Source of the DNA: Geomonas sp. RF6
GTDB lineage: Bacteria > Desulfobacterota > Desulfuromonadia > Geobacterales > Geobacteraceae
Direction of reading: 5' to 3'
DNA: 64,000 nucleotides
Assembly (NCBI RefSeq): GCF_021044625.1
Contig: NZ_CP087999.1
Span: forward strand, 265,001-329,000
Part shown: positions 1 to 64,000 of the stretch, piece after piece
Layout of the letters: every line of letters starts with the position of its first letter
Position numbering within the stretch: position 1 is the stretch's first letter
Notes under the pieces: model-generated
What the model was told of the DNA's origin: nothing
The model's database searches: none
Seen by the model: the letters and a program-made list of their open reading frames with translations, nothing else
Position numbers and translations under genes: made by a program

Positions 1-2668
1 TCTCCCCCCCCTCGCCGTTCATGCAGACGATATTCAGCCTCTTCGCCGCCTCTGCATAGATGCGGAAGGGGGTCTCCCCCTGCGACCCGAAACTCATGGC
101 GCAAAAGATGATCGGCAGATCGTGCCCTCCCACCGTCGTGTCCACCTCTTCCGGATCGACGGAAAGCTCCTCCTGGTAGCGGAAGTCGACCAGGTGCCGG
201 ATGGCGGTCGGATGCTCCTCCTCCAGCTTTTGAACGAGCTTTGAGAGATCGGCGTAGTTCTCCTCCATCTTCGCCACCTGCCCGACCATGCGCCAGATGC
301 GGGGGTAGAGCCTGAACTGCTCCGGCAACGGCTGCTTTTCGCGACTCGTGGCGACGACTGTCCTGGAGCGGTTGTCGAGCTCCAGCCGCTCGAGGGTGAG
401 TCCGCCTTCTTCCGAGCCGCAGAAATTGGGGGTCTCGAAGAATTCCACGACCTCGCTGCTAAGCCCGATGGAGGCGAAATATTTGCCGTACCCCCCGATC
501 TCGTGCGTTCCCATGGTGGACATGACCTTCTCCAGCCCCTTGGAGAGGACGCCGGAGAGCTTCGTTACCCCTTTTTCCACGGCCGCCGCCTGCTCCCACA
601 TCAGATAGGGACAGAGGGCGTCGGCCCCCATCCCGAAGGCGAAGACAAGGTCGTGCAGGTTCCTGAGCGCTCCGGAGCGCAGCAGGAGAGAGACGCGGCG
701 GCGCACACTCTCGCCGTCCGGGGTGGTGGCAAATTTCAGCTCCTTGTGCAGGACGGCGACGGCGAGGAAAGGATCGAGGAAATCGGCATTCCTGGTAAAC
801 GCGGCGGCATCGTCGAGAAGAAGAAGGGTGGTCCCCCGCCCCACCGCGAGAAGCGCCTCGGCGGCGAGCCTCTCCAGCGCCTGCGTCACCGTCTCCCCGC
901 GCCCGAGGGTGCAGGAGAGGGTCGCGCTGCGCTTCCCGAAATAGCCGAGAACCCCCTCTAGGGTGACGACACCGGGGGTCGCGATCCCCTCCCCCGCGAC
1001 CGATTTCAGCCGCGCCCCACCCAGAAGAAGGGGAACGGAAAGCTCCAATGCCGGCTGCGTCCCCCCCTGCAGGGCGGGGCGACTGCCGAGGTAGACGCGG
1101 GTGGAGAAGTGCTCGTTTTCACGCTCCCGATCCACCGCGGGGTTCGTGACCACCGCAACCTGTTCCTTGAAGTAGTCGGAGAGGTTCTGGCGCGACAGGG
1201 AGAGTGGCGCCAGAGGACCGTCATAGCCGAGGGAAGCGATCGGATCCTCTCCGCTTGCCGCCATCTCCCGCAGGTTCTGGAGATCATTGGGGCTCCAGGC
1301 AAAGGCGGAGAGGATATTCTCTTCCTGCAGCTTCGCGCTCTTCCCCCACGCCGCCGGCGGGGAGGACGGAGGATCCTCCAAAAGAGAGTTCCACTCCTTC
1401 AGCACCTTCTTCTGCTGCGACAGCTTCGTCCTTCCCGCGAAGCGCTCGAAGACCTCGCGCCGCAGGTCGTGATGCTGAAGGAGCCGCGGCTCTCCAGCGG
1501 GATTGAGGAGGACCCCTACTTTCTCCCCCGGCGCCAGCGGCTTCGGGTCCCCCACTATCTCCTCGTGGGGAACGACGCCGAGCTCGGAGGAGGCGAATAT
1601 CTCCCGGTCCGTCTCACCGACCCACAACGGGCGCAGCCCCATGGCGTCGACGCTGAAGACGCACTCGTCGCGGTGACGGGCGATGATGGCGGCGGGCCCC
1701 TGGGCGCTGGCAGCGAGGAAGCGGCGAAACCAGCGGTACATGGAGGAAAGCTCCTCCGGCATCCGGTCCATCACGCTGAAGATCGGCGGGAAGACCATCT
1801 CCATCGCCTCGAAAAGGGTGAATTCGCGGCTGCAGATCAGCCCCTCCAGGGTGCGGTTCAGGTCCTGCGAGTCGCTCCCCCCTTGAGGGAGCACGATCCC
1901 CAGCATGCGCGCCTCTTCCCGCACACGCGCGATGGTGTTTATCTCGCCGTTGTGCCCGAGGAGGGAGAAGGGCTGGGCGCGCAGGACGGTCGGAAGGGTA
2001 TTGGTGGAGTAGCGGCTGTGGCCGATGGTGACGGCGGACTGGAACTCCCGCCTTTTGAGCTCCGGGTAATAGCGCGGCAGAATCTCCGGCGCGCCGTGGA
2101 CCTTGTAGGCGGCAACCCGTGTGGAGAGGGAGACGACGTGGACCTGGAACTCCTTTTCGATATCGAGTTGCAGGGAAAAGAGCATCTGGTCCGCGCGCTC
2201 CGGCTCGCCGCACAGGAGGGCGACCTGCCAAAAGAGCGGCTCGCTCCTCCTCGCGGCGCTGGCAAGGACCTCGCTGCGGACTGGAGCGGGACGCTGGGCA
2301 AGGACGGAAAAGCCTGCTTGAGCCATCCGCTCCAGGATGAGGTCCTGCAGGTCGGGACGCACGGCAAGTGCCGGACGCTCCAGGAGGAAGTGGCCGAGGG
2401 CGAACCCGGAGGAGTCGGCAAGTTCCGCCGCGTATCCTTCACCGGCGAGGATCTCCCGCCAGATGAGGCGCGGGATATCGACGAGGATGCCGCAGCCGTC
2501 GCCCTCGCCATTAATCTCCCCCGCGCGGTGCCCCATCTTTATCAGCGCATCTATGGTGTGCTGCACGTTCCCATGGCTCGGGCGGCCGGATTTATTCACA
2601 TAACAGATAATAGCGCAGGCGTCGCGCTCACTCGGTACCATTCCGGATGGATCGTCCACTCTTTTCAT
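1..2668 (-). CDS. gltB: Glutamate synthase (GOGAT) large subunit, C-terminus cut off by window start
   Basis: The frame is open for 889 codons and runs off the left edge, so only the N-terminal part is present. The ATG at 2668 follows a GGAG ribosome site. A class II glutamine amidotransferase domain begins at Cys18 (DACAIICYVNKSGRPSH, probably the nucleophile after propeptide removal). The central GOGAT domain is recognisable near residue 480 (SLGYDGPLAPL) and 505 (VVTNPAVD). The FMN synthase domain starts near residue 715 (MSTMGTHEIGGYGK) and is cut just after FGSQGETPFRIYAEAAKRLN at about residue 860. The family transfers glutamine amide nitrogen to 2-oxoglutarate in the cytoplasm; usual length is about 1,500 residues, so roughly 40% is missing. 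Co-substrate (NADPH or ferredoxin) cannot be told from this part. Confidence 0.93.
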   Translation of the reverse strand, partial: MKRVDDPSGMVPSERDACAIICYVNKSGRPSHGNVQHTIDALIKMGHRAGEINGEGDGCGILVDIPRLIWREILAGEGYAAELADSSGFALGHFLLERPALAVRPDLQDLILERMAQAGFSVLAQRPAPVRSEVLASAARRSEPLFWQVALLCGEPERADQMLFSLQLDIEKEFQVHVVSLSTRVAAYKVHGAPEILPRYYPELKRREFQSAVTIGHSRYSTNTLPTVLRAQPFSLLGHNGEINTIARVREEARMLGIVLPQGGSDSQDLNRTLEGLICSREFTLFEAMEMVFPPIFSVMDRMPEELSSMYRWFRRFLAASAQGPAAIIARHRDECVFSVDAMGLRPLWVGETDREIFASSELGVVPHEEIVGDPKPLAPGEKVGVLLNPAGEPRLLQHHDLRREVFERFAGRTKLSQQKKVLKEWNSLLEDPPSSPPAAWGKSAKLQEENILSAFAWSPNDLQNLREMAASGEDPIASLGYDGPLAPLSLSRQNLSDYFKEQVAVVTNPAVDRERENEHFSTRVYLGSRPALQGGTQPALELSVPLLLGGARLKSVAGEGIATPGVVTLEGVLGYFGKRSATLSCTLGRGETVTQALERLAAEALLAVGRGTTLLLLDDAAAFTRNADFLDPFLAVAVLHKELKFATTPDGESVRRRVSLLLRSGALRNLHDLVFAFGMGADALCPYLMWEQAAAVEKGVTKLSGVLSKGLEKVMSTMGTHEIGGYGKYFASIGLSSEVVEFFETPNFCGSEEGGLTLERLELDNRSRTVVATSREKQPLPEQFRLYPRIWRMVGQVAKMEENYADLSKLVQKLEEEHPTAIRHLVDFRYQEELSVDPEEVDTTVGGHDLPIIFCAMSFGSQGETPFRIYAEAAKRLNIVCMNGEGGE

Positions 2669-3063
2669 TTCAGCTCCTGCAATAAAGAGAGATAACAGTG
2701 GGTGAAGCAGATATTTTACTCTTAAAGGTCTGATGCCAGCTGCCGATACAGTACAAATGCGCTCATTCAACGCATAGGTAGGGTGGCTATGACAGGCGAC
2801 ATGCTGCATTATACTCAGGAGAGGAAAATCTTTCTGCAATGCAGAGGAGTTATAACAAAGCCGGCACCGAAATCAAGGCATCAGCAGGGAAAACGCGGTT
2901 CCCCCCCAGGACCTGGTGACACGGCGGCCTTTCCCGGTACAGTGGCGGCCAAAAATAAAGAGGATATAATGAAGGCACCAACTCCACTCCCGGTATCTGC
3001 TGGCCACTATTTAAGCACAACCTCCCATGGCTATCTAACGACACTCCGCAAAGGATCGACACC
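2669..3063. other. Divergent intergenic region
   Basis: This 395-base gap separates gltB (-) from the DUF2844 gene (+). A perfect TATAAT at 2965-2970 lies 94 bases before the DUF2844 start and may be its -10 element, but no good -35 box sits at the expected distance. I see no riboswitch fold that I can name and no believable gene; an open frame at 2783-3067 has no ribosome site and no recognisable content. Confidence 0.5.
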
Positions 3064-3534
3064 ATGACACGAAGGCTTCCCTCACTTGTTACCACAGTGG
3101 CCCTTGCAGCGAGTGTGCTGGGGCTCCCCCAGCAGGCGACGGCCACCCTCGGTGAACCGGCAACGTCTGTCGCAGCGGACCGGAAGGCGCTCGGTGCAGT
3201 GCAGCGCGCCACCACCATCCAGAAGAATTACACCGTCCAGGAAGTCGTCTCTCCCTCAACGACGGTTCGTGAGTTCGTCAACGCTTCCGGGGTCGTCTTC
3301 GCCGTCGCCTGGAAGGGGCTCGTGCCCCCCGATCTCACCACCCTGCTCGGGAAGTTCGCGCCGGAGTACCAGGACGCGGCGGGGAAGACCCCGCGGGTGC
3401 CGGGGCGCAAGCGGATGCAGGTAAACACGGACCGGATCGTCGTTCAAAAATGGGGCCACATGCGGGCCCTGCAGGGGCGGGCGTATGTCCCCGCACTACT
3501 GCCTTCTGGGGTGACCATCGATGAGATCCAATAA
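3064..3534 (+). CDS. DUF2844 family secreted protein
   Basis: A 156-residue protein starting at an ATG with AAGGA eight bases upstream. Residues 1-28 form a Sec signal peptide (MTRR, hydrophobic TTVALAASVLGL, then ATA before TLGEP), so the product is probably periplasmic or secreted. The mature start LGEPATSVAADRKAL and the central REFVNASGVVFAVAWKG are the features by which I recognise DUF2844. Function is unknown for the family. The gene overlaps the DUF3443 lipoprotein gene by 14 bases, so the two are translationally coupled; from general knowledge these families often occur side by side. No catalytic motif is visible. A role as partner, inhibitor or substrate of the DUF3443 protein is inference only. 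Confidence 0.8.
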   Translation: MTRRLPSLVTTVALAASVLGLPQQATATLGEPATSVAADRKALGAVQRATTIQKNYTVQEVVSPSTTVREFVNASGVVFAVAWKGLVPPDLTTLLGKFAPEYQDAAGKTPRVPGRKRMQVNTDRIVVQKWGHMRALQGRAYVPALLPSGVTIDEIQ

Positions 3535-4750
3535 ACTGCGTACAGCCCTTTTCCTCGTCGTGCTTCTGGCAGGCTGCGGCGGTGGCGGCGGTGGCGACAA
3601 TAACAACAACAATCCGCCTCCGCCCCCTACAGGGTCGAACGAGCTGACCGTCACCGTGAACGGCGCGCTTGCCGACCCCGCCACCTCCTCGGGGTACATC
3701 AACAAGCCCGCGGTGAGCGTGACGATTTGCGAGCCGGGGAGCACCACGAACTGCCAGACGATCAACGACATCCTCCTCGACACCGGCAGCTACGGCCTGC
3801 GCATCTTCAGCAGCGCCATAACGGTGCCGCTGACCCAGGTCCCAGTCGGCCCGGCGACCCTCGGCGAATGCATCCACTTTGCTGACGGAACGACCAGTTG
3901 GGGACCGGTGAAGATTGCCAATGTCATTCTGGGTGGTGAGCCCGCAGTGCAGGTTCCGATCCAGGTGCTCGACACCTCCTTCTTCCCCCAGGCGATCACC
4001 GGACCGGGCAGCGTGTGCGGCACACCCGATGCTTCCCCCGCGGCTGCCGGATTCCACGGCATCCTCGGCGTCGGTGTCTTCGCGCAGGACTGCGGGCCCG
4101 GCTGCGTCAGCAGCAATGCAAACCGCGTCTACTTCGCCTGCAGCGACAGCAACTGCACCGGAACCAGCGTTCCCCTGGCGGCGCAGGTACAGAACCCGGT
4201 TTCTGCGCTCCCGCAGGACAACAACGGGGTCCTGATCCAGCTTCCCGCGGTGCCGACGACCGGCGCCCCCCTTGTCAACGGGAGAGTCCTCCTCGGCATA
4301 GGTACTCGCCCCAACAACACCCCGGGCACGGTGACGACCTTCTCCGTGGCCACCACGGGGAACTTCCCGACCTTCTTCACCACCTTGAACGGCACGACCT
4401 ACAACAGCTTCCTCGATACCGGCTCCAACGGCATCTTCATCCCCGCCAGCGCCAACCTGCTGCCGGTGTGCGCCTCGCCGTTCGACGCGTGGTATTGCCC
4501 GCCTGACACCACCACCATCAACGTCACCAACAGGGCGGCCACAGGATCGGTCAGCGCCCCGTTGAGCTTCCAGATCGGCAATTTCCAGTCCCTCATCAAC
4601 ACGGGGAACAACGTCTTCAACGACATCGGCGGCCCGAGTCCCGGCTCCGAGATCGACTTCGGGCTCCCCTTCTTCCTGGGGCGCGATGTCTTTATCGGAT
4701 ACGAAGGACGCAGCTCGACACTCGGGACAGGGCCATACTGGGCCTTTTGA
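3521..4750 (+). CDS. DUF3443 lipoprotein with duplicated pepsin-like DTGS motifs
   Basis: A 409-residue protein. Residues 1-18 are a lipoprotein signal peptide with lipobox LLAGC (Cys19), followed by a Gly/Asn/Pro-rich linker (20-38) that would hold the body away from the membrane. Two aspartic-protease-like motifs are visible: LLDTGSYGLRIF (Asp87) and FLDTGSNGIFIP (Asp299). HGILGVG at 179-185 resembles the segment after the flap in pepsins, and LPFFLGRDVFIGYEG at 382-396 the C-terminal strand. Ten or more cysteines could form disulfides. The family is DUF3443, officially of unknown function; a bilobal pepsin-type fold is my inference from the two motifs about 212 residues apart. The start overlaps the upstream DUF2844 gene and a terminator follows, so this is a two-gene operon. 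Confidence 0.8.
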   Translation: MRSNKLRTALFLVVLLAGCGGGGGGDNNNNNPPPPPTGSNELTVTVNGALADPATSSGYINKPAVSVTICEPGSTTNCQTINDILLDTGSYGLRIFSSAITVPLTQVPVGPATLGECIHFADGTTSWGPVKIANVILGGEPAVQVPIQVLDTSFFPQAITGPGSVCGTPDASPAAAGFHGILGVGVFAQDCGPGCVSSNANRVYFACSDSNCTGTSVPLAAQVQNPVSALPQDNNGVLIQLPAVPTTGAPLVNGRVLLGIGTRPNNTPGTVTTFSVATTGNFPTFFTTLNGTTYNSFLDTGSNGIFIPASANLLPVCASPFDAWYCPPDTTTINVTNRAATGSVSAPLSFQIGNFQSLINTGNNVFNDIGGPSPGSEIDFGLPFFLGRDVFIGYEGRSSTLGTGPYWAF

Positions 4751-4761
4751 TCGTGCCAACG

Positions 4762-4790
4762 AAAAAGCCCGCGGAAGCGGGCTTTTTTTT
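4762..4790 (+). terminator. Intrinsic terminator after the DUF2844/DUF3443 operon
   Basis: An 11-base-pair stem (AAAAAGCCCGC / GCGGGCTTTTT) with a GGAA loop is followed by a run of eight T, 12 bases after the DUF3443 stop codon. Confidence 0.9.
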
Positions 4791-4845
4791 GAAGGTTCTT
4801 CTGGGAATTCCGGGGAAGGCGCTACAAAGAATCCAGGTGCCCGCA

Positions 4846-4942
4846 CGCTGGAGCGTAGGCATCTTGCCTGCGATGGCGGCGCAGCCGCCACAGACCGCGC
4901 GGCTGGCGCCGCGGTACAGGCTGGGAAGCCTGTGCTCCAGCG
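4846..4942. repeat. Imperfect palindromic intergenic repeat
   Basis: CGCTGGAGC at 4846-4854 is matched by its reverse complement GCTCCAGCG at 4934-4942, with further inner pairing (AGGC/GCCT pairs). The element is GC-rich, non-coding and lies between convergent genes. It resembles a dispersed intergenic repeat, but no second copy was found in this window. Confidence 0.5.
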
Positions 4943-5058
4943 CGGCGCCACTAACGTCCCTCACGTCAACGGAAGCAAGTGCGCTGAATTGAAGCCAATG
5001 GTGGAGCGTCGACAGAAAAGGCAGGAATTCCCCGGAACTGTCACCTGCGGGGTTGCTG

Positions 5059-5211
5059 TTACCGGATTCCCTTGAGAAAGACGAAGGCAATCAGGAGAAA
5101 GGGGAAGGACGAGAAGGCGGCCTCCAGGTTGCCGGCGAACAGCTGCCAGGTACCGAAGGTGAGAATGGAGAGAACGAAGAGGATCATGAAGTAGGCAGCC
5201 GATTTTTTCAT
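5059..5211 (-). CDS. Small two-helix membrane protein (50 aa)
   Basis: An ATG at 5211 opens a 50-codon frame ending in TAA at 5059-5061. The product begins MKKSAAYFMILFVLS and has two hydrophobic stretches (about residues 6-22 and 33-46) separated by a short FAGNLEAAFSS loop, ending in LKGIR. This is a plausible inner-membrane hairpin with a basic N-terminus. The ribosome site is weak (a GGAG lies 18 bases upstream), which lowers confidence. I do not recognise a named family. It stands alone between the DUF3443 operon (convergent) and the iron locus (divergent). Confidence 0.55.
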   Translation of the reverse strand: MKKSAAYFMILFVLSILTFGTWQLFAGNLEAAFSSFPFLLIAFVFLKGIR

Positions 5212-5550
5212 GACAAGGATACTACTGGCTCCGCCCCCCCCTGTCCAGACTTTTTACCATCCGGCCCGGCGCCGGCCACTGCATCGTGCCGCCTGTTGCA
5301 CGAGTCTTCGCGGCTCGTCAAAAGAGCCTCAAGATGAAATCACTTTTGCCGAATAATGACACGACTTCCCCTCCTTACAATGGCGCCTCCAGGGCGCTCC
5401 ATATGTGCCGCGAAGGGAACAGGAAAAGAATTTTCTTGACAATGGTTTTCATTTTCCGTACAAGCGAAAAACATTTTCAATTTCATCGGACGCACCGGAC
5501 AGCGAAAGGTCGTTCAGCAACAGCATTGATGGACCAGGAGGGTTGAAAAG
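5212..5550. other. Regulatory region of the iron locus
   Basis: This 339-base gap lies between the small membrane protein (-) and the porin (+). Its right part holds the promoter and tandem Fur-box candidates described separately. The stretch 5221-5430 shows nothing I can identify. Confidence 0.5.
5436..5464 (+). promoter_or_regulatory. Promoter with embedded Fur box, upstream of the porin
   Basis: A consensus -35 TTGACA (5436-5441) is followed 17 bases later by TACAAG (5459-5464). The 19-mer at 5438-5456 (GACAATGGTTTTCATTTTC) matches the classical Fur box GATAATGATAATCATTATC at 14 of 19 positions by my count and lies across the spacer, where bound Fur would block RNA polymerase. A weaker match (12/19) follows at 5466-5484, suggesting tandem binding. 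The downstream genes are for ferrous iron uptake, which supports the assignment. Confidence 0.65.
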
Positions 5551-7161
5551 ATGCAGAAGTTTCGGACCATGGCGTTATCCCTCATCCTCGCCGCTTTTCT
5601 CAGCGGTGCAGCCTTCGCCCAGGGGGACAGCAGCGAAATTCCGGCGCAGGTGTCCAAAGAGCATTGGGCGTGCAAAGAACTGACGGAGCTTTCCGCCAAA
5701 TACGGCGCGCCGGCCTCCCTCCCCCAGAAGGAGGTTCTGGAGAAGAAGGAGCTCGCCTCTCAACTCCTCTCCCTCATGGACAAGGTGCTGGAGAAGTGCG
5801 AGAAGGAAGGGCCCGAGGCGGTCCCGGCGCATGATCTGGAACAGCTCGCCGCCCTGCACCAGGCACTCCAGGGGGAGCTCGCCCAGTATGAGGGGTACGA
5901 GGTCCGCCGCGAGGCGATCGAGAAGATGCTGGCGAAGCCCGAGACGCCGGAATTTCTGTACAAGGCGGGGGTGAACGGCTTCCTGCGCGGCGAGGGTGTG
6001 CGCAACTTCCACCTCCCGGACTTCAGCTACACCCCCGACCACGGGGAGGGGCGCTTCCTGTACAGGGTGAAACCGTACCTCTACTGGCATCCGACCGACT
6101 GGCTGGACATCCACGCCGAAGGGCAGGGGTACGGCTACCGCGGCGGGAGCCACCAGGAATACAACAAGTTCTCCCTATACCAGGGGTTCGTGCAGGCGCG
6201 GATTCCGGGAAGTGATGTGGTGACCCTCAAGGGAGGGCGCCAGGAATTCGAGTACGGCAGCGCCTTCATCCTCGGTCCGGAAGCGTTCTACGACGGCCTC
6301 TCCTTCGACTCCGTCCTCCTTCGGGTGAAGCCGGTCGAGCCTCTTACCGTCGACGTCCTCGCAGGAAGCTACGCCACCCCCTTTTCCAACGGCATCGAAG
6401 GAAACCTCGCCGGCGCCTACGCCACCTGGGCCTTCTCCGAAAACAACACGCTGGAAGCCTACGCCTTCCGCGACTCCGGGTCCGACGATCACCATGGCGG
6501 CGAATACCGCGCCACCTGGGGACTCAGGGGCACCGCCAGGGTAGGGAACGTGGCACTGGAAGTCGAACCGGTATACCAGTCCGGGAAGACCTTCAACAGC
6601 GTACGGGAAGCCAACGACCGCATCGAGGCGTACGGCGGCCACGTCGACCTCTCCAGCGAGGGGAACATCGGCGGCTACAACAACAAGTTCTTTGGCAGCT
6701 TCGCCTACGGCTCCGGCAGCAGCGAGGCAGCGAACGGCGTCTCCGGCAGGCGCGAGTTCGTAAACCAGAATACCGACAGCTCCCTCACCGGCGACATGAA
6801 CGTCATCGGCGATCTCTCCGGCATCGACGTCGGCGACCACCACGCCAGCGGGGTACAGATCTACACGCTCGGCTGGGGTATCGACCTCACCAAGGACCTC
6901 AACTTCTCCGCCACCGGGCGCTACTTCCGCGCCAACAAGGTCGAGGAGGGTTTCAGCAAGAACCTCGGCCTGGAGACCGACTTCACCGTCACCTACAACG
7001 TAAGCGATGCTCTTTCCTTCATTCTCGGCTACGACCGCTTCTTCACCGGCAACTTCTTCCGGAACGCCACCGGCAGCGGTGACGACATCGACTACACCTA
7101 CCTGATGCTGCAGTTCGACATCTCCAAGAGCAAGCCGAAAGCTAAAGCCCGCAAGGGGTAA
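5551..7161 (+). CDS. Outer-membrane porin with N-terminal SLH-like domain, iron-locus associated
   Basis: A 536-residue protein with ribosome site AGGAGGG upstream. Residues 1-23 are a signal peptide ending AFAQ. Residues 30-60 (VSKEHWACKELTELSAKYG) resemble one S-layer-homology repeat, followed by a helical Lys/Glu-rich segment to about 150. From residue 160 onward the protein alternates aromatic and polar residues in beta-strand style and ends LMLQFDIS plus a short basic tail, as in porin or alginate-export-type barrels. The order SLH-helix-barrel is that of iron-uptake porins described in cyanobacteria. It precedes feoA-feoA-feoB and has a Fur box in its promoter, so I infer a channel for iron passage across the outer membrane. 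Substrate specificity is not proved. Confidence 0.75.
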   Translation: MQKFRTMALSLILAAFLSGAAFAQGDSSEIPAQVSKEHWACKELTELSAKYGAPASLPQKEVLEKKELASQLLSLMDKVLEKCEKEGPEAVPAHDLEQLAALHQALQGELAQYEGYEVRREAIEKMLAKPETPEFLYKAGVNGFLRGEGVRNFHLPDFSYTPDHGEGRFLYRVKPYLYWHPTDWLDIHAEGQGYGYRGGSHQEYNKFSLYQGFVQARIPGSDVVTLKGGRQEFEYGSAFILGPEAFYDGLSFDSVLLRVKPVEPLTVDVLAGSYATPFSNGIEGNLAGAYATWAFSENNTLEAYAFRDSGSDDHHGGEYRATWGLRGTARVGNVALEVEPVYQSGKTFNSVREANDRIEAYGGHVDLSSEGNIGGYNNKFFGSFAYGSGSSEAANGVSGRREFVNQNTDSSLTGDMNVIGDLSGIDVGDHHASGVQIYTLGWGIDLTKDLNFSATGRYFRANKVEEGFSKNLGLETDFTVTYNVSDALSFILGYDRFFTGNFFRNATGSGDDIDYTYLMLQFDISKSKPKAKARKG

Positions 7162-7183
7162 CCCTCCCAACGACAGACAACGA

Positions 7184-7212
7184 TCCTGTTCCGGGGTGAA
7201 CCTGGAACAGGA
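7184..7212 (+). other. Hairpin between porin and feoA
   Basis: TCCTGTTCC (7184-7192) pairs perfectly with GGAACAGGA (7204-7212). No T run follows, so it is not a standard terminator. It may be a partial terminator, an RNA processing or stability element, or a rho-dependent end that separates expression of porin and feo genes. Confidence 0.5.
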
Positions 7213-7293
7213 CCATTCAGCGACGGCCGCCCTTCCATCTCAAGCTCTTTCCTGGGGGGCTGGCCGAACAAGATATAAACGCGGCAGCGTATT

Positions 7294-7312
7294 GAAAAAG
7301 ACATTCATCATC
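7294..7312 (+). promoter_or_regulatory. Second Fur-box candidate, upstream of feoA
   Basis: GAAAAAGACATTCATCATC matches the 19-base Fur consensus at 14 positions by my count. It ends five bases before the AAGGAG ribosome site of feoA. A TATAAA at 7274-7279 could be the -10 of an internal promoter, though no clear -35 is present. Repression of feoAAB independently of the porin is the inferred role. Confidence 0.5.
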
Positions 7313-7329
7313 ACAGAAGGAGAGACCGC

Positions 7330-7596
7330 ATGATGCCCCTGGGATTGTTAAGCGCCGGCGAAACCGGAGAGATTGCCGCAGTGAAGGTGCAGGCGGGCGC
7401 CGCTCCCGCCGGTTGCTGCGAATCGCGTGAGAAGTGCGACTGCCGGATCGAGGACATGGGCCTCAGGGTCGGCAAGCGGGTGGAGATGCTCAACAACGGC
7501 GGCGGCGGTGCGGTCCTCCTGCGGGTGGACGAAGCGAGGATCGCCGTCGATCGGAGCCTCGCCATGAAGATTTTCGTCAAGGAGGTAAGACAGTGA
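7330..7596 (+). CDS. feoA: FeoA-family SH3 protein with Cys-cluster insertion
   Basis: An 88-residue FeoA-like protein; AAGGAG lies six bases before the ATG. FeoA proteins are small cytoplasmic SH3-like partners of FeoB. The usual core is visible (LGLLSAGETGEIAAVKV at 4-20; DMGLRVGKRVEML at 42-54). Between them sits an insertion with four cysteines (Cys29, Cys30, Cys36, Cys38; CCESREKCDC) that ordinary FeoA lacks. It could bind a metal or Fe-S cluster and so sense iron or redox state, which is inference. The stop overlaps the GTG start of the next feoA by four bases (GTGA). Confidence 0.85.
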   Translation: MMPLGLLSAGETGEIAAVKVQAGAAPAGCCESREKCDCRIEDMGLRVGKRVEMLNNGGGGAVLLRVDEARIAVDRSLAMKIFVKEVRQ

Positions 7597-7823
7597 GCAA
7601 TCTCGCAAAGATAAAGCCGGGGGAGAAGGGAAAGATCACCGCCATCGGAGCGATTGGGCCCCTGAAGCGGAGGCTTATGGATATGGGGGTTCTCGTGGGG
7701 GAAGAGGTGAGCGTCATCAAGGTGGCGCCTCTGGGTGACCCGATCGAGGTGAGCATCAAGGGGTACCGCCTCTCGCTCAGGAAGAAAGAGGCTGAAGGGA
7801 TCGCTGTGGAGATGGTGAAATGA
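7593..7823 (+). CDS. feoA: FeoA-family SH3 protein (second copy)
   Basis: A 76-residue protein beginning at the GTG at 7593, chosen because GGAGG lies at 7581-7585 and the codon overlaps the upstream stop. The sequence SNLAKIKPGEKGKITAIGAIGPLKRRLMDMG followed by VLVGEEVSVIKVAPLGDP is a typical complete FeoA domain, without the Cys insertion of its neighbour. It ends with an ATGA overlap with feoB, so stoichiometric translation is likely. Two FeoA proteins before one FeoB is a recurrent arrangement; they may form a hetero-complex at the FeoB G domain. Confidence 0.9.
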   Translation: MSNLAKIKPGEKGKITAIGAIGPLKRRLMDMGVLVGEEVSVIKVAPLGDPIEVSIKGYRLSLRKKEAEGIAVEMVK

Positions 7824-10072
7824 CCACTGACATACTGAAGAAAGAGGAAGGGGCTGCTGAGCAGCCGGAGAGAAAAGGGAACCTTCACGCCGTGGAGAAG
7901 CGCCAGATAACGATCGCGGTGGCAGGGAATCCGAACTGCGGCAAGTCGACCCTCATAAACGCCATCGCCGGGAGCCGCCTCCAGGTCGGGAACTGGGCAG
8001 GGGTAACGGTGGAGAAGAAGGAGGCGAGCTTCGAGTTCGCCGGGCGCAAGATTCGTCTCGTCGATCTCCCCGGCACTTACTCCCTGTCGCCGTACACCCA
8101 GGAAGAGATCATCGCTCGGGACTATCTGGTGAACGAGCGGCCGGACCTCATCGTCAACGTCGTCGATGCCACGAACCTCGAGCGTAACCTCTACCTGACC
8201 GTGCAGATCCTGGAGCTCGGGATCCCCGTGGTCATGGCGCTGAACATCTACGACGAGGCGGAGTCGAAGGGGTACCGCATCGACATCCGCGGCATCGAGG
8301 AGACGCTTGGTGTCACCGTCGTCCCCACCTCCGCCACCAAAAGAAGCGGCCTGGACGAACTCCTGAAGAGCGTCCTGGCAACCGCCGACGCACCGGCGCG
8401 CCGCACCCCCCGGGTGCTGAACTACGGTGAGGATGTGGAGAAGGCCGCAAAGCTCCTCGGCAATGTGCTGGCTGCCAATCACCCGGCGCTCCTGGAGAAG
8501 TACCCGCCCCGCTGGCTCCTACTGAAGCTCATGGAGGGGGACAGCCATGTGCAGCAGACGGTAAACCTCCCCTCCCTCGAGGTCATGGACGATGCGCTGC
8601 GCCACCTAAGGAGCGCGCACGGCGACGACATCGAGTCTCTCATGGCCGATGTCCGCTACTCCCTCGCCTCCGGGCTCACCCGCGAGGTGCTGCAAAAGCC
8701 GGAACTGCGCAAGGCCGAGCTCACCGAAAAGATCGACCGCGTGGTCCTCGACCGCTTCCTCGGCATACCCATCTTTTTTGCCGCCATGTGGCTCATGTTC
8801 AAGCTCACCTTCGACCTGTCGAAGCCGTTCGCCGACTTTGTGGCGGACACCATCTCCGGCCCCCTGGCCCGCTGGACTACCTCCCTTGCCGGCCTGATCC
8901 ACGCTCCCGACTGGACCGTATCGCTCCTGAACGACGGCGTCATCGCGGGAACCGGGAACGTGCTCGGCTTCGTCCCGATGATCTTCGCCATGATGTTCTT
9001 CATCACCTTCCTGGAGGGGAGCGGCTACATGGCCCGCGCCGCTTTCGTTATGGACAGGGCGATGCACTCCATCGGCCTGCACGGGAAGTCGTTCATCCCG
9101 ATGCTCCTCGGCTTCGGCTGCAACGTCCCGGCGATCTACGCGACGAGGACACTGGAAAACCCGCGCGACAAGGCGCTCACCGGCCTTCTCATCCCGCTCA
9201 TGTCGTGCGGTGCGAGGCTTCCGGTGTACGTGGTCTTCATCGGCGCCTTCTTCCCCCGGCACGGCGGCACCGTGCTCTGGTCCATGTACGTCATGGGGAT
9301 CGCCCTTGCCATCGTCATGGGCTTCATCTTCAAGAGGACCCTCTTCAAGGGAGAAGCTCCCATGTTCATCATGGAACTCCCCCCCTACCGGATGCCCTCC
9401 TTCCGGAGCCTGATGATCCACACCTGGGAGAAGGGAAAGCACTTCCTGATCAAAGCGGGCACCTACATCCTCGCGGTCTCCATCATCGTGTGGTTCCTCC
9501 TCAATCTCCCCTGGGGGGTGCAGAGCAAGAAGGATTCGTACTTGGGCCAGATCGGGCAGGTCAGCGCACCGATCCTCGCGCCCCTCGGCTTCGGCACCTG
9601 GGAAGCCTCCTCGTCCCTTCTGGCAGGACTGATCGCGAAGGAGATCGTTGTCGGCACCATGGGCGAGGTCTACCTGCAAAAAGGCGCCGAGGAGAAGAAA
9701 GAGGTACCGACCTTTACGGAAGACCTGAAGGAAATAGGGACGTCCCTTGTGGAGGCAGGTCATGACGCAGTCGCCAACGTCACCTCCACCTTCGGGATCA
9801 GTACCCTCTCGGCCGTGGAAGACGCCGAGCAGGCCGCAGAGCGTTATACGCTGAGAAACGAGCTCAAGAAGCACTTCGACCCGCTGTCGGCTTACGCCTT
9901 CATCACCTTTGTCCTCCTGTACATGCCGTGCGTCATCGCGTCGGTAGCGATGGTGCAGGAATTCGGCACCTGGAAATGGTACGGCATCGCTTTTGCCTAC
10001 CAGATGGTGCTGGCATGGGGGATGGCGCTGGTTATCTACCAGGGGGGGAAACTCCTCGGGCTGGGAGGTTGA
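7820..10072 (+). CDS. feoB: Ferrous iron transporter FeoB
   Basis: A 750-residue inner-membrane protein. The N-terminal G domain shows G1 GNPNCGKST (about 36-44), G3 DLPGTYSLS, G4-type NIYD and G5 SATK; a helical guanine-dissociation-inhibitor-like region follows to about residue 295. The membrane part carries the two Gate motifs with conserved Cys (GFGCNVPAIYATR and LLYMPCVIA). A soluble loop of about 75 residues (roughly 615-690) interrupts the last membrane segments. FeoB imports Fe(II) with nucleotide hydrolysis. It starts within the feoA stop and is followed after two bases by a Cys-rich small protein. Iron repression through the upstream Fur boxes is inferred. Confidence 0.97.
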   Translation: MTTDILKKEEGAAEQPERKGNLHAVEKRQITIAVAGNPNCGKSTLINAIAGSRLQVGNWAGVTVEKKEASFEFAGRKIRLVDLPGTYSLSPYTQEEIIARDYLVNERPDLIVNVVDATNLERNLYLTVQILELGIPVVMALNIYDEAESKGYRIDIRGIEETLGVTVVPTSATKRSGLDELLKSVLATADAPARRTPRVLNYGEDVEKAAKLLGNVLAANHPALLEKYPPRWLLLKLMEGDSHVQQTVNLPSLEVMDDALRHLRSAHGDDIESLMADVRYSLASGLTREVLQKPELRKAELTEKIDRVVLDRFLGIPIFFAAMWLMFKLTFDLSKPFADFVADTISGPLARWTTSLAGLIHAPDWTVSLLNDGVIAGTGNVLGFVPMIFAMMFFITFLEGSGYMARAAFVMDRAMHSIGLHGKSFIPMLLGFGCNVPAIYATRTLENPRDKALTGLLIPLMSCGARLPVYVVFIGAFFPRHGGTVLWSMYVMGIALAIVMGFIFKRTLFKGEAPMFIMELPPYRMPSFRSLMIHTWEKGKHFLIKAGTYILAVSIIVWFLLNLPWGVQSKKDSYLGQIGQVSAPILAPLGFGTWEASSSLLAGLIAKEIVVGTMGEVYLQKGAEEKKEVPTFTEDLKEIGTSLVEAGHDAVANVTSTFGISTLSAVEDAEQAAERYTLRNELKKHFDPLSAYAFITFVLLYMPCVIASVAMVQEFGTWKWYGIAFAYQMVLAWGMALVIYQGGKLLGLGG

Positions 10073-10074
10073 AA

Positions 10075-10206
10075 ATGGGAATCTCGGACATGATCATAGC
10101 CGCCGTCATCCTTTCAGGAGCCGGCTACCTTCTGTACCACTCACTCTGGAAAAAGAAGGGTCACTGCCCCGGCTCAGGGTGCTGCGGAGACTGCACGAAG
10201 AAGTAA
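10075..10206 (+). CDS. FeoB-associated Cys-rich membrane protein (43 aa)
   Basis: A 43-residue protein beginning two bases after the feoB stop, with ribosome site GGGAGG. Residues 3-24 form one transmembrane helix (DMIIAAVILSGAGYLLYHSL); the remaining basic tail carries four Cys (HCPGSGCCGDC, positions 31, 37, 38, 41). This is the pattern of the FeoB-associated Cys-rich family, which resembles the C-terminal tail of FeoB/FeoC in other bacteria. The tail should face the cytoplasm and could hand over or sense Fe(II). A terminator follows directly, closing the operon. Confidence 0.85.
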   Translation: MGISDMIIAAVILSGAGYLLYHSLWKKKGHCPGSGCCGDCTKK

Positions 10207-10213
10207 CTATAAG

Positions 10214-10242
10214 ACGCCCCCGACTGAACCGGGGGCGTTTTT
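10214..10242 (+). terminator. Intrinsic terminator after the feo operon
   Basis: ACGCCCCCG pairs with CGGGGGCGT around an ACTGAAC loop, followed by TTTTTC; it begins eight bases after the last feo-operon stop. Confidence 0.9.
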
Positions 10243-10300
10243 CTTTTGGCCACACGCGCCCCTCGTCCGGTCACCGGCGGGGAAAGCGGCTACTTTGAGA

Positions 10301-10328
10301 TAAAGAAAAGCCCCTCCCCTTCCGATAC
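10301..10328 (+). promoter_or_regulatory. FliA (sigma28)-like promoter
   Basis: TAAA (10301-10304) and TCCGATAC (10321-10328) are separated by 16 bases, close to the flagellar sigma consensus TAAAGTTT-N11-GCCGATAA. It lies 63 bases before the chemoreceptor start. The same layout occurs before the other two chemoreceptor genes in the window, which strengthens the call. Confidence 0.6.
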
Positions 10329-10391
10329 GAGTGGAGTCGCTTCGCGTGGTTGCGCGGCACAAGACTCAATTTCCAACGCTAAAGAGGAATC

Positions 10392-12503
10392 ATGTACCTT
10401 TCCATACGGAAAAAGATCTCCCTAGGGACGATCGTCGTCACAGCCCTCGTCGTTGCCGTCGGAGCGTGCGGGCTATGGGTGCAGGGACGGATGAACGGCA
10501 GGATCGCCAACCTGGAGACGCAGGCGGAAAAGCTCATTTTGCTTTCGGAGCTAAACCTCCAGGTGGAACGCTCCCTCATGCCGGCAAATGACTATCTCAT
10601 CACGGGGAAGCCGAAGTTCCGCGATGACTTTTCAGTACTCAGCGCATCGGTGGAAAAGAAGATCGACGACTTGAAGGGGAAACCGTTCCTGACGCAGCAG
10701 GAGTCCAAGGACCTGGAGGATGTCCGCGGGCACTTCACCAACATCAAGCGCCTGAGCGAAGAGATCCTGCACAGAGATCACAGGGACGCCTCTTCCGCAG
10801 CGACCATGGAGGTCATGGATTATAAATACGGCGCACCGCTCAGCGCTGAGGTGGAGGGGATGAACCGCGCGATCCGTCTCTCCTTTGAGGAGGCGCGGCG
10901 GGAGGCTGCGCGTTTGAGCCTCATCGGCAGAAGCGCAACGATCGGCGCCATCGTGGTGGTAATAGCAATACTTTGCAGCGCCGGAATATCGCTGCGCAGG
11001 TCCGTCACCCGCTCCTTCGACACCGTCGCAGGGATGCTGAAGGAGATCGCGGACGGAAAAGGTGATCTTACCAGGAGGATCGAGGTCGATTCGCAGGACG
11101 AGATAGGGGATCTGGCGCAGGGCTTCAACAGATTCATGGACCAGTTGCAGGAGACGGTGCGGGAGGTTACCTCCGCTGCCGGAGGGATCCTCTCCTCAGC
11201 GGACAGGGTGCAGGACTCATCCCACAGCGTCCATACCGCGGCCCAGGCCCAGTCCGCCGCCATCGAGTACACCCGGTCCTCCACGGAGCAGCTCGACGCG
11301 TCGATCCGGGCCATCGCCGAGGATACCGGAAAGTTGCAGCACACACTCTCCATCGCCTCCTCATCGTCCCGGGAGATCTCCTCCGCCCTCGATGGGGTGA
11401 GGGATCTCACCGAAAAGCTCGACAGCTCCGCCGACAGCACGCTTGCCGCCATCAACCAGATCGCCTTCTCTTTCACCGCGGTCGCTTCGAACGTGGAAGC
11501 GCTCTCCGTGAAGGCGGACGAGGTGGCAGCCTCTACTCTGGAGATAAACGCCGTGGCGAAGGAGATAAACGCCTCCTCCCAGGAGCAGGCGAAGATGGCG
11601 CGGACCGTCAAGGATCACGCTGCGCTTCACGGGCTCTCCGCGGTGAACAAGACGAAGGAGCGCATGGAGAAGATCCAGGGGGAGGTAACCGAGACCGCGG
11701 AGGTTATGGGGCGGCTCGGCACCATGTCACGGGAGATCAACAGGATCGTCAACATCATAAGGGACGTGGCGGAAAAGACGAAGCTCCTCGCTCTGAACGC
11801 GAGCATCCTCGCCGCGCAGGCCGGGGTTCACGGCAAGGGATTCGCGGTCGTCGCCGAAGAGATAAAGGATCTTGCGCTGCAGACGGCGAATTCCACCCAA
11901 GAGATCACCCATATGGTGAAACAGGTGCAGGAGGAGACTCTTGCGGCCGTAGACGCGGCGAAGAGGAGCTCGGTCGTGGTCGGCGAGGGGATGCACCTCA
12001 CGCTGGAGGCGGAGGCGGCGCTGAATGAAATCATATCGAAGGCGGAGATGTCGCTGGAGCAGTCGGTGAAGATGGCACGCTCCGCCGCTGAGCAGACGAC
12101 AGGAATAGGGGTGGTATCGGAATCACTCCAGAAGATGAATTTCATGGTCGCGCAGATCAATCGCTCCGCCGCGGAGCAGAAGGAATCGACGGGGATAATT
12201 CTTCGCTCCACCGAGGACATGCGCAATCACACCCACTCCGTACGCGAAAAGATCGTCGCGCAGTCCAACGAGACGCAGCGCATAGCCGCCCTCATCGAGG
12301 ACATCTTCCAACTCGCCCACGTCATCGCGCAGAACACCTCCGGGCAGCAGAAGGCATCGGAAATCATCGTGACGGCAATAAATATCCTGAATCAGAAGGC
12401 GGAGGAGCAGTCCTCCCTCGCCGGCGACCTCGACAATATCGTCAGGGTCATCAACGAGGAAGCAAACAACCTGCACAGCAAGGTGGGAGTGTTCCAGATC
12501 TAG
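10392..12503 (+). CDS. Methyl-accepting chemotaxis protein with variant signalling tip
   Basis: A 703-residue chemoreceptor. Transmembrane helices are at about 9-29 and 183-203, enclosing a periplasmic four-helix-type sensor (30-182) with no ligand motif I can name. HAMP follows at about 205-260 ([21 protein letters not shown] at its end), then a long coiled-coil signalling domain. The hairpin tip reads [23 protein letters not shown] where typical receptors have [23 protein letters not shown], so conserved Arg and Glu residues of the CheA/CheW contact are changed. Similar ILAAQAG tips occur in other Deltaproteobacteria and may mark a separate chemosensory cluster. Ribosome site AAAGAGGAA precedes the start. 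A FliA-like promoter and a terminator make it a single-gene unit. Confidence 0.93.
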
Positions 12504-12504
12504 C

Positions 12505-12531
12505 GAAAGGCCCCGCACAACGCGGGGCTTT
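12505..12531 (+). terminator. Intrinsic terminator after chemoreceptor gene
   Basis: GCCCCGC and GCGGGGC pair around an ACAAC loop, flanked by AAAG and CTTT, starting directly after the stop codon. The T run is short (three), so strength is moderate. Confidence 0.65.
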
Positions 12532-12612
12532 GGGTTGGTTCGTTAACGGCGGATCTTTCTGCTACGTCCCTTCCCCTTCAGGGGAAAGGACAGGATGGGG
12601 ACGGGAAAAGTG

Positions 12613-13335
12613 TCAATTCGGCGCGGCAGAATGGTGGGCTGCACGCTGCAGCCACGACACCCCCTTCAGGCATTCGCGGGGATCGCAGCCGGAGTCGAGC
12701 AGGAGTGAAATCTTGCATCGGCAGAGCCGATGCCGCGCCGCAAGCTTCAGGCTCTCTTTCGGGTCGCCAAAGATCTTCCACGGTCCCTGGCAGGTGAAGG
12801 CGAGTCCGGGCCAGCCAATGAACCCCACCACGTCCTTCAACGGATACCCCAGAAAGACCCCGATCTCGTGCGGGAAGGTCGTCCCCTGCACCCTCGTCTG
12901 CAGTTCGTCCAGGATTCTTTCCAACTCCCCCGTCTCGCTGTACCCTGCGCGTGAAAGGATGACCTTCACGCTGTTGCGCGACAGGAGCTCATGCAGTGCG
13001 TCGTGACGGTAAAGGAGAAGGAGGATCGAGCTGCCCCGGTCGGCGAGTACCCGAACCGAGAGCCCCGTCCCGCGCACCATGGTCTCACCATGCTCTTTCC
13101 ACAGCCTGTAGAGGTTCTTGCCGCACAAGCGGGGCCGGTTGGAAAGGTTCAGAAGGTTCGCGGGCTTCGCCCGTTGCAGGACCTCCGCGCATTCCAGCGC
13201 CAGGAAAGAAGCAAGGCAGTCGGTATCCTCCGGAAAGCGCTCCGCATACTCCTGCCACCCTCGCCCACGCGGCAGATGACGTGTTCCTGCAAAGTCGTTA
13301 ACCTTCGTTGCGCTACTCCACTCGATGCTTTCCAT
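12613..13335 (-). CDS. DUF3793 family protein
   Basis: A 240-residue cytoplasmic protein; AGAGGAGGT lies seven bases before the ATG. Features that point to DUF3793 are LLLLYRHDALHELLSR (about 104-119), FPHEIGVFLGYPLKDVVGFI (154-173) and the C-terminal GPWKIFGDPKES...RCK segment. The family has no established function; it occurs in anaerobes and is often near metal or molybdenum metabolism genes in my recollection, but nothing here confirms that. There is no signal peptide or membrane helix. It stands alone, convergent with the upstream chemoreceptor gene. Confidence 0.75.
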   Translation of the reverse strand: MESIEWSSATKVNDFAGTRHLPRGRGWQEYAERFPEDTDCLASFLALECAEVLQRAKPANLLNLSNRPRLCGKNLYRLWKEHGETMVRGTGLSVRVLADRGSSILLLLYRHDALHELLSRNSVKVILSRAGYSETGELERILDELQTRVQGTTFPHEIGVFLGYPLKDVVGFIGWPGLAFTCQGPWKIFGDPKESLKLAARHRLCRCKISLLLDSGCDPRECLKGVSWLQRAAHHSAAPN

Positions 13336-13776
13336 GCCACGACCTCCTCTAATGAAACCGCGCGCTCTAACGGAGCGCCCGGCAAGACAACAGGCGGCAG
13401 GAATGACATCTGTTTAGATAAAAGTATACCATTCGGAGCCAAACCCGCTTCCAGCCGCCATCGCCACCGTTCCCGGCACAGCATCGTCCACGTGTCATGA
13501 GCCGCGCCGATGGCGATAATGAAAGTTGTTTTCGTTTGTACCGTAAAAGGAAGACGCCGTCAAGAGATAATGAATAACTGTGAAGGGGGAAGTGGGACGG
13601 TCGGGGAGTGCCAAACGGAACGGAAGGACAATGTCGATGTAGGCCGGAATAAGCGCAGCGTTTCCGGCAGGAACTGTGGAAATCGACGGCCCAGCCTCAA
13701 CCCGGCCGCACGGGAGACGTGCAGATTTTAAGGCAGACGGTACTGTTTCAACTTCCCGCCGGAGACGAGGCTTCTC
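13336..13776. other. Intergenic region with one REP element
   Basis: A 441-base gap between the DUF3793 start and the 3' end of the Toprim-exonuclease gene. A TATACT on the minus strand (13423-13428) could be the -10 of the DUF3793 gene, without a clear -35. The only identifiable element is a REP-type sequence at 13639-13668 (GTAGGCCGGAATAAGCGC...TTTCCGGC), related to the arrays at 18238 and 33906. Short open frames here have no ribosome site or recognisable content. Confidence 0.5.
13639..13668. repeat. Isolated REP element (half-unit)
   Basis: A GTAGGCCGGAATAAG start and TTTCCGGC end, imperfectly palindromic, match the half-units of the two REP arrays in this window. It is a single copy in an intergenic gap. 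Confidence 0.7.
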
Positions 13777-14979
13777 TCACCCCGTCCCTCTGATTTCCGC
13801 CATCATGTTGCAAAATATCTCACCCTGCTCGAGAGCGTCGTCCAGCGCCTGGTGGGTGTGGCGCAACTCGGGGACCCAGCGCTTCGGAAAGTTTCCTTTT
13901 GTGCTCTTGCGGTACTCCTTCTTGAGGAGAACCATCGCCATCGTCTTGATGTCCAGAGCCGAGAAGCTGAAGGGACTCTCCCCCACAAAGCGCATCAGGT
14001 ACCAGTAGACGAACATGAAATCGAAGGCAGCCGGGTACCCCACAAAGACCGGCTTCCCCGGCAGTTTCTCCAGCCACCGCACGAAATGCGCCATCACCTC
14101 CCCCGGCGGGCGTCTGTCCTGGTGGCACGCCAGCCACGCCTCCGGATGCTCCTCCCACCAGGCCATGGTGGCGGGGTGACCGCTGGCGCCCGGGAGCGGC
14201 TCCAGGTTGGCAGAGAAGGTCCCCAGCAGGGTGCGGTCCCGCAGGTAGGCCGCACACCCGAAACTGAGCATCGAATGCGGCCCCGGAATCGGACCGTCGA
14301 CCTCGACGTCGGTGCTTACATAGACTTCGGTCATTCCCTCACCTCCCCGCCCCTTCCCTCCGACCCATTGTGCGACCCGCTCGCGCCCCAGCTTTACCAG
14401 GGCGGAGTTCCAGTCCTGGCAGCGAGTCGGCGGGCGCAGGCGGCGCGACTGCGACTTGTGAAGACGCGTCTGGAAAAAGGAGGCGCTGGCATCTCCCGCC
14501 CTCCCGGCATCAAAAGCGATCCACACCTCGCGCCCTGCGCACGCTTCAGGGAGCCACGGCGCCCATCGCCCTACGGTGGCGACGGATGGATAGCCGCACA
14601 CCGCCAGCGACAGCGCATCGAAAAGCCCCTCCACCAGTATGATACGGTCGCGCCGCCACCCGCCGATGCAGAAGGCTCCTCCGGCTCCCCCGAACGTGCA
14701 CATCTTCTCCTGCCTCGAGCTGGCATGGAGATAGCGACCGTGCAGAGCCAGCATCGTCCCGTCGCAATCGCAAAGAAGGGAAACGACAGCCGGCCGTCCC
14801 GCAAGATCCGGATCGAAGAGCACCCCGGCGGAGCTGGCTACCGAAGCCGGGACCCCTCTCCCCTCGACATAGCGCTCCCCATCCGTCCCCTGAAGGTGGA
14901 GACAGCGGCGCAGCCGGTCAGCTGGAGTCTCACCCGTCTTCATTAGGACCGGCGGGTCGGAAAATACCTTCAGTCTCAC
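13777..14979 (-). CDS. Toprim (primase-like) domain fused to DEDDh 3'-5' exonuclease
   Basis: A 400-codon frame starting at GTG 14979 behind AAGGAG. Residues 1-205 look like the Toprim part of phage/plasmid primases without zinc finger: [16 protein letters not shown] (38-52), the Toprim Glu in [10 protein letters not shown] (Glu117) and the acidic motif AFDAGRAGD (Asp157), where the expected second Asp is Gly159. Residues 216-400 form a DEDDh exonuclease (Asp224, Glu226, Asp320, His376, Asp381). Between them, residues 206-215 ([10 protein letters not shown]) are Gly-rich and encoded by a perfect Shine-Dalgarno (GGAGGTGA) followed by ATG 14334. So the exonuclease can probably also be made alone (185 residues). 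Function in DNA or RNA processing is inferred; no helicase or phage genes are adjacent. Confidence 0.75.
14335..14346 (-). promoter_or_regulatory. Internal ribosome binding site for the exonuclease half
   Basis: On the minus strand GGAGGTGA, complementary to the 16S 3' end, lies seven bases (counted from GGAGG) before ATG 14334, inside the longer Toprim-exonuclease frame. It suggests two products from one frame. Confidence 0.65.
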
Positions 14980-15068
14980 ATCTTCTCTCCTTTCGCGCAG
15001 TTAAGGCAGCGACACCTTGTGTATAAAACCCTTCCCCCCCCATTAGACAATTAAAATTTTACCCGAAC

Positions 15069-15096
15069 TAAAGGTGCGCGTAACACTCCCCGATAG
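15069..15096 (+). promoter_or_regulatory. FliA (sigma28)-like promoter
   Basis: TAAA (15069-15072) and CCCGATAG (15089-15096) with a 16-base spacer, 58 bases before the chemoreceptor start. Same spacing as the promoters at 10301 and 60881. Confidence 0.6.
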
Positions 15097-15154
15097 AGGG
15101 AGATGAAGCGTGTCGAGCGTGCCATCCCCAAACACCCGTAGAAGGAGAATCCAA

Positions 15155-16861
15155 ATGCAATGGTTCCACGACCTGAAGGTGGGCACAAAGCTCATCACGG
15201 CTTTCTTGCTGGTGGCACTCTTTTCAATCGTAATAGGGTACATCTCTATCACCAGGCTGCAGATGCTGAGGGAAACGGGCACCGCGATGTACGAGCTCAA
15301 CACCGTGCCCCTTTCCCACCTCATAGACGTCTCCACCAAATTCCAGCGCCAGAGGGTGGCGCTCAGGGGGATCATTCTCGCGAAGACACCGGAGGAGCGT
15401 AACAAGCAGGTTGCGGATCTGAAGGAACTGGATGCGAAGGTCTCCGAGGGGCTCAAAAAGGTGGAGCAGGGCTCGAAAGCCGCAGAGATAAAGACCCAGA
15501 TAGCCGCCACTGAAGCGGCGCTCGACCGGTTCGACACCATCTGCACAAGGGTCGCGGAACTATCCCTCGCGGGGAAGCAGGAGGAAGCCCTCGCCTTCAT
15601 GAAGCAGCCGACGAGCGCACAGGCAGTCCAGAATGTGGATGACGACATCCAGAAACTGGCGGACATGAAGACCTCCGACGCGAAGCGGAAAAATGAGGGT
15701 GACGCCGCCACAGCGCAGACGGCGATGCGCCTCACCTTCATCTTCGTCACCGTCGGCGTTTTCCTGGCCCTCGCCCTTGCCCTCTACCTCGCAAAGGCGA
15801 TCAGCGTGCCGCTGCGAAAAGGTGTGGAGTTCTCCGAGGCGATTTCCGAGGGTGACCTCACCGGTCAGCTGGAGCTATGCAGGAAGGACGAAGTCGGGCA
15901 GCTGGCGGAGGCGATGAATACGATGGTGCGCAGGCTGAAGGAGATCGTCTCGGACGTATCGACTGCGGCCGAAAACGTCGCCGCCGGGAGCGAGGAGCTC
16001 TCCTCCAGCGCGGACACCTTGTCGCAGGGGGCCACCGAGCAGGCAGCCGCAGCAGAGGAGGCATCCTCTTCGATGGAGCAGATGTCCTCCAACATCCGCC
16101 AGAATGCCGACAACGCGATCCAGACGGAGAAGATCTCCGTCAAGTCCGCGACAGACGCACATGAGGGGGGCGAGGCGGTCGCGCAAACGGTCCAGGCGAT
16201 GAAGGAGATCGCCACGAAGATAACCATCATCGAGGAGATCGCGCGACAGACGAACCTCCTCGCGCTGAATGCAGCGATCGAGGCGGCCCGTGCCGGAGAG
16301 CACGGCAAGGGATTCGCCGTGGTGGCGAGCGAGGTGCGGAAACTCGCTGAGAGGAGCCAGCACGCGGCCGCCGAGATCTCCGAGCTCTCCGTCACCAGCG
16401 TTGAAGTCGCCGAGCGCGCCGGGACGATGCTGGACCGGATGGTCCCGGACATAAAGAAGACAGCGGATCTGGTACAGGAAATCGCCGCCGCCTGCCGGGA
16501 GCAGGATGCCGGTGCTTCCCAGATCAACAAGGCGATGATCCAGCTGGACGTCGTAATCCAGCAAAATGCTTCCGCAGCGGAAGAAGTCTCCTCCACCGCA
16601 GAGGAGTTGGCGAGCCAGGCGGAGCAGCTGCAGTCGGCCGTAAGCTTCTTCAAGCTGGACAACTCCATCAGCGCAAGGCGCGCACGTCCCGCGGCTCCCC
16701 CTGCCAGGGGGAAAAGAGGGTATGGCGAAAAGCACCAGCGCCAGGCAAAGGCGCATAGGGAACCGCAGACGGCATGCTTCAACGGAAAGGGCGCGCACCC
16801 CGGCGTCAGTCTCGATCTGGGGGACGGTGTCGCTATAGATTCCGAGTTCGAGAGCTTCTAG
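15155..16861 (+). CDS. Methyl-accepting chemotaxis protein (4HB sensor) with C-terminal pentapeptide
   Basis: A 568-residue chemoreceptor. The ATG at 15155 is chosen because GAAGGAGA lies just upstream; an in-frame ATG at 15110 has no such site. Transmembrane helices are near 12-32 and 189-209, with a four-helix-bundle (4HB_MCP-type) periplasmic sensor between them. HAMP is at about 210-262, then the signalling domain with a canonical tip ([20 protein letters not shown]). After the coiled coil (to about 505) comes a 60-residue basic, low-complexity tail ending in EFESF, which fits the aromatic-x-x-aromatic pentapeptide used to tether CheR/CheB. Ligand unknown. A FliA-like promoter precedes and a terminator follows. 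Confidence 0.93.
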
Positions 16862-16889
16862 AACGACGGTCGGTAGTGCAGAAATGAAA

Positions 16890-16922
16890 AAGGGGAGGCT
16901 TCTTGCGCGCAAGCCTCCCCTT
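16890..16922 (+). terminator. Intrinsic terminator after chemoreceptor gene
   Basis: A perfect 12-base-pair stem (AAGGGGAGGCTT / AAGCCTCCCCTT) with a nine-base loop; GCCGTTTT follows. It also lies 31 bases before the EndoQ start, so that gene needs its own promoter or read-through. Confidence 0.85.
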
Positions 16923-16953
16923 GCCGTTTTCGCACCGCGCGTGCTACCTTCCG

Positions 16954-18225
16954 ATGATGGAATTTATCGCAGATCTTCACATTCACTCCCGCTACTCCAT
17001 CGCCACCAGCAGGGACCTTACCCCCGAATCGCTCTGGCGCTGGGGGCAGCTGAAAGGGATCCGGGTCCTCGGTACGGGAGACTGCACGCACCCACTATGG
17101 CTCGAGGAACTGGAGGAAAAACTAGAGACCGGCCCGGATGGCCTCCTGACCCTGCGGGCGAACCCGGCGGCATTGGAGGTGCCGGAGAGTTGCCGCGGTG
17201 ACGTCTCCTTCCTCCTTTCCGGCGAAATCAGCTGCATTTACCGCAAGCCGAACGAAACGAAAACACGCAAGGTGCACTGCCTCGTTTTCCTCCCCGACTT
17301 CGAGAGCGCGCACAGGCTGAACGCCTCCCTTTCCGGCGTCGGCAAGTTGAGTTCCGATGGCCGGCCGATCCTCAAGCTCGACGCGAGGGATCTCCTGCAG
17401 ATGGTGCTCGACGCCTCCCCTGCCGCCATGCTGGTCCCGGCCCACGCCTGGACCCCCCATTTCTCCGTCTTTGGCGCCGCCACCGGATTCAGCACCCTCG
17501 CCGAGTGTTTTGGCGACCTCGCCCCGCACGTCCGCGCCATCGAGACCGGACTCTCCTCCGATCCCGCCATGAACTGGCGGCTCTCGGCGCTGGACGGCAT
17601 CACCCTCATCTCCAATTCCGACGCTCACTCCCCGCGTACCCTCGGCCGGGAGGCGACGGTCTTCAACACGGAGATTTCCTACCGCGGCATCTTCGACGCC
17701 ATCACCAGCGGCAGCGGGGTCGCCGCCACGATAGAGTTTTTCCCCGAGCAGGGGAAGTACCACGGGGACGGCCATCGGCCCTGCAATGTGCGGCTCTCGC
17801 CGAAGGAAACGATCTCGCGCGGCTACCGCTGCCCGAGTTGCGGCAGGAAGGTGACGGTGGGAGTGCTGCACCGGCTGGAGCTTCTCGCCGACCGGGAGCC
17901 GGGGGTGCGCCCGCCGGGAGCGCCACCTTTCCACTCGGTGATCCCCCTTCTGGACCTCGTTGCCACTTCGCTGCAGGTGGGGTGCGGGTCAAAGAAGGCG
18001 CAGACGCTCTATTTCCGGCTCCTGGAACAGCTGGGGAACGAATTTCACATCCTCTTGAAGGCTCCGGTGCAGGCGATCGAAGCGATCTCCCCTCCCCTCG
18101 CCTCGTGCATCGCGCGGATGCGTGCCGGAGATGTGCAGATAGAGCCGGGATTCGACGGACAGTACGGAAGGATCATCGTCGCGCCCTCCCCGGCTCCAGT
18201 CGTGGAATGCGAAGGAGAGCGGTAG
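16954..18225 (+). CDS. EndoQ-like PHP-domain DNA repair endonuclease
   Basis: A 423-residue protein. The ATGATG at 16954/16957 is chosen because an upstream in-frame start lies inside the preceding terminator; no clear ribosome site is seen. The PHP metal site is visible: FIADLHIHSRYS near the N-terminus (two His), HAWTPHFSVFG (about residues 165-175) and SNSDAHSP near 225. A zinc-ribbon-like half follows at about residue 290 (YRCPSCGRKVTVGVLHRLELLADR; two Cys in the first knuckle). This arrangement is that of endonuclease Q, which nicks DNA 5' of deaminated bases such as uracil and hypoxanthine in archaea and some bacteria. Single gene, followed by a REP array. Confidence 0.85.
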   Translation: MMEFIADLHIHSRYSIATSRDLTPESLWRWGQLKGIRVLGTGDCTHPLWLEELEEKLETGPDGLLTLRANPAALEVPESCRGDVSFLLSGEISCIYRKPNETKTRKVHCLVFLPDFESAHRLNASLSGVGKLSSDGRPILKLDARDLLQMVLDASPAAMLVPAHAWTPHFSVFGAATGFSTLAECFGDLAPHVRAIETGLSSDPAMNWRLSALDGITLISNSDAHSPRTLGREATVFNTEISYRGIFDAITSGSGVAATIEFFPEQGKYHGDGHRPCNVRLSPKETISRGYRCPSCGRKVTVGVLHRLELLADREPGVRPPGAPPFHSVIPLLDLVATSLQVGCGSKKAQTLYFRLLEQLGNEFHILLKAPVQAIEAISPPLASCIARMRAGDVQIEPGFDGQYGRIIVAPSPAPVVECEGER

Positions 18226-18237
18226 GACGGGGAGGTT

Positions 18238-18955
18238 GTAGGCCGGGATAAGCCGCAGGCGTTCCCGGCGTTCGGCGCCAGCCGAATGGTGCTGCACCGT
18301 GTTGCCGGAAACGCTCCGCTTATTCCGGCCTACATTATCGACAAGGCACGACTGATGACGTCGTAGGCCGGGATAAGCCGCAGGCGTCCCCGGCGTTCGG
18401 CGCCAGCCGAATGGATGCTGCACCGTGTTGCCGGAAACGCTCCGCTTATTCCGGCCTACATTATCGACAAGGGCACGGGTGATGACATCGTAGGCCGGGA
18501 TAAGCCGCAGGCGTTCCCGGCGTTCGACGCCAGCCGAATGGATGCTGCACCGTGTTGCCGGAAACGCTCCGCTTATTCCGGCCTACATTATCGACAAGGC
18601 ATGACTGATGACGTCGTAGGCCGGGATAAGCCGCAGGCGTTCCCGGCGTTCGGTGCCAGCCTGATGGATGCTGCACCGTGTTGCCGGAAACGCTCCGCTT
18701 ATTCCGGCCTACATTATCGACAAGGCACGACTGATGACGTCGTAGGCCGGGATAAGCCGCAGGCGTTCCCGGCGTTCGGCGCCAGCCGAATGGATGCTGC
18801 ACCGTGTTGCCGGAAACGCTCCGCTTATTCCGGCCTACATTATCAACAAGGCACGACTGATGGCGGCGTAGGCCGGGATGAGTCGCAGGCGTTCCCGGCG
18901 TTCGGCGCCAGCCGAAAGGATGCTGCACCGTATCGCCGGAAACGCTCCGCTTGTA
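18238..18955. repeat. REP/BIME array, six units of about 126 bp
   Basis: Units begin at 18238, 18363, 18490, 18616, 18742 and 18868, each with GTAGGCCGGGATAAGCCGCA, then TTCCCGGC, a 40-base middle, and the inverted arm GCCGGAAACGCT...TTATTCCGGCCTAC. Each unit is therefore an imperfect palindrome made of two inverted REP halves, joined by ATTATCGACAAGG-type linkers. Units differ by a few substitutions and the last is truncated (ends CTTGTAC). The 126-base period is a multiple of three, so spurious long frames run through it. The array separates the EndoQ gene from the terminator at 18968. Confidence 0.95.
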
Positions 18956-18967
18956 CATTGGAGAACT

Positions 18968-19010
18968 AAAAAAAGGGCCGGAGGAGAAATGTTCTCCATC
19001 CGGCCCTTTT
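18968..19010. terminator. Bidirectional intrinsic terminator
   Basis: AAAAAGGGCCGG and CCGGCCCTTTT enclose a second stem (GGAGAA/TTCTCC). With A runs on one side and T runs on the other it can serve both the DsbC-like gene (-, ending at 19044) and transcripts from the left. Confidence 0.85.
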
Positions 19011-19043
19011 GGTAAAGGCTCTGCTTTGCGCGCCCTGCCCCGC

Positions 19044-19772
19044 CTACTTCGCCGGAGCCGGCGGTCCTAGCAGTTGCTCGATCTTTTTCGTATCCGCACC
19101 GACGATCTGCTGGCCGTTTATGAAGAAGGTCGGAGTGCCCTGCACGCCCACCTTTTTCGCCAGGGACAGGTGCTCCTGCGCCAGCGCCTTCACAGCCTCC
19201 GATGCAGGCTTCGCGTTGGCTGGAATCTCCTGCCCGACCATCATCGCGTCGTACGCCTCAGCCTTGTTGGGGGCGCCAAGAATGTACTGGATCTTGTTGA
19301 TCGCTGCGGGATGCGCCAGAGGTGCAAAGAAAACGTACCGTGTCACGTCGGTCCTCTTGGTGAAAAATTCCGCCGCTTTCCGGCAGTACGGGCAGTCCGG
19401 ATCGGTGAACTCGACTACCTTCTTCTTCCCGTCCCCGATCTTCACAGCCTTCTCAAGCGGCAGCGTCTTCACAAGCTGAGCGGCAACCGCATTCCTGTGC
19501 TCGGCGGTGATGCTCTTCAGGTCCTTGCCGAACATCTCCCCGGAGATGATGATGTCCTTCGCGGGGTAGTAGTAGAAGATATTGGGGCCGGCATACACTT
19601 CGTAGATGCCGGGGATCTCGCTCGAGATGATCTTATCGAACTGCACCTGCGGGAACGCGGAACGCAGCGATGCCTCAGGAGTATTACTGTCAGCCCCCCA
19701 CGACATCACCGAGATGCCGAGCACCAGGGCGCCGACCAGCAAGCATGCAACAAACCCCCTTCTCAAACCCAT
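19044..19772 (-). CDS. DsbC-family periplasmic thiol:disulfide isomerase
   Basis: A 242-residue protein. The ATG at 19772 is chosen over an upstream start because GGAGGAG lies just before it and residues 1-27 then form a signal peptide (GFVACLLVGALVLGISVMSWGA). An N-terminal DsbC-like dimerisation domain (30-90) precedes a thioredoxin domain with active site DCPYC (about 129-133) and the cis-Pro loop GTPTFFING near residue 212. DsbC-type proteins isomerise wrong disulfides or reduce cytochrome c apoproteins in the periplasm, relevant in a cytochrome-rich organism. No Dsb partner is nearby. Expression is ended by the terminator at 18968. Confidence 0.88.
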   Translation of the reverse strand: MGLRRGFVACLLVGALVLGISVMSWGADSNTPEASLRSAFPQVQFDKIISSEIPGIYEVYAGPNIFYYYPAKDIIISGEMFGKDLKSITAEHRNAVAAQLVKTLPLEKAVKIGDGKKKVVEFTDPDCPYCRKAAEFFTKRTDVTRYVFFAPLAHPAAINKIQYILGAPNKAEAYDAMMVGQEIPANAKPASEAVKALAQEHLSLAKKVGVQGTPTFFINGQQIVGADTKKIEQLLGPPAPAK

Positions 19773-19907
19773 ATACTCCTCCAGTTTTTGAAATGGCGTA
19801 CTCTCATTGCCGTACTCTAGCATACATCCCTTAATAAGGATAGCATCGTCTGTCCCCGAAGCCGCGCCAGTGGTGCGATAGCGGCGCTCGGCAGTGGCGG
19901 AACTGCC

Positions 19908-20843
19908 TCACCTGCCGGCGAGGAGATCGAAGGCGATCGCCGTTGCCCCGAGAATCCCCGAATCGTCGCCGAGTTCCCCCTTGATGATATTCATCCGGGC
20001 ACCCGGAATCTCGAAGGCGCGCGCCACCATCTCGCGACGCATCGGCTCCACCAGGAGGTCGAAACTTTCCGCCACGCCGCCGGTGAGGATGAGCGCCTCC
20101 AGGTTCAGGAGATTCGCCACCGTGGCGGCGGCGATCCCGAGGTAGCGGCCGGCCTCGTTGAAAACGGCAATGGCGTGGGGATTGCCGTTGGCGGCAAGGA
20201 TTCCCACGGCATCTGCGGTCATCACCACGTCCGTTCCGAAACGCCGCATCTCCGTTGCGGTGTTGGCGATCGCCGTCGCTGAGGCGTATTGCTCGAGGCA
20301 GCCGACGTTGCCGCAGCGGCACCTGCGCCCCAAAGGCTCCACCGTCGCATGCCCGAATTCTGCCGCTATCCCGTCGGCGCCGGTCCAGAGCCTGCCGTCC
20401 AGAATGAGGCCGCTCCCGACACCGGTGCCGAGGGTAAGGACGAGGACGGAGCGGTAATGTCGCCCTGCCCCGTACCGCTGCTCACCTAATGCGCTCGCGT
20501 TTGCGTCGTTGAGAGATACCACCGGCAGCCCCAGTCGCTGCGACACCGCCTCGGTTATGTTCAGCCCCACCAACGGCTGGAGATTGACGGAGTTGTGCAC
20601 GAGACCGCTGTTGGAGATAAGCCCCGGCACGCCGAGGCCGACGGCGACGACCGTCTTTCCGAGCGCCTCCGCCTCGAGGACGAGCCCCGCCAGCGCCTGG
20701 TGCAGCGTATCGAGAAAGTAGGCGCGCCCGTTATCGATCTCGGTGGGGAAGCGCACCCGCATGAAAACCTCTCCCTTGTCACTGACGACCGCGCAGCGCA
20801 GGTTCGTGCCGCCGACGTCTACTCCGAGACAGACCTTTTCCAT
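19908..20843 (-). CDS. ROK-family sugar kinase (glucokinase-like)
   Basis: A 311-residue protein, starting at ATG 20843 (TGATG overlap with the HIT gene stop; a GTG one codon upstream is also possible). ATP-binding DVGGTNLRCAVV is near the N-terminus, the catalytic region is SLNDANASALGE (Asp about 110), followed by TLGTGVGSGLI, and the ROK zinc motif CRCGNVGCLEQYAS lies near 180. A repressor-type HTH is absent, so it is an enzyme rather than a regulator. ROK kinases phosphorylate glucose or related hexoses; the substrate cannot be read from the sequence. It is co-transcribed with the HIT protein. Confidence 0.88.
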   Translation of the reverse strand: MEKVCLGVDVGGTNLRCAVVSDKGEVFMRVRFPTEIDNGRAYFLDTLHQALAGLVLEAEALGKTVVAVGLGVPGLISNSGLVHNSVNLQPLVGLNITEAVSQRLGLPVVSLNDANASALGEQRYGAGRHYRSVLVLTLGTGVGSGLILDGRLWTGADGIAAEFGHATVEPLGRRCRCGNVGCLEQYASATAIANTATEMRRFGTDVVMTADAVGILAANGNPHAIAVFNEAGRYLGIAAATVANLLNLEALILTGGVAESFDLLVEPMRREMVARAFEIPGARMNIIKGELGDDSGILGATAIAFDLLAGR

Positions 20844-21322
20844 CACATCGCCTCCACGTCGAAGTGCGGGAGCAGCCGGTCGTACGTCGCCAGGAGCGCC
20901 TCCGGCAGCACCCGCGTCTCCGCGACCACCGTCATGCAGTTCGTATCTCCGTGCCAGCGCGGCACCACGTGCAGGTGGAGGTGGTCCTCGACCCCGGCTC
21001 CCCCAGCACGTCCGAGGTTCATCCCTATGTTGAATCCATCGGGGGCCATGGTTTTCTGAAGGGCCGCCCGACAGAGGCGCACGTCACGGAATATCTCCAG
21101 CATCTCGGCGTCATCCAGCGCGTCGAGATCAGCGGTGTGCCGGCGCGGCACCACCATGAGATGCCCGTTGGCGTACGGGTAGCGGTTCAACTGTACGATG
21201 GTGCGCTCGGTGCGCTTTAGCACCAGGAGCTCCCTGTCGTCCCCCTCGCGGCAAAAGATGCACCCCGCCGCCCCCTTCTCGTTGATATATTCTATGCGCC
21301 ACGGCGCCCAGATCCGTTCCAT
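20843..21322 (-). CDS. HIT-family nucleotide phosphorylase/hydrolase (Ap4A type)
   Basis: A 159-residue protein with GGAGGGGG before the ATG. It opens ERIWAPWRIEYI, a signature of the Rv2613c-type Ap4A phosphorylases, has a CIFC zinc pair (about 22-25), and ends with the histidine triad HLHLHVVPRW (about 117-126). The family cleaves dinucleoside polyphosphates or AMP conjugates in the cytosol. The stop shares one base with the ROK kinase start, so both are translated from one message. The link between the two functions is not obvious. Confidence 0.88.
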   Translation of the reverse strand: MERIWAPWRIEYINEKGAAGCIFCREGDDRELLVLKRTERTIVQLNRYPYANGHLMVVPRRHTADLDALDDAEMLEIFRDVRLCRAALQKTMAPDGFNIGMNLGRAGGAGVEDHLHLHVVPRWHGDTNCMTVVAETRVLPEALLATYDRLLPHFDVEAM

Positions 21323-21409
21323 GCCCCCTCCGCCACCGCAAAAACCTTCAGGTCCGAACGGAATTATGGTCCAAAACCCCCCTTTTTACAACCTGCGGGG
21401 ACGATTAGC

Positions 21410-21445
21410 TTGACTCGCCGCACACGCATTATGTATACAGTATAC
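21410..21445 (+). promoter_or_regulatory. maeB promoter with palindromic operator candidate
   Basis: TTGACT (21410-21415) and TATACA (21434-21439) are 18 bases apart. The -10 is embedded in GTATACAGTATAC (21433-21445), an almost perfect palindrome like the operators of GntR-type metabolite regulators. A repressor bound here would cover the -10. The regulator is unknown. Confidence 0.55.
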
Positions 21446-21507
21446 TACTTGCACCGGGAGCGCTGAAGCGTAACACTTGTGGGCGTGCTTTTGACAAGGA
21501 GGGGACC

Positions 21508-23835
21508 ATGAACAGAAAGACTGACGCACTCGAGTACCATTCCAGCGGACGCAAAGGGAAGATCGAGGTCATCTCTTCGAAGCCGTGCCTCACCTCCCGC
21601 GACCTCTCCCTAGCCTACACCCCCGGCGTCGCCGAGCCGTGTCTCGCCATAGAGAAGGACCCGGAGGATGCCTACCGCTACACCGCAAAAGGGAACCTGG
21701 TGGCGGTCGTCACCAACGGCAGCGCCGTCCTCGGGCTCGGGAACATCGGCGCACTGGCGGGAAAGCCGGTCATGGAGGGGAAGGGGGTCCTCTTCAAGCG
21801 CTTTGCAGACCTCGACGTCTTCGACCTCGAGCTCGACTCCCAGGACCCGGACGACATCATCAAGGTGTGCCGGATTCTGGAGCCGACCTTCGGCGGGATC
21901 AACCTGGAGGACATAAAGGCGCCGGAGTGCTTCTACATCGAGGAGGAGCTGAAAAAGACGCTGAAGATTCCCGTCTTCCACGACGACCAGCACGGCACAG
22001 CGATCATCAGTTCCGCCGCCCTCATAAACGCCCTCCTCCTGATCGGCAAGAAGATAGAGGAGGTGCGGATCGTGGTGAACGGGGCGGGGGCCGCCGGCGT
22101 CGCCTGCGCAAACCTCGCCATAACGCTCGGCGCCCGTTCGGAAAACCTCATCATGTGCGACACCAAGGGGGTGATCTACAAGGGGCGCACCGAGGGGATG
22201 AACGAGTACAAGGAGCGGCTCGCAAACGACACGCCGCTGCGCACCCTCGGTGAGGCCATGGAAGGGGCGGACGTTTTCATCGGCGTTTCGGCGAAGGGCG
22301 CCGTCACCCCCGAGATGGTCCGCAGCATGGCGAAGGACCCGATCATCATGGCGATGGCGAACCCCGACCCGGAGATCACCCCCGAGGAGGCAAACGCTGT
22401 CCGCGGCGACGTCATCATGGCGACCGGCAGAAGCGACTACCCGAACCAGGTGAACAACGTGCTCGGCTTCCCCTTCATCTTCCGCGGGGCCCTCGACGTG
22501 CGGGCCAGCACCATAAACGAGGAGATGAAAAAGGCGGCGGTCTTTGCCCTCGCCGAGCTGGCGCGGGAGGAGTGCCCGGACTCCGTCTGCCGGGCCTACG
22601 GCAACCAGAAGTTCGTCTTCGGGCGCAACTACATCATCCCCAAGCCGTTCGACCCGCGGGCCCTTCTATGCGTTGCCCCGGCGGTCGCGAAGGCGGCGAT
22701 GGACTCCGGCGTGGCGCGTCTCATGATCGAGGACCTCGACCGCTACCGCGAGACGCTGGAGGCGCTGCAGGGGAAGGCGAAGGAGACGATGCGCCTCATC
22801 ATCAACAAGGCGAAGTCGGACCCGAAGAAGGTCGTCTTCCCCGAAGGGGAAAGCGAGAAGATACTGCGGGCGGTGCACGTTCTCATCGAGGAGGAGATCG
22901 CCCACCCGATCCTCATCGGAAAGAGGGAGCGTGTCACCGCAAAGATCGTGGAGCTCGGCATGGAGCACCACCCGGTCACCATCATCGACCCGGAAGACTC
23001 GGAGCTCACCGAAAAGTACGCGCAGGAGCTGTACCGGCTGCGGCAGCGCAAGGGGATCACCCTCCCCGAGGCGCACCGGCTCATGAGCAGAAATTCGCGC
23101 AACCACTTCGGCTCCATGATGGTGCACCTGGGAGACGCCGACACGCTCCTCTCCGGCGTCGACGCCAACTACCCCGGCACCATCCGGCCGGCGCTGCAGA
23201 TCATCGGCAAGCAGGATCATCTGAAGAGCGTGCACGGGATGCACATGATGATCTTCAACAAGGGGATCTTCTTTCTCGCCGACACCACCGTCGATATCGA
23301 GCCGACTGCGGAGGAGCTGGCGGAGACGGCGATCCTTGCAGCGGAGAAGGTGAGACTCCTCGACCTGCACCCCCGGGTGGCGATCCTCTCCTTCTCCAAC
23401 TTCGGCTCGGTGAAGAGCGCCCAGGCGCAGAAGGTGAAAAGGGCCGTGGAAATCGTGAAGGAGCAGGCGCCGGGGCTCGAGGTGGACGGCGAGATGCAGG
23501 CGGACACCGCGGTGGTGTCGGAGCTCCTGGCGAAGTTCCCTTTCAGCACACTCACCGCTCCCGCCAATATCCTCATCTTCCCCGACCTCAACTCCGGGAA
23601 CATCTGCTACAAGCTGCTGCACCAGCTCGGCGGCGGAGCCGCCATCGGCCCGATTCTCATGGGGATGAACCGTCCGGTGCACGTGCTGCAGCCTTCCGAC
23701 GACGTCGCCAACATCATCAACATGGCGGCAATCGCGGTGGTCGACGCCCAGGGCGCTTGGGGACAGGCTACTTTGCCTGCGGCGTCGAAAAAAGGGTCTT
23801 CCGACGAGCTCTCCATGACTTTCGCCGCCCCCTGA
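21508..23835 (+). CDS. maeB: NADP-type malic enzyme with C-terminal phosphotransacetylase-like domain
   Basis: A 775-residue protein with an AAGGAGGGG ribosome site. The malic N-terminal domain (about 15-150) shows SLAYTPGVAEPC and the Lys/Asp region around NGSAVLGLGNIG; the dinucleotide-binding domain contains VVNGAGAAGVACANLA near 195. From about 430 a phosphate acetyl/butyryltransferase-like domain follows (FPEGESEKILRAVHVL at about 450). This two-domain form oxidatively decarboxylates malate to pyruvate; the second domain is usually allosteric (acetyl-CoA) and not catalytic. It links the TCA cycle to pyruvate and NADPH. The promoter with a palindromic operator suggests carbon-dependent control. 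Confidence 0.95.
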   Translation: MNRKTDALEYHSSGRKGKIEVISSKPCLTSRDLSLAYTPGVAEPCLAIEKDPEDAYRYTAKGNLVAVVTNGSAVLGLGNIGALAGKPVMEGKGVLFKRFADLDVFDLELDSQDPDDIIKVCRILEPTFGGINLEDIKAPECFYIEEELKKTLKIPVFHDDQHGTAIISSAALINALLLIGKKIEEVRIVVNGAGAAGVACANLAITLGARSENLIMCDTKGVIYKGRTEGMNEYKERLANDTPLRTLGEAMEGADVFIGVSAKGAVTPEMVRSMAKDPIIMAMANPDPEITPEEANAVRGDVIMATGRSDYPNQVNNVLGFPFIFRGALDVRASTINEEMKKAAVFALAELAREECPDSVCRAYGNQKFVFGRNYIIPKPFDPRALLCVAPAVAKAAMDSGVARLMIEDLDRYRETLEALQGKAKETMRLIINKAKSDPKKVVFPEGESEKILRAVHVLIEEEIAHPILIGKRERVTAKIVELGMEHHPVTIIDPEDSELTEKYAQELYRLRQRKGITLPEAHRLMSRNSRNHFGSMMVHLGDADTLLSGVDANYPGTIRPALQIIGKQDHLKSVHGMHMMIFNKGIFFLADTTVDIEPTAEELAETAILAAEKVRLLDLHPRVAILSFSNFGSVKSAQAQKVKRAVEIVKEQAPGLEVDGEMQADTAVVSELLAKFPFSTLTAPANILIFPDLNSGNICYKLLHQLGGGAAIGPILMGMNRPVHVLQPSDDVANIINMAAIAVVDAQGAWGQATLPAASKKGSSDELSMTFAAP

Positions 23836-23856
23836 CCCGCTCTATAGCGGCAAGGC

Positions 23857-23908
23857 AAAAAGGGGACAGGCAACTTTTTCAGTGGAAAAGTAGCCTGTCC
23901 CCTTTTTT
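23857..23908. repeat. Long hairpin repeat acting as terminator (REP/RAYT-like)
   Basis: AAAAAGGGGACAGGC and GCCTGTCCCCTTTTTT flank an inner stem (ACTTTT / AAAAGT), giving about 21 paired bases with poly-T on both strands. It follows maeB and should terminate it. The GGGGACAGGC/GCCTGTCCCC arms are, from memory, common in Deltaproteobacteria next to REP-associated transposases; a partial extra arm (TGTCCCCTTTT) follows at 23911-23921. Confidence 0.75.
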
Positions 23909-24002
23909 GCTGTCCCCTTTTCGTTATGCCGCTTGAGCCTTGCCATGGGGCTGCACAATTTGCTATACATAGCGGCACTTTTCTAGAAGGCGGGCTTCGA
24001 AA

Positions 24003-24725
24003 ATGGACGTGTTGGACCCGGCAGTACCGCAAAAGAGCGCCCAGTCGCACCTCGCGACCGGAATCGCCATCTCCTTCGGCATTCACCTCGTGATTAGCGC
24101 CATTCTCTTCGGCACCCCCCAAGGCGCCCGCTCCACCCCTCCCATCTCCTACATCGACCTGAAAGACGTGCAGCTCCCCTCGGAATCGGCCGCCCCGGCG
24201 CCGGCAAAGCCGGCCCCCCCTGTCGAGAAGAGGGTGGAGCCCGCAAAGAGCGAGGTGCCCCCTCCGGAAAAAGCGCCTGAGCCCCCGCAGCCTGCGGCGC
24301 AACAGGAAACGCCCCCCGCCGTGGCGGCACAACCTTCCGCGCGGGAGCAGGTCGAAAAGACAACTCTGGGGCTCGGCATGAGCAAGGGGTATTTCAGCAG
24401 TATCGGAAACGGCGAGACTCTGCGGGGGGACGTGAAGGAGTACTACCTGGAGTTGCTGCAGCACATAAACGAGCGGTGGTGGCTCGATCAGGGGGGGGAC
24501 AAGAAGGGGATCAGGTCGATAATGGTGAGCCTTATCATCGCCCGAAACGGCGACATCGTCTCCATCGAGCTCATCGAGAGCTCCGGGAACCCGATGTACG
24601 ACAGGGCAGTTCTGACGGCACTGAAGGCAGCCGGCCCCTTCCCGCCCCTTCCTGTCTTTTACAGCGATGAATTGTTCCTGGCACCGATCAAGCTGGTCCC
24701 CCCCCTCAACCTGATGGCGGGATAG
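24003..24725 (+). CDS. TonB-family energy transducer-like protein
   Basis: A 240-residue protein. A short cytoplasmic N-terminus precedes a transmembrane helix (about 20-38, TGIAISFGIHLVISAILFG), then a Pro/Ala/Glu-rich periplasmic spacer (about 55-118). The C-terminal domain (about 150-240) has the TonB-type features GDIVSIELIESSGNPMYDRAVLTALK. TonB proteins couple the proton gradient to outer-membrane receptors; no ExbB/ExbD or receptor gene is adjacent, so it may be an orphan or serve receptors elsewhere. The stop is eight bases from the convergent TPR gene. Confidence 0.85.
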   Translation: MDVLDPAVPQKSAQSHLATGIAISFGIHLVISAILFGTPQGARSTPPISYIDLKDVQLPSESAAPAPAKPAPPVEKRVEPAKSEVPPPEKAPEPPQPAAQQETPPAVAAQPSAREQVEKTTLGLGMSKGYFSSIGNGETLRGDVKEYYLELLQHINERWWLDQGGDKKGIRSIMVSLIIARNGDIVSIELIESSGNPMYDRAVLTALKAAGPFPPLPVFYSDELFLAPIKLVPPLNLMAG

Positions 24726-24733
24726 GGAGCCAT

Positions 24734-26773
24734 CTAGAGAACCTCTTCGAGCTCGAGGTCGATGATATCGTGAGGCTCTTCCCCGACGAGGAGGGAGAGC
24801 TTCTGCGCCACGTCCCGGAAGGTCGGATCGGCCGCCTTTATCTCCCGGTACAGAGCTATGGCGGGAAGAGTTGCCCCGCGCCCCTCGTAGAGGGAGGCGA
24901 GTTCGTAGCGCAGTGTCATCTGCTCTTGCGGGGAGAGGTCCCGGACCAGGAGCCCCTTCTTCAGGAGGTCTTCCGCCTTTTCATCATCCCCCTTGCTGCG
25001 GTGCGACATCCCCTGCAGTATCAGGCAGTCGACGCGGCGCCGCGGATTCGCCGCAGCGGTTGCGAACTCCTGCAGGGCCGCATCGGGGCGCCCCATCTCC
25101 ATGTAGGCGATGCCGAGGTCATAGTGGGATTCGGCATCCTCCAGGTCGACGTTGTCCTCAGCTTCGATGCAACCGGGGAAGATATCGTCCCAGGTGACCC
25201 TCTCCACCGGCTCCTCCGCCACGGGCGCCGCATCAGCGCGCGGCTCGTCCTCCGCCGGCTCCAGGAAAGAGGCGAGAGCGTCATCCGGGAGCTCCAGCTC
25301 GAGCGACTTTTCCCCCTCCGCTGCCGGATCCTCCAGGGAAAGCTCGAATTCCGGTGCTTCTCCCGCTCCGTGGCCGGCGAAGAAGTCGAGCGCGTCTTCG
25401 TCCGCTCCACCTTTCTCCGGTGCGGCTTCCGCCGCCTCTTCGGTGGCTACCTCTCCCCACGGCAGATCTGCCGGCTCCGCATGGAACTCCTGCGTCAGAT
25501 CCGGCTCCTGCGTCAGGAATGGTTCCGACTCTTCCGGCCATTCGAGCTCCATCGATCCGTGCGCGGCAGGGAGAGAGTCCCCCGGCTCCGCATCGCTCTC
25601 CTCGATGTGCTCTTCGAAATCGAGGTCTATCTCTTCCTCCCAGGCGGAAGAGTGCTCCACTGCAGGGGGAGGCGCGGCTGCCGGCGTTGCCACAGTCGCA
25701 GCAGGGGAGGTCGCGGCATTCTGCAGAACCGGTGCCCTGAGGGCGTTCAGTTTCTCCCAATCGCCCGAGGCCTCGTACACCCGCCGAAGTCCTTCCTCCA
25801 CCTGCGGCTCGCCTCGCAGCGCTGCCGGGAGTGCAAGGTAAAGCGCTTCCAGCTCGCGCCCCTTCCCCTCTGCAAGGAAGCGCTCCGCATGTTGCGACAG
25901 AAGCTGAATTCCCCTTTCGTATGCACCGGCCTCGAGGCATGAACGGATGGAATCCCGCGCGATACCGAGGTCGTTCGGGAATAGCTGCGCCATCCGATCA
26001 AGGGCGGAGCGCACCTCCCCTTTCTCCCCCTTGCGCCGCAGCACCTCGCAAAGGAGCTGCCAGGCGCGCTGGTTCCCCTCGTTGTGCCGGAGAGCCTGCC
26101 TCAAGGCGGCAAGGGCGCCGTCCAGGTCTCCCTTCTGCACTCGCAGGGAAAGAAGCTCCAGTTCGTGCTCGTCCTTTCCGGGGAAGAGTTCCGCTATGCG
26201 GGAGGAAACCTTCACGGCGGCCGCCTCGTCGTCACTGTGCACCAGACGCTTGAAGAGAGCGGCAAAGGCGGCGTAGGAGGGGTCCTTCTGGCCGGTGGCG
26301 TACAGAAGCTCCGCGTGCTTCAGCTGCGTCGCGACGTTGTCGGCATCCAGCGCCAGCATCTCCTGCACGACCGCCACCGCCTTCGGCAGATCCCCCTGCT
26401 GTTCCAGGAGGCGAACAGTGCTGTTGTATTCGGCGAGCGCGTTCCCGGCGAGCCCCTGCTTCTGGTTCAGGATCGCGAGCGTATGGGAAATGGCAGGATT
26501 GCTGGAGTCCAGGCGCTGGATCTGCTTGTAGACCGCGATAGCCTTCAGGAAATACGAGTTCTCGGCATAGTGCTTCCCGATGTCCTCGTATTCGGCGATC
26601 GCCTCCTCCTTGCGGTTGTCCCGCACCAGGAGCTCGGCGAGCCGCTGCCTGAAGCGTATTTCGCGCGGGTCGAGGGCGACGATCTGCTGGTACTCCTTGA
26701 TCGCCTTGTCGATCTGCCCCTTCAGCACGAAACGCTGGGCGTTCTCCAGTAATTTGTCTTTCTTGGATGCCAA
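24734..26773 (-). CDS. Large TPR-repeat protein
   Basis: A 679-residue cytoplasmic protein. N-terminal tetratricopeptide repeats cover about residues 7-330 (for example AIKEYQQIVALDPRE, AIAVYKQIQRLDSSNP). A low-complexity acidic, Ala/Pro-rich linker spans about 340-540, and further TPRs lie at about 548-660 (AESHYDLGIAYMEMGRPDAAL). No signal peptide or enzyme motif. Such proteins are scaffolds; in Geobacter relatives they often sit near pilus or gliding genes, but nothing here gives a specific partner. It is followed upstream (to the right) by the transglutaminase operon with an 89-base gap. Confidence 0.85.
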   Translation of the reverse strand: MASKKDKLLENAQRFVLKGQIDKAIKEYQQIVALDPREIRFRQRLAELLVRDNRKEEAIAEYEDIGKHYAENSYFLKAIAVYKQIQRLDSSNPAISHTLAILNQKQGLAGNALAEYNSTVRLLEQQGDLPKAVAVVQEMLALDADNVATQLKHAELLYATGQKDPSYAAFAALFKRLVHSDDEAAAVKVSSRIAELFPGKDEHELELLSLRVQKGDLDGALAALRQALRHNEGNQRAWQLLCEVLRRKGEKGEVRSALDRMAQLFPNDLGIARDSIRSCLEAGAYERGIQLLSQHAERFLAEGKGRELEALYLALPAALRGEPQVEEGLRRVYEASGDWEKLNALRAPVLQNAATSPAATVATPAAAPPPAVEHSSAWEEEIDLDFEEHIEESDAEPGDSLPAAHGSMELEWPEESEPFLTQEPDLTQEFHAEPADLPWGEVATEEAAEAAPEKGGADEDALDFFAGHGAGEAPEFELSLEDPAAEGEKSLELELPDDALASFLEPAEDEPRADAAPVAEEPVERVTWDDIFPGCIEAEDNVDLEDAESHYDLGIAYMEMGRPDAALQEFATAAANPRRRVDCLILQGMSHRSKGDDEKAEDLLKKGLLVRDLSPQEQMTLRYELASLYEGRGATLPAIALYREIKAADPTFRDVAQKLSLLVGEEPHDIIDLELEEVL

Positions 26774-26862
26774 GATTTTCCCCTACATATCACTTAGAAA
26801 TACCGCCGAACAAAGTAAAACAAAGAGAGGACGATGTCAAGGATGCATCCCCGGGGGCGAAG

Positions 26863-28755
26863 TCACCGTCCTCCCCCCTCCCGCAGGGCCCGCAGGAGCC
26901 GCTTCAGACGGGCGACTTCGTCCGTTGTGAGCGAGCGATCGCCGTACAGTGCGCTCCCGTACACGGTGGCAAATTCCCGGACCGAGGGGTCAGCGCAACT
27001 GCGGGCAAGCTCGAAGATGCCGCGGTTGGCCGTGGGGAGCTCCGGGTATCGTCGCCGCACCGCTCGCACGAAGCGCCTGTAGAGCCGCTGCGACGGCGAT
27101 TTCGCCAGCTCTTTCAGGAGACGGTACAGGACGAAGAGGCCCAGCGGAGCGAGCACCACGGGGAGAAGCTGCCCCACCGAGACCTTCGGAGCGGAGAAGC
27201 TGCTCAGCCGCTCCCCTGCGCCGCGGAAGAGGTTTATCTGTTTTTCCAGGTTGTAGGTTACCACCGCCTTGTTCCAGTAAAACCCGAGGGTATCGACGAG
27301 GAGCCGCATCTGGCCGACGCGGGGGACGTTCCCCCCGAAGTTCAGAGACCAGCCGCTCGGGTCGATGGTGAGCCACCCTTTCCCCTCGAGGTATGCCTCC
27401 ACCCAGACGTGCGCCATGTCCTCCGTCACGAGGTAATACCCGCCGTTGTCGCTGTACACCCCGCCGCGGTATCCGCCGACCAGCCGGGCCGGGACCCCCG
27501 CGAGCCTCAGAAAGAGTGCGGCGGAGGAAGCGTAGTACTCGCAGTTCCCCTTCTTCTTCACGAAGAGGAACTGGTCCAGGGGATCGGTCCCGGTCGGAAG
27601 CTCCTTTGTGGAATAGGAGAGGCGCTGGGCGCGGAAGAAGCGCTCCATGCGGGAGACGATCTCTTCGGGGGGGGCGCCTGCGGCACTCTCCCTCGCTGCC
27701 TTCTGCAGGCGCGGCGGGAGGTGGGCGGGAAGCTCCAGGTAGAGCTCCCGGTCTATCCCCCCTCTCAGGCGGATGCGGTCCGAGGGGGTGGAGACGGCCT
27801 GGTAGCTGATCCGGGAGGATCTTGGCGCGGAAGTCGTGAAGACGAGATCCGAGGCAGCGGCCCGGCGCACGCCGCTTAGCGACAAGGGGTGGTTCAGCGC
27901 CAGGAGGTAGGGGGAATTGGAAGGTTCCGGGTAGAAGGTCTGCTCCACCGAGAGCCCCCCCTTTACCGGAATCGGTACCTCCTCCGGATCCCCCTCGCGT
28001 ACCCAGCTGTCACCCTGGAAGCCGTTCAGGACGATGCCGCGCCAGTACAGGCGATCCTCGGGGAGCTTCTGGCACACTACCCGAAAGGCGGGGGTCTGCA
28101 CCGCAGTGATGCTCGAGGTCTTTCCCGGCGTCACCTTCTCCGTGAATCCCACAGTTCCCCTCCCCCCCTGGTCCACGTTCCAGATCGGGTACTGGGTGCG
28201 GGGGAGCACCACGAAGAGAAGGAGCATGATCGGGACGGTCGCGGCAGGCAAAAGAAGCGACGTCCCCAGCACCTTTCTCAGGGCGCGGCGGTCCAGAGTC
28301 ATCTCCGGGTCGTGGACGTGGAAGGCAAGAAGCACCAGCGAGACCGCGAGGAGCACGAGGAGGAGCAGGAGATAGGCGAGGAAAATCCCGGTGAGGTTGT
28401 AAAGGGACGACGCGGCGAGGCAAAAGAGGGAGAGGGCGAAAATCTGCAGGTAGTTCCTGCCGCTCTTCTCGGAGAGGAGGCGCACCGCAAGGAGAGCCAC
28501 CAGGAGGTTCGCCGTCACCTGCACGAGGTCGGAGAGGGAAAAGCGCGCTCCGTAGTAGAGGAAGAAGAGGATGGAGAGCCCGGTGAGGAACCACCCGCTT
28601 CGGGATACCCCTCTCCGGTCGAGACAGATCCCGCCGGCCAGCGCCAGCGGAAAGAAGTACTTCGCCACCATGTCGAGGTACGGCATGAGGGGAAGGTAGC
28701 CGATGACGGCGCTTCCAAGCGAAAAGATGGCGATTATCGTCCTAATTCTTACCAT
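26863..28755 (-). CDS. Membrane-bound transglutaminase-like protein (DUF3488/TgpA type)
   Basis: A 630-residue protein. ATG 28755 is chosen because it overlaps the DUF58 gene end by 14 bases and begins with a hydrophobic helix (MVRIRTIIAIFSLGSAVIGYL). About six transmembrane helices fill residues 5-200; a periplasmic transglutaminase domain follows with Cys in KKGNCEYYASS, His in DMAHVWVEAYL and Asp in LTIDPSGW. A last helix lies near 540 and a cytoplasmic tail follows. With MoxR and DUF58 this is the common three-gene module, in which TgpA-like enzymes are thought to act on the cell envelope. The substrate is unknown. Confidence 0.9.
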   Translation of the reverse strand: MVRIRTIIAIFSLGSAVIGYLPLMPYLDMVAKYFFPLALAGGICLDRRGVSRSGWFLTGLSILFFLYYGARFSLSDLVQVTANLLVALLAVRLLSEKSGRNYLQIFALSLFCLAASSLYNLTGIFLAYLLLLLVLLAVSLVLLAFHVHDPEMTLDRRALRKVLGTSLLLPAATVPIMLLLFVVLPRTQYPIWNVDQGGRGTVGFTEKVTPGKTSSITAVQTPAFRVVCQKLPEDRLYWRGIVLNGFQGDSWVREGDPEEVPIPVKGGLSVEQTFYPEPSNSPYLLALNHPLSLSGVRRAAASDLVFTTSAPRSSRISYQAVSTPSDRIRLRGGIDRELYLELPAHLPPRLQKAARESAAGAPPEEIVSRMERFFRAQRLSYSTKELPTGTDPLDQFLFVKKKGNCEYYASSAALFLRLAGVPARLVGGYRGGVYSDNGGYYLVTEDMAHVWVEAYLEGKGWLTIDPSGWSLNFGGNVPRVGQMRLLVDTLGFYWNKAVVTYNLEKQINLFRGAGERLSSFSAPKVSVGQLLPVVLAPLGLFVLYRLLKELAKSPSQRLYRRFVRAVRRRYPELPTANRGIFELARSCADPSVREFATVYGSALYGDRSLTTDEVARLKRLLRALREGGGR

Positions 28756-29578
28756 ACAGGGCCAGTTCCCCCAAAAGTTGCAACCTGTGCTGCCGCGTGT
28801 TTCCTGCCGCCACACGCTTTTCCCCCACCTTCAGCCCCACCGGCCGCCCCACCTTCAGGAGACGGTTGATAAGGTAGGCGCCGTGGCTCAGGCGATCCTC
28901 CATGTTTCGCCCCGGCAGGAGTTCCGGCTCGATGATCACCGGCTCATCGGCGGTGGCGGAAAGCTCCTTCACCTTGAAGACCTCGTGCTTTGCCGAGAGG
29001 CGCCAGTGGATCAGCTTCAGCGACTCGCCGCCGCGGTAGTCGGAGATCTTCACCAGTTCGCCGTCATACCCGGGGGAAAGGGGGGTGAGATCGGAACCGG
29101 CATCGGGAGGGGCGACGGGGGTGGCCACCGGGAAGGAGCGCGGGGCGGGAAAGACGGTGACGCTCGACTGCACCGGCACCTGGCGGCGGCGCACGAAGAA
29201 GTGGACCGGGAAGGAGGAGCCGACCACCGCACAAGTGATCGTGTGCAGGCCGCGCTCCGGGAAGGCGTGCAGAAAGCTCACCTTCTGCGCCCCTCCCCTT
29301 TCCACGACCGTGCAGAGTGCCTCCGTCCCGCAAAGGGCTATCCGGATGAGAAACGACGGGAGGAAGCGGCGCCGGTTGATGATGAGCACCGAGACGAGCG
29401 TCTGCACCCCGGCATAGACCTCATCCGGCACCTGCAGCCGCACCTCGAGGTTGCGGATGTTCAGCCACCCCATGAGGCCCGATACCGCCATGAAGCCGAG
29501 CATGGCCGAGACTATGAGGAAGAGGAGATTGTTCCCGGTATTGACCGCAGCGACGCCGAGACCGAGGGTGGTGGCCAC
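28742..29578 (-). CDS. DUF58 protein (vWA-like), MoxR partner
   Basis: A 278-residue protein starting at GTG 29578 behind AAGGGAGG. The similarity to family starts extends a few codons further upstream (LTKGGGFFVATT), but no start codon is available there. AAVNTGNNLLFLIVSAMLGFM and the next helix form the N-terminal membrane hairpin. The DUF58 signature is in GELVKISDYRGGESLKLIHWRLSAKH (about 188-213), followed by DEPVIIEPE. DUF58 proteins pair with MoxR ATPases and are thought to help metal-dependent assembly or envelope stress functions. The protein is short of the typical 300-400 residues, with a truncated vWA C-terminus. Confidence 0.88.
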   Translation of the reverse strand: MATTLGLGVAAVNTGNNLLFLIVSAMLGFMAVSGLMGWLNIRNLEVRLQVPDEVYAGVQTLVSVLIINRRRFLPSFLIRIALCGTEALCTVVERGGAQKVSFLHAFPERGLHTITCAVVGSSFPVHFFVRRRQVPVQSSVTVFPAPRSFPVATPVAPPDAGSDLTPLSPGYDGELVKISDYRGGESLKLIHWRLSAKHEVFKVKELSATADEPVIIEPELLPGRNMEDRLSHGAYLINRLLKVGRPVGLKVGEKRVAAGNTRQHRLQLLGELALYGKN

Positions 29579-29604
29579 GAAAAGCCCCCCTCCCTTGGTG
29601 AGCT

Positions 29605-30546
29605 CTATGTGAGGGGGAGCGGAATCTCTTTCAGGATGCCGTTTAATAGCTCCTCCTTGTTCACCCCCTCCTGCTCCGGCCGCACAAGGATGCGGTGCGA
29701 GCAGACGGTGGTGGCGACAGTGCGGACGTCCTCCGGGGCGACAAAAGACCTGCCGTCGAGGTATGCCGCAGCCTTTGCCGCGTCAACGAGCCCTATCGCG
29801 CCACGGGTGGAGATGCCGGTGAGGATGAGCGGGTGGGTGCGGGACTTCCTGACAATGGAATAGACGTAGTCGGTGACCTTCTCCCCCACATACACGGAGT
29901 GGCGCACCGCAGCGATCGCCTCGAGGAGGTCGTCCCTGCTCACCATCGGCTGGATGTGCATGAGCTCGTCCCTGATGCTCCCTTGCCTGATGATGATCTT
30001 CTCCATCTCCTCCGGCGGGTAGCCGATGCCGCTTTTCATGATGAAGCGGTCCATCTGCGACTCGGGGAGGGGAAAGGTACCGACCTGTTCCACCGGGTTC
30101 TGGGTCGCCAGGACGAAGAAGGGATCAGGGAGGGTGTAGGTAACACCTTCCACCGTCACCCGCCGCTCCTCCATCGCCTCGAGGAGCGCGCTCTGCGTCT
30201 TCGGCATGGCGCGGTTTATCTCGTCGATGAGAACGATGTTGTTGAAGATCGGCCCCTTGATGAAGATAAAGCGCCCCTCGGTCCGGTCGTATATGGAGAG
30301 ACCGGTGATGTCGGAGGGGAGAAGGTCGCTGGTGCACTGGACCCTCCCGAAGGAAAGGCCGAGGGAACCGGCAAAGGCGAGAGCCATCGTCGTCTTCCCA
30401 AGCCCCGGTATGTCCTCGAGGAGCATGTGCCCTCCGGTCAGAAGAGCCATGAGGCAGAGCCGGACCGCCTCCCCTTTTCCCTGAAGCCGCTCGCCCGAGA
30501 GGCTCTCAAGGACTGCGCATATCTCGTCTCGTTTCGGAAGGTGCAT
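29605..30546 (-). CDS. MoxR-family AAA+ ATPase
   Basis: A 313-residue protein. The ATG at 30546 (MHLPKRDEICAVLE) is chosen because family similarity starts there and GAGG precedes it; a longer frame upstream runs through repeat DNA. Walker A-like GLGKTTMALAFAGSLG (about 47-62), Walker B IVLIDEINRAMPK (about 107-119) and sensor FFVLATQNPVEQ (about 148-159) are present, as is the lid segment ISTRGAIGLVDAAKAAA. MoxR chaperones activate partner proteins through a DUF58/vWA subunit, here encoded 26 bases downstream. Confidence 0.93.
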   Translation of the reverse strand: MHLPKRDEICAVLESLSGERLQGKGEAVRLCLMALLTGGHMLLEDIPGLGKTTMALAFAGSLGLSFGRVQCTSDLLPSDITGLSIYDRTEGRFIFIKGPIFNNIVLIDEINRAMPKTQSALLEAMEERRVTVEGVTYTLPDPFFVLATQNPVEQVGTFPLPESQMDRFIMKSGIGYPPEEMEKIIIRQGSIRDELMHIQPMVSRDDLLEAIAAVRHSVYVGEKVTDYVYSIVRKSRTHPLILTGISTRGAIGLVDAAKAAAYLDGRSFVAPEDVRTVATTVCSHRILVRPEQEGVNKEELLNGILKEIPLPLT

Positions 30547-30889
30547 TGGTGCCTCGAAAATTGGTCCAGCGCCTAGTATAGCAAAGTGCTCCAGGCGCCG
30601 TCCTGAACGCATTTTAAGGGTGACTTGAAACGAAGAGCATGCCCGGCGCATGCGGAACAGGCGCCGCAAAACGTTCCCCCTCCCTTGACGGGAGGGGGGC
30701 AGGGGGTGGGTGAAGCTGCCATCTGCCGGAATGGCGCGCACCTTCCCCCCCCACCCTGTCCCTCCCCCGCAAGGGGGGAGGGGACGTCCCTATCGCCTCT
30801 CTGAAATAATCCGCAAGTGTCTTTGGAGGGGAATCCGCGCGAGCGTGCCCCCTCCCTTGACGGGAGGGGAGCCGGGAAGCGGCTGGCGG
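30547..30889. other. Intergenic region made largely of GC-rich dispersed repeats
   Basis: The 343-base gap between SDR and MoxR genes contains the G/C-run repeat at 30671-30790 and a further related half at 30847-30872 (CCCTCCCTTGACGGGAGGGG). No coding or RNA feature is recognised; the MoxR promoter must lie in the 30547-30670 stretch, where I see no consensus boxes. Confidence 0.5.
30671..30790. repeat. Dispersed intergenic repeat, copy 1
   Basis: CCCCCTCCCTTGACGGGAG, AAGCTGCCATCTGCC and CACCCTGTCCCTCCCCCGC occur in this order and recur, in inverted orientation, at 62311-62415 with only small differences. Each end is itself a small palindrome. The element is non-coding. Shorter relatives (GGGAGGGACAGGGTGGGG-type) are seen near 12575 and 39825. 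Confidence 0.85.
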
Positions 30890-31651
30890 TTACGGGTAGG
30901 GCTGCCCGGTCGGGCGGATCATCATTTCGTTGATATTTACATGAGGGGGGAGGGAGACAAGAAACTGGATCCCCTCGGCGATGTCCTGCGGCTGCAGGAG
31001 CTTTCCGAACTGCTCCACGGTTTTTCCGAAGTTCTCGGCGTTGTAGCCGGCGACGCCCTGGAACTCGCTTACCACAATTCCCGGCATGATCACGGAGACT
31101 CGCACCCCCGCGGTGCACACTTCACGTCTCAGTGCTTCGGCCATGGCGCCGACCGCAAACTTGCTTGAGCCGTAGAATCCACTGAAGGGGGAGATGTTTC
31201 GGCCGACGCTGGAGCCTACAACCACGATGTCCCCCCCCTTGCGCTGCACCAGGTAGTGCCCGGCGCGCCGCAAAAGACGCCCTGCCCCGAGGACATTGAC
31301 ATCATACACCTCCTGCCACTGCGATTCATCGCTGTGCAGGATTCCTCCGGCGAGACCGCGCCCCGCATTGACCACCACGATGTCGTATTTCGATCCTCCC
31401 CGCGTCCAGGAAGTCGCCTGCTCCAGGAGGTTGTCGATGTCCTCCTCGCGGCTGGCATCCCCCGCAACCGCGAGAGCCTTCCCCCCCTGCGACTCGATCA
31501 AGCGAACCAACTCGTCCAGTCGCTCCTGCCGCCGCGCTTGTACCACCACCGCAGCGCCGGCCTTTGCGAGGGCGAGTGCGGTGGCGTATCCGATTCCGGA
31601 GCTTGCCCCGGTTACGATGGCGGTTTTCCCTGCGAGGGTCTGGGTGTGCAT
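30890..31651 (-). CDS. Short-chain dehydrogenase/reductase
   Basis: A 253-residue classical SDR with AAGGAGG before the ATG. The cofactor motif TGASSGIG is at 14-21, NAGRG near 94, and the catalytic Ser and YxxSK-type motif read VGSSVG and FYGSSKFAVG (Tyr about 158; YGSSK keeps Tyr and Lys). The C-terminal PPHVNINEMMIRPTGQ is the ending typical of YdfG/serine-dehydrogenase-like SDRs. Substrate unknown. It is upstream-isolated, followed after 45 bases of minus-strand spacing by tcdA's 3' end, so co-transcription from tcdA is possible. Confidence 0.88.
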   Translation of the reverse strand: MHTQTLAGKTAIVTGASSGIGYATALALAKAGAAVVVQARRQERLDELVRLIESQGGKALAVAGDASREEDIDNLLEQATSWTRGGSKYDIVVVNAGRGLAGGILHSDESQWQEVYDVNVLGAGRLLRRAGHYLVQRKGGDIVVVGSSVGRNISPFSGFYGSSKFAVGAMAEALRREVCTAGVRVSVIMPGIVVSEFQGVAGYNAENFGKTVEQFGKLLQPQDIAEGIQFLVSLPPHVNINEMMIRPTGQPYP

Positions 31652-31696
31652 CGGTGGCCTCCTTGTGGGTCAGTAGATTGAATTACAGGCAGTGTC

Positions 31697-32470
31697 TCAC
31701 GCCGCGGGGGCAAGTATATCATTGACGACCACACCCGCCATGGTGAGGCCGAAGATGGAAGGGATGTAGGACATGCTCCCGAGGATTACGCGCCTGTGTT
31801 CGCAGGAGAAACGCTGATCGTCCTTGTTGGGACAGATGCAGTTTCCCTTGCACCCGCCGGCTTGGGTCTCCTGCGCCTGGTATTCCTCGGTGGAGTACAC
31901 GACCTTTACGCCGTTTTCCACTCCCTGCTTTTTCAGGAGCTTGCGCACCGAGCGCGCCATGCGGCACTTCTGCGTCTCGGAGATGTCCCCCACCTTGATC
32001 TGGGTCGGGTCGAGCTTCGCTGCGGCACCCATGCTGGAAACGATCCGTATGCCACGCTCCTTGCAGCGGCGAATGAGGTGCAGCTTACTGGTGATGTGGT
32101 CGATGGCGTCGACGACGTAGTCGTAATGGTCGGCAAGGAGAAAGTCGCTGTTATCGGCGGAGTAGAAGTCCTGGTAGGGGACGATTTCGGCGTCCGGGCT
32201 GATGAGGCGCAGGCGCTGGGCCATGACGTCCGCTTTCGGTTTACCGACGGTGCCGTCCATGGCGTGGATCTGGCGGTTCACGTTGGTAAGGCAGATGTCG
32301 TCGAAGTCCACGATGACGAGCCGTCCGACACCGGCGCGGCAGAGGGCCTCGGCAGCGTAGCCGCCGACCCCGCCAAGGCCGAAAACGGCAACGGTTGAGT
32401 TCTTTAACTTATCGAGCCCGGCGGAGCCGATAAGAAGCTCCGTGCGGGAGAAGCGGTGCAGATGTGACAT
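31697..32470 (-). CDS. tcdA: tRNA threonylcarbamoyladenosine dehydratase
   Basis: A 257-residue E1-like enzyme. The nucleotide-binding GLGGVGGYAAEALCRAG lies at about 31-47, followed by VIVDFDDICLTNVNRQ, and the C-terminal part has GGCKGNCICPNKDDQRF and GSMSYIPSIFGLTMAG, typical of TcdA/CsdL. The enzyme uses ATP to cyclise t6A37 of tRNA to ct6A. Its substrate t6A is made by a pathway that includes the Sua5-type enzyme encoded at 38016. No cysteine desulfurase partner is adjacent. Confidence 0.93.
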   Translation of the reverse strand: MSHLHRFSRTELLIGSAGLDKLKNSTVAVFGLGGVGGYAAEALCRAGVGRLVIVDFDDICLTNVNRQIHAMDGTVGKPKADVMAQRLRLISPDAEIVPYQDFYSADNSDFLLADHYDYVVDAIDHITSKLHLIRRCKERGIRIVSSMGAAAKLDPTQIKVGDISETQKCRMARSVRKLLKKQGVENGVKVVYSTEEYQAQETQAGGCKGNCICPNKDDQRFSCEHRRVILGSMSYIPSIFGLTMAGVVVNDILAPAA

Positions 32471-32606
32471 GTAGTAACCTCGGATTGCGAATTGGGCAAA
32501 CGTCGCAAAGAAGGTGCTGGCAACAGTCCGCCCTTGGGCGCGCGAGCGCCTCGACCACTATAGACCGACTCGCCCCACTAATGAAAGAGAAAGTTACAAC
32601 GACAAA

Positions 32607-32629
32607 GAGGCGGCCAAAATAGCCGCCTC
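32607..32629 (-). terminator. Hairpin after queE, probable terminator
   Basis: GAGGCGGC pairs with GCCGCCTC around a seven-base loop (ATTTTGG-type on the minus strand). On the minus strand it is followed by TTTGTCG, a poor T run, so efficiency is uncertain. It lies 40 bases after the queE stop. Confidence 0.6.
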
Positions 32630-32668
32630 CCGTCGATATCTCTGCCCTTCCCGCTGACCGCTACCCCT

Positions 32669-33430
32669 TCACAGCTGCCCCATGAACTTATGCGTCTGCG
32701 GGATGACCCGTACCTCTCTCAGCTTCGCATCGGCGAATTCCTGCAGTTCCAGCGTGCGCAGGGGAGAGAGCGAGACGGTGCCGTCGGCTCGCGTGACCGG
32801 CTGCAAAATGAGGGGGATGTTGCGGTCCACGGCGGCTATCATGCTGCAGCTGCGCTCGATCTCCCAGTTCTGTGTGGAGTCGTCCACCACCAGCTTGACA
32901 TACGCCTGCTTCCGGGCCGCCAGCGCCAGAAAAGCCTCGTGCTTCTCCCACACGGGGTTCACCCCGGAAGCGGACGGCAGCTTGAAGTCCATCGCTACAT
33001 AGTCGACATAGTCGATGAGCGGGGCGAGCGCCTCCGGGAGGGTGCCGTTTGTCTCCAGATGGACCGGCAGGATCTCGTGCAGTTCGGGAAGCCATTCCAG
33101 GAGCGCTTTTCCATGGAGCAGCGGCTCACCGCCGGTCACGCTTATGGAGTGGTGGATTGCGGGCCACGCCTCCGCCCAGCGCCTGATGTGGGAGATCACC
33201 TGTTCCCCCTGCACCGGGTTGGTAAGGGTGACGAAATCCCGGCGGCCGGGGGTCATTTCCAGCTGGCAGAGCTCCGGCACTTCATGGACTCCCGCCGTAT
33301 CGCAGTAGGAGCAGTCGAGGTTGCATCCCGCGAGCCTGAGAAAGATCTGGCGCAGTCCCACCAGAATTCCTTCCCCTTGTATCGAAGAAAAGCACTCCGT
33401 CACAGGGGCTTGCGCCATGCCGTTACTCAT
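32669..33430 (-). CDS. queE: 7-carboxy-7-deazaguanine synthase
   Basis: A 253-residue radical SAM enzyme of queuosine synthesis. TECFSSIQGEGILVG (about 11-25) and the cluster motif GCNLDCSYCDT (Cys36, Cys40, Cys43; CX3CX2C) identify it, with SVTGGEPLLHG near 95 and HLETNGT near 123. It converts 6-carboxytetrahydropterin to 7-carboxy-7-deazaguanine. The start overlaps the queD stop by eight bases; an alternative ATG four codons later is possible. QueE and QueD are consecutive steps, so the pair is a functional operon; queC is not in the window. Confidence 0.95.
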   Translation of the reverse strand: MSNGMAQAPVTECFSSIQGEGILVGLRQIFLRLAGCNLDCSYCDTAGVHEVPELCQLEMTPGRRDFVTLTNPVQGEQVISHIRRWAEAWPAIHHSISVTGGEPLLHGKALLEWLPELHEILPVHLETNGTLPEALAPLIDYVDYVAMDFKLPSASGVNPVWEKHEAFLALAARKQAYVKLVVDDSTQNWEIERSCSMIAAVDRNIPLILQPVTRADGTVSLSPLRTLELQEFADAKLREVRVIPQTHKFMGQL

Positions 33431-33791
33431 AGTAGCTCGCAGCGGCGAAATCGGACTCCCATACGGTCACCATCTCCACCTTCACCTTCTGCTCAGCGAA
33501 GATCTTCGTGAGCTCACCGTAGAGGTAGCGCGCGATGTTCTCGGAAGAGGGGGAATCTTCGAGGAAGGGGGGAAGCTCGTTCAGGTATTTATGGTCCAGG
33601 GTCTTCAGAAGGGTGTTGGTCTCCCGCTTCAGAATCTTGAAGTCGATGCCGAGACCTGCCTTATCGAGCTCCGTCGTCGTGACAGAAACTTCGACCTTCC
33701 AGTTGTGACCATGCAGGTTCTCACAGTCTCCCTGGTAATGAATCAGGTTGTGAGCTGCTGCGAAAGATGTGTGAATGGTGAGACGGTACAT
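33423..33791 (-). CDS. queD: 6-carboxytetrahydropterin synthase
   Basis: A 122-residue QueD/PTPS-like enzyme with CGGAGGAAAC before the ATG. The zinc ligands His14, His27 and His29 and the nearby Cys23 are visible in FAAAHNLIHYQGDCENLHGH; DHKYLNE and the C-terminal VTVWES (Glu) complete the active site. It makes 6-carboxy-5,6,7,8-tetrahydropterin from dihydroneopterin triphosphate for queuosine. No preQ1 riboswitch is recognisable in the leader; a minus-strand TATATT near 33823 may be the -10. Confidence 0.95.
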   Translation of the reverse strand: MYRLTIHTSFAAAHNLIHYQGDCENLHGHNWKVEVSVTTTELDKAGLGIDFKILKRETNTLLKTLDHKYLNELPPFLEDSPSSENIARYLYGELTKIFAEQKVKVEMVTVWESDFAAASYYE

Positions 33792-33905
33792 GTTTCCTCC
33801 GGATTAAAGACATTTTGACTGCGGCCAATATATCACGCCACCGGCACCTTTGCCAGAGAAAGGCCAAACGGCGCGACGGGTGTCCGTGTGGTCAATGTGG
33901 TCCAT

Positions 33906-34557
33906 GTAGGCCGGGATAAGCCGCAGGCGTTCCCGGCGGTCCACAACATACCGAGCCGCGCACCAGCGAATGCCGGAAACGCTATCGCTTATTCCAGCCT
34001 ACAAGTCTCAGCGTCCCTCACACGCTCCCCTCCCATCCCATTGCTTTACAAGGGACATGGCGGGGATGGGGTTGGGCGTGGGGCGTCCATGTAGGCCGGG
34101 ATAAGCCGCAGGCGTTCCCGGCGGTCCATCACATACCGAGCCGCGCACCAGCGAATGCCGGAAACGCTATCGCTTATTCCGGCCTACGAGTCTCAGCGTC
34201 CCTCACACGCCCCCCTCCCATCCCACTACTTTACATGGGACGATGGCGGGGATGGGGTTGGCCCTCCCACGTCCATGTAGGCCGGGATAAGCCGCAGGCG
34301 TTCCCGGAGGTCCACAACATACCGAGCCGCGCACCAGCGAATGCCGGAAACGCTATCGCTTATTCCGGCCTACGAGTCTCAGCGTGCCTCACACGCCCCC
34401 TCGCATCCCATTGCTTTACAAGGGACAGGGTGCGGATGGGGTTGGGCCTCCCACGTCCATGTAGGCCGGGATAAGCCGCAGGCGTTCCCGGCAGTCCACC
34501 ACATCCCCAGCCGCGCACCAGCGAATGCCGGAAACGCTATCGCTTATTCCGGCATAA
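33906..34557. repeat. REP/BIME array, four units of about 185 bp
   Basis: Units begin at 33906, 34091, 34277 and 34461. Each has the same left arm as the array at 18238 (GTAGGCCGGGATAAGCCGCA), a different middle (CACAACATACCGAGCCGCGC-type), the right arm GCCGGAAACGCTATCGCTTATTCCGGCCTAC (here interrupted for length: ends TTCCGGCCTAC), then a linker of about 90 bases holding CCCCTCCCATCCCA and GGGATGGGGTTGG inverted segments. The outer arms are shared with the first array while middles and linkers differ. The last unit stops at GGCATAA. The whole 848-base gap between queD and the Fe-S gene is otherwise empty. Confidence 0.95.
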
Positions 34558-34639
34558 AACTGCGAATTCTTGCCAATGGTGCGGCGCTGTGATACAAGCG
34601 ATTGAAACGCTTGTTTGAACGACACAGTAGGAGGTGCCT

Positions 34640-35440
34640 ATGAAAGAGAGGATCCGCACTTTTGCACAGAGTCTCGGGATCGAAGAGGTCGGCTTCGCGT
34701 CGTCTGAAGATTACCGGAGCCCCCGCTCTCCAGAACTGGAGTCGCTCTTTCCGGGGGTGCGCTCCATAGTCGTGCTTGCCTTTCCCGAGCTCTCCTCCTG
34801 CCAGAGCCCGAGTCCGCAGATGGCGATGGGGGCGCGGCTCGATCTTATGGAATTCTCCCGTTCCGCCTGTTACCGAATCGCCCGCTTCGTGGAGAACCAC
34901 CTCGGGGCTCCAGCCATGACCGTCCCGATCTCCTACCCGATGGATTTCAGCCGCCGCGAAAAGATGGCCGTGGCTGAGGTGTCGCTGCGGCATGCGGCGG
35001 TCGCCGCCGGTCTCGGAACCTTCGGCCGCCACAATCTCGTGGTGCACCCGCGCTTCGGGACCCGCGTCCTCTTCGCCGCTGTATTGACCGCGCTGGATAT
35101 CCCGTCGGATCCGCCACAGGAGAAGAACCCCTGCACCTCCTGTGGCCTGTGCGTGCGCGGGTGCCCGGCCGGAGCACTCGAGGAGGAAGGGAAGACCGAC
35201 GTGGTGAAATGCCTCGGCAAGAGCCAGCCGCACGGGATGCGAGCGAGCGTCGGATTCTGGTCCAGGTTTGGAGATGCCTCCCCTGAAGAGCAGAAGGGGA
35301 TGCTGCAAAGTCCCGAATATTTCAGCATGTACCACGCCGCATCGATGGGATACCAGTACTTCTGTTTCAACTGCCTCGCCGCCTGCCCCGTCGGGGTGAA
35401 GAAGCTCGCCCCGAAACCGAACGCGGGAGAGATGAAATGA
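34640..35440 (+). CDS. 4Fe-4S protein, QueG/epoxyqueuosine-reductase-like
   Basis: A 266-residue protein; AGGAGG is at 34629-34634, so ATG 34640 is the start. The N-terminal LGIEEVGFASSEDY and PGVRSIVVLAFPE are like the cobalamin-binding part of QueG. A full cluster motif CTSCGLCVRGCP lies at about 171-182 and a second, partial one FCFNCLAACPVG near 245. True QueG proteins are about 300-380 residues with extra HEAT-like repeats, absent here, so this is a paralogue of unknown reaction. It overlaps a TetR gene by four bases and an efflux pump follows, which points to a xenobiotic or redox response and not to queuosine synthesis. Confidence 0.8.
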   Translation: MKERIRTFAQSLGIEEVGFASSEDYRSPRSPELESLFPGVRSIVVLAFPELSSCQSPSPQMAMGARLDLMEFSRSACYRIARFVENHLGAPAMTVPISYPMDFSRREKMAVAEVSLRHAAVAAGLGTFGRHNLVVHPRFGTRVLFAAVLTALDIPSDPPQEKNPCTSCGLCVRGCPAGALEEEGKTDVVKCLGKSQPHGMRASVGFWSRFGDASPEEQKGMLQSPEYFSMYHAASMGYQYFCFNCLAACPVGVKKLAPKPNAGEMK

Positions 35441-36099
35441 GAGGGGCAGTCGATACTGAGATCGCAGCAACCCGCACCCGCATTCTCGACGCAGCCGCCG
35501 TCGTCTTTGCGGAGTCCGGCTTTGCCGCGGCAACGATCCGCACCATCTGCAGCCGCGCGAAGGTCAACGTGGCCGCCATCAACTATCACTTCGGCAGCAA
35601 GGAGGAGTTGTACCGCGAGGTGCTGCGCTACGCCCGGCGGCGAGTTCACGAGAAGTATCCGGTCCGGTACGGTCTCGCTCCCGACGCCTCGCCGCGCGAC
35701 CGGCTGTACGCCTACGTGCGCTCTTTCCTTTTGCGCACCTGTACCGACGAGATGAGCCTGTGCTGGGGGACGCTCCTCATGCGCGAGATGGTGGAGCCGA
35801 CGAGCGCGCTCGACATGATCGTGGAGGAAGGGATTCGCTCCCTCTTCGGCGAGCTTGTGGAGATAGTCGGGCTTCTGCTCGGCGGTGACGCGGACCCGGA
35901 ACTTGTGGTCTCCAGCGCGCGGAGCGTCATGAGCCAGTGTCTCTTCTATCTCTTCAGCAGGTCTGTGATAAGCAGGATGTCCGCCGGTACCGGATCGGAG
36001 CCGACCGACCTGCAGAAAATAGCGGAGCACATCGTCACATTCTCCTGTCACGCATTCCACGGGCTCGCCTCCGGAAAAGGAGCAGCCGGCAATGACTGA
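35437..36099 (+). CDS. TetR-family transcriptional regulator
   Basis: A 220-residue regulator. The N-terminal HTH (about 10-58) reads ILDAAAVVFAESGFAAATIR and AAINYHFGSKEELYREVL. The C-terminal ligand domain (about 80-205) resembles the CecR/DUF1956 group. Start ATG overlaps the Fe-S gene stop (ATGA) and the end overlaps the MFS gene by eight bases, so it very likely controls its own operon, with induction by a substrate of the pump. Operator not identified: the region before 34640 is occupied by REP DNA. Confidence 0.92.
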   Translation: MRGAVDTEIAATRTRILDAAAVVFAESGFAAATIRTICSRAKVNVAAINYHFGSKEELYREVLRYARRRVHEKYPVRYGLAPDASPRDRLYAYVRSFLLRTCTDEMSLCWGTLLMREMVEPTSALDMIVEEGIRSLFGELVEIVGLLLGGDADPELVVSSARSVMSQCLFYLFSRSVISRMSAGTGSEPTDLQKIAEHIVTFSCHAFHGLASGKGAAGND

Positions 36100-37624
36100 C
36101 TCCTCCCGCCAGGTCAACAAGTGGCTCATCACCCTCACCGTCATGATCCCCGCTTTCATGGAGATCGTCGACACCTCCATCGCGAACGTGGCGCTCCCCC
36201 ACATGCAGGGGAGCCTCAACGCAGGGACGGAGGAGATAACCTGGGTCCTTACCTCCTACCTCATCAGCAACGCCATCGTGATGCCGATGACCGGGTGGCT
36301 GGCGCGGGTCTTCGGCAGGAAGCACTTCCTCATGGCCTGCATCGTCACCTTTACGGTCGCCTCCCTCTTGTGCGGCGCAGCTCCGAACCTCGGCTGCATG
36401 GTCTTCTTCCGCATCCTCCAGGGCGCCGCGGGGGGAGCGCTCATACCGATGAGCCAGGCGATCATGATGGAGTCGTTCCCGCCAAACGAGGGGGGAATGG
36501 CGATGGCGATCTTCGGGATCGGCGCCATGTTCGGCCCCGTCGTCGGCCCGACCCTCGGCGGCTGGATCACCGACAACATCACCTGGCGCTGGATCTTTTA
36601 CGTGAACATCCCGGTGGGGATCGTGGCGATAATCATGGTGAACGCCTTCGTCTTCGACCCTCCCTACCTGAAAAAGCAGCGGTCGCAGATCGACTACTGG
36701 GGCCTCGCCCTCCTCACCCTGGGGATCGGCGCTCTGCAGATCGTGCTGGACAAGGGACAGCAGGAGGACTGGTTCAGTTCCTCCTTCATCACCTCCTGTT
36801 CCATCGTTGCTGCCGTCTCCCTCATCATGCTGGTGTACGCCGAGCTGCAGCACCCGCACCCGGTGGTGAACCTCAGGCTCTTCAAGGACGGCGCGTTTGC
36901 CTCGGGGAACTGCATCATGTTCATGGTGGGCTTTTGCCTCTACGGCTCCGTGGTCATGCTCCCCCTCTTCCTGCAGACCCTCATGGGGTACTCCGCAACG
37001 ATGGCGGGGCTCGTCATGGCGCCGGGCGGTTGCGCTTCCGTTATCGTGATGCCGATGGTAGGGGCGTATCTGAAAAGGGGGGACGGCAGGAAGATCGTCC
37101 TTTGCGGGCTCCTGCTGGGGGCCTGGTCCCTGTATCTCATGCGCGGCTTCACGCTGCAGGCCTCGTTTGCCGACTTCATGTGGCCGCGTGTACTCCTTGG
37201 TGCCGCGCTCGGCATGATATTCCCCCCCCTCGCCCGCATGACGCTCGCGAACATCCCGCGGGTGGAGATGGGGAATGCCACCGGGATCTACAACCTCTTG
37301 CGCAACATAGGGGGTAGCGTCGGGATTGCGGTCTCCGCGACGCTCCTGACCCGCCTGTCGCAGTTCAACCAGGCAAACCTTTCGGCGCAGGTGAACCCGT
37401 ACAACCCGCTGCTGCAGTCGAAGCTCGCCGCCCTGCAGCAGGCTGCCATGTCGCGCGGTGCGGATCTGGCGACGGCGCGGAAGGTGGCGCAGGAGATCAT
37501 ATACAGGCTGGTGCGGAGGGAAGCCGCCATGCTCTCCTACAGCTATATTTTCTGGATCATCGGGATGTCGTTTCTGGCGATCATCCCGCTCCTCTTTTTC
37601 CTGAGGAAGCCGCGGGAAACGTAG
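36092..37624 (+). CDS. EmrB/QacA-type MFS drug efflux transporter (DHA2, 14 TM)
   Basis: A 510-residue inner-membrane protein. The DHA2 motifs are clear: MEIVDTSIANVALPHM in helix 1, GWLARVFGRKHF between helices 2 and 3, and the antiporter motif GAMFGPVVGPTLGGWI in helix 5. Fourteen helices are expected. It belongs to the EmrB group that usually works with an EmrA membrane-fusion protein; none is encoded here, so it either works alone or uses a partner elsewhere. It is the last gene of the Fe-S/TetR operon. Confidence 0.93.
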   Translation: MTDSSRQVNKWLITLTVMIPAFMEIVDTSIANVALPHMQGSLNAGTEEITWVLTSYLISNAIVMPMTGWLARVFGRKHFLMACIVTFTVASLLCGAAPNLGCMVFFRILQGAAGGALIPMSQAIMMESFPPNEGGMAMAIFGIGAMFGPVVGPTLGGWITDNITWRWIFYVNIPVGIVAIIMVNAFVFDPPYLKKQRSQIDYWGLALLTLGIGALQIVLDKGQQEDWFSSSFITSCSIVAAVSLIMLVYAELQHPHPVVNLRLFKDGAFASGNCIMFMVGFCLYGSVVMLPLFLQTLMGYSATMAGLVMAPGGCASVIVMPMVGAYLKRGDGRKIVLCGLLLGAWSLYLMRGFTLQASFADFMWPRVLLGAALGMIFPPLARMTLANIPRVEMGNATGIYNLLRNIGGSVGIAVSATLLTRLSQFNQANLSAQVNPYNPLLQSKLAALQQAAMSRGADLATARKVAQEIIYRLVRREAAMLSYSYIFWIIGMSFLAIIPLLFFLRKPRET

Positions 37625-37643
37625 CCGGAAGGAGGAACGCGCC

Positions 37644-37997
37644 CTATATGGTGATGCTTTCGCCGGGGTTGGGGTCGGTGGTGAGAGCGCCTGTGAAGGA
37701 AAGGTAGGAAAGAAAGCAGAAAAAAGCGATGGAGGCGACGAGCAGCAGCACAACCGGCAGGAGGCGCACGCTGCGGTCGTTCACGTTGCGACGCAGAAGC
37801 CCTGCGGTAGTCACCAGTACTCCGGTGGCGCCGCTGGCCGCTCCGAGGGCGAATCCGTAGAAGGTAAGCCCGGCGCTGCGGCCGCCGGAAAGGAAGAAAA
37901 GGGTGGAAAGCTGGTGGTGAAAAAAGGTCGCCAGCGTCACGGAGATGATGCCCGCCACCATGAGGACGAGCCCCTTGCGCACGGTCCGCCTACACAC
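37644..37997 (-). CDS. Hypothetical membrane protein (117 aa)
   Basis: A 117-residue protein from GTG 37997 with GGAGG upstream. Four hydrophobic segments are visible (about 8-28, 42-62, 80-100 region and the end), with basic residues RRTVRKG at the N-terminus and RRNVNDRSVR in the middle loop. No family recognised. It lies 18 bases after the Sua5-type gene and is probably the last gene of that small operon. Confidence 0.65.
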   Translation of the reverse strand: MCRRTVRKGLVLMVAGIISVTLATFFHHQLSTLFFLSGGRSAGLTFYGFALGAASGATGVLVTTAGLLRRNVNDRSVRLLPVVLLLVASIAFFCFLSYLSFTGALTTDPNPGESITI

Positions 37998-38015
37998 GCT
38001 GCGCCTCCTCGCGTC

Positions 38016-38624
38016 CTACTCGCACCAGCTCACGTCCCCCACGCCCTTTCTGAGGACGACAGGGGTGTCGCCGATGAGGCTCACGACGGAGCTGACATCG
38101 GCGGAGAGATCGCCGCCGTCGATGACGATGTCGATCAATTTTCCCATCTGTTGCTCCACCTGCCAGGGGTCGCCGATCGGATCCTCCCCTGAGAGGTTCG
38201 CACTGGTGGTAACGATCGGATGACCGAGCTCCTTTACGATGGAGAGGCAGATTTCGTTGTCGGGGATGCGGATGCCGACGGTCCTCTGCTTGGTGAGGAG
38301 AAGGGCGGGGACGAGGGTGGTCGCGTCCAGCACGAAGGTGTACGGGCCGGGCAGGAGCCGCTTAAGCACCTTGTAGGCGTAGTTGCTGACCTTGGCGTAG
38401 CGGGTGATATCGGAGAGGTCGGCGCAGATGAAGGAAAAGGGCTTCTTCCTGTCGCGCTGCTTTATCAGGTAGATCCGCTCCAGCCCCTTCTTGTTGAAGA
38501 TGCTGCAGCCGATCCCGTAGGTTGTATCCGTCGGATAGGCGACGACACCACCTTTCTTCAGGTTCTCTACCACCTTGTGGATCAGTCTCGGTTGCGGATT
38601 GTGGGAATTGATCTCGAGGAACAT
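38016..38624 (-). CDS. L-threonylcarbamoyladenylate synthase family (YciO/YrdC/Sua5)
   Basis: A 202-residue YrdC-like domain protein. GGVVAYPTDTTYGIGCSIFN (about 25-44) and KQRDRKKPFSFIC (about 55-67) are family signatures, with IVTTSANLSGED near 138. Enzymes of this group make threonylcarbamoyl-AMP for tRNA t6A37. The wording around KRxxxKPFS fits the YciO subgroup as well as YrdC, so its exact role is open; another Sua5 may exist elsewhere. The start is two bases after the M29 peptidase stop. Confidence 0.88.
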   Translation of the reverse strand: MFLEINSHNPQPRLIHKVVENLKKGGVVAYPTDTTYGIGCSIFNKKGLERIYLIKQRDRKKPFSFICADLSDITRYAKVSNYAYKVLKRLLPGPYTFVLDATTLVPALLLTKQRTVGIRIPDNEICLSIVKELGHPIVTTSANLSGEDPIGDPWQVEQQMGKLIDIVIDGGDLSADVSSVVSLIGDTPVVLRKGVGDVSWCE

Positions 38625-38626
38625 GA

Positions 38627-39730
38627 CTAGTCACCGGGATTGAGCGCCACAAGCGCCTCATGCACGAAGAGCCCGTCTTTCTGGATCAGCACGTCGTCAA
38701 ACCACAGCTCGCCGTCTCCGGTGAGGACCTTCACCATGTCCCAGTGAACCGCGGAGGTGTTGCCGTTGCTGCACTCATCGTAGCACTGGCCGGGGGTAAA
38801 GTGAATGGAGCCGAAGATCTTCTCGTCAAAGAGTATGTTGCGCATCGGCGTGCGGATCTTCGGGTTGACCCCGATGGCGAATTCCCCGACGTAGCGGGCA
38901 CCTTCGTCGGTGTCGAGGATCTTGTTCAGCGCCTCATCCATCCCCGGCGCGGTCGCCTTCACGATGCGCCCCTTCTCGAACTCGAGGCGGATGTTGTTGA
39001 ACTCCTTCCCCTGGTAGATCGTCGGGCAGTTGTAGGTGATGTACCCTTCCACCGAGTCCTTCACCGGCGCGGAATACACCTCGCCGTCCGGGATGTTGAG
39101 GCGCCCGTCGCACTTGATGCCGGGGAGCCCCTTCATGCTGAAGGAGAGGTCGGTGTCGCTCGACTTGATGCGCACACGATCCGCCTGGTCCATGAGCCCC
39201 TTCAGGAGGTCCTGCTTCTCCGATTCCTTTTCCCAGTCGATGCAGCAGGCGGAAAAGAGGTAGTCCTCGTACTCGTCGAGGCTCATGCGCGCCTCCTGCG
39301 CGGAGGAGTGGGTCGGATAGCGGGTGATGACCCAGCGGGTGTGCTTAACACGCTGGTCTACGATGGGGCGGGTGGTCTTCGACCAGGCGATCATGTTCTC
39401 CTGCTTCGCCTGGGCCATGACCATGGAGTTGTCTGCAGCGCTGAGACCGATGTACACGGTGACCTGCTTCATGAAATCGAGCTTGTGCTGCGGGAAGTAG
39501 GAGACCTGCTCAGGGGAGGCGCCGTTTATGAAGTAGCGGTTGATGTCGGGGACGCTGAATTCGTACTCCACGTACTTCGCCCCCTTGGCGATGCAGAGCG
39601 CGTAGATCTCCTTCACCAGCGGCATCGCCTCGAATCCTGCTGCGGAAATAAGGACGACGTCCCCCGGGACGACCCCGGTGGAGTAGTTTACCAGGACCTC
39701 TGCAAGCTCTCTGACGCGTGGATCTTTCAT
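38627..39730 (-). CDS. M29-family (thermophilic-type) aminopeptidase
   Basis: A 367-residue metallopeptidase. The M29 pattern is seen in LPGIKCDGRLNIPDGEVYSAPVKDS (about 207-231), GARYVGEFAIGVNP (Glu about 281) and GSIHFTPGQCYDECSNGNTSAVHWDMV (His and Asp ligands, about 306-333). It removes N-terminal residues from peptides in the cytosol using two metal ions. The Sua5-type gene follows after two bases, so the two are co-expressed; there is no obvious functional link. Confidence 0.9.
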   Translation of the reverse strand: MKDPRVRELAEVLVNYSTGVVPGDVVLISAAGFEAMPLVKEIYALCIAKGAKYVEYEFSVPDINRYFINGASPEQVSYFPQHKLDFMKQVTVYIGLSAADNSMVMAQAKQENMIAWSKTTRPIVDQRVKHTRWVITRYPTHSSAQEARMSLDEYEDYLFSACCIDWEKESEKQDLLKGLMDQADRVRIKSSDTDLSFSMKGLPGIKCDGRLNIPDGEVYSAPVKDSVEGYITYNCPTIYQGKEFNNIRLEFEKGRIVKATAPGMDEALNKILDTDEGARYVGEFAIGVNPKIRTPMRNILFDEKIFGSIHFTPGQCYDECSNGNTSAVHWDMVKVLTGDGELWFDDVLIQKDGLFVHEALVALNPGD

Positions 39731-39875
39731 CTTTCCCCCTTCCCTGGAACTGCGGCTGTATGGAATGTGGAACTATGTACGTTGGTGGAGTCGGCGGGAA
39801 ACCATCTTCCGGCGTCCCCTCCCTTTCAAGGGGAGGGACAGGGTGGGGATGGGGTCTCTGCCGCGGTCCGGCGCT

Positions 39876-39907
39876 GCCGGGAACGCCTTCGGCTTATCCC
39901 GGCCTAC
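39876..39907. repeat. Isolated REP half-unit (inverted)
   Basis: GCCGGGAACGCC...TTATCCCGGCCTAC is the reverse complement of the left arm of the REP arrays. A GGGAGGGACAGGGTGGGG-type dispersed repeat lies just left of it (about 39809-39855). Both fill the short gap between dut and the M29 gene. Confidence 0.75.
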
Positions 39908-39937
39908 ATGGACATGCGGACATGCGGGGAAGTCGTG

Positions 39938-40387
<450 letters not shown>

Positions 40388-40388
40388 G

Positions 40389-41645
40389 TCAAATGAGGAC
40401 TGCTTCGGGTTGGATCGTCGAGGAGCCGACACGCCCGAGCATGATGAGGGAGAGGGTGGAGTTGTCGACGATGTCGGCACTGAGAGCAAGGATCGATTCC
40501 GCGGTCACGCGGTCGAAACCTTCCATGATCTGGGAGAGGGGCTGGGGCGCCCCGAAATAGATCTCGTTCTTGGCGAGGCGGGACATCCTGTTGTCGCTCG
40601 ACTCGAGGGAGAGGAGGAGGTTCCCCTTCAGCTGTTCCCGGGCGGCGTTCAGCTGCGAGTCGGAGACCGGCTCGTTCTTGAAGCGGCGCAGCTCGCGCAG
40701 GGTGATCTCCATCAGCTCGTCGACCTTTTCCGGTGAGAGACCGGCGTACACGACGAGGGAGCCGGCATCGGCGTGGGAGGCGATGTACGAATAGACGGAG
40801 TAGGCGAGCCCGCTTTTTTCCCGCACCTCCTGGAAGAGGCGGGAGCTCATGCTGCCACCGAGGATGGCGTTCATGATGAAGGCGTCGAAGCGACCCGGCT
40901 CGCTCTGGGTCACCCCCTTCAGACCGAGGCAGACGTGGACCTGCTCCAGGTCCTTCTCCACGAGCTCCACCTTCCGCTCGTACACCGGGAGCGCGGACGG
41001 CTTCCGGCCGTGCCCGCCCGGGACGGAGAGGAGCTGCTCGGCGACCATGGAGACGAGCTCTTCGTGCTCCACGTTCCCCGCGGCGCAGACGATGATGTCC
41101 TCGCCGCGGTACATCTTTTCCTTGTACTCCAGTATCGCCTCGCGCGAGAGCCCGGACACGCTCTCCACGTCGCCGAGGATCGACATTCCCAGCGGGTGCC
41201 CCTCCCAGAACTGCTGGTGGAAGAGGTCGTGGATCAGGTCGTCGGGGGTGTCCTCCATCATGCTGATTTCCTGCAGCACGACGCGGCGCTCCTTCTCTAT
41301 CTCCTCCGCATCGAAGGTGGAATTGAGGAAGATGTCGGTCAAAAGATCTACGGCGCGGGGGAGGAACTTGTCGAGGATTTTGGCGTAGTAGCAGACATAT
41401 TCCCGGCTGGTGAAGGCGTTGAGCACTCCACCAACCGAGTCTATTTCGCGGGCAATGTCGAGGGAGGAGCGGCGCTCGGTCCCCTTGAAGAGGAGGTGCT
41501 CGATAAAGTGCGCCACGCCGTTCACGGAGCGGTCTTCGTGGCGGGATCCGTTCGCCACCCATATCCCGATGGAGACGGAGCTGGCGTACGGTATCCGCTC
41601 GGTGATGACGCGGATACCGTTATCGAGGATTGACTTGTTGACCAT
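40389..41645 (-). CDS. M16-family zinc metallopeptidase
   Basis: A 418-residue protein. The inverted zinc motif HFIEH is at His46-His50, with the distal Glu in the [14 protein letters not shown] region (about 113-126). The C-terminal half (about 200-400) is the inactive M16 domain. No signal peptide, so it is cytoplasmic, similar to the YmxG/PqqL-like peptidases that follow pnp in many bacteria. Substrates are unknown. It is 53 bases after pnp and one base before dut. Confidence 0.93.
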
Positions 41646-41698
41646 GCTGTTGAGTATACCCTACGGGCTGTACGACCGCTAGCTGCGGGGATTGAGGG

Positions 41699-43789
41699 TT
41701 ACTCGGTAAAGGTTGCGCCGAGCGCTTCCTTGCGGGAAAGCTTGATTTTCCCCTGCTTGTCGATGCCGATGCACTTCACCAGCACCTTGTCCCCTTCGCG
41801 CAGCACGTCGGTGACGTTCTTCACGCGCTCGGTGTCGAGCTCGGAGACGTGGACGAGGCCGTCGGTACCGGGGAAGATTTCCACGAAGGCGCCGAATTCC
41901 ATGACCTTCTTCACGGTCCCCATGTACAGCTTCCCTTCCTCTGCCTCGGCGGTGAGGTTCCTGATCATCTTGATGGCGAGGTCGCACGCTTCCTTGTTGG
42001 TGGAGGCGATATTGATCTTGCCGGTATCGTCGATGTCGATGGAAACGCCGGTCGCTTCGGTGACGCTCCTGATGTTCTTGCCGCCGCTGCCGATGACGTC
42101 GCGGATCTTGTCGGTCTTGACCCAGATCGTGGTGATGCGCGGCGCGAACGGGGAGAGCTCCTGGCGCGGGCCGGTGAGTGCTTTCGCCATCTCGCCGAGG
42201 ATGTGCAGCCTCCCTTCCTTCGCCTGGTTCAGTGCCGCCTGCATGATCTCGCGGGTGACGCCGCCGATCTTTATGTCCATCTGGAGAGCGGTAACCCCTG
42301 CGGAGGTACCGGCGACCTTGAAGTCCATGTCGCCCAGGTGGTCCTCGTCGCCGAGGATGTCGGAGAGGATGGCGAAGGAGTCACCCTGCTTGATGAGACC
42401 CATGGCGATACCGGCGACCGGTGCCTTGATGGGGATGCCGGCGTCCATCATGGAGAGTGCGCCGCCGCACACGGTCGCCATTGAGGAGGAGCCGTTCGAC
42501 TCCAGGATGTCGGAGACGATCCTGATGGTGTAGGGGAAGTCGTCGTGCTTCGGGAGGACCTTCTGCAGCGCGCGCTCGGCGAGCATGCCGTGGCCGATCT
42601 CGCGGCGCCCCGGGGCGAGGCGGAAGCTCGTCTCACCTACCGAGTACGGCGGGAAGTTGTAGTGCAGCATGAAGCGCTTCCTCGTGTCGCCGTAGAGGGA
42701 GTCGATGCGCTGCTCGTCGACGGAGGTACCGAGCGTCGCCGCCACGAGGGACTGCGTCTCGCCGCGGGTGAAGAGCGCGGAGCCGTGGGCGCGCGGCAGG
42801 AGCCCGCACACGCTGGAGATGTTCCTGATCGTCTTCGTGTCGCGCCCGTCGATCCTCTCGCCGTCGACGATGATGTGCTCGCGGACCAGGTCGTATTCCA
42901 TGTCCTCGATGAAGGTGGCGATCTCTTTCTCGCTCCCCTCGAACTCGGCAGAGAGGGCGGCGACCGTCTCGTCGCGGATGGCGTCGATGGCGTTGTGGCG
43001 CTCGACCTTCGTCTTGATGCGCACCGCTTCCTTCATCCCGGCGTAGGCGAGGGCCTTCACCCTCTCCTGCAGCTCGGCGTTCACCGCCGGCGGCGGTACT
43101 TCGCGCTTCACGGCGCCGACTTTCGCGGCGAGCTCTTCCTGGGCGGCGAGGATCGGCTGGATCGCAGCGTGGCCGAAGAAGATAGCCTCCAGCATGTCGC
43201 TCTCGGAGACCTCGTTCGCCTCACCTTCCACCATGATGACGGCGTCTTTGGAGGCGGCGACCACGATTTCCATGTCGCTCTTTTCCATCTCCTCGGCGGT
43301 GGGGTTGGCGATGAAGTTGCCGTCCACGCGCCCGACCTTCACGCCGGCGATCGGCCCGGCAAAGGGGACGTCGGAGACCATGAGGGCGGCGGAGGCGCCG
43401 ACCATGGCGAGGATCCCCGGATCGTGGTCCTTGTCGGCGGAGACGACGGTCGCCATGATCTGTGTGTCGTTCAGGAAGTTCTCGGGGAAGAGAGGACGGA
43501 TCGGACGGTCGATGAGACGGCTGGTGAGGGTTTCGTTGTCGGAGGGGCGCCCTTCGCGCTTGAAGAAGGAGCCGGGAATCCTCCCGCCGGCGTACGCCTT
43601 CTCCTGGTAGTTGACGGTCAGGGGGAAGAAGCCCTGCCCTTCCTTTGCGGTCTTCGTGGCGACTGCGGTGACGAGCACCATGGTGTCGCCGCTCTTGATC
43701 ATGACGGCGCCGCTTGCCTGCTTCGCCATCCTGCCTGTTTCAATAGTGATTGTCTTGCCGCTGCACTCTACTGTGACGGTGTGTTCCAT
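41699..43789 (-). CDS. pnp: Polyribonucleotide nucleotidyltransferase (PNPase)
   Basis: A 696-residue protein of normal family length. Two RNase PH domains (about 1-210 and 310-540) flank a helical domain; the second carries [24 protein letters not shown] near 480. The KH domain has [18 protein letters not shown] (about 563-580) and the S1 domain [16 protein letters not shown] (about 629). It degrades RNA 3'-5' by phosphorolysis. GGCCAAAGAGTATGG-type leader; two hairpins lie in the 185-base gap from rpsO, as in other bacteria where this gap is the site of RNase-dependent autoregulation. Confidence 0.97.
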
Positions 43790-43900
43790 ACTCTTTGGCC
43801 TCCTGGCACTAACCTACGGTTGGTGTTGGGGCCGCCGAGAAAAGAGCACTGCGTCGAGGGTGCGACACGCAGGGCTTTTTTATCCACGCCCCCAACAAAA

Positions 43901-43972
43901 GAAAAGGGCCGAAGCCCTCTTGTGAGAAAAAAGCGGAAAGGCAATATACCCTATAAGAGGTATACTGCCTTC
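43901..43972 (-). terminator. Two hairpins between rpsO and pnp
   Basis: On the minus strand AAGGCAGTATACC pairs with GGTATATTGCCTT right after the rpsO stop (43937-43972), followed downstream by GCTTTTTTC. A second hairpin AGAGGGC-TTCG-GCCCTTTT (43902-43921) ends in a T-rich stretch. Together they likely end or process rpsO transcripts with some read-through into pnp. Confidence 0.75.
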
Positions 43973-43974
43973 TC

Positions 43975-44241
43975 TTACCTTCTTATGCCGAGCTTCTCGA
44001 TGATGGCTCTGTACCTTTCAACATCTTTCTTCTTCAGATAGTCGAGAAGACCCCTTCTCTGGCCGACTATCTTCAGGAGACCGCGACGGCTATGATGATC
44101 CTTCTTGTGCACCTTGAAGTGCTCAGTCAGATATGTGATCCGCTCTGAAAGAATGGCGATCTGCACTTCCGGCGACCCTGTGTCAGTGTCGTGAAGCTTG
44201 TGAGCAGAGATAATTTCCTGTTTCTTTTCGGTTACCAACAT
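43975..44241 (-). CDS. rpsO: Ribosomal protein S15
   Basis: An 88-residue S15, standard length. [16 protein letters not shown] (about 21-36), [32 protein letters not shown] are present. It binds the central 16S rRNA three-way junction and, in other bacteria, its own mRNA leader. AGGAGGTG precedes the ATG. The leader from 44242 to 44361 has a TTTACA...TAAAAG pair 17 bases apart (near 44325-44353), which may be a promoter within the operon. Confidence 0.97.
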
Positions 44242-44361
44242 TTAGCTACACCTCCTTCCGCTTCTATTTTAGTTATGACTGCCCGCAGCCTTTTCGGGCC
44301 ACGGAAAAGTTCTATAATCCACGTCTTTTAGCACAAATCCCAGCGGGTGTAAAGAAGATTA

Positions 44362-45240
44362 CTAGTTGAACACCCGGGCGAGCCGAAGCCCCTTCCGGGG
44401 ATCGTGCTGGGCCACCGCCGCAAGGCGCTCGCCGCTGCAAAGCCGCACCATCTCCCCCGGTGCGAGCTCCGGTGCGGGGGACTCCAAATCTCCCGCGGCG
44501 GGGACGACGCCGTTTGCCACCTTGCGCGCACCCCCCTCGTTCAGCGCCACTTCCTTCAGGTGCGAGAGCGCCCGCTCCACAGGGACGAGAACCGGTGCCC
44601 CTCCCGTCTTCAGCGTCTCGGCGCTCAGCGCATCCTCCTCCGCAAAGAGCCCGCTCCTCAGGCGGCGCAGCTCCACGAGGTGGGCGCCGCAGCCGAGGGC
44701 CTCGCCGATGTCGTGGGCAAGGGTGCGCACGTAGGTGCCGCGCGAGCAGCTCACGGTAAAGGATGCCTCCGGTAGAGCGATCCAGTCGAAGGTGATGGAG
44801 TGGATCTCCACCGGGCGCTCCTCCCGCTCCACCTCCTCGCCGCGGCGCGCGAGCTTGTACAGGGGAACTCCGTCCCGCTTCAGCGCCGAGAACATGGGGG
44901 GAAGCTGCATTATCTTCCCGAGGAAGGCGCGCGCCACACGCTCCAGTTCTTCAGGGGTCACCCCCTCCCACTCCCGCTCCCGCAGGACCTTCCCGGTGCG
45001 GTCCTGGGTATCGGTGCAGACCCCGAGCTTAAGCTGCGCCCGGTACACCTTCACCGACTCGTCCAGAAACTGGATCGCCTTCGTGCCGTCCCCTATGGCG
45101 ACCGGGAGTACCCCGGTGGCGAAAGGGTCGAGGGTCCCTGTGTGCCCCACCTTCTTTATGCCGGTGACGCGGCGCACGAGGGAAACCATGTCGTGCGAGG
45201 TCGCCCCCTGGGGCTTGTCTACTACCAGAAATCCGTCCAT
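44362..45240 (-). CDS. truB: tRNA pseudouridine-55 synthase
   Basis: A 292-residue enzyme. ATG 45240 begins MDGFLVVDKPQGATSHDMV two bases after the nrnA stop; an upstream extension is not supported. Catalytic Asp38 lies in KVGHTGTLDPFATGVLP. YKLARRGEEVER and CSRGTYVRTLAHDIGEALG are conserved downstream, and a PUA-like C-terminus covers about 220-292. It isomerises U55 in the T loop of tRNAs. Confidence 0.96.
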   Translation of the reverse strand: MDGFLVVDKPQGATSHDMVSLVRRVTGIKKVGHTGTLDPFATGVLPVAIGDGTKAIQFLDESVKVYRAQLKLGVCTDTQDRTGKVLREREWEGVTPEELERVARAFLGKIMQLPPMFSALKRDGVPLYKLARRGEEVEREERPVEIHSITFDWIALPEASFTVSCSRGTYVRTLAHDIGEALGCGAHLVELRRLRSGLFAEEDALSAETLKTGGAPVLVPVERALSHLKEVALNEGGARKVANGVVPAAGDLESPAPELAPGEMVRLCSGERLAAVAQHDPRKGLRLARVFN

Positions 45241-45242
45241 GC

Positions 45243-46202
45243 TCAAAGTTTCTGTTCCAGCCGTTCGAAGACCGCACCCTTCACCTCGGCAAGGGTCCCC
45301 GCCACCGTGCATCCGGCGGCGTTGTGGTGCCCCCCTCCCCCAAAGAGCGCGGAGAGCTCCGCCACGTTTACCTTCCCCTTCGACCTGAAGCCGACCTTGA
45401 AGACCCCGTCCTTCACCTCGCGGAAAAAGAGCGCCACCTCCACACCCTTTATCTGCCGGGCGTAGTTGATAAAACCGTCGGTGAGCTCGGCGCTCCCCCC
45501 GGTCCTGCGGTACATCTCCAGCGTGACGGTAATGGAGGCGTAGCGCCCGGAAGGGGATACGGTGAGATCGGAGAGGGCGAGCGCCAGGAGGTCCTGCCGG
45601 GCCTTCGGGTAGCTCTCAAAGAGAGGCTCCGTAACGGTCCACGGCTGTACCCCGAGACCTACCATCGCACCCGCGATGGCGAACGCCTCCGGGTTGGAGT
45701 TCGAGTAGTGGAAGCTGCCGGTGTCGGAGATGACCGCTGTGTAGATGCAAAGGGCGGTCGGATAATCGGGGGTGAGTCCGGAGCCGCTGATGACCCGGTA
45801 GATGAGGGCGCCGGTGGCGCAGGCCTCGGGGTCGATCAGGTTGATGGCGCCGAAATTTTCGCAGCTTAAGTGGTGGTCTATGTTTATGAAGCTCCCGATC
45901 GTGCCGCAGGCGGCGATTTCCTTCCCGGCGCGGCGGAACTCGCCGACGTCGAGGACGAAGCAGACGTCGTACTGCCGCTCCGGTACGTGCCGCAGCACCT
46001 GCTCCGACATCGGGAGAAACTGGTACGTCTCCGGTACGGGATCGATGAGGTGGACCGTGACGTCCTTCCCCAGGCGCGCCAGGTGGTTGCCGAGCGCGAG
46101 GGCGGAGCCGACGGCGTCGCCGTCCGGCCCCTCGTGGGTGGTGACCAGAAAGGAGTGGTGCCGCTCTATCGCTGCAACGATATCAGCTATTATCGCCTTC
46201 AT
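45243..46202 (-). CDS. nrnA: DHH-family oligoribonuclease/pAp phosphatase
   Basis: A 319-residue NrnA-type protein. TTHEGPDGDAVGSALAL (about 20-36) and NIDHHLSCENFG (DHH, about 106-117) form the DHH domain; GKVNVAELSALFGGGGHHNAAGC near 275-297 is the DHHA1 domain. It removes short RNA oligonucleotides and 3'-phosphoadenosine phosphate. Its start lies inside the end of rbfA (20-base overlap), a usual position in this operon. Confidence 0.93.
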   Translation of the reverse strand: MKAIIADIVAAIERHHSFLVTTHEGPDGDAVGSALALGNHLARLGKDVTVHLIDPVPETYQFLPMSEQVLRHVPERQYDVCFVLDVGEFRRAGKEIAACGTIGSFINIDHHLSCENFGAINLIDPEACATGALIYRVISGSGLTPDYPTALCIYTAVISDTGSFHYSNSNPEAFAIAGAMVGLGVQPWTVTEPLFESYPKARQDLLALALSDLTVSPSGRYASITVTLEMYRRTGGSAELTDGFINYARQIKGVEVALFFREVKDGVFKVGFRSKGKVNVAELSALFGGGGHHNAAGCTVAGTLAEVKGAVFERLEQKL

Positions 46203-46542
46203 CCTGCGAGCCTACCTCTTTGAGAATCTTGTCGATGTGGAAGCCGTATTCCAGGGAGGTGTCGTAGCGGAAGCGGATCTCGGGGGTGAAGCGCATCTGC
46301 AGCACGCGCCCGACCTCCTTGCGGATGAAGCCGCGGGCGCTGTTTAGCCCCGCTTCGGTCCCCTTCTTCTCCTCGTCGCTCTCCATGACCGTGAAGTAGA
46401 TCGTGGCCTGGTGATTGTCGTCGGTGACCTTTACCCCGGTGATGGTGACAAACCCGATGCGCGGGTCCTTCAGCCCCTTCACCAGGAGCTCCGAGACGAT
46501 CTTGTGGATCGCCTCGGCTACTTTATCAGAACGCTTGTGCAT
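46183..46542 (-). CDS. rbfA: Ribosome-binding factor A
   Basis: A 119-residue RbfA. KRSDKVAEAIHKIVSELL, DPRIGFVTITGVKVTDD and FTPEIRFRYDTSLEYGFHIDKIL are the family hallmarks. It helps 30S subunit maturation near helix 1 of 16S rRNA. It lies 79 bases after infB and overlaps nrnA by 20 bases. A CCCTCCCTTCACGGGAGGGG hairpin-like repeat lies in the gap to infB. Confidence 0.96.
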   Translation of the reverse strand: MHKRSDKVAEAIHKIVSELLVKGLKDPRIGFVTITGVKVTDDNHQATIYFTVMESDEEKKGTEAGLNSARGFIRKEVGRVLQMRFTPEIRFRYDTSLEYGFHIDKILKEVGSQDEGDNS

Positions 46543-46621
46543 ATCGACTTCCTATATCAGTACCCCCTCCCGTGAAGGGAGGGGGGGAGAAGCGGTGGGA
46601 CACGCCCGTGGTGGGGCGCTG

Positions 46622-49579
46622 TTACAGCTTCCCGGCGACCTTCTCCATCTCGAACGCCTCGATGATGTCGCCGGTCTTGATGTCGTTGTAGTTTTCCAGC
46701 GAGATACCGCACTCGTACCCGGTGGCGACATCCTTGACGTCGTCCTTGAAGCGCCTGAGGCTGGCGAGCTTCCCTTCGTACACGACCTTGTTGTCGCGGA
46801 CGAGGCGGGCCTGTGCGTTCCTGACGATCTTCCCGTCGAGGACGTAGCTCCCGGCGACGTTGCCGTGCTTCGGCACCGAGAAGACCTCGCGGACCTCGGC
46901 GCGGCCGAGGAACTTCTCCCTGAAGGTCGGCTCCAGGAGCCCCTCCATCGCCTTCTTGATGTCGTCCACGGCGTCGTAGATGATGTTGTAGAGCCTGAGA
47001 TCGACCCCTTCCTTCTCCGCCAGCGAGGCGGCCTTCACCTCGGGGCGTACGTTGAAGCCGAGGATGATGGCGTTGGAAGCGGTGGCCAGGTTCACGTCCG
47101 TCTCGGTGATCGCGCCGACGGAGGCGTGGATCACGTTCAGGCGGATCGCGTCGGTGGAGAGCTTGCGCAGCGATTCGGAAACCGCCTCCACGGAACCCTG
47201 CACGTCCCCTTTCACGATGACGTTCAGGTCCTTCACCTCCCCCTTCTGGATCTGCTCGTAGAGCTGCTCCAGCGAGAGCTTGCTGTGCTTGGCGAGTTCC
47301 GCCTCCCTGAGCTTCATCTGGCGGTGGTTCGCGATCTCTTTCGCCTGCTTCTCGTCCGCCATGGCGACAAAGATGTCACCCGCGTCCGGCACCCCGGTGA
47401 AGCCGATGACCTCGACCGGCATCGCGGGACCCGCGGCAAGGACCTTCTCCCCGCGGTCGTTCTGCATGGCGCGCACCCTGCCGTAGTGCACCCCGGCGAC
47501 GTAGTAGTCGCCGTTTTTCAGGGTACCTTCCTGGACAAGCACCGTGGCCACCGGGCCGCGACCCTTGTCGAGCTTCGCCTCCACGATCGTGCCGCGTGCC
47601 GGCTTGTCCGGGTTCGCCTTCAGCTCCAGGACGTCCGCCTGCAGAAGGACCATCTCCAGAAGTGCGGGGAGGTTCATCTTCTTCTTCGCGGAGACTTCCA
47701 CGAAGATCGTGTCGCCACCCCACTCCTCGCTCACAAGACCAAACTCCATGAGCTCCTGCTTCACCTTCGCCGGGTTGGCATCCGGCTTGTCGATCTTGTT
47801 GATCGCCACGATGATCGGGACGCCGGCGGCTTTGGAGTGGTTCACCGCCTCGCGGGTCTGGGGCATGACGCCGTCATCGGCCGCCACCACGAGGATGACG
47901 ATGTCGGTGACCTTCGCCCCCCTGGCGCGCATCGCGGTGAACGCCTCGTGACCCGGGGTGTCGAGGAAGGTGATCTTGCGCCCGTCGAGCTCCACGTCGT
48001 AGGCACCGATGTGCTGGGTGATCCCGCCGGCCTCGCCGGCGATGACGTTCGCCTCGCGGATGGCGTCCAGAAGGCTCGTTTTGCCGTGGTCGACGTGACC
48101 CATGATGGTGACGACCGGCGGCCTCTTCTGCAGCGATTCCGGCGCGTCCGGCGCCGCCTCGAGGATCTCGTCCACGTCGAGCGCCACGCTCTCGATCTCG
48201 TAGCCGAAATCGGTGGCGAGGATCGTCGCGGTGTCGAAGTCCAGCGGATGGTTGATGGTGGCCATGACCCCCATCTTCATGAGAGCCCTGATGAGATCGG
48301 TCGCCTTGATCCCCATCCTCTTGGCGAGCTCGCCGACGGAGATCGACTCGCCGATCTTGATGATCCTCTTGATGGCCTTCGGTACGGTGATCTCGGTCTT
48401 CTTCCCGATCTGCACCTTCTCGACCTTCCTCTTACCCTTGCCGGTGCGCGGCCCGGGCTCGAAGACCCTCTCGCGCTTGTCGAAGAGATCCGGTTTCTCG
48501 AAATCCTTCTTCTTCGCGGCAGGACCCTTCTTGCCGTTCTTGTAGTCCGTGGCGGGAGGAGCTGCCTTCCTCCCCCCCTTCCTGCGATCGTCCGCCAGGG
48601 CGTTCGGATCTACCGGGGCAAGGGGAGCGGGGCGATCAGGACGGGGAGCGGGGCGCTCGCCGGGGCGACCCGGTGCCGGCCTCTCTCCCGGACGTCCCGC
48701 GCCGGGGCGTGCCGGACGCTCGGTGCCGGGACGCTCCACTCCGCGGGGGCGCTCCCCTGCCGGGCGCTGGTACTCGCGGCGCTCGCTGGGGGTGCGCTGT
48801 GCGGGGATCGGGATCTCCACACGGCCGAGGATGCGGGCGCGGGTAGGGGTTGCCTTCTCCGGCTCTCCCGGCTTCGCAGCGGCTGCGGCCGGTTGCGCCG
48901 GGGCGCCCTCGGAGGGGACGGCACCTTGCGGGGCGGCGCCTTGCACAGGGGCGCTCTCCGCCGCTTTCGGCGCCTGGACCGGCTCGGCCGGCTGCACCGG
49001 CTCCGCCGCCGCTACCGGCTCGGGAACAACGACAGTTGCGGGCTTCGCCTGTACCGGAGCCTCTTCCGCGACGGGCGCGGCCTGCGCGGGCTTCGCCGCC
49101 TCAACCGGCTCGACCGGCTTCTCCGGCTCCGCTGCGGGGGGCGCCGGCTTCACCGCCTCGACCGGCGGCGCAGGGCGCTCAATGATCCGGGCACGCGGCG
49201 CGGGCTCTATAATCCTTGCGGAAGGCGCTTTCGGCGGGGCGGGCCTTTCGGGCTCGGCCGGAGCGGCCGGAGCTGCGGCGACCGGGGGTTCCGGAGTTTC
49301 CACCGCAGGAGCCTCGACGGGCTCGGCGGCAGCCGCCTCGACAGGAGCTTCCGCCACCTTGCGACGGCGGATCAGAGTGGGCTTCACCCGGACTTCCTCC
49401 TGGGCGGCGGCCTCTTTGTGGCCGGAGGGGGCAGGAGCGGACAGCGCCTTGACATCGGCATCTTCAATGACAGCCATATGATTTTTGACGGTTACGCCTC
49501 TTTCGGCCAGCCGTGCCATAACCTCCTTATTATCGATCCCCAGCTGCTGTGCCAGCTCGTATACGCGGGTTTTGCTCAT
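46622..49579 (-). CDS. infB: Translation initiation factor IF-2
   Basis: A 985-residue IF-2. The N-terminal IF2_N domain (1-45, [20 protein letters not shown]) is followed by a very long Ala/Pro/Glu-rich and then Arg/Pro/Gly-rich linker (about 50-330). A second IF2_N-like segment lies at about 405-455. The G domain carries [15 protein letters not shown] near 493, DTPGHEAF and NKIDKPDA; domains II-IV follow. It brings fMet-tRNA to the 30S subunit. The linker's biased composition makes a 1,288-codon open frame on the other strand, which is not a gene. It begins directly next to the ylxR stop. Confidence 0.97.
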
Positions 49580-50173
49580 CTACTCACGCTCCTCCTGAAG
49601 GAAGTTCCTGTACTTCTCCAACTCTACCCCTATCGACCCGATGAAGCCGCTGTTCAGGACGACCAGAACGCTTCTCAGCTCTTTACCTATAAGCGCCCCG
49701 AGGCGCTCCTTGTCAAACAGCGTCGCGCACCGGACGTTGTGCGCCCGGGCGATCCCCCTGAACTTTTCCGCAATGTCGGGGGAGGTGTCCTCGGCCACAA
49801 AGAGGATGCCGCTTCCCCCTTTCTTCAGATGATCGAGCACCTGGTCCGAGCCCGAGACGACCTTCCCCCCCTTGTTGGCGAGGGAGATGTAGGAGGCGAC
49901 CCGCTGCTCCAGCCTCTCCTTTACCTGGGAGTGGAGCGCATCCGGCTGCGCACCGTGCACCTCCTGCTTGAAGCCGCGGGAGAATTGCCTCTTCTGGGCG
50001 GCCGCTTGCAGGCACGACGAGCGTATGCAGGTGTACACGCCTCGCCCGGGAAGCTTCTGCAGGAGGTCGAAAACCACGCTGCCGTCCGGTGCGAGCACGA
50101 AGCGCAGGAGCTCTCCCTTGTCCTGCACGGTGCGGCAGGCAAGACAGCTTCTCTGGGGATCGGCCTTCGGCAT
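49580..50173 (-). CDS. YlxR-L7Ae fusion RNA-binding protein
   Basis: A 197-residue fusion. Residues 1-80 are a YlxR (DUF448) domain: RSCLACRTVQDKGELLRF and KLPGRGVYTC. Residues about 95-190 resemble the ribosomal L7Ae/L30e fold (LANKGGKVVSGSDQVLDHLKKG, ILFVAEDTSPDIAEKF). In Firmicutes the two are separate genes (ylxR, ylxQ) in the same operon position; here they are one polypeptide. The L7Ae half probably binds kink-turn RNA; YlxR has been linked to RNase P in other bacteria. Located between nusA (eight bases) and infB (adjacent). Confidence 0.9.
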   Translation of the reverse strand: MPKADPQRSCLACRTVQDKGELLRFVLAPDGSVVFDLLQKLPGRGVYTCIRSSCLQAAAQKRQFSRGFKQEVHGAQPDALHSQVKERLEQRVASYISLANKGGKVVSGSDQVLDHLKKGGSGILFVAEDTSPDIAEKFRGIARAHNVRCATLFDKERLGALIGKELRSVLVVLNSGFIGSIGVELEKYRNFLQEERE

Positions 50174-50181
50174 GGAGCCCC

Positions 50182-51345
50182 TTATTCTTCCGCCTCGGCG
50201 GCCGGCGCGCTCTCGGCGGGCTCGGCGACGTTGCCGGAGACCTCTTCGGCCTCCCCTTCCTCTTCGGCGGTGCCGTCATAGGAGGCGAACTGCTGCAGCT
50301 CGGCCTCTGCCATGCGCGTCTCGCTCTTTATGTCGATCTTCCAGCCGGTGAGCTTCGCCGCCAGGCGCACGTTCTGGCCGCGCTTGCCGATGGCGAGGGA
50401 AAGCTGGTCGTCCGCCACGATGACCTCCATGGCGTAGTCCTCGTCGTCCACATACACCTTGGAGACGACAGCAGGTGCCAGTGCGTTGCAGGCAAAGCGG
50501 GCGATGTCGTCGGACCAGGGGATGATGTCGATCTTCTCACCCCTGAGCTCGCTCACCACGTTCTGCACGCGGCTGCCGCGCATACCGACGCAGGCGCCGA
50601 CCGGGTCCACATCCGCATCGTGGGAGTAGACGGCGATCTTCGCGCGCCCGCCCGGCTCGCGCACGACCCCCTTGATCTCCACGATCCCCTCGGCGATCTC
50701 CGGCACCTCCGCCTCGAAAAGCTTCGCGAGCATCCCCGGCGCGGTGCGGGAGAGCATGATCTGGGGCCCCTTCGTGGTCATGCGGATCTCGGTGATGATC
50801 GCCTTCACGCGGTCACCCTGGCGGTACACCTCGCGGGGGGCCTGCTCCTTGTGCGGGAGAAGCGCCTCGGCGCGCCCGAGGTCGACGATGAGGTCACCCT
50901 TCTCGAAGCGGCGCACGACGCCGTTCACGATTTCCGAGATACGCTCCTGGAACTCGTTGTAGATCGTCTCGCGCTCTGCCTCGCGCACCCTCTGGATGAT
51001 GACCTGCTTCGCAGTCTGCGCCGCGATGCGGGAGAAGCCGCTGGCGTCCATCTTCATGCCGATGGAGTCCCCCACTTCCACCTCCGGGTCCTCCTCGCGC
51101 GCCTCGTCGAGCTCGATCTCCCTGTACGAGTCTTGCACCTCATCCACCACGGTCACGAATTCGAAGAGCTCAACCTCGCCTATCTCCGGGTTGTAGTGGG
51201 CCTCAAGGTCACGGGTGTTGCGGAACTTCTTGTTGGCGGCAGTAAGCACCGCCTGTTCCAGCGCCTCTACGACCACGGCCTTATCTATCCCCTTCTCTTT
51301 GACAATCTGATCTATGGTGTGCTTGAGGTTAAAGCTCGTTTCCAC
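50182..51345 (-). CDS. nusA: Transcription termination/antitermination factor NusA (short form)
   Basis: A 387-residue NusA. The N-terminal RNA polymerase-binding domain (1-130), S1 domain ([13 protein letters not shown] at about 179), and two KH domains ([19 protein letters not shown] near 250 and [20 protein letters not shown] near 317) are all present. The protein stops after an acidic tail ([12 protein letters not shown]...), lacking the AR1/AR2 repeats of E. coli NusA (495 residues). It controls pausing and termination and may act on the terminator in its own operon leader. It is 45 bases after rimP. Confidence 0.96.
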
Positions 51346-51390
51346 GTCACTGTCTCCTTCGACTCGCTGATTATATATGGTTGTAATGCG

Positions 51391-51870
51391 CTAGAATTCA
51401 AATTCCAGATTGGCCTTAGCCACCTTATCCAGCGGGATCGAGGCGTGCTGCCCTTCCTTCAGCGCGATACTTATTACCCCTTCCGAGATCCCCTTCAGTT
51501 CACCGAGGAAGGTCTTCCGCTTGTTGCCGTCTTCGTCGGGAAGGAGCTCGTACGTCTTTACCTTCACCAGCCGCCCGACGTACCGCTCGTAGTCCGCCAC
51601 CTTTTTCAGCGGGCGGCAAACCCCCGGGGAGGAGACTTCGAGGGTGTAGTTGTCGGAAATGAAGTCCTCGGCGTCGAGGATATCGGAGAGCTCCCTGCTG
51701 ACCGCAGCGCAGTCGTCGAGGCTGACCCCCCCTTCCTTGTCGATGAAAAGGCGCGCGACCATATCCCTTCCTTCGCGCTTGTACTCCAGGTCCACCATCT
51801 CCATACCGAGCGAGGAGAGGAGTCGTTCGGCAATCTCACCGAGCCTTGTCGCAACGTCAACTTTTGCCAT
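51391..51870 (-). CDS. rimP: Ribosome maturation factor RimP
   Basis: A 159-residue RimP. ATG 51870 is preferred; a TTG three codons upstream (51879) is in frame and possible. LGMEMVDLEYKREG, VSLDDCAAVSRELSDILDAED and TLEVSSPGVCRPLKK are family hallmarks. It acts in 30S assembly. First gene of the rimP-nusA-infB operon, with a terminator hairpin ending about 17 bases upstream. Confidence 0.95.
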   Translation of the reverse strand: MAKVDVATRLGEIAERLLSSLGMEMVDLEYKREGRDMVARLFIDKEGGVSLDDCAAVSRELSDILDAEDFISDNYTLEVSSPGVCRPLKKVADYERYVGRLVKVKTYELLPDEDGNKRKTFLGELKGISEGVISIALKEGQHASIPLDKVAKANLEFEF

Positions 51871-51886
51871 TTTTGCCAATTCCCAT

Positions 51887-51917
51887 AAAAAAAAGTGAGC
51901 CTGAGGAGCTCACTTTT
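51887..51917 (-). terminator. Leader terminator/attenuator of the rimP-nusA-infB operon
   Basis: On the minus strand AAAAGTGAGC and GCTCACTTTT pair around a TCCTCAG loop, followed by a total of eight T, ending about 17 bases before the rimP ATG. TCACTCAAAAGTGA just before it forms an alternative small hairpin using the same left arm. A possible leader peptide of five codons (ATG TTC ACT CAA AAG TGA) ends inside the left arm. This is a typical attenuator layout. Confidence 0.75.
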
Positions 51918-51941
51918 GAGTGAACATTAACTTGTCACCCA

Positions 51942-51970
51942 TATTTAGCATGGAAAGAGTGTGGATGCAA
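51942..51970 (-). promoter_or_regulatory. Promoter of the rimP operon
   Basis: On the minus strand TTGCAT (51970-51965) and TAAATA (51947-51942) are exactly 17 bases apart. Transcription would start near 51935, giving a leader of about 65 bases that consists mostly of the attenuator hairpin. Confidence 0.7.
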
Positions 51971-52415
51971 GAGCTTTTTTTAGAGAATTCCTGCAATTGC
52001 CAATGTGTGGGAGGCGTGGTGAAGGGGTGCGCAGGTAGTGCGCCGCTCCCCTTCACAAAGAAGGAGCGAGTCTCACGCAATTGCTTCACTTTTCTTCCTT
52101 TAACTGTTATAAATGGGGCTCCGGCTGCGCCGCGACTGAACGGTTCGTGCCTGTCCGGTACTCGGCCTATTCTGACTCTTTTCATCGTCACCTTGCTGCA
52201 GGCGTCATCCCCCCCTGTAGACCTCGCAATGCATCCATCGGCGATCAGATCGGGACGTGATTTTGTCGAAGAAGTACCAGTGTCATGATATCAGGGAAGG
52301 GAGCTCCATGGAAAGGACCTCTTTCCCCCGACCTGTTCACAGTGTAAAAGGAGCGGGCATCATCCCCTCTTTCAGCTTTAGATCAATCTAATCCAATCCA
52401 CTCCCAGGAGAAGAC
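51971..52415. other. Divergent intergenic region between rimP operon and thrC
   Basis: The region holds a strong hairpin at 52019-52056 (GTGAAGGGG / CCCCTTCAC with inner GCGC pairs) and no recognisable tRNA or protein gene. Frames of 93 and 122 codons overlap each other on opposite strands and look spurious. A thrC promoter was not clearly found; AGGAG is 8 bases before its ATG. Confidence 0.45.
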
Positions 52416-53801
52416 ATGAAATACCTTAGCACCAGGGGAAAGATCGAGCCGATCGGCTTCAAGGACGCAGTCATGATGGGGCTCGCCACCGACGGAGGGC
52501 TCATCCTCCCCGAAGAGATCCCCGCCATCGACCAGAAGACGCTCGCGGCATGGCGCAACCTCTCCTACTGCGACCTCGCCTTCGAGATCATCTCGCTCTA
52601 TGCCGACGACATCCCGCCGGCTGTGCTGAGGGAGCTGATCGAGCGCTCCTACGCCACCTTCCGCCACCCGGAGACGACCCCCCTTGTGCAGAAGGACGGG
52701 GTGTACATCCTGGAGCTCTTCCACGGCCCGACCCTCGCCTTCAAGGACGTGGCACTGCAGCTTCTGGGGAACCTCTTCGAGTACCTCCTGAAGGAGCGCG
52801 GGGAGCGCCTGAACATCCTCGGCGCCACCTCCGGCGACACCGGGAGCGCGGCGATTGCCGGGGTGCGCGGCAAGGAGAACATCAATATCTTCATCCTGCA
52901 CCCGCACCTGAAGACCTCGCCGATCCAGGCGCGCCAGATGACGACGGTGCTCGACGCGAACGTGCACAACATCGCGGTGAAGGGGACCTTCGACGACTGC
53001 CAGGGGATCGTGAAGTCCCTCTTCAACGACCTGGAGTTCAAGAAGGAGTACTCCCTCGGTGCTGTGAACTCCATCAACTGGGCCCGTGTCCTTGCCCAGG
53101 TCGTCTACTACTTCTACGCCTGGGGGCGCCTGCCGCAGGACAGGGAGGTCACCTTCGCGGTGCCGACCGGGAACTTCGGGGACATCTTCGCGGGGTACGT
53201 GGCGAAGAGGATGGGGCTCCCGGTGCAGAAGCTTCTCCTGGCCACAAACGAGAACAATATCCTCAGCCGCTTCGTGAAAGAGGGGGACTACTCCCTCGGC
53301 ACCGTCGTGCAGACGGTCTCCCCCTCCATGGACATCCAGCTCGCCTCCAACTTCGAGCGCTACCTTTACTTCCTCTACGACGAGGAGAGCGGGCGGGTGC
53401 GCGACGCCTTCTGCGCCCTGGAGAAGGACGGTCGCATCGTCTTCACCGACGAGGAGCTGGCGCGTGTTCAGGAGGAATTCTCCACCGCCTCGGTCGGTGA
53501 GCAGGAGACAATCGACACCATCGCCGAGTTCTACAAGAAGACCGGCTACCTCCTCGACCCGCACACAGCCGTCGGGGTGCGCGCGGCGCAGACGCAGGTC
53601 ACCGACGGCTCCGCCGCCGTGTGCCTTGCCACCGCCCACCCCGCGAAGTTCGGTGAGGCGGTGGAGCGCGGCATCGGGTTCCCGCCGCCGCTGCCCCCGG
53701 AGCTCGCTGCTCTTGAGAGCCTGCCGACCCGCTGCGAGGTCATGGACCCCGACCAGGAGGGTGTGAAGCGCTTCCTCATGGAGAAGGCGGGGAGCGTCTG
53801 A
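52416..53801 (+). CDS. thrC: Threonine synthase
   Basis: A 461-residue PLP enzyme. YLSTRGKIEPIGFKDAVMMGLATDGGLILP is the N-terminal signature (residues 3-32), the PLP lysine is Lys110 in FHGPTLAFKD, and ILGATSGDTGSAA binds phosphate near 138. FAVPTGNFGDIFAGY is near 246. It converts O-phosphohomoserine to threonine. This long form is the class with extra C-terminal region, as in E. coli. Ribosome site AGGAG. The stop overlaps the phosphatase gene by one base. Confidence 0.96.
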   Translation: MKYLSTRGKIEPIGFKDAVMMGLATDGGLILPEEIPAIDQKTLAAWRNLSYCDLAFEIISLYADDIPPAVLRELIERSYATFRHPETTPLVQKDGVYILELFHGPTLAFKDVALQLLGNLFEYLLKERGERLNILGATSGDTGSAAIAGVRGKENINIFILHPHLKTSPIQARQMTTVLDANVHNIAVKGTFDDCQGIVKSLFNDLEFKKEYSLGAVNSINWARVLAQVVYYFYAWGRLPQDREVTFAVPTGNFGDIFAGYVAKRMGLPVQKLLLATNENNILSRFVKEGDYSLGTVVQTVSPSMDIQLASNFERYLYFLYDEESGRVRDAFCALEKDGRIVFTDEELARVQEEFSTASVGEQETIDTIAEFYKKTGYLLDPHTAVGVRAAQTQVTDGSAAVCLATAHPAKFGEAVERGIGFPPPLPPELAALESLPTRCEVMDPDQEGVKRFLMEKAGSV

Positions 53802-54511
53802 TGACCGGTGCCGTCGCCGAGCACGTCCCGCTGACCATAAACTGGGACGAGGTCGATACCGTCCTTCTGGACATGGACGGGACGCTGCTCGACCGGCACT
53901 TCGACGACCATTTCTGGCTGGAGCATGTGCCGCTGCGCTACGCAGCGGCAAAGCACCTCCCCCTGCCGCGCGCAAAGGAGTTCCTCTACGCCCTTTTCCG
54001 CTCGCAGGAAAACACCCTCAACTGGACCGACCTCGACTACTGGTCGCGCCAGCTCGGGCTCGACATACCACTCCTGAAAGAAGAGGTGGACCACCTGATC
54101 GCGGTCCACCCCTTCGTCATCGAGTTTCTCCTCTTTTTGAGCCAGCACCGCAAGGGGATCTACCTCGTCACCAACGCGCACAGCAAGACCCTCGACCTGA
54201 AGCTCAGGAAGACGCGCATCGGCCCCTATTTCACGGGAATTGTCTCGGCACACGATGTCGGGCTCCCGAAAGAGGAGCCCGCGTTCTGGGGGAAGCTGCA
54301 GGAAAAGATTCCGTTCGTGCCGGAAAGAACGGTACTTGGGGAAGACAGCGAGACGAACCTCGGGACTGCAGAGCTCTTCGGGATCAGGTATCTGATCCAC
54401 GTCGGGCGCTTCAGCTCGGCGGCGCCTGTGGCGACCTCAGAGCGTTTCACCACCATAAGCTACTTTAGCGAACTCATCCCCCGCGACGGGAGCATGACCG
54501 TCCGACTCTAG
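53801..54511 (+). CDS. HAD-family phosphatase, YrfG (GMP/IMP nucleotidase) type
   Basis: A 236-residue HAD protein starting at the ATG that overlaps the thrC stop (TGATG). The nucleophile motif is VLLDMDGTLLD (Asp24, Asp26), and the YrfG-type sequence HFDDHFWLEHVPLRYAA follows. Motif 2 is LVTNAH and motif 3 GLPKEEPAFW...LGEDSETN. E. coli YrfG removes phosphate from purine nucleotides; here coupling to thrC raises the possibility that it acts on another metabolite. The last 75 bases overlap the opposite-strand response regulator gene. Confidence 0.88.
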   Translation: MTGAVAEHVPLTINWDEVDTVLLDMDGTLLDRHFDDHFWLEHVPLRYAAAKHLPLPRAKEFLYALFRSQENTLNWTDLDYWSRQLGLDIPLLKEEVDHLIAVHPFVIEFLLFLSQHRKGIYLVTNAHSKTLDLKLRKTRIGPYFTGIVSAHDVGLPKEEPAFWGKLQEKIPFVPERTVLGEDSETNLGTAELFGIRYLIHVGRFSSAAPVATSERFTTISYFSELIPRDGSMTVRL

Positions 54512-55219
54512 CTGGCGCTCCGCGCCGTGCGCGGCAGGGTCCTGCTCCCCTCTCCACACGTGCCTCGTCGACTTGTGCAGCCCGTGCTTTTTCATGAGGT
54601 CGTACAGTGTGGGGCGGCATACCCCCAGAATCTCCGAGGCCTTCACCAGGTTGCCGCGGCTGTTGTCCACCGCAGCCATGATGGCGCCTCGCTCCACCAT
54701 GTCGCGCGCCTCGCGCAGCGTCAGGAGCGGCAGGGGGTCCTTCCCGGTGAGACCGTCGCCGTTCATCGATTCCAGATCCCCCGACCAGGGCGCCTCCGCC
54801 ATCATGCGCAGGAGCACCTTCTGCAGCCGTGACCTCTCACCCTCCACCACGAGAAGCTGCATCGCCCGCCTCAGTATCGCCCTCAGGTCGTCGAGCTGCA
54901 CCGGCTTCAGGCAGTAATCGTAGGCGCCGCAACTGATCGCCCGGTAGGCGGGGGCGCGCTGGCCGTAGCCGGTAAGGAGCACCACCTTCGTCGAAGGGTG
55001 CCTTGTCAGCATCTCCTCCAGAAGGAGAAAGCCGTGGGATCCGGCGCAGCTCTGCGGAATCTCGAGGTCGAGCACCACGAGCTTCGGGGTGTGCCTGAAG
55101 AATTCCTCCTTCCCCTGCGTGTAGCTCGCGCTCTCCACCACGAGGTATTCCCCCCCGAGCCCCCCCTTCAACTGGCAGCGCACCTTCTCCGATTCTTCCA
55201 CGATGAGCAGCTTTTCCAT
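54437..55219 (-). CDS. PrsR-like response regulator lacking the sigma54 AAA+ domain (receiver-Fis HTH)
   Basis: A 260-residue protein; ATG 55219 follows GGGAGG. Residues 1-122 are a receiver: Glu8/Glu9 acidic pocket, phospho-Asp51 in VVLDLEIP, LLTGYG near 82, Lys105. The receiver's look (KLLIVEESEKVRCQL, GAYDYCLKPVQLDDLRAILRRA) is that of PEP-CTERM-box regulator PrsR. PrsR normally has a roughly 230-residue sigma54 AAA+ domain next, but here a 40-residue linker leads straight to a Fis-type HTH (170-214; GNLVKASEILGVCRPTLYDLMKKHG). It cannot activate sigma54 by itself, so it may repress or compete. About 25 C-terminal residues are coded opposite the HAD gene's end. Confidence 0.85.
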   Translation of the reverse strand: MEKLLIVEESEKVRCQLKGGLGGEYLVVESASYTQGKEEFFRHTPKLVVLDLEIPQSCAGSHGFLLLEEMLTRHPSTKVVLLTGYGQRAPAYRAISCGAYDYCLKPVQLDDLRAILRRAMQLLVVEGERSRLQKVLLRMMAEAPWSGDLESMNGDGLTGKDPLPLLTLREARDMVERGAIMAAVDNSRGNLVKASEILGVCRPTLYDLMKKHGLHKSTRHVWRGEQDPAAHGAERQLESDGHAPVAGDEFAKVAYGGETL

Positions 55220-55321
55220 GCGCCCTCCCCGACCACACCCGGTTGCCGGCCCCCGATAAGATGAGAAGAATCTTATCATAACGGCCTCCCCAGACAACGG
55301 AGCTGCTTCATCTATTTCTTA

Positions 55322-56176
55322 TTATTTCGCCTGTTTCCGTGGAGGGGGCTCGGTCTGCTCCGCATCGGGAAGCTCCACCTTTGTGACCGTCCCCTTCCCT
55401 CCCTGCACCCGCACCACAAGTATGTGGAAGACCGGGTCTCCCGGGAAGCCGAAGAGGACGAGGGGAGCCCCCCCGCCCCCCGTGATGTAGGAGGGGACGC
55501 CGCCGTAGGAGTGACGGTCGTAGAGGTGCACATGGGAGAAGAAGGCGGCCTGCACCTTGCCGAGCGCCAGTATTTTTTTCAGATCGTCCGCTCCGTCGCT
55601 GAAGGTGTGCCAGTTCCAGCGTTCCGTCTTCGGCGGAACGTGCATCATGACATACGCTGACCCCCTTGCCGCGTTCACCGCCGCGCGGAGATACTCCACC
55701 TCCCCTTTCCTCAGGACATAGTCGGAGTTGTCCACCGCGACGAAGGTGAGCCCGAGCCGCTCGCTGTCGAGAGTGAAGCGCAAAGGGCCGACCTTCTGGG
55801 TGAAGACGCTCCTCGTCTCATGATTCCCCGGCACCACGAAGACAGGGAGATCCGGAACAGTCTCGCGCAGCAGGCTCAGAAAATCTTCCGTTTCGGCGCT
55901 CCCCCCTCGGGAGGAGTAGTCGCCGCCGTGCACGATGAAGAGAGGATCGTAGGAGGCGGCGACGGCGAGGGCCTTCCTGAAGACGGGCTCGTTGTCCCTG
56001 CTGTCCCCCAGCACCACGAAGGTGTAGTCCGCCGGGGAAACCTTCTGCGCCTTCGCTTGGAAAAGGGAAAGAGAGTGGTCAAAGAGGGTTGCGCCCAGAC
56101 AGGACTGGCTGGAAGCAACAGTCAGTAATAAAATTATAAGGAACTGCCTAAGCAGTCGCGGAACGGTACTTCGCAT
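55322..56176 (-). CDS. Secreted metallophosphoesterase
   Basis: A 284-residue protein. ATG 56176 is chosen because a signal peptide then begins at once (LLRQFLIILLLTVASSQSCLGA, cleavage about 29) and GGAGA precedes. The calcineurin-like motifs are GDSRDN (57-62), GGDYSSRG (Asp86), GNHE (117-120), MMHVPP (His) and HVHLYDRH near 223. So it is a periplasmic or exported phosphoesterase with two metal ions; substrate unknown. It ends in a charged tail. Single gene with a 100-base gap to the regulator. Confidence 0.9.
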   Translation of the reverse strand: MRSTVPRLLRQFLIILLLTVASSQSCLGATLFDHSLSLFQAKAQKVSPADYTFVVLGDSRDNEPVFRKALAVAASYDPLFIVHGGDYSSRGGSAETEDFLSLLRETVPDLPVFVVPGNHETRSVFTQKVGPLRFTLDSERLGLTFVAVDNSDYVLRKGEVEYLRAAVNAARGSAYVMMHVPPKTERWNWHTFSDGADDLKKILALGKVQAAFFSHVHLYDRHSYGGVPSYITGGGGAPLVLFGFPGDPVFHILVVRVQGGKGTVTKVELPDAEQTEPPPRKQAK

Positions 56177-56569
56177 GGCGTGCTCTCCGTGGAGGTGGCG
56201 CGCACCTCCGGCTGGGTGAACAGATTGTAGAGCCATTGAACCGCAAAGACGCGAAGGACGCAAAGGAAAACGCAAAAACCCCGGCAGCGGAAAAGGTGAA
56301 GGAGGTGCCAAGGGCTCCCTTTGCACAACGTATTTTTTCAGTTCTGTTACAAGCAGTCTGGAATGCAGAATCTTTCGTGGCACAACGAGGTGTAGTAAAG
56401 ACATAGAGTGCTACTGTCGATGAAAGTGATACCAAAAGAAATGACCCTGTGCCAGATCAAAGTACGGCCCTGGCTTCCTTGACAGCCCCGGAGGGGTGCT
56501 TTACTATCCATTGCCGGCATCGCGCAATGGTAGTGAGGCGCCGTCTTATACAAAAAGGAGATGCATGAC
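56177..56569. other. Divergent intergenic region
   Basis: The gap between the phosphoesterase (-) and peptidase (+) genes contains an adenine-rich, imperfectly repeated stretch at about 56228-56280 (GACGCGAAGGACGCAAAGG), of a kind often found scattered in these genomes, and the peptidase promoter at 56479. Nothing else is identified. Confidence 0.5.
56479..56507 (+). promoter_or_regulatory. Promoter of the M3 peptidase gene
   Basis: Consensus TTGACA (56479-56484) and TACTAT (56502-56507) with a 17-base spacer that itself contains a small palindrome (CCCCGGAGGGG), a possible regulator site. Confidence 0.65.
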
Positions 56570-58336
56570 ATGAACGACCCCCACCAGTGGGACACATCCC
56601 GTCTCTACCCGTCACCTCAATCGCCGGAACTGAATGAAGCCTTCGACTCCGCTCACGGCGTCGTCACCGCCTTCAGGGACCGCTACCGCGGCAAGGTCGC
56701 AGAACTCTCCCCGGGGGAGATGCTAAAGGCGCTGAAGGAATACGAAGGTCTGGAAGAAATGCTGGCAAAGCCCCAGCTCTACGCCCACCTTCTCTTCGCG
56801 GCGGACAGCGAGAACCAGGAGCACAAGCGGCTCTCCCAGAAGGCCTCCGAATTCGGCAACCTCATGGGGCGGGAGCTCCTCTTTTTCGGGCTGGAAATAA
56901 TCCAGATGGAGGAGGACCGCTTCCAGCCGCTCGTGACCGACGGCGGGCTCGCCTCCTACCGGCACTTCCTCCTCGGACTCAGGAAGTTTCACAAGCACAC
57001 CCTCCCGGAGCGGGAGGAGAGCCTCCTGATGCAGAAAGGGCTCACCGGCAGCGGCGCCTTTTCCCGCCTCTTCGACGAGGTCTGCGCCGCCATGCGCTAC
57101 AAGCTCGAAGTGGACGGCGAGGAGCGGGAGATGACCGGCGAGGAGATGCTCTCCCTCCTGCACCACCCCGACGCCTCCGTGCGTGAGCGCGCCTTCGGCA
57201 CTTTTCTGCAGCGCCACGAGGAGCAGGAGATCGTCTTTTCGGCGGTCTTCAACAACGCGGCGCTCGACCACTCCCAGGACCTGGAGCTGCGCGGCTACAG
57301 CCACCCGATGGAGCCGACGAATCTCGGAAACGAGATCCCCGACGAGGTCGTCGAATCCCTCATGCAGGTCTCGGAGAATAACTACCCGCTGGCACAGGAA
57401 TACTTCCGCATCAAGGCGCGGCTTCTGGGGATGGAAAAGCTCAAAAACAGCGACGTCTACGCCCCCCTCCCCGACAGCGGGAAGAGCTACACGCTGGAGG
57501 AGGCGCGCAAACTGGTGGTGGATGCCTACGGCGGCTTCTCCGACGAGCTGCGTCAGATGGCGGACGGCTTTTTCCAGGAGAGGCGTGTCGACATCTTCCC
57601 GCGCCCCGGGAAGAGCGGCGGCGCCTTCTGCATGGGGATGACCCCGTCGCTCCCCCCCTATCTCCTCCTGAACTTCACCGGGAACCTGCGCGACGTTTCC
57701 ACCATCGCGCACGAGGTGGGGCACGGCATCCACTATCTCCTGGCACAGCGCCAGACGATGCTGAACTACCATCCGCCGCTCCCCCTTGCCGAGACCGCGT
57801 CGGTCTTCGGCGAGATGCTTCTCACCCGCCACCTTCTTTCAGGTGAGACCGATCTGTCGGTCAAGAAATCGCTCCTGTGCGCAAAGATCGAGGACATCAT
57901 CGCCACGACCTTCAGGCAGAACGTCCTGACGCGTTTTGAGGAGAGGATGCATCTGCAGAGAACGGAAGGGCTTCTCACCTCGCCGGAGCTGTGCGATCTC
58001 TGGTGGAACGAGAATGCGAAGCTGTACGGCGACGCGGTGCAGATGATTGAGCCGTACCGGTGGGGGTGGAGCTACATCTCCCACTTCATCCACGCGCGGT
58101 TCTACTGCTACAGCTACACCTTCGCAGAGCTCCTGGTTCTCTCGCTGTACCAGATGTACCTGAAGGAGCGGGAGAGGTTCATCCCGATCTACCGCGACAT
58201 CCTTGCCGACGGCGGCTCGAAGACTCCCGCCGACACCCTCGCTCCCGCCGGGATCGACCTCTCCAACGCAGGCTTCTGGCAGAACGGCTACGACCTGCTG
58301 AGGAATCTTATCGAGGAGCTGAAGGCGATAATGTAG
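56570..58336 (+). CDS. M3-family oligoendopeptidase (PepF-like)
   Basis: A 588-residue zinc peptidase. AAAAAGGAG (56552-56560) touches an ATG at 56561, so the next ATG at 56570, nine bases on, is the likely start. The zinc motif HEVGH is at about 381-385 in IAHEVGHGIHYLLAQ, with the third ligand in ETASVFGEMLLTRHL near 410. The C-terminal DSNAGFWQNG-like SNAGFWQNGYDLL closes the active site. It cuts oligopeptides in the cytosol. A strong promoter and a terminator frame it as a single gene. Confidence 0.94.
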   Translation: MNDPHQWDTSRLYPSPQSPELNEAFDSAHGVVTAFRDRYRGKVAELSPGEMLKALKEYEGLEEMLAKPQLYAHLLFAADSENQEHKRLSQKASEFGNLMGRELLFFGLEIIQMEEDRFQPLVTDGGLASYRHFLLGLRKFHKHTLPEREESLLMQKGLTGSGAFSRLFDEVCAAMRYKLEVDGEEREMTGEEMLSLLHHPDASVRERAFGTFLQRHEEQEIVFSAVFNNAALDHSQDLELRGYSHPMEPTNLGNEIPDEVVESLMQVSENNYPLAQEYFRIKARLLGMEKLKNSDVYAPLPDSGKSYTLEEARKLVVDAYGGFSDELRQMADGFFQERRVDIFPRPGKSGGAFCMGMTPSLPPYLLLNFTGNLRDVSTIAHEVGHGIHYLLAQRQTMLNYHPPLPLAETASVFGEMLLTRHLLSGETDLSVKKSLLCAKIEDIIATTFRQNVLTRFEERMHLQRTEGLLTSPELCDLWWNENAKLYGDAVQMIEPYRWGWSYISHFIHARFYCYSYTFAELLVLSLYQMYLKERERFIPIYRDILADGGSKTPADTLAPAGIDLSNAGFWQNGYDLLRNLIEELKAIM

Positions 58337-58382
58337 TCGCAGCGGGGCCGATCCCGCTTCAAATCTCACGTCTCCAAGAAGA

Positions 58383-58420
58383 AAAGGGCCCGCAGCGTCA
58401 GCTGTCGGGCCCCTCTTTTT
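58383..58420 (+). terminator. Intrinsic terminator after the M3 peptidase
   Basis: AAAAGGGCCCG and CGGGCCCCTCTTTTT pair around a CAGCGTCAGCTGT segment that can itself pair (CAGC/GCTG). T-rich tail present. Confidence 0.85.
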
Positions 58421-58484
58421 GCTCATCCGAGAATTCCGGGGGAGCGTGGGTACATTGCCACGAAGCACTGCACAAGGCGTAACG

Positions 58485-58732
58485 TTCCCCCCTTTGCGAA
58501 GGGGGGGCAGGGGGGATTTGATCTTCGACATGCCTCCAGAGCCGCAGCCGTTGTCACTACATCTCGTCGTCGGACCGCAGTGCTGCGGCAGTCCAAAGAT
58601 CAACGACATAGGCCTCACCAGTTTTTGCAAAATGGAATCAAAGCATTGCTTGAGACCACAGCAGTTGCGCTCTTTGCAGGCCGGTCGTGGCCAAGTCAAA
58701 TCCCCCCTGTCCCCCCTTCGCAAAGGGGGGGA
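58485..58732. repeat. Miniature inverted-repeat-like element
   Basis: CCCCCCTTTGCGAAGGGGGG with CAGGGGGGATTTG (58485-58520) is mirrored by CAAATCCCCCCTG with CCCCCCTTCGCAAAGGGGGG (58697-58732). The 176-base middle is not coding. It is either a non-autonomous mobile element or two copies of a common GC-rich repeat placed head to head. No target-site duplication could be defined. Confidence 0.6.
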
Positions 58733-58846
58733 CGCGAGGCATCGTGCGACCGTTCATTGGAACATACTACGGCTTCCCCAGAATTCCCGGAAGAACCTTC
58801 GCGAAGGGGGGAACGCGAGGCCTCGTGTGGCCTTCCCGCCCTTCTC

Positions 58847-60835
58847 TCACGCAAGCCTGAATCTCCCCACCATACGCTGCAGATCGGCGGCCAGCGCCTC
58901 CAGCTCCGCCGCGGCGTGCGCGGTGCGCGAGGCCCCTTCCGATGTCTCGCACACGACTTCGTTTATCCGGTGGATTCCCATGGACATCTCAGCACTGACC
59001 GCGCTCTGCTCCTCGGCGGCGGTGGCGATCTCATGCACCTGCATGTTCACCTCGCCTATCACCGCCAGGATGTCCTGAAGAGCAGCCCCGGACTTCCTGG
59101 AACTCTCCATTCCCAAGGCGACTTCTCCGATCCCGGTTTCCATACTGGCCACCGCGCCGGCGGTCTCTCCCTGTATCGCCTTTATCATGGCGCCGATTTC
59201 CTTCGTCGCCCGTGTGGTACGCTCCGCGAGCGCCCGCACCTCGTCTGCCACCACCGCGAAGCCGCGCCCCTGCTCCCCGGCCCGGGCCGCCTCTATTGCA
59301 GCATTAAGCGCCAGAAGGTTCGTCTGATCGGCTATCTCCTCGATCGTCTCCACGATTTCCCCGATCTGGTCGGAACGCTCCCCGAGGCTGGCGATGGTGC
59401 GGGCCGAATCCTGCACCGTTGCCGCGATCTTTTCCATCCCCGTCAGCGTCTCCTGAACGACGATAGCCCCTCCCTGCGCGGTTTCTCCGGCGCGGCTCGA
59501 TGCTGCTGCTGCCGAGAGGCAGTTGCGGGAAATATCGGTGGAGGTCGCCGACATCTCCTCCCCTGCCGTGGCAAGTGTCGACGATTGCACCGCGACATGT
59601 TCCACGCTTGCCGAGATATGCTCGGCGGTGGCGTTCATCTCGTGCACCGACGCGGATACCCGGGCAGCGGTGCCGCTGACCTGGGTGGCAATGCCGTGGA
59701 CGCTGTCGACGAAGCGGTTGAACCAGAGACTCACCTCCCCCAGCTCATCCCTGCGCCCCACATCGAGGCGACGCGTCAGGTCCCCCTCCCCTTCCGCTAT
59801 GTCATGCAGGACATGCAGCAAGCGGCGAAGCGGAGTCGTGATGCTCATCATGACGGCAAAGCCGCTTCCGAGGGCGACACAGGTGAGGACAACGGCAAGG
59901 CATAGACCTACAAGGAGAGCACCCCTTGCCTTCGCCGCCATGTGCTCCGCAAGCTGCAGGATGTGGCGCGACTGGAAGTCTTCCACCTCCTTCATGCTGT
60001 CGATCTTTGCGGTACTGGTGGAAAACCACTCTTCCGCAGTGGTACCGAATCCCCCGGCGGTTCCCTTCGCCAGCACGGCGTTTCGCACCTCCTCGACTTT
60101 TGCGAAAGCGGGGGAGGCCTCCTTCTCCTTGTACAGAGCAAGGACCTCGGGACTGCCGTACTTCCGGAAGATATCCAGGTAGGTGCGCTGTCCCGCGAGG
60201 TTCGAGAAGGAGCGCTGGAACCGCTCTGAGTCGAACTTCCCCTCGCTGAGCACCGCGTTCAGCGTAGCGCGCTCCTTCCCCGTCTCCTCCTTCGCCTTTA
60301 TGAAGGCATAGAAGGCGGTGGCATCGCGCATGACCTCGCCTTTTCCGCTGCTCGTGGCCACGGCGGCAGCGACGTCGAGATAGGAGCTGATGATGCCAGT
60401 GTAAAAGGCGTAGGAGTCCGGACCGGCAACGGCGAGGGCGCTGATGCCGGCGCGGGTTTCTTTGAGGCGGGTCAGGGCACTTTCCGCTGCTGCGAGAGGC
60501 TCTTTTACTGCAGCCGCGGCCGCAGGATGCTCCGAGAGGTATATTCTCACCTGCTCGGAGACCGCGTCCACGCGCGCACGCTGCGCCTGGAGTTCGCTGC
60601 CGAATTTCTCTCCCCTTGCATTGAGATACCCGGATGAGTAGCCGCGCTCTTTCTGGAGTTCGTGACAAAGCGCTCCGATCTGGACTTCGAGCCTTGCAAG
60701 GGCCTGCGTCCCGCGCAGCTCCTCGTAGAGCCGGTAGTCGGTGACGACCTCCCGCATGCAAAAGACCAGCAGTCCTGCGACGGGTGGGAGGAGAATCAGC
60801 ATCAATTTGTGGCGTATCTTAAGGTTCTGCAGCAT
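58847..60835 (-). CDS. Methyl-accepting chemotaxis protein with NIT-type sensor
   Basis: A 662-residue chemoreceptor. ATG 60835 is chosen because AAGGAG lies just upstream; the longer frame would translate that site. Transmembrane helices are at about 10-28 and 307-328. The periplasmic domain begins with [20 protein letters not shown] (about 54-73), a hallmark of nitrate/nitrite-sensing (NIT) domains. HAMP is at about 330-383, followed by the signalling domain with canonical tip [20 protein letters not shown] and C-terminal [21 protein letters not shown]. Nitrate or nitrite as ligand is inferred from the domain only. A FliA-like promoter lies 46 bases upstream. Confidence 0.92.
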
Positions 60836-60880
60836 TTTCCTTGCTCCTTTCGTTGCCGACAAAACGTTTCAGTGGGTCCC

Positions 60881-60908
60881 TTATCGGGGAAAGGCGACGT
60901 TTCCTTAA
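60881..60908 (-). promoter_or_regulatory. FliA (sigma28)-like promoter
   Basis: On the minus strand TTAA (60908-60905) and CCCGATAA (60888-60881) are 16 bases apart. The -10 has seven of eight matches to GCCGATAA. Same spacing as the two other chemoreceptor promoters. Confidence 0.65.
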
Positions 60909-61127
60909 ATTTTTCCTCAGACGACGGGCACTGCATGGTTCGTGGTCTCCTGCCGGGGTGGATGCCCCACGCCATGAGGAGCGGAGAAACGGGCGGCCCC
61001 AGGCTCTTCTCATGAGGAATAAGAGCCTCCCGCGAAACAATTCCCCCTCTCTCCACGCCAAAGATTTTGCTTTGTATTACCATATGTTCCGTCCCGTCAA
61101 AAAGCGAAGAATGTCGCCAATCGCTGC

Positions 61128-61156
61128 TTGTGTCGGGCAGAAAAATTCATTATAAA
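61128..61156 (+). promoter_or_regulatory. Promoter of the TRAP transporter operon
   Basis: TTGTGT (61128-61133) and TATAAA (61151-61156), spacer 17. Transcription would start about 37 bases before the dctP ATG. No operator is clearly visible. Confidence 0.55.
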
Positions 61157-61200
61157 CGACAGGCCAAAATCTATATGCATTGCAACTATAGGAGGATCTT

Positions 61201-62244
61201 ATGAAGCCGACGAAAATGTTCAGACAGGTCGGGCTCCTGCTCGCCGCCGCCATTTTCTCGAGTGCGACGGGCGCCGCGGCGGCCACCGTCACCCTCACCT
61301 ATGCAAACTTCCCCCCCGCCGCCACATTCCCGTGCGTCCAGATGGAGCGCTGGGCGAAGGAAGTGGAGAAGAAGACCGCAGGGCAGGTGAAGGTGCGTAC
61401 CTTCCCGGGGGGGACGCTCCTGAACGCAAAGAACATGCTGGAGGGTGTCACCTCCGGCGTCGCCGACATCGGCAACTTCGCCATGAGCTACCAGCCCGGC
61501 CGTTTCCCGGTCTCGGAGGCCATCGATCTCCCCTACGGCTTCACCAGCGCGAAGACAGCAAGCCTCGTGCTGTACGACCTCATCGACAAGTACAAGCCGA
61601 AGGAGTTCGAGAAGGTAAAGATCATCACCGTCTTTACCTGCCCCCCCACGAACTTCATGACCAGCAAGCCGGTTCGTACCCTGGCGGACCTGAAGGGGAT
61701 GGAACTGCGCGTCGCCGGAACCGGCACAGAGATCGCCAAACGCCTTGGCGCGGTGCCCATAGCCATGCCCCAGTCCGAGACGCCGGAAGCGATCCAGAAG
61801 GGGATTGTGAAGGGGATGGTCTCATCCCTCGAGATCCTTCTCGACCTGAAGTTCGCGAGTTACACCCCCTACGCCACCATCGCCAATCTCCCCGTCGTAT
61901 CGTTCGCGGTCGTCATGAACAAGGGAAAATGGGACGCCCTGCCGGCAAACGTGAAGCAGGCGATCGACTCCCTCTCCCGCGAGCAGGCTGCCTGGACCGG
62001 CAGCTATGCCGACACCCACGTGCAGGAAGCGCTCGCAGCGGCGAAGAAGAACTACAATCACCAGGTTTTCACCCTACCCCCGGCGGACCAGAAGAAGGTC
62101 GCACAGCTGCTGCAGCCGATGGTGGACGACTATGTCAGGAAGGTGAGCGCGCAGGGGGTGAACGGCAAGCAGATCGTCGCCGACGTCCTCGCTCTCAAGA
62201 AGAAGTACGAAGCGCCTGCAGGGAAGCCGGGGAAGAAGAAATAG
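61201..62244 (+). CDS. dctP: TRAP transporter substrate-binding protein
   Basis: A 347-residue periplasmic binding protein of the DctP family. Residues 1-27 are a signal peptide (LLLAAAIFSSATGAAAA). Features: FPGGTLLNAKNMLEGVTSGVADIG (about 63-86), FKEF-like KEFEKVKIITVF, and the substrate-binding LKGMELRVAGTGTEIAKRLGAVPIAMPQSET (about 165-195), with the conserved Arg that holds a carboxylate (ELRVAG). It delivers an organic acid to DctQM. Substrate not determined. Unusually, 226 bases including a dispersed repeat separate it from dctQ. Confidence 0.93.
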   Translation: MKPTKMFRQVGLLLAAAIFSSATGAAAATVTLTYANFPPAATFPCVQMERWAKEVEKKTAGQVKVRTFPGGTLLNAKNMLEGVTSGVADIGNFAMSYQPGRFPVSEAIDLPYGFTSAKTASLVLYDLIDKYKPKEFEKVKIITVFTCPPTNFMTSKPVRTLADLKGMELRVAGTGTEIAKRLGAVPIAMPQSETPEAIQKGIVKGMVSSLEILLDLKFASYTPYATIANLPVVSFAVVMNKGKWDALPANVKQAIDSLSREQAAWTGSYADTHVQEALAAAKKNYNHQVFTLPPADQKKVAQLLQPMVDDYVRKVSAQGVNGKQIVADVLALKKKYEAPAGKPGKKK

Positions 62245-62310
62245 GTCCCCGGATTCCTTGGGCGACCGAGAAGAAGGTTCATCAGAATTTTAAGGAGAGA
62301 GTCGGCGGGA

Positions 62311-62415
62311 ACGTCCCCTCCCCCCTTGCGGGGGAGGGACAGGGTGGGGGGGAAGGTGCCGCCAGAGAGGCAGATGGCAGCTTCACCACCCCCCTGCCCC
62401 CTACCGTCAAGGGAT
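62311..62415. repeat. Dispersed intergenic repeat, copy 2 (inverted relative to 30671)
   Basis: Reading the minus strand gives the same order of segments as copy 1 (CCCTTGACGG, AAGCTGCCATCTGCC, CACCCTGTCCCTCCCCCGC). It sits between dctP and dctQ, inside what is otherwise one operon. Confidence 0.85.
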
Positions 62416-62470
62416 GGGTTCCTCAAGCAGGCTCCTAGTCACTCTGGAAAGTAAGGGGTAAAAGAAGCAC

Positions 62471-62959
62471 ATGGACCGTTTCATCGGGATTTTGTCGAAG
62501 TCATTTATGGCCGTCGGGGGGGCGGCACTCTTCGTGCTGGTGCTCCTCGCCACCGGGAACGTGACGATGCGATTTTTCCACGCACCGTATGCCGGGACGT
62601 ATGAGCTCGTTTCCTTCCTGGGGGCGCTGGTGACCGCCGGCGCCCTTGCGCACACCCAGCGCCGCAAGGACCACATCGTGGTGGACATCCTCTCCGAGAA
62701 GTTCCCTCCGGTGGTAAAGCGCGTCCTCGATGCGGTGAACTACGCCGTCACCTGCGCCCTCTTCGCGGTCATCTCCTGGCAGGTGTGGGTATGGGGTGAC
62801 AAGATCAGGACCGGAGGAGAGCTCTCCGAGACGCTGAAGATCGATTACTACCCCTTCGTGTACGGCGTCTCCGTCGGCTTTGGTCTCCTCGCCGTCGTCC
62901 TCTTCGTGGACTTCCTGAAGTCGCTGGCGCACCCGGAACACCCGGAGGTGCACCAATGA
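62471..62959 (+). CDS. dctQ: TRAP transporter small permease subunit
   Basis: A 162-residue four-helix membrane protein of the DctQ family. Helices lie at about 14-36, 45-62, 85-105 and 125-147; GTYELVSFLGALVTAGALAHTQRRKDHIVVDI (about 37-68) is the conserved loop of the family, including the Arg/Lys-Asp-His part. It pairs with the large subunit whose gene overlaps by four bases (ATGA). Its own ribosome site is weak; the start follows AAGGGGTAAAAG. Confidence 0.9.
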   Translation: MDRFIGILSKSFMAVGGAALFVLVLLATGNVTMRFFHAPYAGTYELVSFLGALVTAGALAHTQRRKDHIVVDILSEKFPPVVKRVLDAVNYAVTCALFAVISWQVWVWGDKIRTGGELSETLKIDYYPFVYGVSVGFGLLAVVLFVDFLKSLAHPEHPEVHQ

Positions 62960-64000
62960 ACGGTCCGATGCTCGGCGTCTACGGCATCCTCGCGATGTTC
63001 TTCATCCTCTTCGTGCTGCGCATTCCGGCAGCCTTTACCATGCTGCTGGTCGGCTTTGCCGGGATCGCCACCGCCACCTCGCTCGATGCAGCCTTCGCCA
63101 TGACCGGCTCGGAGCTGTGGAACATCTTTTCCAACTACGGCCTCACCGTCATTCCCCTCTTCATCCTCGTGGGGGAGATCGTGCACTATGCCGGGTACAA
63201 CAACAGTCTCTACTACGCCTCGTACCGCTGGTTCGGGCACAAGCGCGGGGGACTGGCCATGACCACCATCATGGCGAGCGCGGCATTCTCCGCCATCAGC
63301 GGCTCCAACACCGCCACCGCCGCGACCATGAGTGCGGTGGCCATCCCCGCCATGAAGGAGTACAAGTACCACCCGCTCCTGAATGCCGGTTCGGTCGCTG
63401 CAGGCGCAACGCTCGGGGTGCTGATCCCTCCGAGCATCGTCCTCGTGGTGTACGGGCTGTACACAGGGCAGTCGATCGGGAAACTCTTCTTCGGCAACGT
63501 GATCCCGAGCGCGATCCTCACCACCCTTATCCTCCTCACCGTGGTGTGGATCTGCCGACGCCACCCCGACTGGGGCCCCGCCGGCCCGAAGAGCACCTGG
63601 AACGAGCGCTTCGCCGCGCTGCCGGAGGCGCTGGACATCCTCCTTCTCTTCGGGATCATCATGTACGCACTCTTCACCGGAGTGGTGACCGCAACCGAGG
63701 CCGCCGCCGTCAGCTGCTTCCTCGCGCTGATCATCTGCACGGTGCGCAGGAAACTCACCTGGAAAAAGGTCGCCGGCGCCTTCGTCGATACGCTACGCAT
63801 CTCCTGCATGGTCTTCATGATCGTGGCGGGGGCCGTCATCTTCGCCAAGTTCCTCACCATCACGCGCCTTCCGTACGAGACGGCGGAATGGATAAGCGCA
63901 CTGCAGCTGCCGCGCTGGATGGTGCTGTGGGTGATCCTTCTTTGCTACATCATCGGCGGGTGCATCATGGACGCCCTGGCCTTTCTCCTGGTGTCGCTGC
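62956..64000 (+). CDS. dctM: TRAP transporter large permease subunit, C-terminus cut off by window end
   Basis: 348 codons of an open frame that runs off the window; GGAGGTG lies before the ATG. GLTVIPLFILVGEIVHYAG (about 63-81), ASAAFSAISGSNTATAATMSAVAIPAM (about 108-134) and GATLGVLIPPSIVLVVYG (about 152-169) are the core motifs of DctM. Usual length is about 425 residues, so some 80 are missing. It is the Na+-driven (or proton-driven) channel for the acid delivered by DctP. Confidence 0.95.
   Translation, partial: MNGPMLGVYGILAMFFILFVLRIPAAFTMLLVGFAGIATATSLDAAFAMTGSELWNIFSNYGLTVIPLFILVGEIVHYAGYNNSLYYASYRWFGHKRGGLAMTTIMASAAFSAISGSNTATAATMSAVAIPAMKEYKYHPLLNAGSVAAGATLGVLIPPSIVLVVYGLYTGQSIGKLFFGNVIPSAILTTLILLTVVWICRRHPDWGPAGPKSTWNERFAALPEALDILLLFGIIMYALFTGVVTATEAAAVSCFLALIICTVRRKLTWKKVAGAFVDTLRISCMVFMIVAGAVIFAKFLTITRLPYETAEWISALQLPRWMVLWVILLCYIIGGCIMDALAFLLVSL

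Follow-up and report, generated by a model that had tools for sequence, protein, structure and literature searches.

DUF3443, a conserved family of predicted pepsin-fold bacterial lipoproteins with a dedicated partner, DUF2844

Introduction

Eukaryotic pepsins depend on an N-terminal prosegment both for folding and for latency. The bacterial pepsins described so far are rare and, in the text available from two reports (PMC2761423; PMC4814920), carry no export signals. Homologues of peptidase family A1 were identified in seven bacterial genomes, all without a signal peptide according to the available sections of that survey (Rawlings and Bateman 2009; PMC2761423), and shewasin D is characterized in the excerpted account as mainly cytoplasmic and lacking a typical prosegment (PMC4814920). 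The exception is PecA, which the available part of its description presents as a surface-exposed aspartic protease of mycobacteria with DTG and DSG motifs (PMC6819658); extracytoplasmic aspartic proteases of bacteria are therefore not wholly unknown. RloA, in the portion of the report available, is a secreted bacterial aspartic protease of the retropepsin-like type with a signal peptide and a DTG motif (PMC12239564).

Here we describe a two-gene locus whose products belong to the families DUF2844 and DUF3443, the latter predicted to adopt a pepsin fold. As far as the available text on shewasins A and D goes (PMC2761423; PMC4814920), DUF3443 shares with them the bilobal architecture, the two Asp and the lack of a prosegment; to these it adds an export signal, conserved Cys and the DUF2844 partner, whereas the shewasins are without a signal peptide. 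PecA, unlike DUF3443, has a PE domain and is described in the accessible sections as using type VII secretion (PMC6819658). Like DUF3443, RloA of the RloA/RimB system combines a signal peptide with a DTG motif in the account available (PMC12239564); RloA/RimB is of the retropepsin type, with an N-terminal DTG, whereas a single DUF3443 chain comprises both lobes together with two DTG motifs. A literature search, with subscription journals and preprints mostly outside its reach, found no paper naming DUF3443, DUF2844 or their Pfam or InterPro numbers, and nothing on bacterial pepsin lipoproteins.

Results

The DUF2844/DUF3443 locus

The window analysed here is a stretch of 64,000 nucleotides from the genome of Geomonas sp. 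RF6, and the features of the locus are collected in Table 1. The upstream product matches its Pfam profile over positions 1-130 of 130 (148.9 bits against a cut-off of 22.4) and the downstream product over positions 4-367 of 367 (409 bits against a cut-off of 25). Profile searches found one DUF3443 match and one DUF2844 match in the window's genome. The codons of Asp87 and Asp299 of the DUF3443 protein occupy positions 3779-3781 and 4415-4417.

Table 1. Features of the DUF2844/DUF3443 locus, in window coordinates
Feature	Position	Strand	Evidence
Weak sigma-70-like promoter match 5' of the pair, 9/12	2916..2943	+	Consensus match only
DUF2844 gene, 156 aa, putative exported protein	3064..3534	+	ORF; Pfam PF11005, E 9.7e-44; AlphaFold2 pLDDT 83.4
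DUF2844 probable signal peptide, residues 1-27, ATA site	3064..3144	+	Sequence; helix 8-20 in model, low confidence there
DUF3443 gene, 409 aa, putative lipoprotein, predicted pepsin fold	3521..4750	+	ORF; PF11925, E 2.2e-122; model
Overlap of both frames, 14 nt, likely translational coupling	3521..3534	+	ORF coordinates; overlaps in relatives
DUF3443 lipoprotein signal and lipobox LAGC, Cys20	3521..3580	+	Sequence; lipobox in relatives
First predicted catalytic motif, D87-T-G-S	3779..3790	+	Sequence; Asp in 139/139 intact members
Flap-like segment C117-IHFADGTTSW-G128, Phe120 at pepsin Tyr75 position	3869..3904	+	hhalign register to human pepsin (weak score)
Lobe 1 psi-loop motif, G180-I-L-G183	4058..4069	+	Family alignment
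Second predicted catalytic motif, D299-T-G-S	4415..4426	+	Sequence; Asp in 138/139 intact members
Lobe 2 psi-loop region, I378-D-F-G-L-P-F-F-L-G-R388	4652..4684	+	Family alignment; model
Probable intrinsic terminator (hairpin and T run) 3' of the pair	4761..4791	+	Folding test against shuffles

The pair stands alone at its locus, between a divergent upstream gene, which we take to encode the large subunit of glutamate synthase, and the probable terminator; past the terminator lie an alginate-export-like porin at 5551 and FeoB at 7820. The terminator hairpin gave a z of -2.8 with 6 of 200 shuffles folding equally well, and it was absent from the list returned by a terminator scanner.

Predicted export and variable N-termini

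As read from the sequence, the DUF3443 protein begins with a lipoprotein signal running to LAGC20, followed by a G/N/P linker, and the DUF2844 protein begins with a hydrophobic segment and an ATA site at residues 25-27. Among relatives of the DUF3443 protein a strict lipobox rule picked out 54 of 77 ORFs, and 17 of the remaining 23 have a similar Cys by eye. Six ORFs have no clear lipobox: five apparently carry a plain signal peptide (L025, L031, L032, L043 and L046) and one is unclear (L091). Ten Cys columns (70, 78, 117, 166, 191, 195, 207, 212, 317 and 326) either show no variation or are conserved to 90% or more, as would be expected of disulfide-bonded exported proteins. Both proteins are probably exported to the same compartment. 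In ten long members chosen by hand the N-terminus is extended by additional domains, namely Big_2 (eight members), CARDB (one) and dockerin (one), and the N-termini are so varied that no conserved cis prosegment is seen.

Predicted fold of the DUF3443 protein

Residues 34-409 were modelled with AlphaFold2 from 80 aligned sequences, giving a mean pLDDT of 94.1 and a pTM of 0.93. The top Foldseek matches of the model all belong to the pepsin family (plasmepsin I, endothiapepsin, rhizopuspepsin, BACE1 and renin), with a best E of 7.9e-12 and 418 matches at E <= 0.001. Using VIA-align 2, the model was superposed on Irpex aspartic proteinase (1wkr) with a Z of 24.2 over 281 residues at 2.9 Å, and on human pepsin (1psn) with a Z of 23.0 over 270 residues at 2.7 Å, pairing model residues 6-376 with pepsin residues 1-322. 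The 50 best VIA-align 2 matches listed range in Z from 22.3 to 24.2 and in identity from 12 to 21%. Because the matches to 1wkr and 1psn span the model from residue 5 or 6 to 376, both lobes are covered. Asp87 ends strand 45-54, Asp299 follows strand 259-265, and GILG lies on strand 147-151 (strands in model numbering).

The sequence-only reading had proposed a two-lobed protein of the pepsin type, to be checked by structure prediction and by comparison with pepsin folds, and both bore it out: the prediction is well supported, at very high model confidence, as a complete bilobal pepsin fold with one DTGS motif in each lobe. Superposition on the pepsins implies that Asp87 and Asp299 would share one cleft. 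A retropepsin-like dimer, with one lobe per chain, was ruled out by the two lobes and two DTGS motifs of the single chain. As a separate observation, PE_PGRS16 (4ehc) is not among the 50 matches listed by Foldseek and VIA-align 2, which excludes nothing.

Sequence-level links to aspartic proteases

The relation of DUF3443 to the A1 pepsins is barely visible to profile methods alone, and such links as these give appear weak. In the Pfam scan of the window protein no PF00026-type model was reported, and the single-lobe model Asp_protease_2 matched around Asp299 with an E of 0.005, below its cut-off. This model was found at E <= 0.1 in 9 of 80 members and reached its cut-off in one of them (L061; 24.3 bits), where residues 38-136 of lobe 1 align with profile positions 9-87 of 90. 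Aligned with human pepsin by hhalign, the family gave an E of 0.086 and a probability of 0.7% in a sensible register that places Asp87 on Asp32 and Phe120 on Tyr75; in the same weakly scored register Arg94 falls at the place of pepsin Trp39. A PDB sequence search with the window protein returned nothing, and a PDB search with the DUF3443 profile returned no pepsin and a single chance hit (glia-derived nexin, E 0.3).

The C-terminal domain of PecA and PE_PGRS16 is covered by PE-PGRS_C (PF20729), a mycobacterial aspartyl-peptidase-like domain. It matched 5 of 80 DUF3443 members weakly at E <= 0.1, with a best E of 3.7e-6. When 28 of the 80 members were scanned against Pfam singly it was found in 0 of 18, and then among ten more in L053 (E 7.4e-4; 19.4 bits against a PF20729 cut-off of 33). 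The window protein showed no PF20729 match at E <= 1 in Pfam, and the window's genome had none (0 of 1). No N-terminal PE domain was found in the window protein by Pfam; a lipobox and linker stand there instead.

Predicted active-site motifs and the canonical features of family A1

The two DTGS motifs claimed at Asp87 and Asp299 in a hydrophobic context are there, as LLDTGS and FLDTGS. The motif HGILGVG is likewise present (residues 179-185); its supposed placement after the first half of the protein did not hold, because it is the psi-loop of lobe 1, a hydrophobic-hydrophobic-Gly element comparable to DGILGL of pepsin.

Measured against the features of family A1, the window protein has two hydrophobic-Asp-Thr/Ser-Gly-Ser/Thr motifs and, as I-L-G, the psi-loop feature of lobe 1. 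The available text of PMC2761423 gives hydrophobic-hydrophobic-Gly for both psi-loops, and lobe 2 of the window protein departs from this with D-F-G; in 88 aligned rows, Asp occupies position 379 in 82, while position 380 holds Trp in 69 and Phe in 9. The flap Tyr75 of A1 is replaced by Phe120 in the window protein, in a register taken from the weak hhalign match; across the 139 intact members defined below, 120 have Phe at this position, 18 have Tyr and one has Ile. According to the accessible sections of Rawlings and Bateman (PMC2761423), no Phe75 homologue had been shown to be active up to 2009, and the Tyr75Phe variant of rhizopuspepsin retained weakened activity. Seventeen of the 139 members have another residue in place of Gly89 in the first motif (Ala in nine, Met in three, Lys in three, Glu in one and His in one), and 16 of these adjoin a DUF2844 gene.

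Compared with A1 enzymes such as pepsin, cathepsin D, endothiapepsin and plasmepsin, DUF3443 is thus alike in its bilobal fold, two Asp motifs, GILG of lobe 1 and flap-like segment. It differs in its low identity (12-21%), the lack of a conserved prosegment, its predicted nature as a bacterial lipoprotein and its separate partner gene, and also in having Phe for the flap Tyr75, Arg94 for Trp39 (in the weak hhalign register) and Asp-aromatic-Gly in lobe 2. Since it departs from stated features of A1, we call DUF3443 pepsin-like rather than a member of A1, and would place it in clan AA as a new family next to A1.

Conservation of the two Asp among relatives

A pattern scan of genome contigs yielded 139 relatives, the best 80 of 139 being used; the pattern contains Asp87, so the loci that it found cannot test this residue. 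Further members came from profile searches of genomes and from tblastn of plasmids. Both Asp were present in 40 of 40 loci read, seven of which (L096-L102) repeat contig-scan loci and most of the others of which are best-scoring matches, and 32 additional loci were picked so as to take in diverged and broken copies. Alignment A4 comprised the window and 79 of 80 contig-scan loci, leaving out the scrambled L071, and alignment A5 the window and 73 of 74 references, leaving out the short L093 piece. Merging to non-identical full-length domains gave 142 rows, with 19 pieces set aside (fragments, cut copies, L071 and the distant L165). These became 139 rows on removal of L141 and L166, whose frames are broken before the first motif, and of L010, a copy of L002/L030 cut by the end of its locus.

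Among the resulting 139 distinct intact members, window included, which are interrelated and hence non-independent, Asp87 is present in 139 and Asp299 in 138; Gly183 is found in 139, and Thr/Ser88, Thr/Ser300 and Gly301 in 138 each. In the 58 members from outside the Asp87-conditioned scan (L010 being again left out), Asp87 is retained in 58 and Asp299 in 57. The sequence-only reading had counted family members without one or both Asp against itself beforehand. One such member of the 139 exists, L160, an orphan without DUF2844 that has Ala at position 299 and is the sole case of Asp299 loss; the other 138 keep both Asp. That the motifs arose by chance was ruled out by the Pfam match together with the retention of the Asp in 139 and 138 of 139 members.

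Pairing of DUF2844 with DUF3443

A survey of the adjacency of the two genes, as the sequence-only reading had proposed, found their pairing to be near-obligate in three genome samples. Among 297 genomes of the window's phylum, five contain DUF3443 and the same five contain DUF2844, adjacent to it. In the phylum to which an Acidobacteriaceae MAG belongs, two of 149 genomes carry DUF3443, and these are also the two that carry DUF2844. In the family around a Burkholderia genome, sampled with 200 genomes, DUF3443 and DUF2844 occur in 90 genomes each and together in 89, the exceptions being G391, with only a 239-residue piece of DUF3443, and G474, with only DUF2844. Within this sample, 74 of the 89 shared genomes hold as many DUF2844 matches as DUF3443 matches. 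The numbers differ in the other 15, and for four of these (G321, G335, G405 and G465) the surplus match proved to be fragmentary, a split piece or too weak to reach the cut-off; DUF2844 matches outnumber those of DUF3443 in three genomes only (G458, G474 and G480). The families range from Geobacter relatives and Nitrospira to Burkholderiaceae, single genomes holding as many as about six DUF3443 genes.

At the level of loci, DUF2844 is present in 76 of 80 contig-scan loci and adjoins 128 of the 139 intact DUF3443 genes, upstream in 126 and downstream in two. Of the 11 without it, two start at the end of a contig (L047 and L068), and the second copy in L069 follows a paired copy in tandem. An overlap of the frames is possible in 49 of 75 rows with an upstream DUF2844 (14 nt in 28, 4 nt in 13), a count in which the start codon nearest to the DUF2844 stop was used and which is thereby biased towards small spacings.

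The protein distances of the two families are also correlated, with an r of 0.83 for 66 pairs that 0 of 2000 permutations reached; six loci that have multiple, partial or scrambled copies were omitted. Both proteins have the same nearest relative in 34 of 66 cases, and in 44 of 66 it falls within the top three. In genomes with two copies, the nearest relative matches for both proteins in L022, L080 and L091 and differs in L025, L049 and L088. No third conserved neighbour was found beyond close relatives, where the result reflects their synteny. One neighbour cluster extends over 17 loci and reads as putative generic signalling proteins.

The DUF2844 protein

AlphaFold2 predicted DUF2844 with a pLDDT of 83.4 and a pTM of 0.75, most core blocks exceeding 90, as a helix, a four-stranded stretch, a long helix and three strands. 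Its best structural match is SAV1118 with a Z of 7.5, in the tool's typical range for models without a clear match; further small proteins of alpha-beta type follow, immunity proteins among them, and these matches are at chance level. In the comparison with PepSY and BLIP-like inhibitor folds, 4ipb of the DUF2874 family gave a Z of 4.1, and PepSY_2 matched one of 74 DUF2844 members (E 0.0028). A PDB search with the DUF2844 profile gave three chance hits only. Columns at least 90% conserved fall within the well-predicted core, residues 70-147, and additionally at A27, L29 and G30 by the signal-peptidase site. Because the fold is without a clear match, any role given to DUF2844 is a guess.

Discussion

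What the analysis established directly is the presence of both genes, their conserved pairing, the fold as predicted and the retention of both Asp. DUF3443 is likely to be an extracytoplasmic pepsin-type aspartic endopeptidase, with DUF2844 as its dedicated exported partner. Catalysis by DUF3443 is probable; we infer it, as we do export, the class of substrate and the binding and role of DUF2844. According to the proposed mechanism, DUF3443 would be exported, lipidated at Cys20 and tethered to the membrane through the flexible G/N/P linker. Each lobe would contribute one Asp (87 and 299) to a single cleft, where a water molecule would be activated to cut peptide bonds in exposed segments of proteins of the envelope or surface. 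DUF2844, the product of the upstream gene that overlaps it, would enter the same compartment, bind DUF3443 and control its folding or activity, thereby replacing the N-terminal prosegment of the pepsin type.

DUF2844 probably acts on DUF3443 in trans, either inhibiting it or helping it to fold; we read it this way because DUF3443 has no conserved prosegment and an exported protein is encoded upstream of it in near equal gene number. A bolder form of this proposal, which we put forward tentatively, is that the prosegment has become a separate protein, so that DUF2844, co-translated with the exported DUF3443, would act on it in trans both as folding helper and as inhibitor, the two forming a portable module.

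DUF2844 might instead be the cognate substrate of DUF3443, cut or matured by it at the cell surface. The likely common compartment and the genetic coupling would suit such a relationship, as would the precedent of PecA, which processes PE proteins in the part of the account available (PMC6819658). We nevertheless consider it unlikely: if DUF2844 were a family of substrates, one would expect additional members that are not linked to DUF3443, whereas the counts are equal in 74 of 89 genomes and only G458, G474 and G480 hold surplus DUF2844 matches, and conservation in DUF2844 lies mostly in the well-predicted core (70-147) rather than in a cleavable linker.

Somewhat less likely still, DUF3443 could be a binding protein or pseudo-enzyme of pepsin fold, its cleft holding a ligand or peptide. 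The Phe at the flap, the replacement of Gly89 in 17 of 139 members and the one natural loss of Asp299 all point that way, and family A1 itself includes non-peptidase members; however, those named in the accessible text of PMC2761423 lack the conserved active-site Asp, whereas all 139 DUF3443 members retain Asp87 and 138 of them retain Asp299, T or S being the next residue in 138 for either Asp. That the two are unrelated ordinary genes, adjacent by chance, is scarcely credible and was rejected: 11 of 139 DUF3443 genes have no adjoining DUF2844, but the families occur together in three separate genome samples, their surroundings change and their divergence is linked, as seen in the correlated protein distances.

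DUF3443 is a real, well-conserved and apparently undescribed family of predicted pepsin-fold lipoproteins with a dedicated partner. To the rare bacterial pepsins known so far it adds a broad family of predicted lipid-anchored pepsin-fold proteins that extends over several phyla. If active, DUF3443/DUF2844 would constitute a new system of envelope proteolysis, would bear on the origin of bilobal pepsins and of their prosegments, and would provide a two-gene set open to immediate testing.

Variation in the putative catalytic motifs

The first-lobe DTG of DUF3443 (Asp87 in the window protein, whose numbering is used throughout) was altered to DTA, DTM, DTK or DTE in the loci L012, L015, L023, L041, L043, L046, L064, L077, L080, L093, L148 and others, the motif of L077 being DSK. 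Both aspartates and the DUF2844 gene were retained in these loci. In L028, alanine instead replaces the glycine of the second-lobe motif. Such substitutions are atypical of aspartic proteases. The orphan at L160, which adjoins a SelB gene and is not accompanied by DUF2844, carries alanine in place of Asp299 and is likely a natural pseudo-enzyme, useful for comparison with other members.

Only lobe 1 of the ~370-residue lipoproteins of L164 and L165 bears a DTG motif, and in a Pfam scan these proteins matched DUF3443 at ~23 bits, under the cut-off. They possibly constitute an additional pepsin-like family; the neighbouring ORFs are presumably glycogen-phosphorylase-like.

Genomic context and possible turnover

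Two plasmids from different genera (L013 and L014) carry DUF3443 without DUF2844, preceded in both by a gene for a TAXI-type solute-binding protein, which is perhaps an alternative partner. On plasmid pBGF2, the DUF2844/DUF3443 pair is flanked by cheZ and flhB within a chemotaxis and flagellar cluster, with a VOC-family gene ahead of flhB. The DUF3443 gene encoding a type I dockerin domain (L031) has no adjoining DUF2844, and a second locus of the same metagenome-assembled genome (MAG), L048, holds the usual pair. At L071 the rest of the DUF3443 domain precedes its DTG segment, an order that probably reflects misassembly of tandem copies, and the locus was excluded from the counts.

Selected DUF3443 loci and relatives
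Locus	Feature	Coordinates	Strand	Source
L012	DUF2844/DUF3443 pair between cheZ and flhB	1838-7332		Burkholderia glumae plasmid pBGF2
L013	DUF3443 orphan	4168-7050		plasmid
L014	DUF3443 orphan	4437-7050		plasmid
L031	DUF3443 with type I dockerin domain	5416-7107		Oryzomonas MAG
L071	scrambled DUF3443	3859-5154		low-coverage MAG contig
L160	DUF3443 orphan	2226-4067	+	
L164	lipoprotein, weak DUF3443 match	1653-2783	-	
L165	lipoprotein, weak DUF3443 match	1696-2802	-	

The profile search returned seven DUF3443 matches, corresponding to about six genes, in each of the genomes G321 and G405, and five matches in G301; some copies in these genomes lie near each other on the same contig. Within the Burkholderia sample, DUF3443 was frameshifted or split in L140, L141, L151, L153 and L166, and DUF2844-like sequence persists close to each broken copy, which suggests that the DUF2844/DUF3443 module undergoes turnover.
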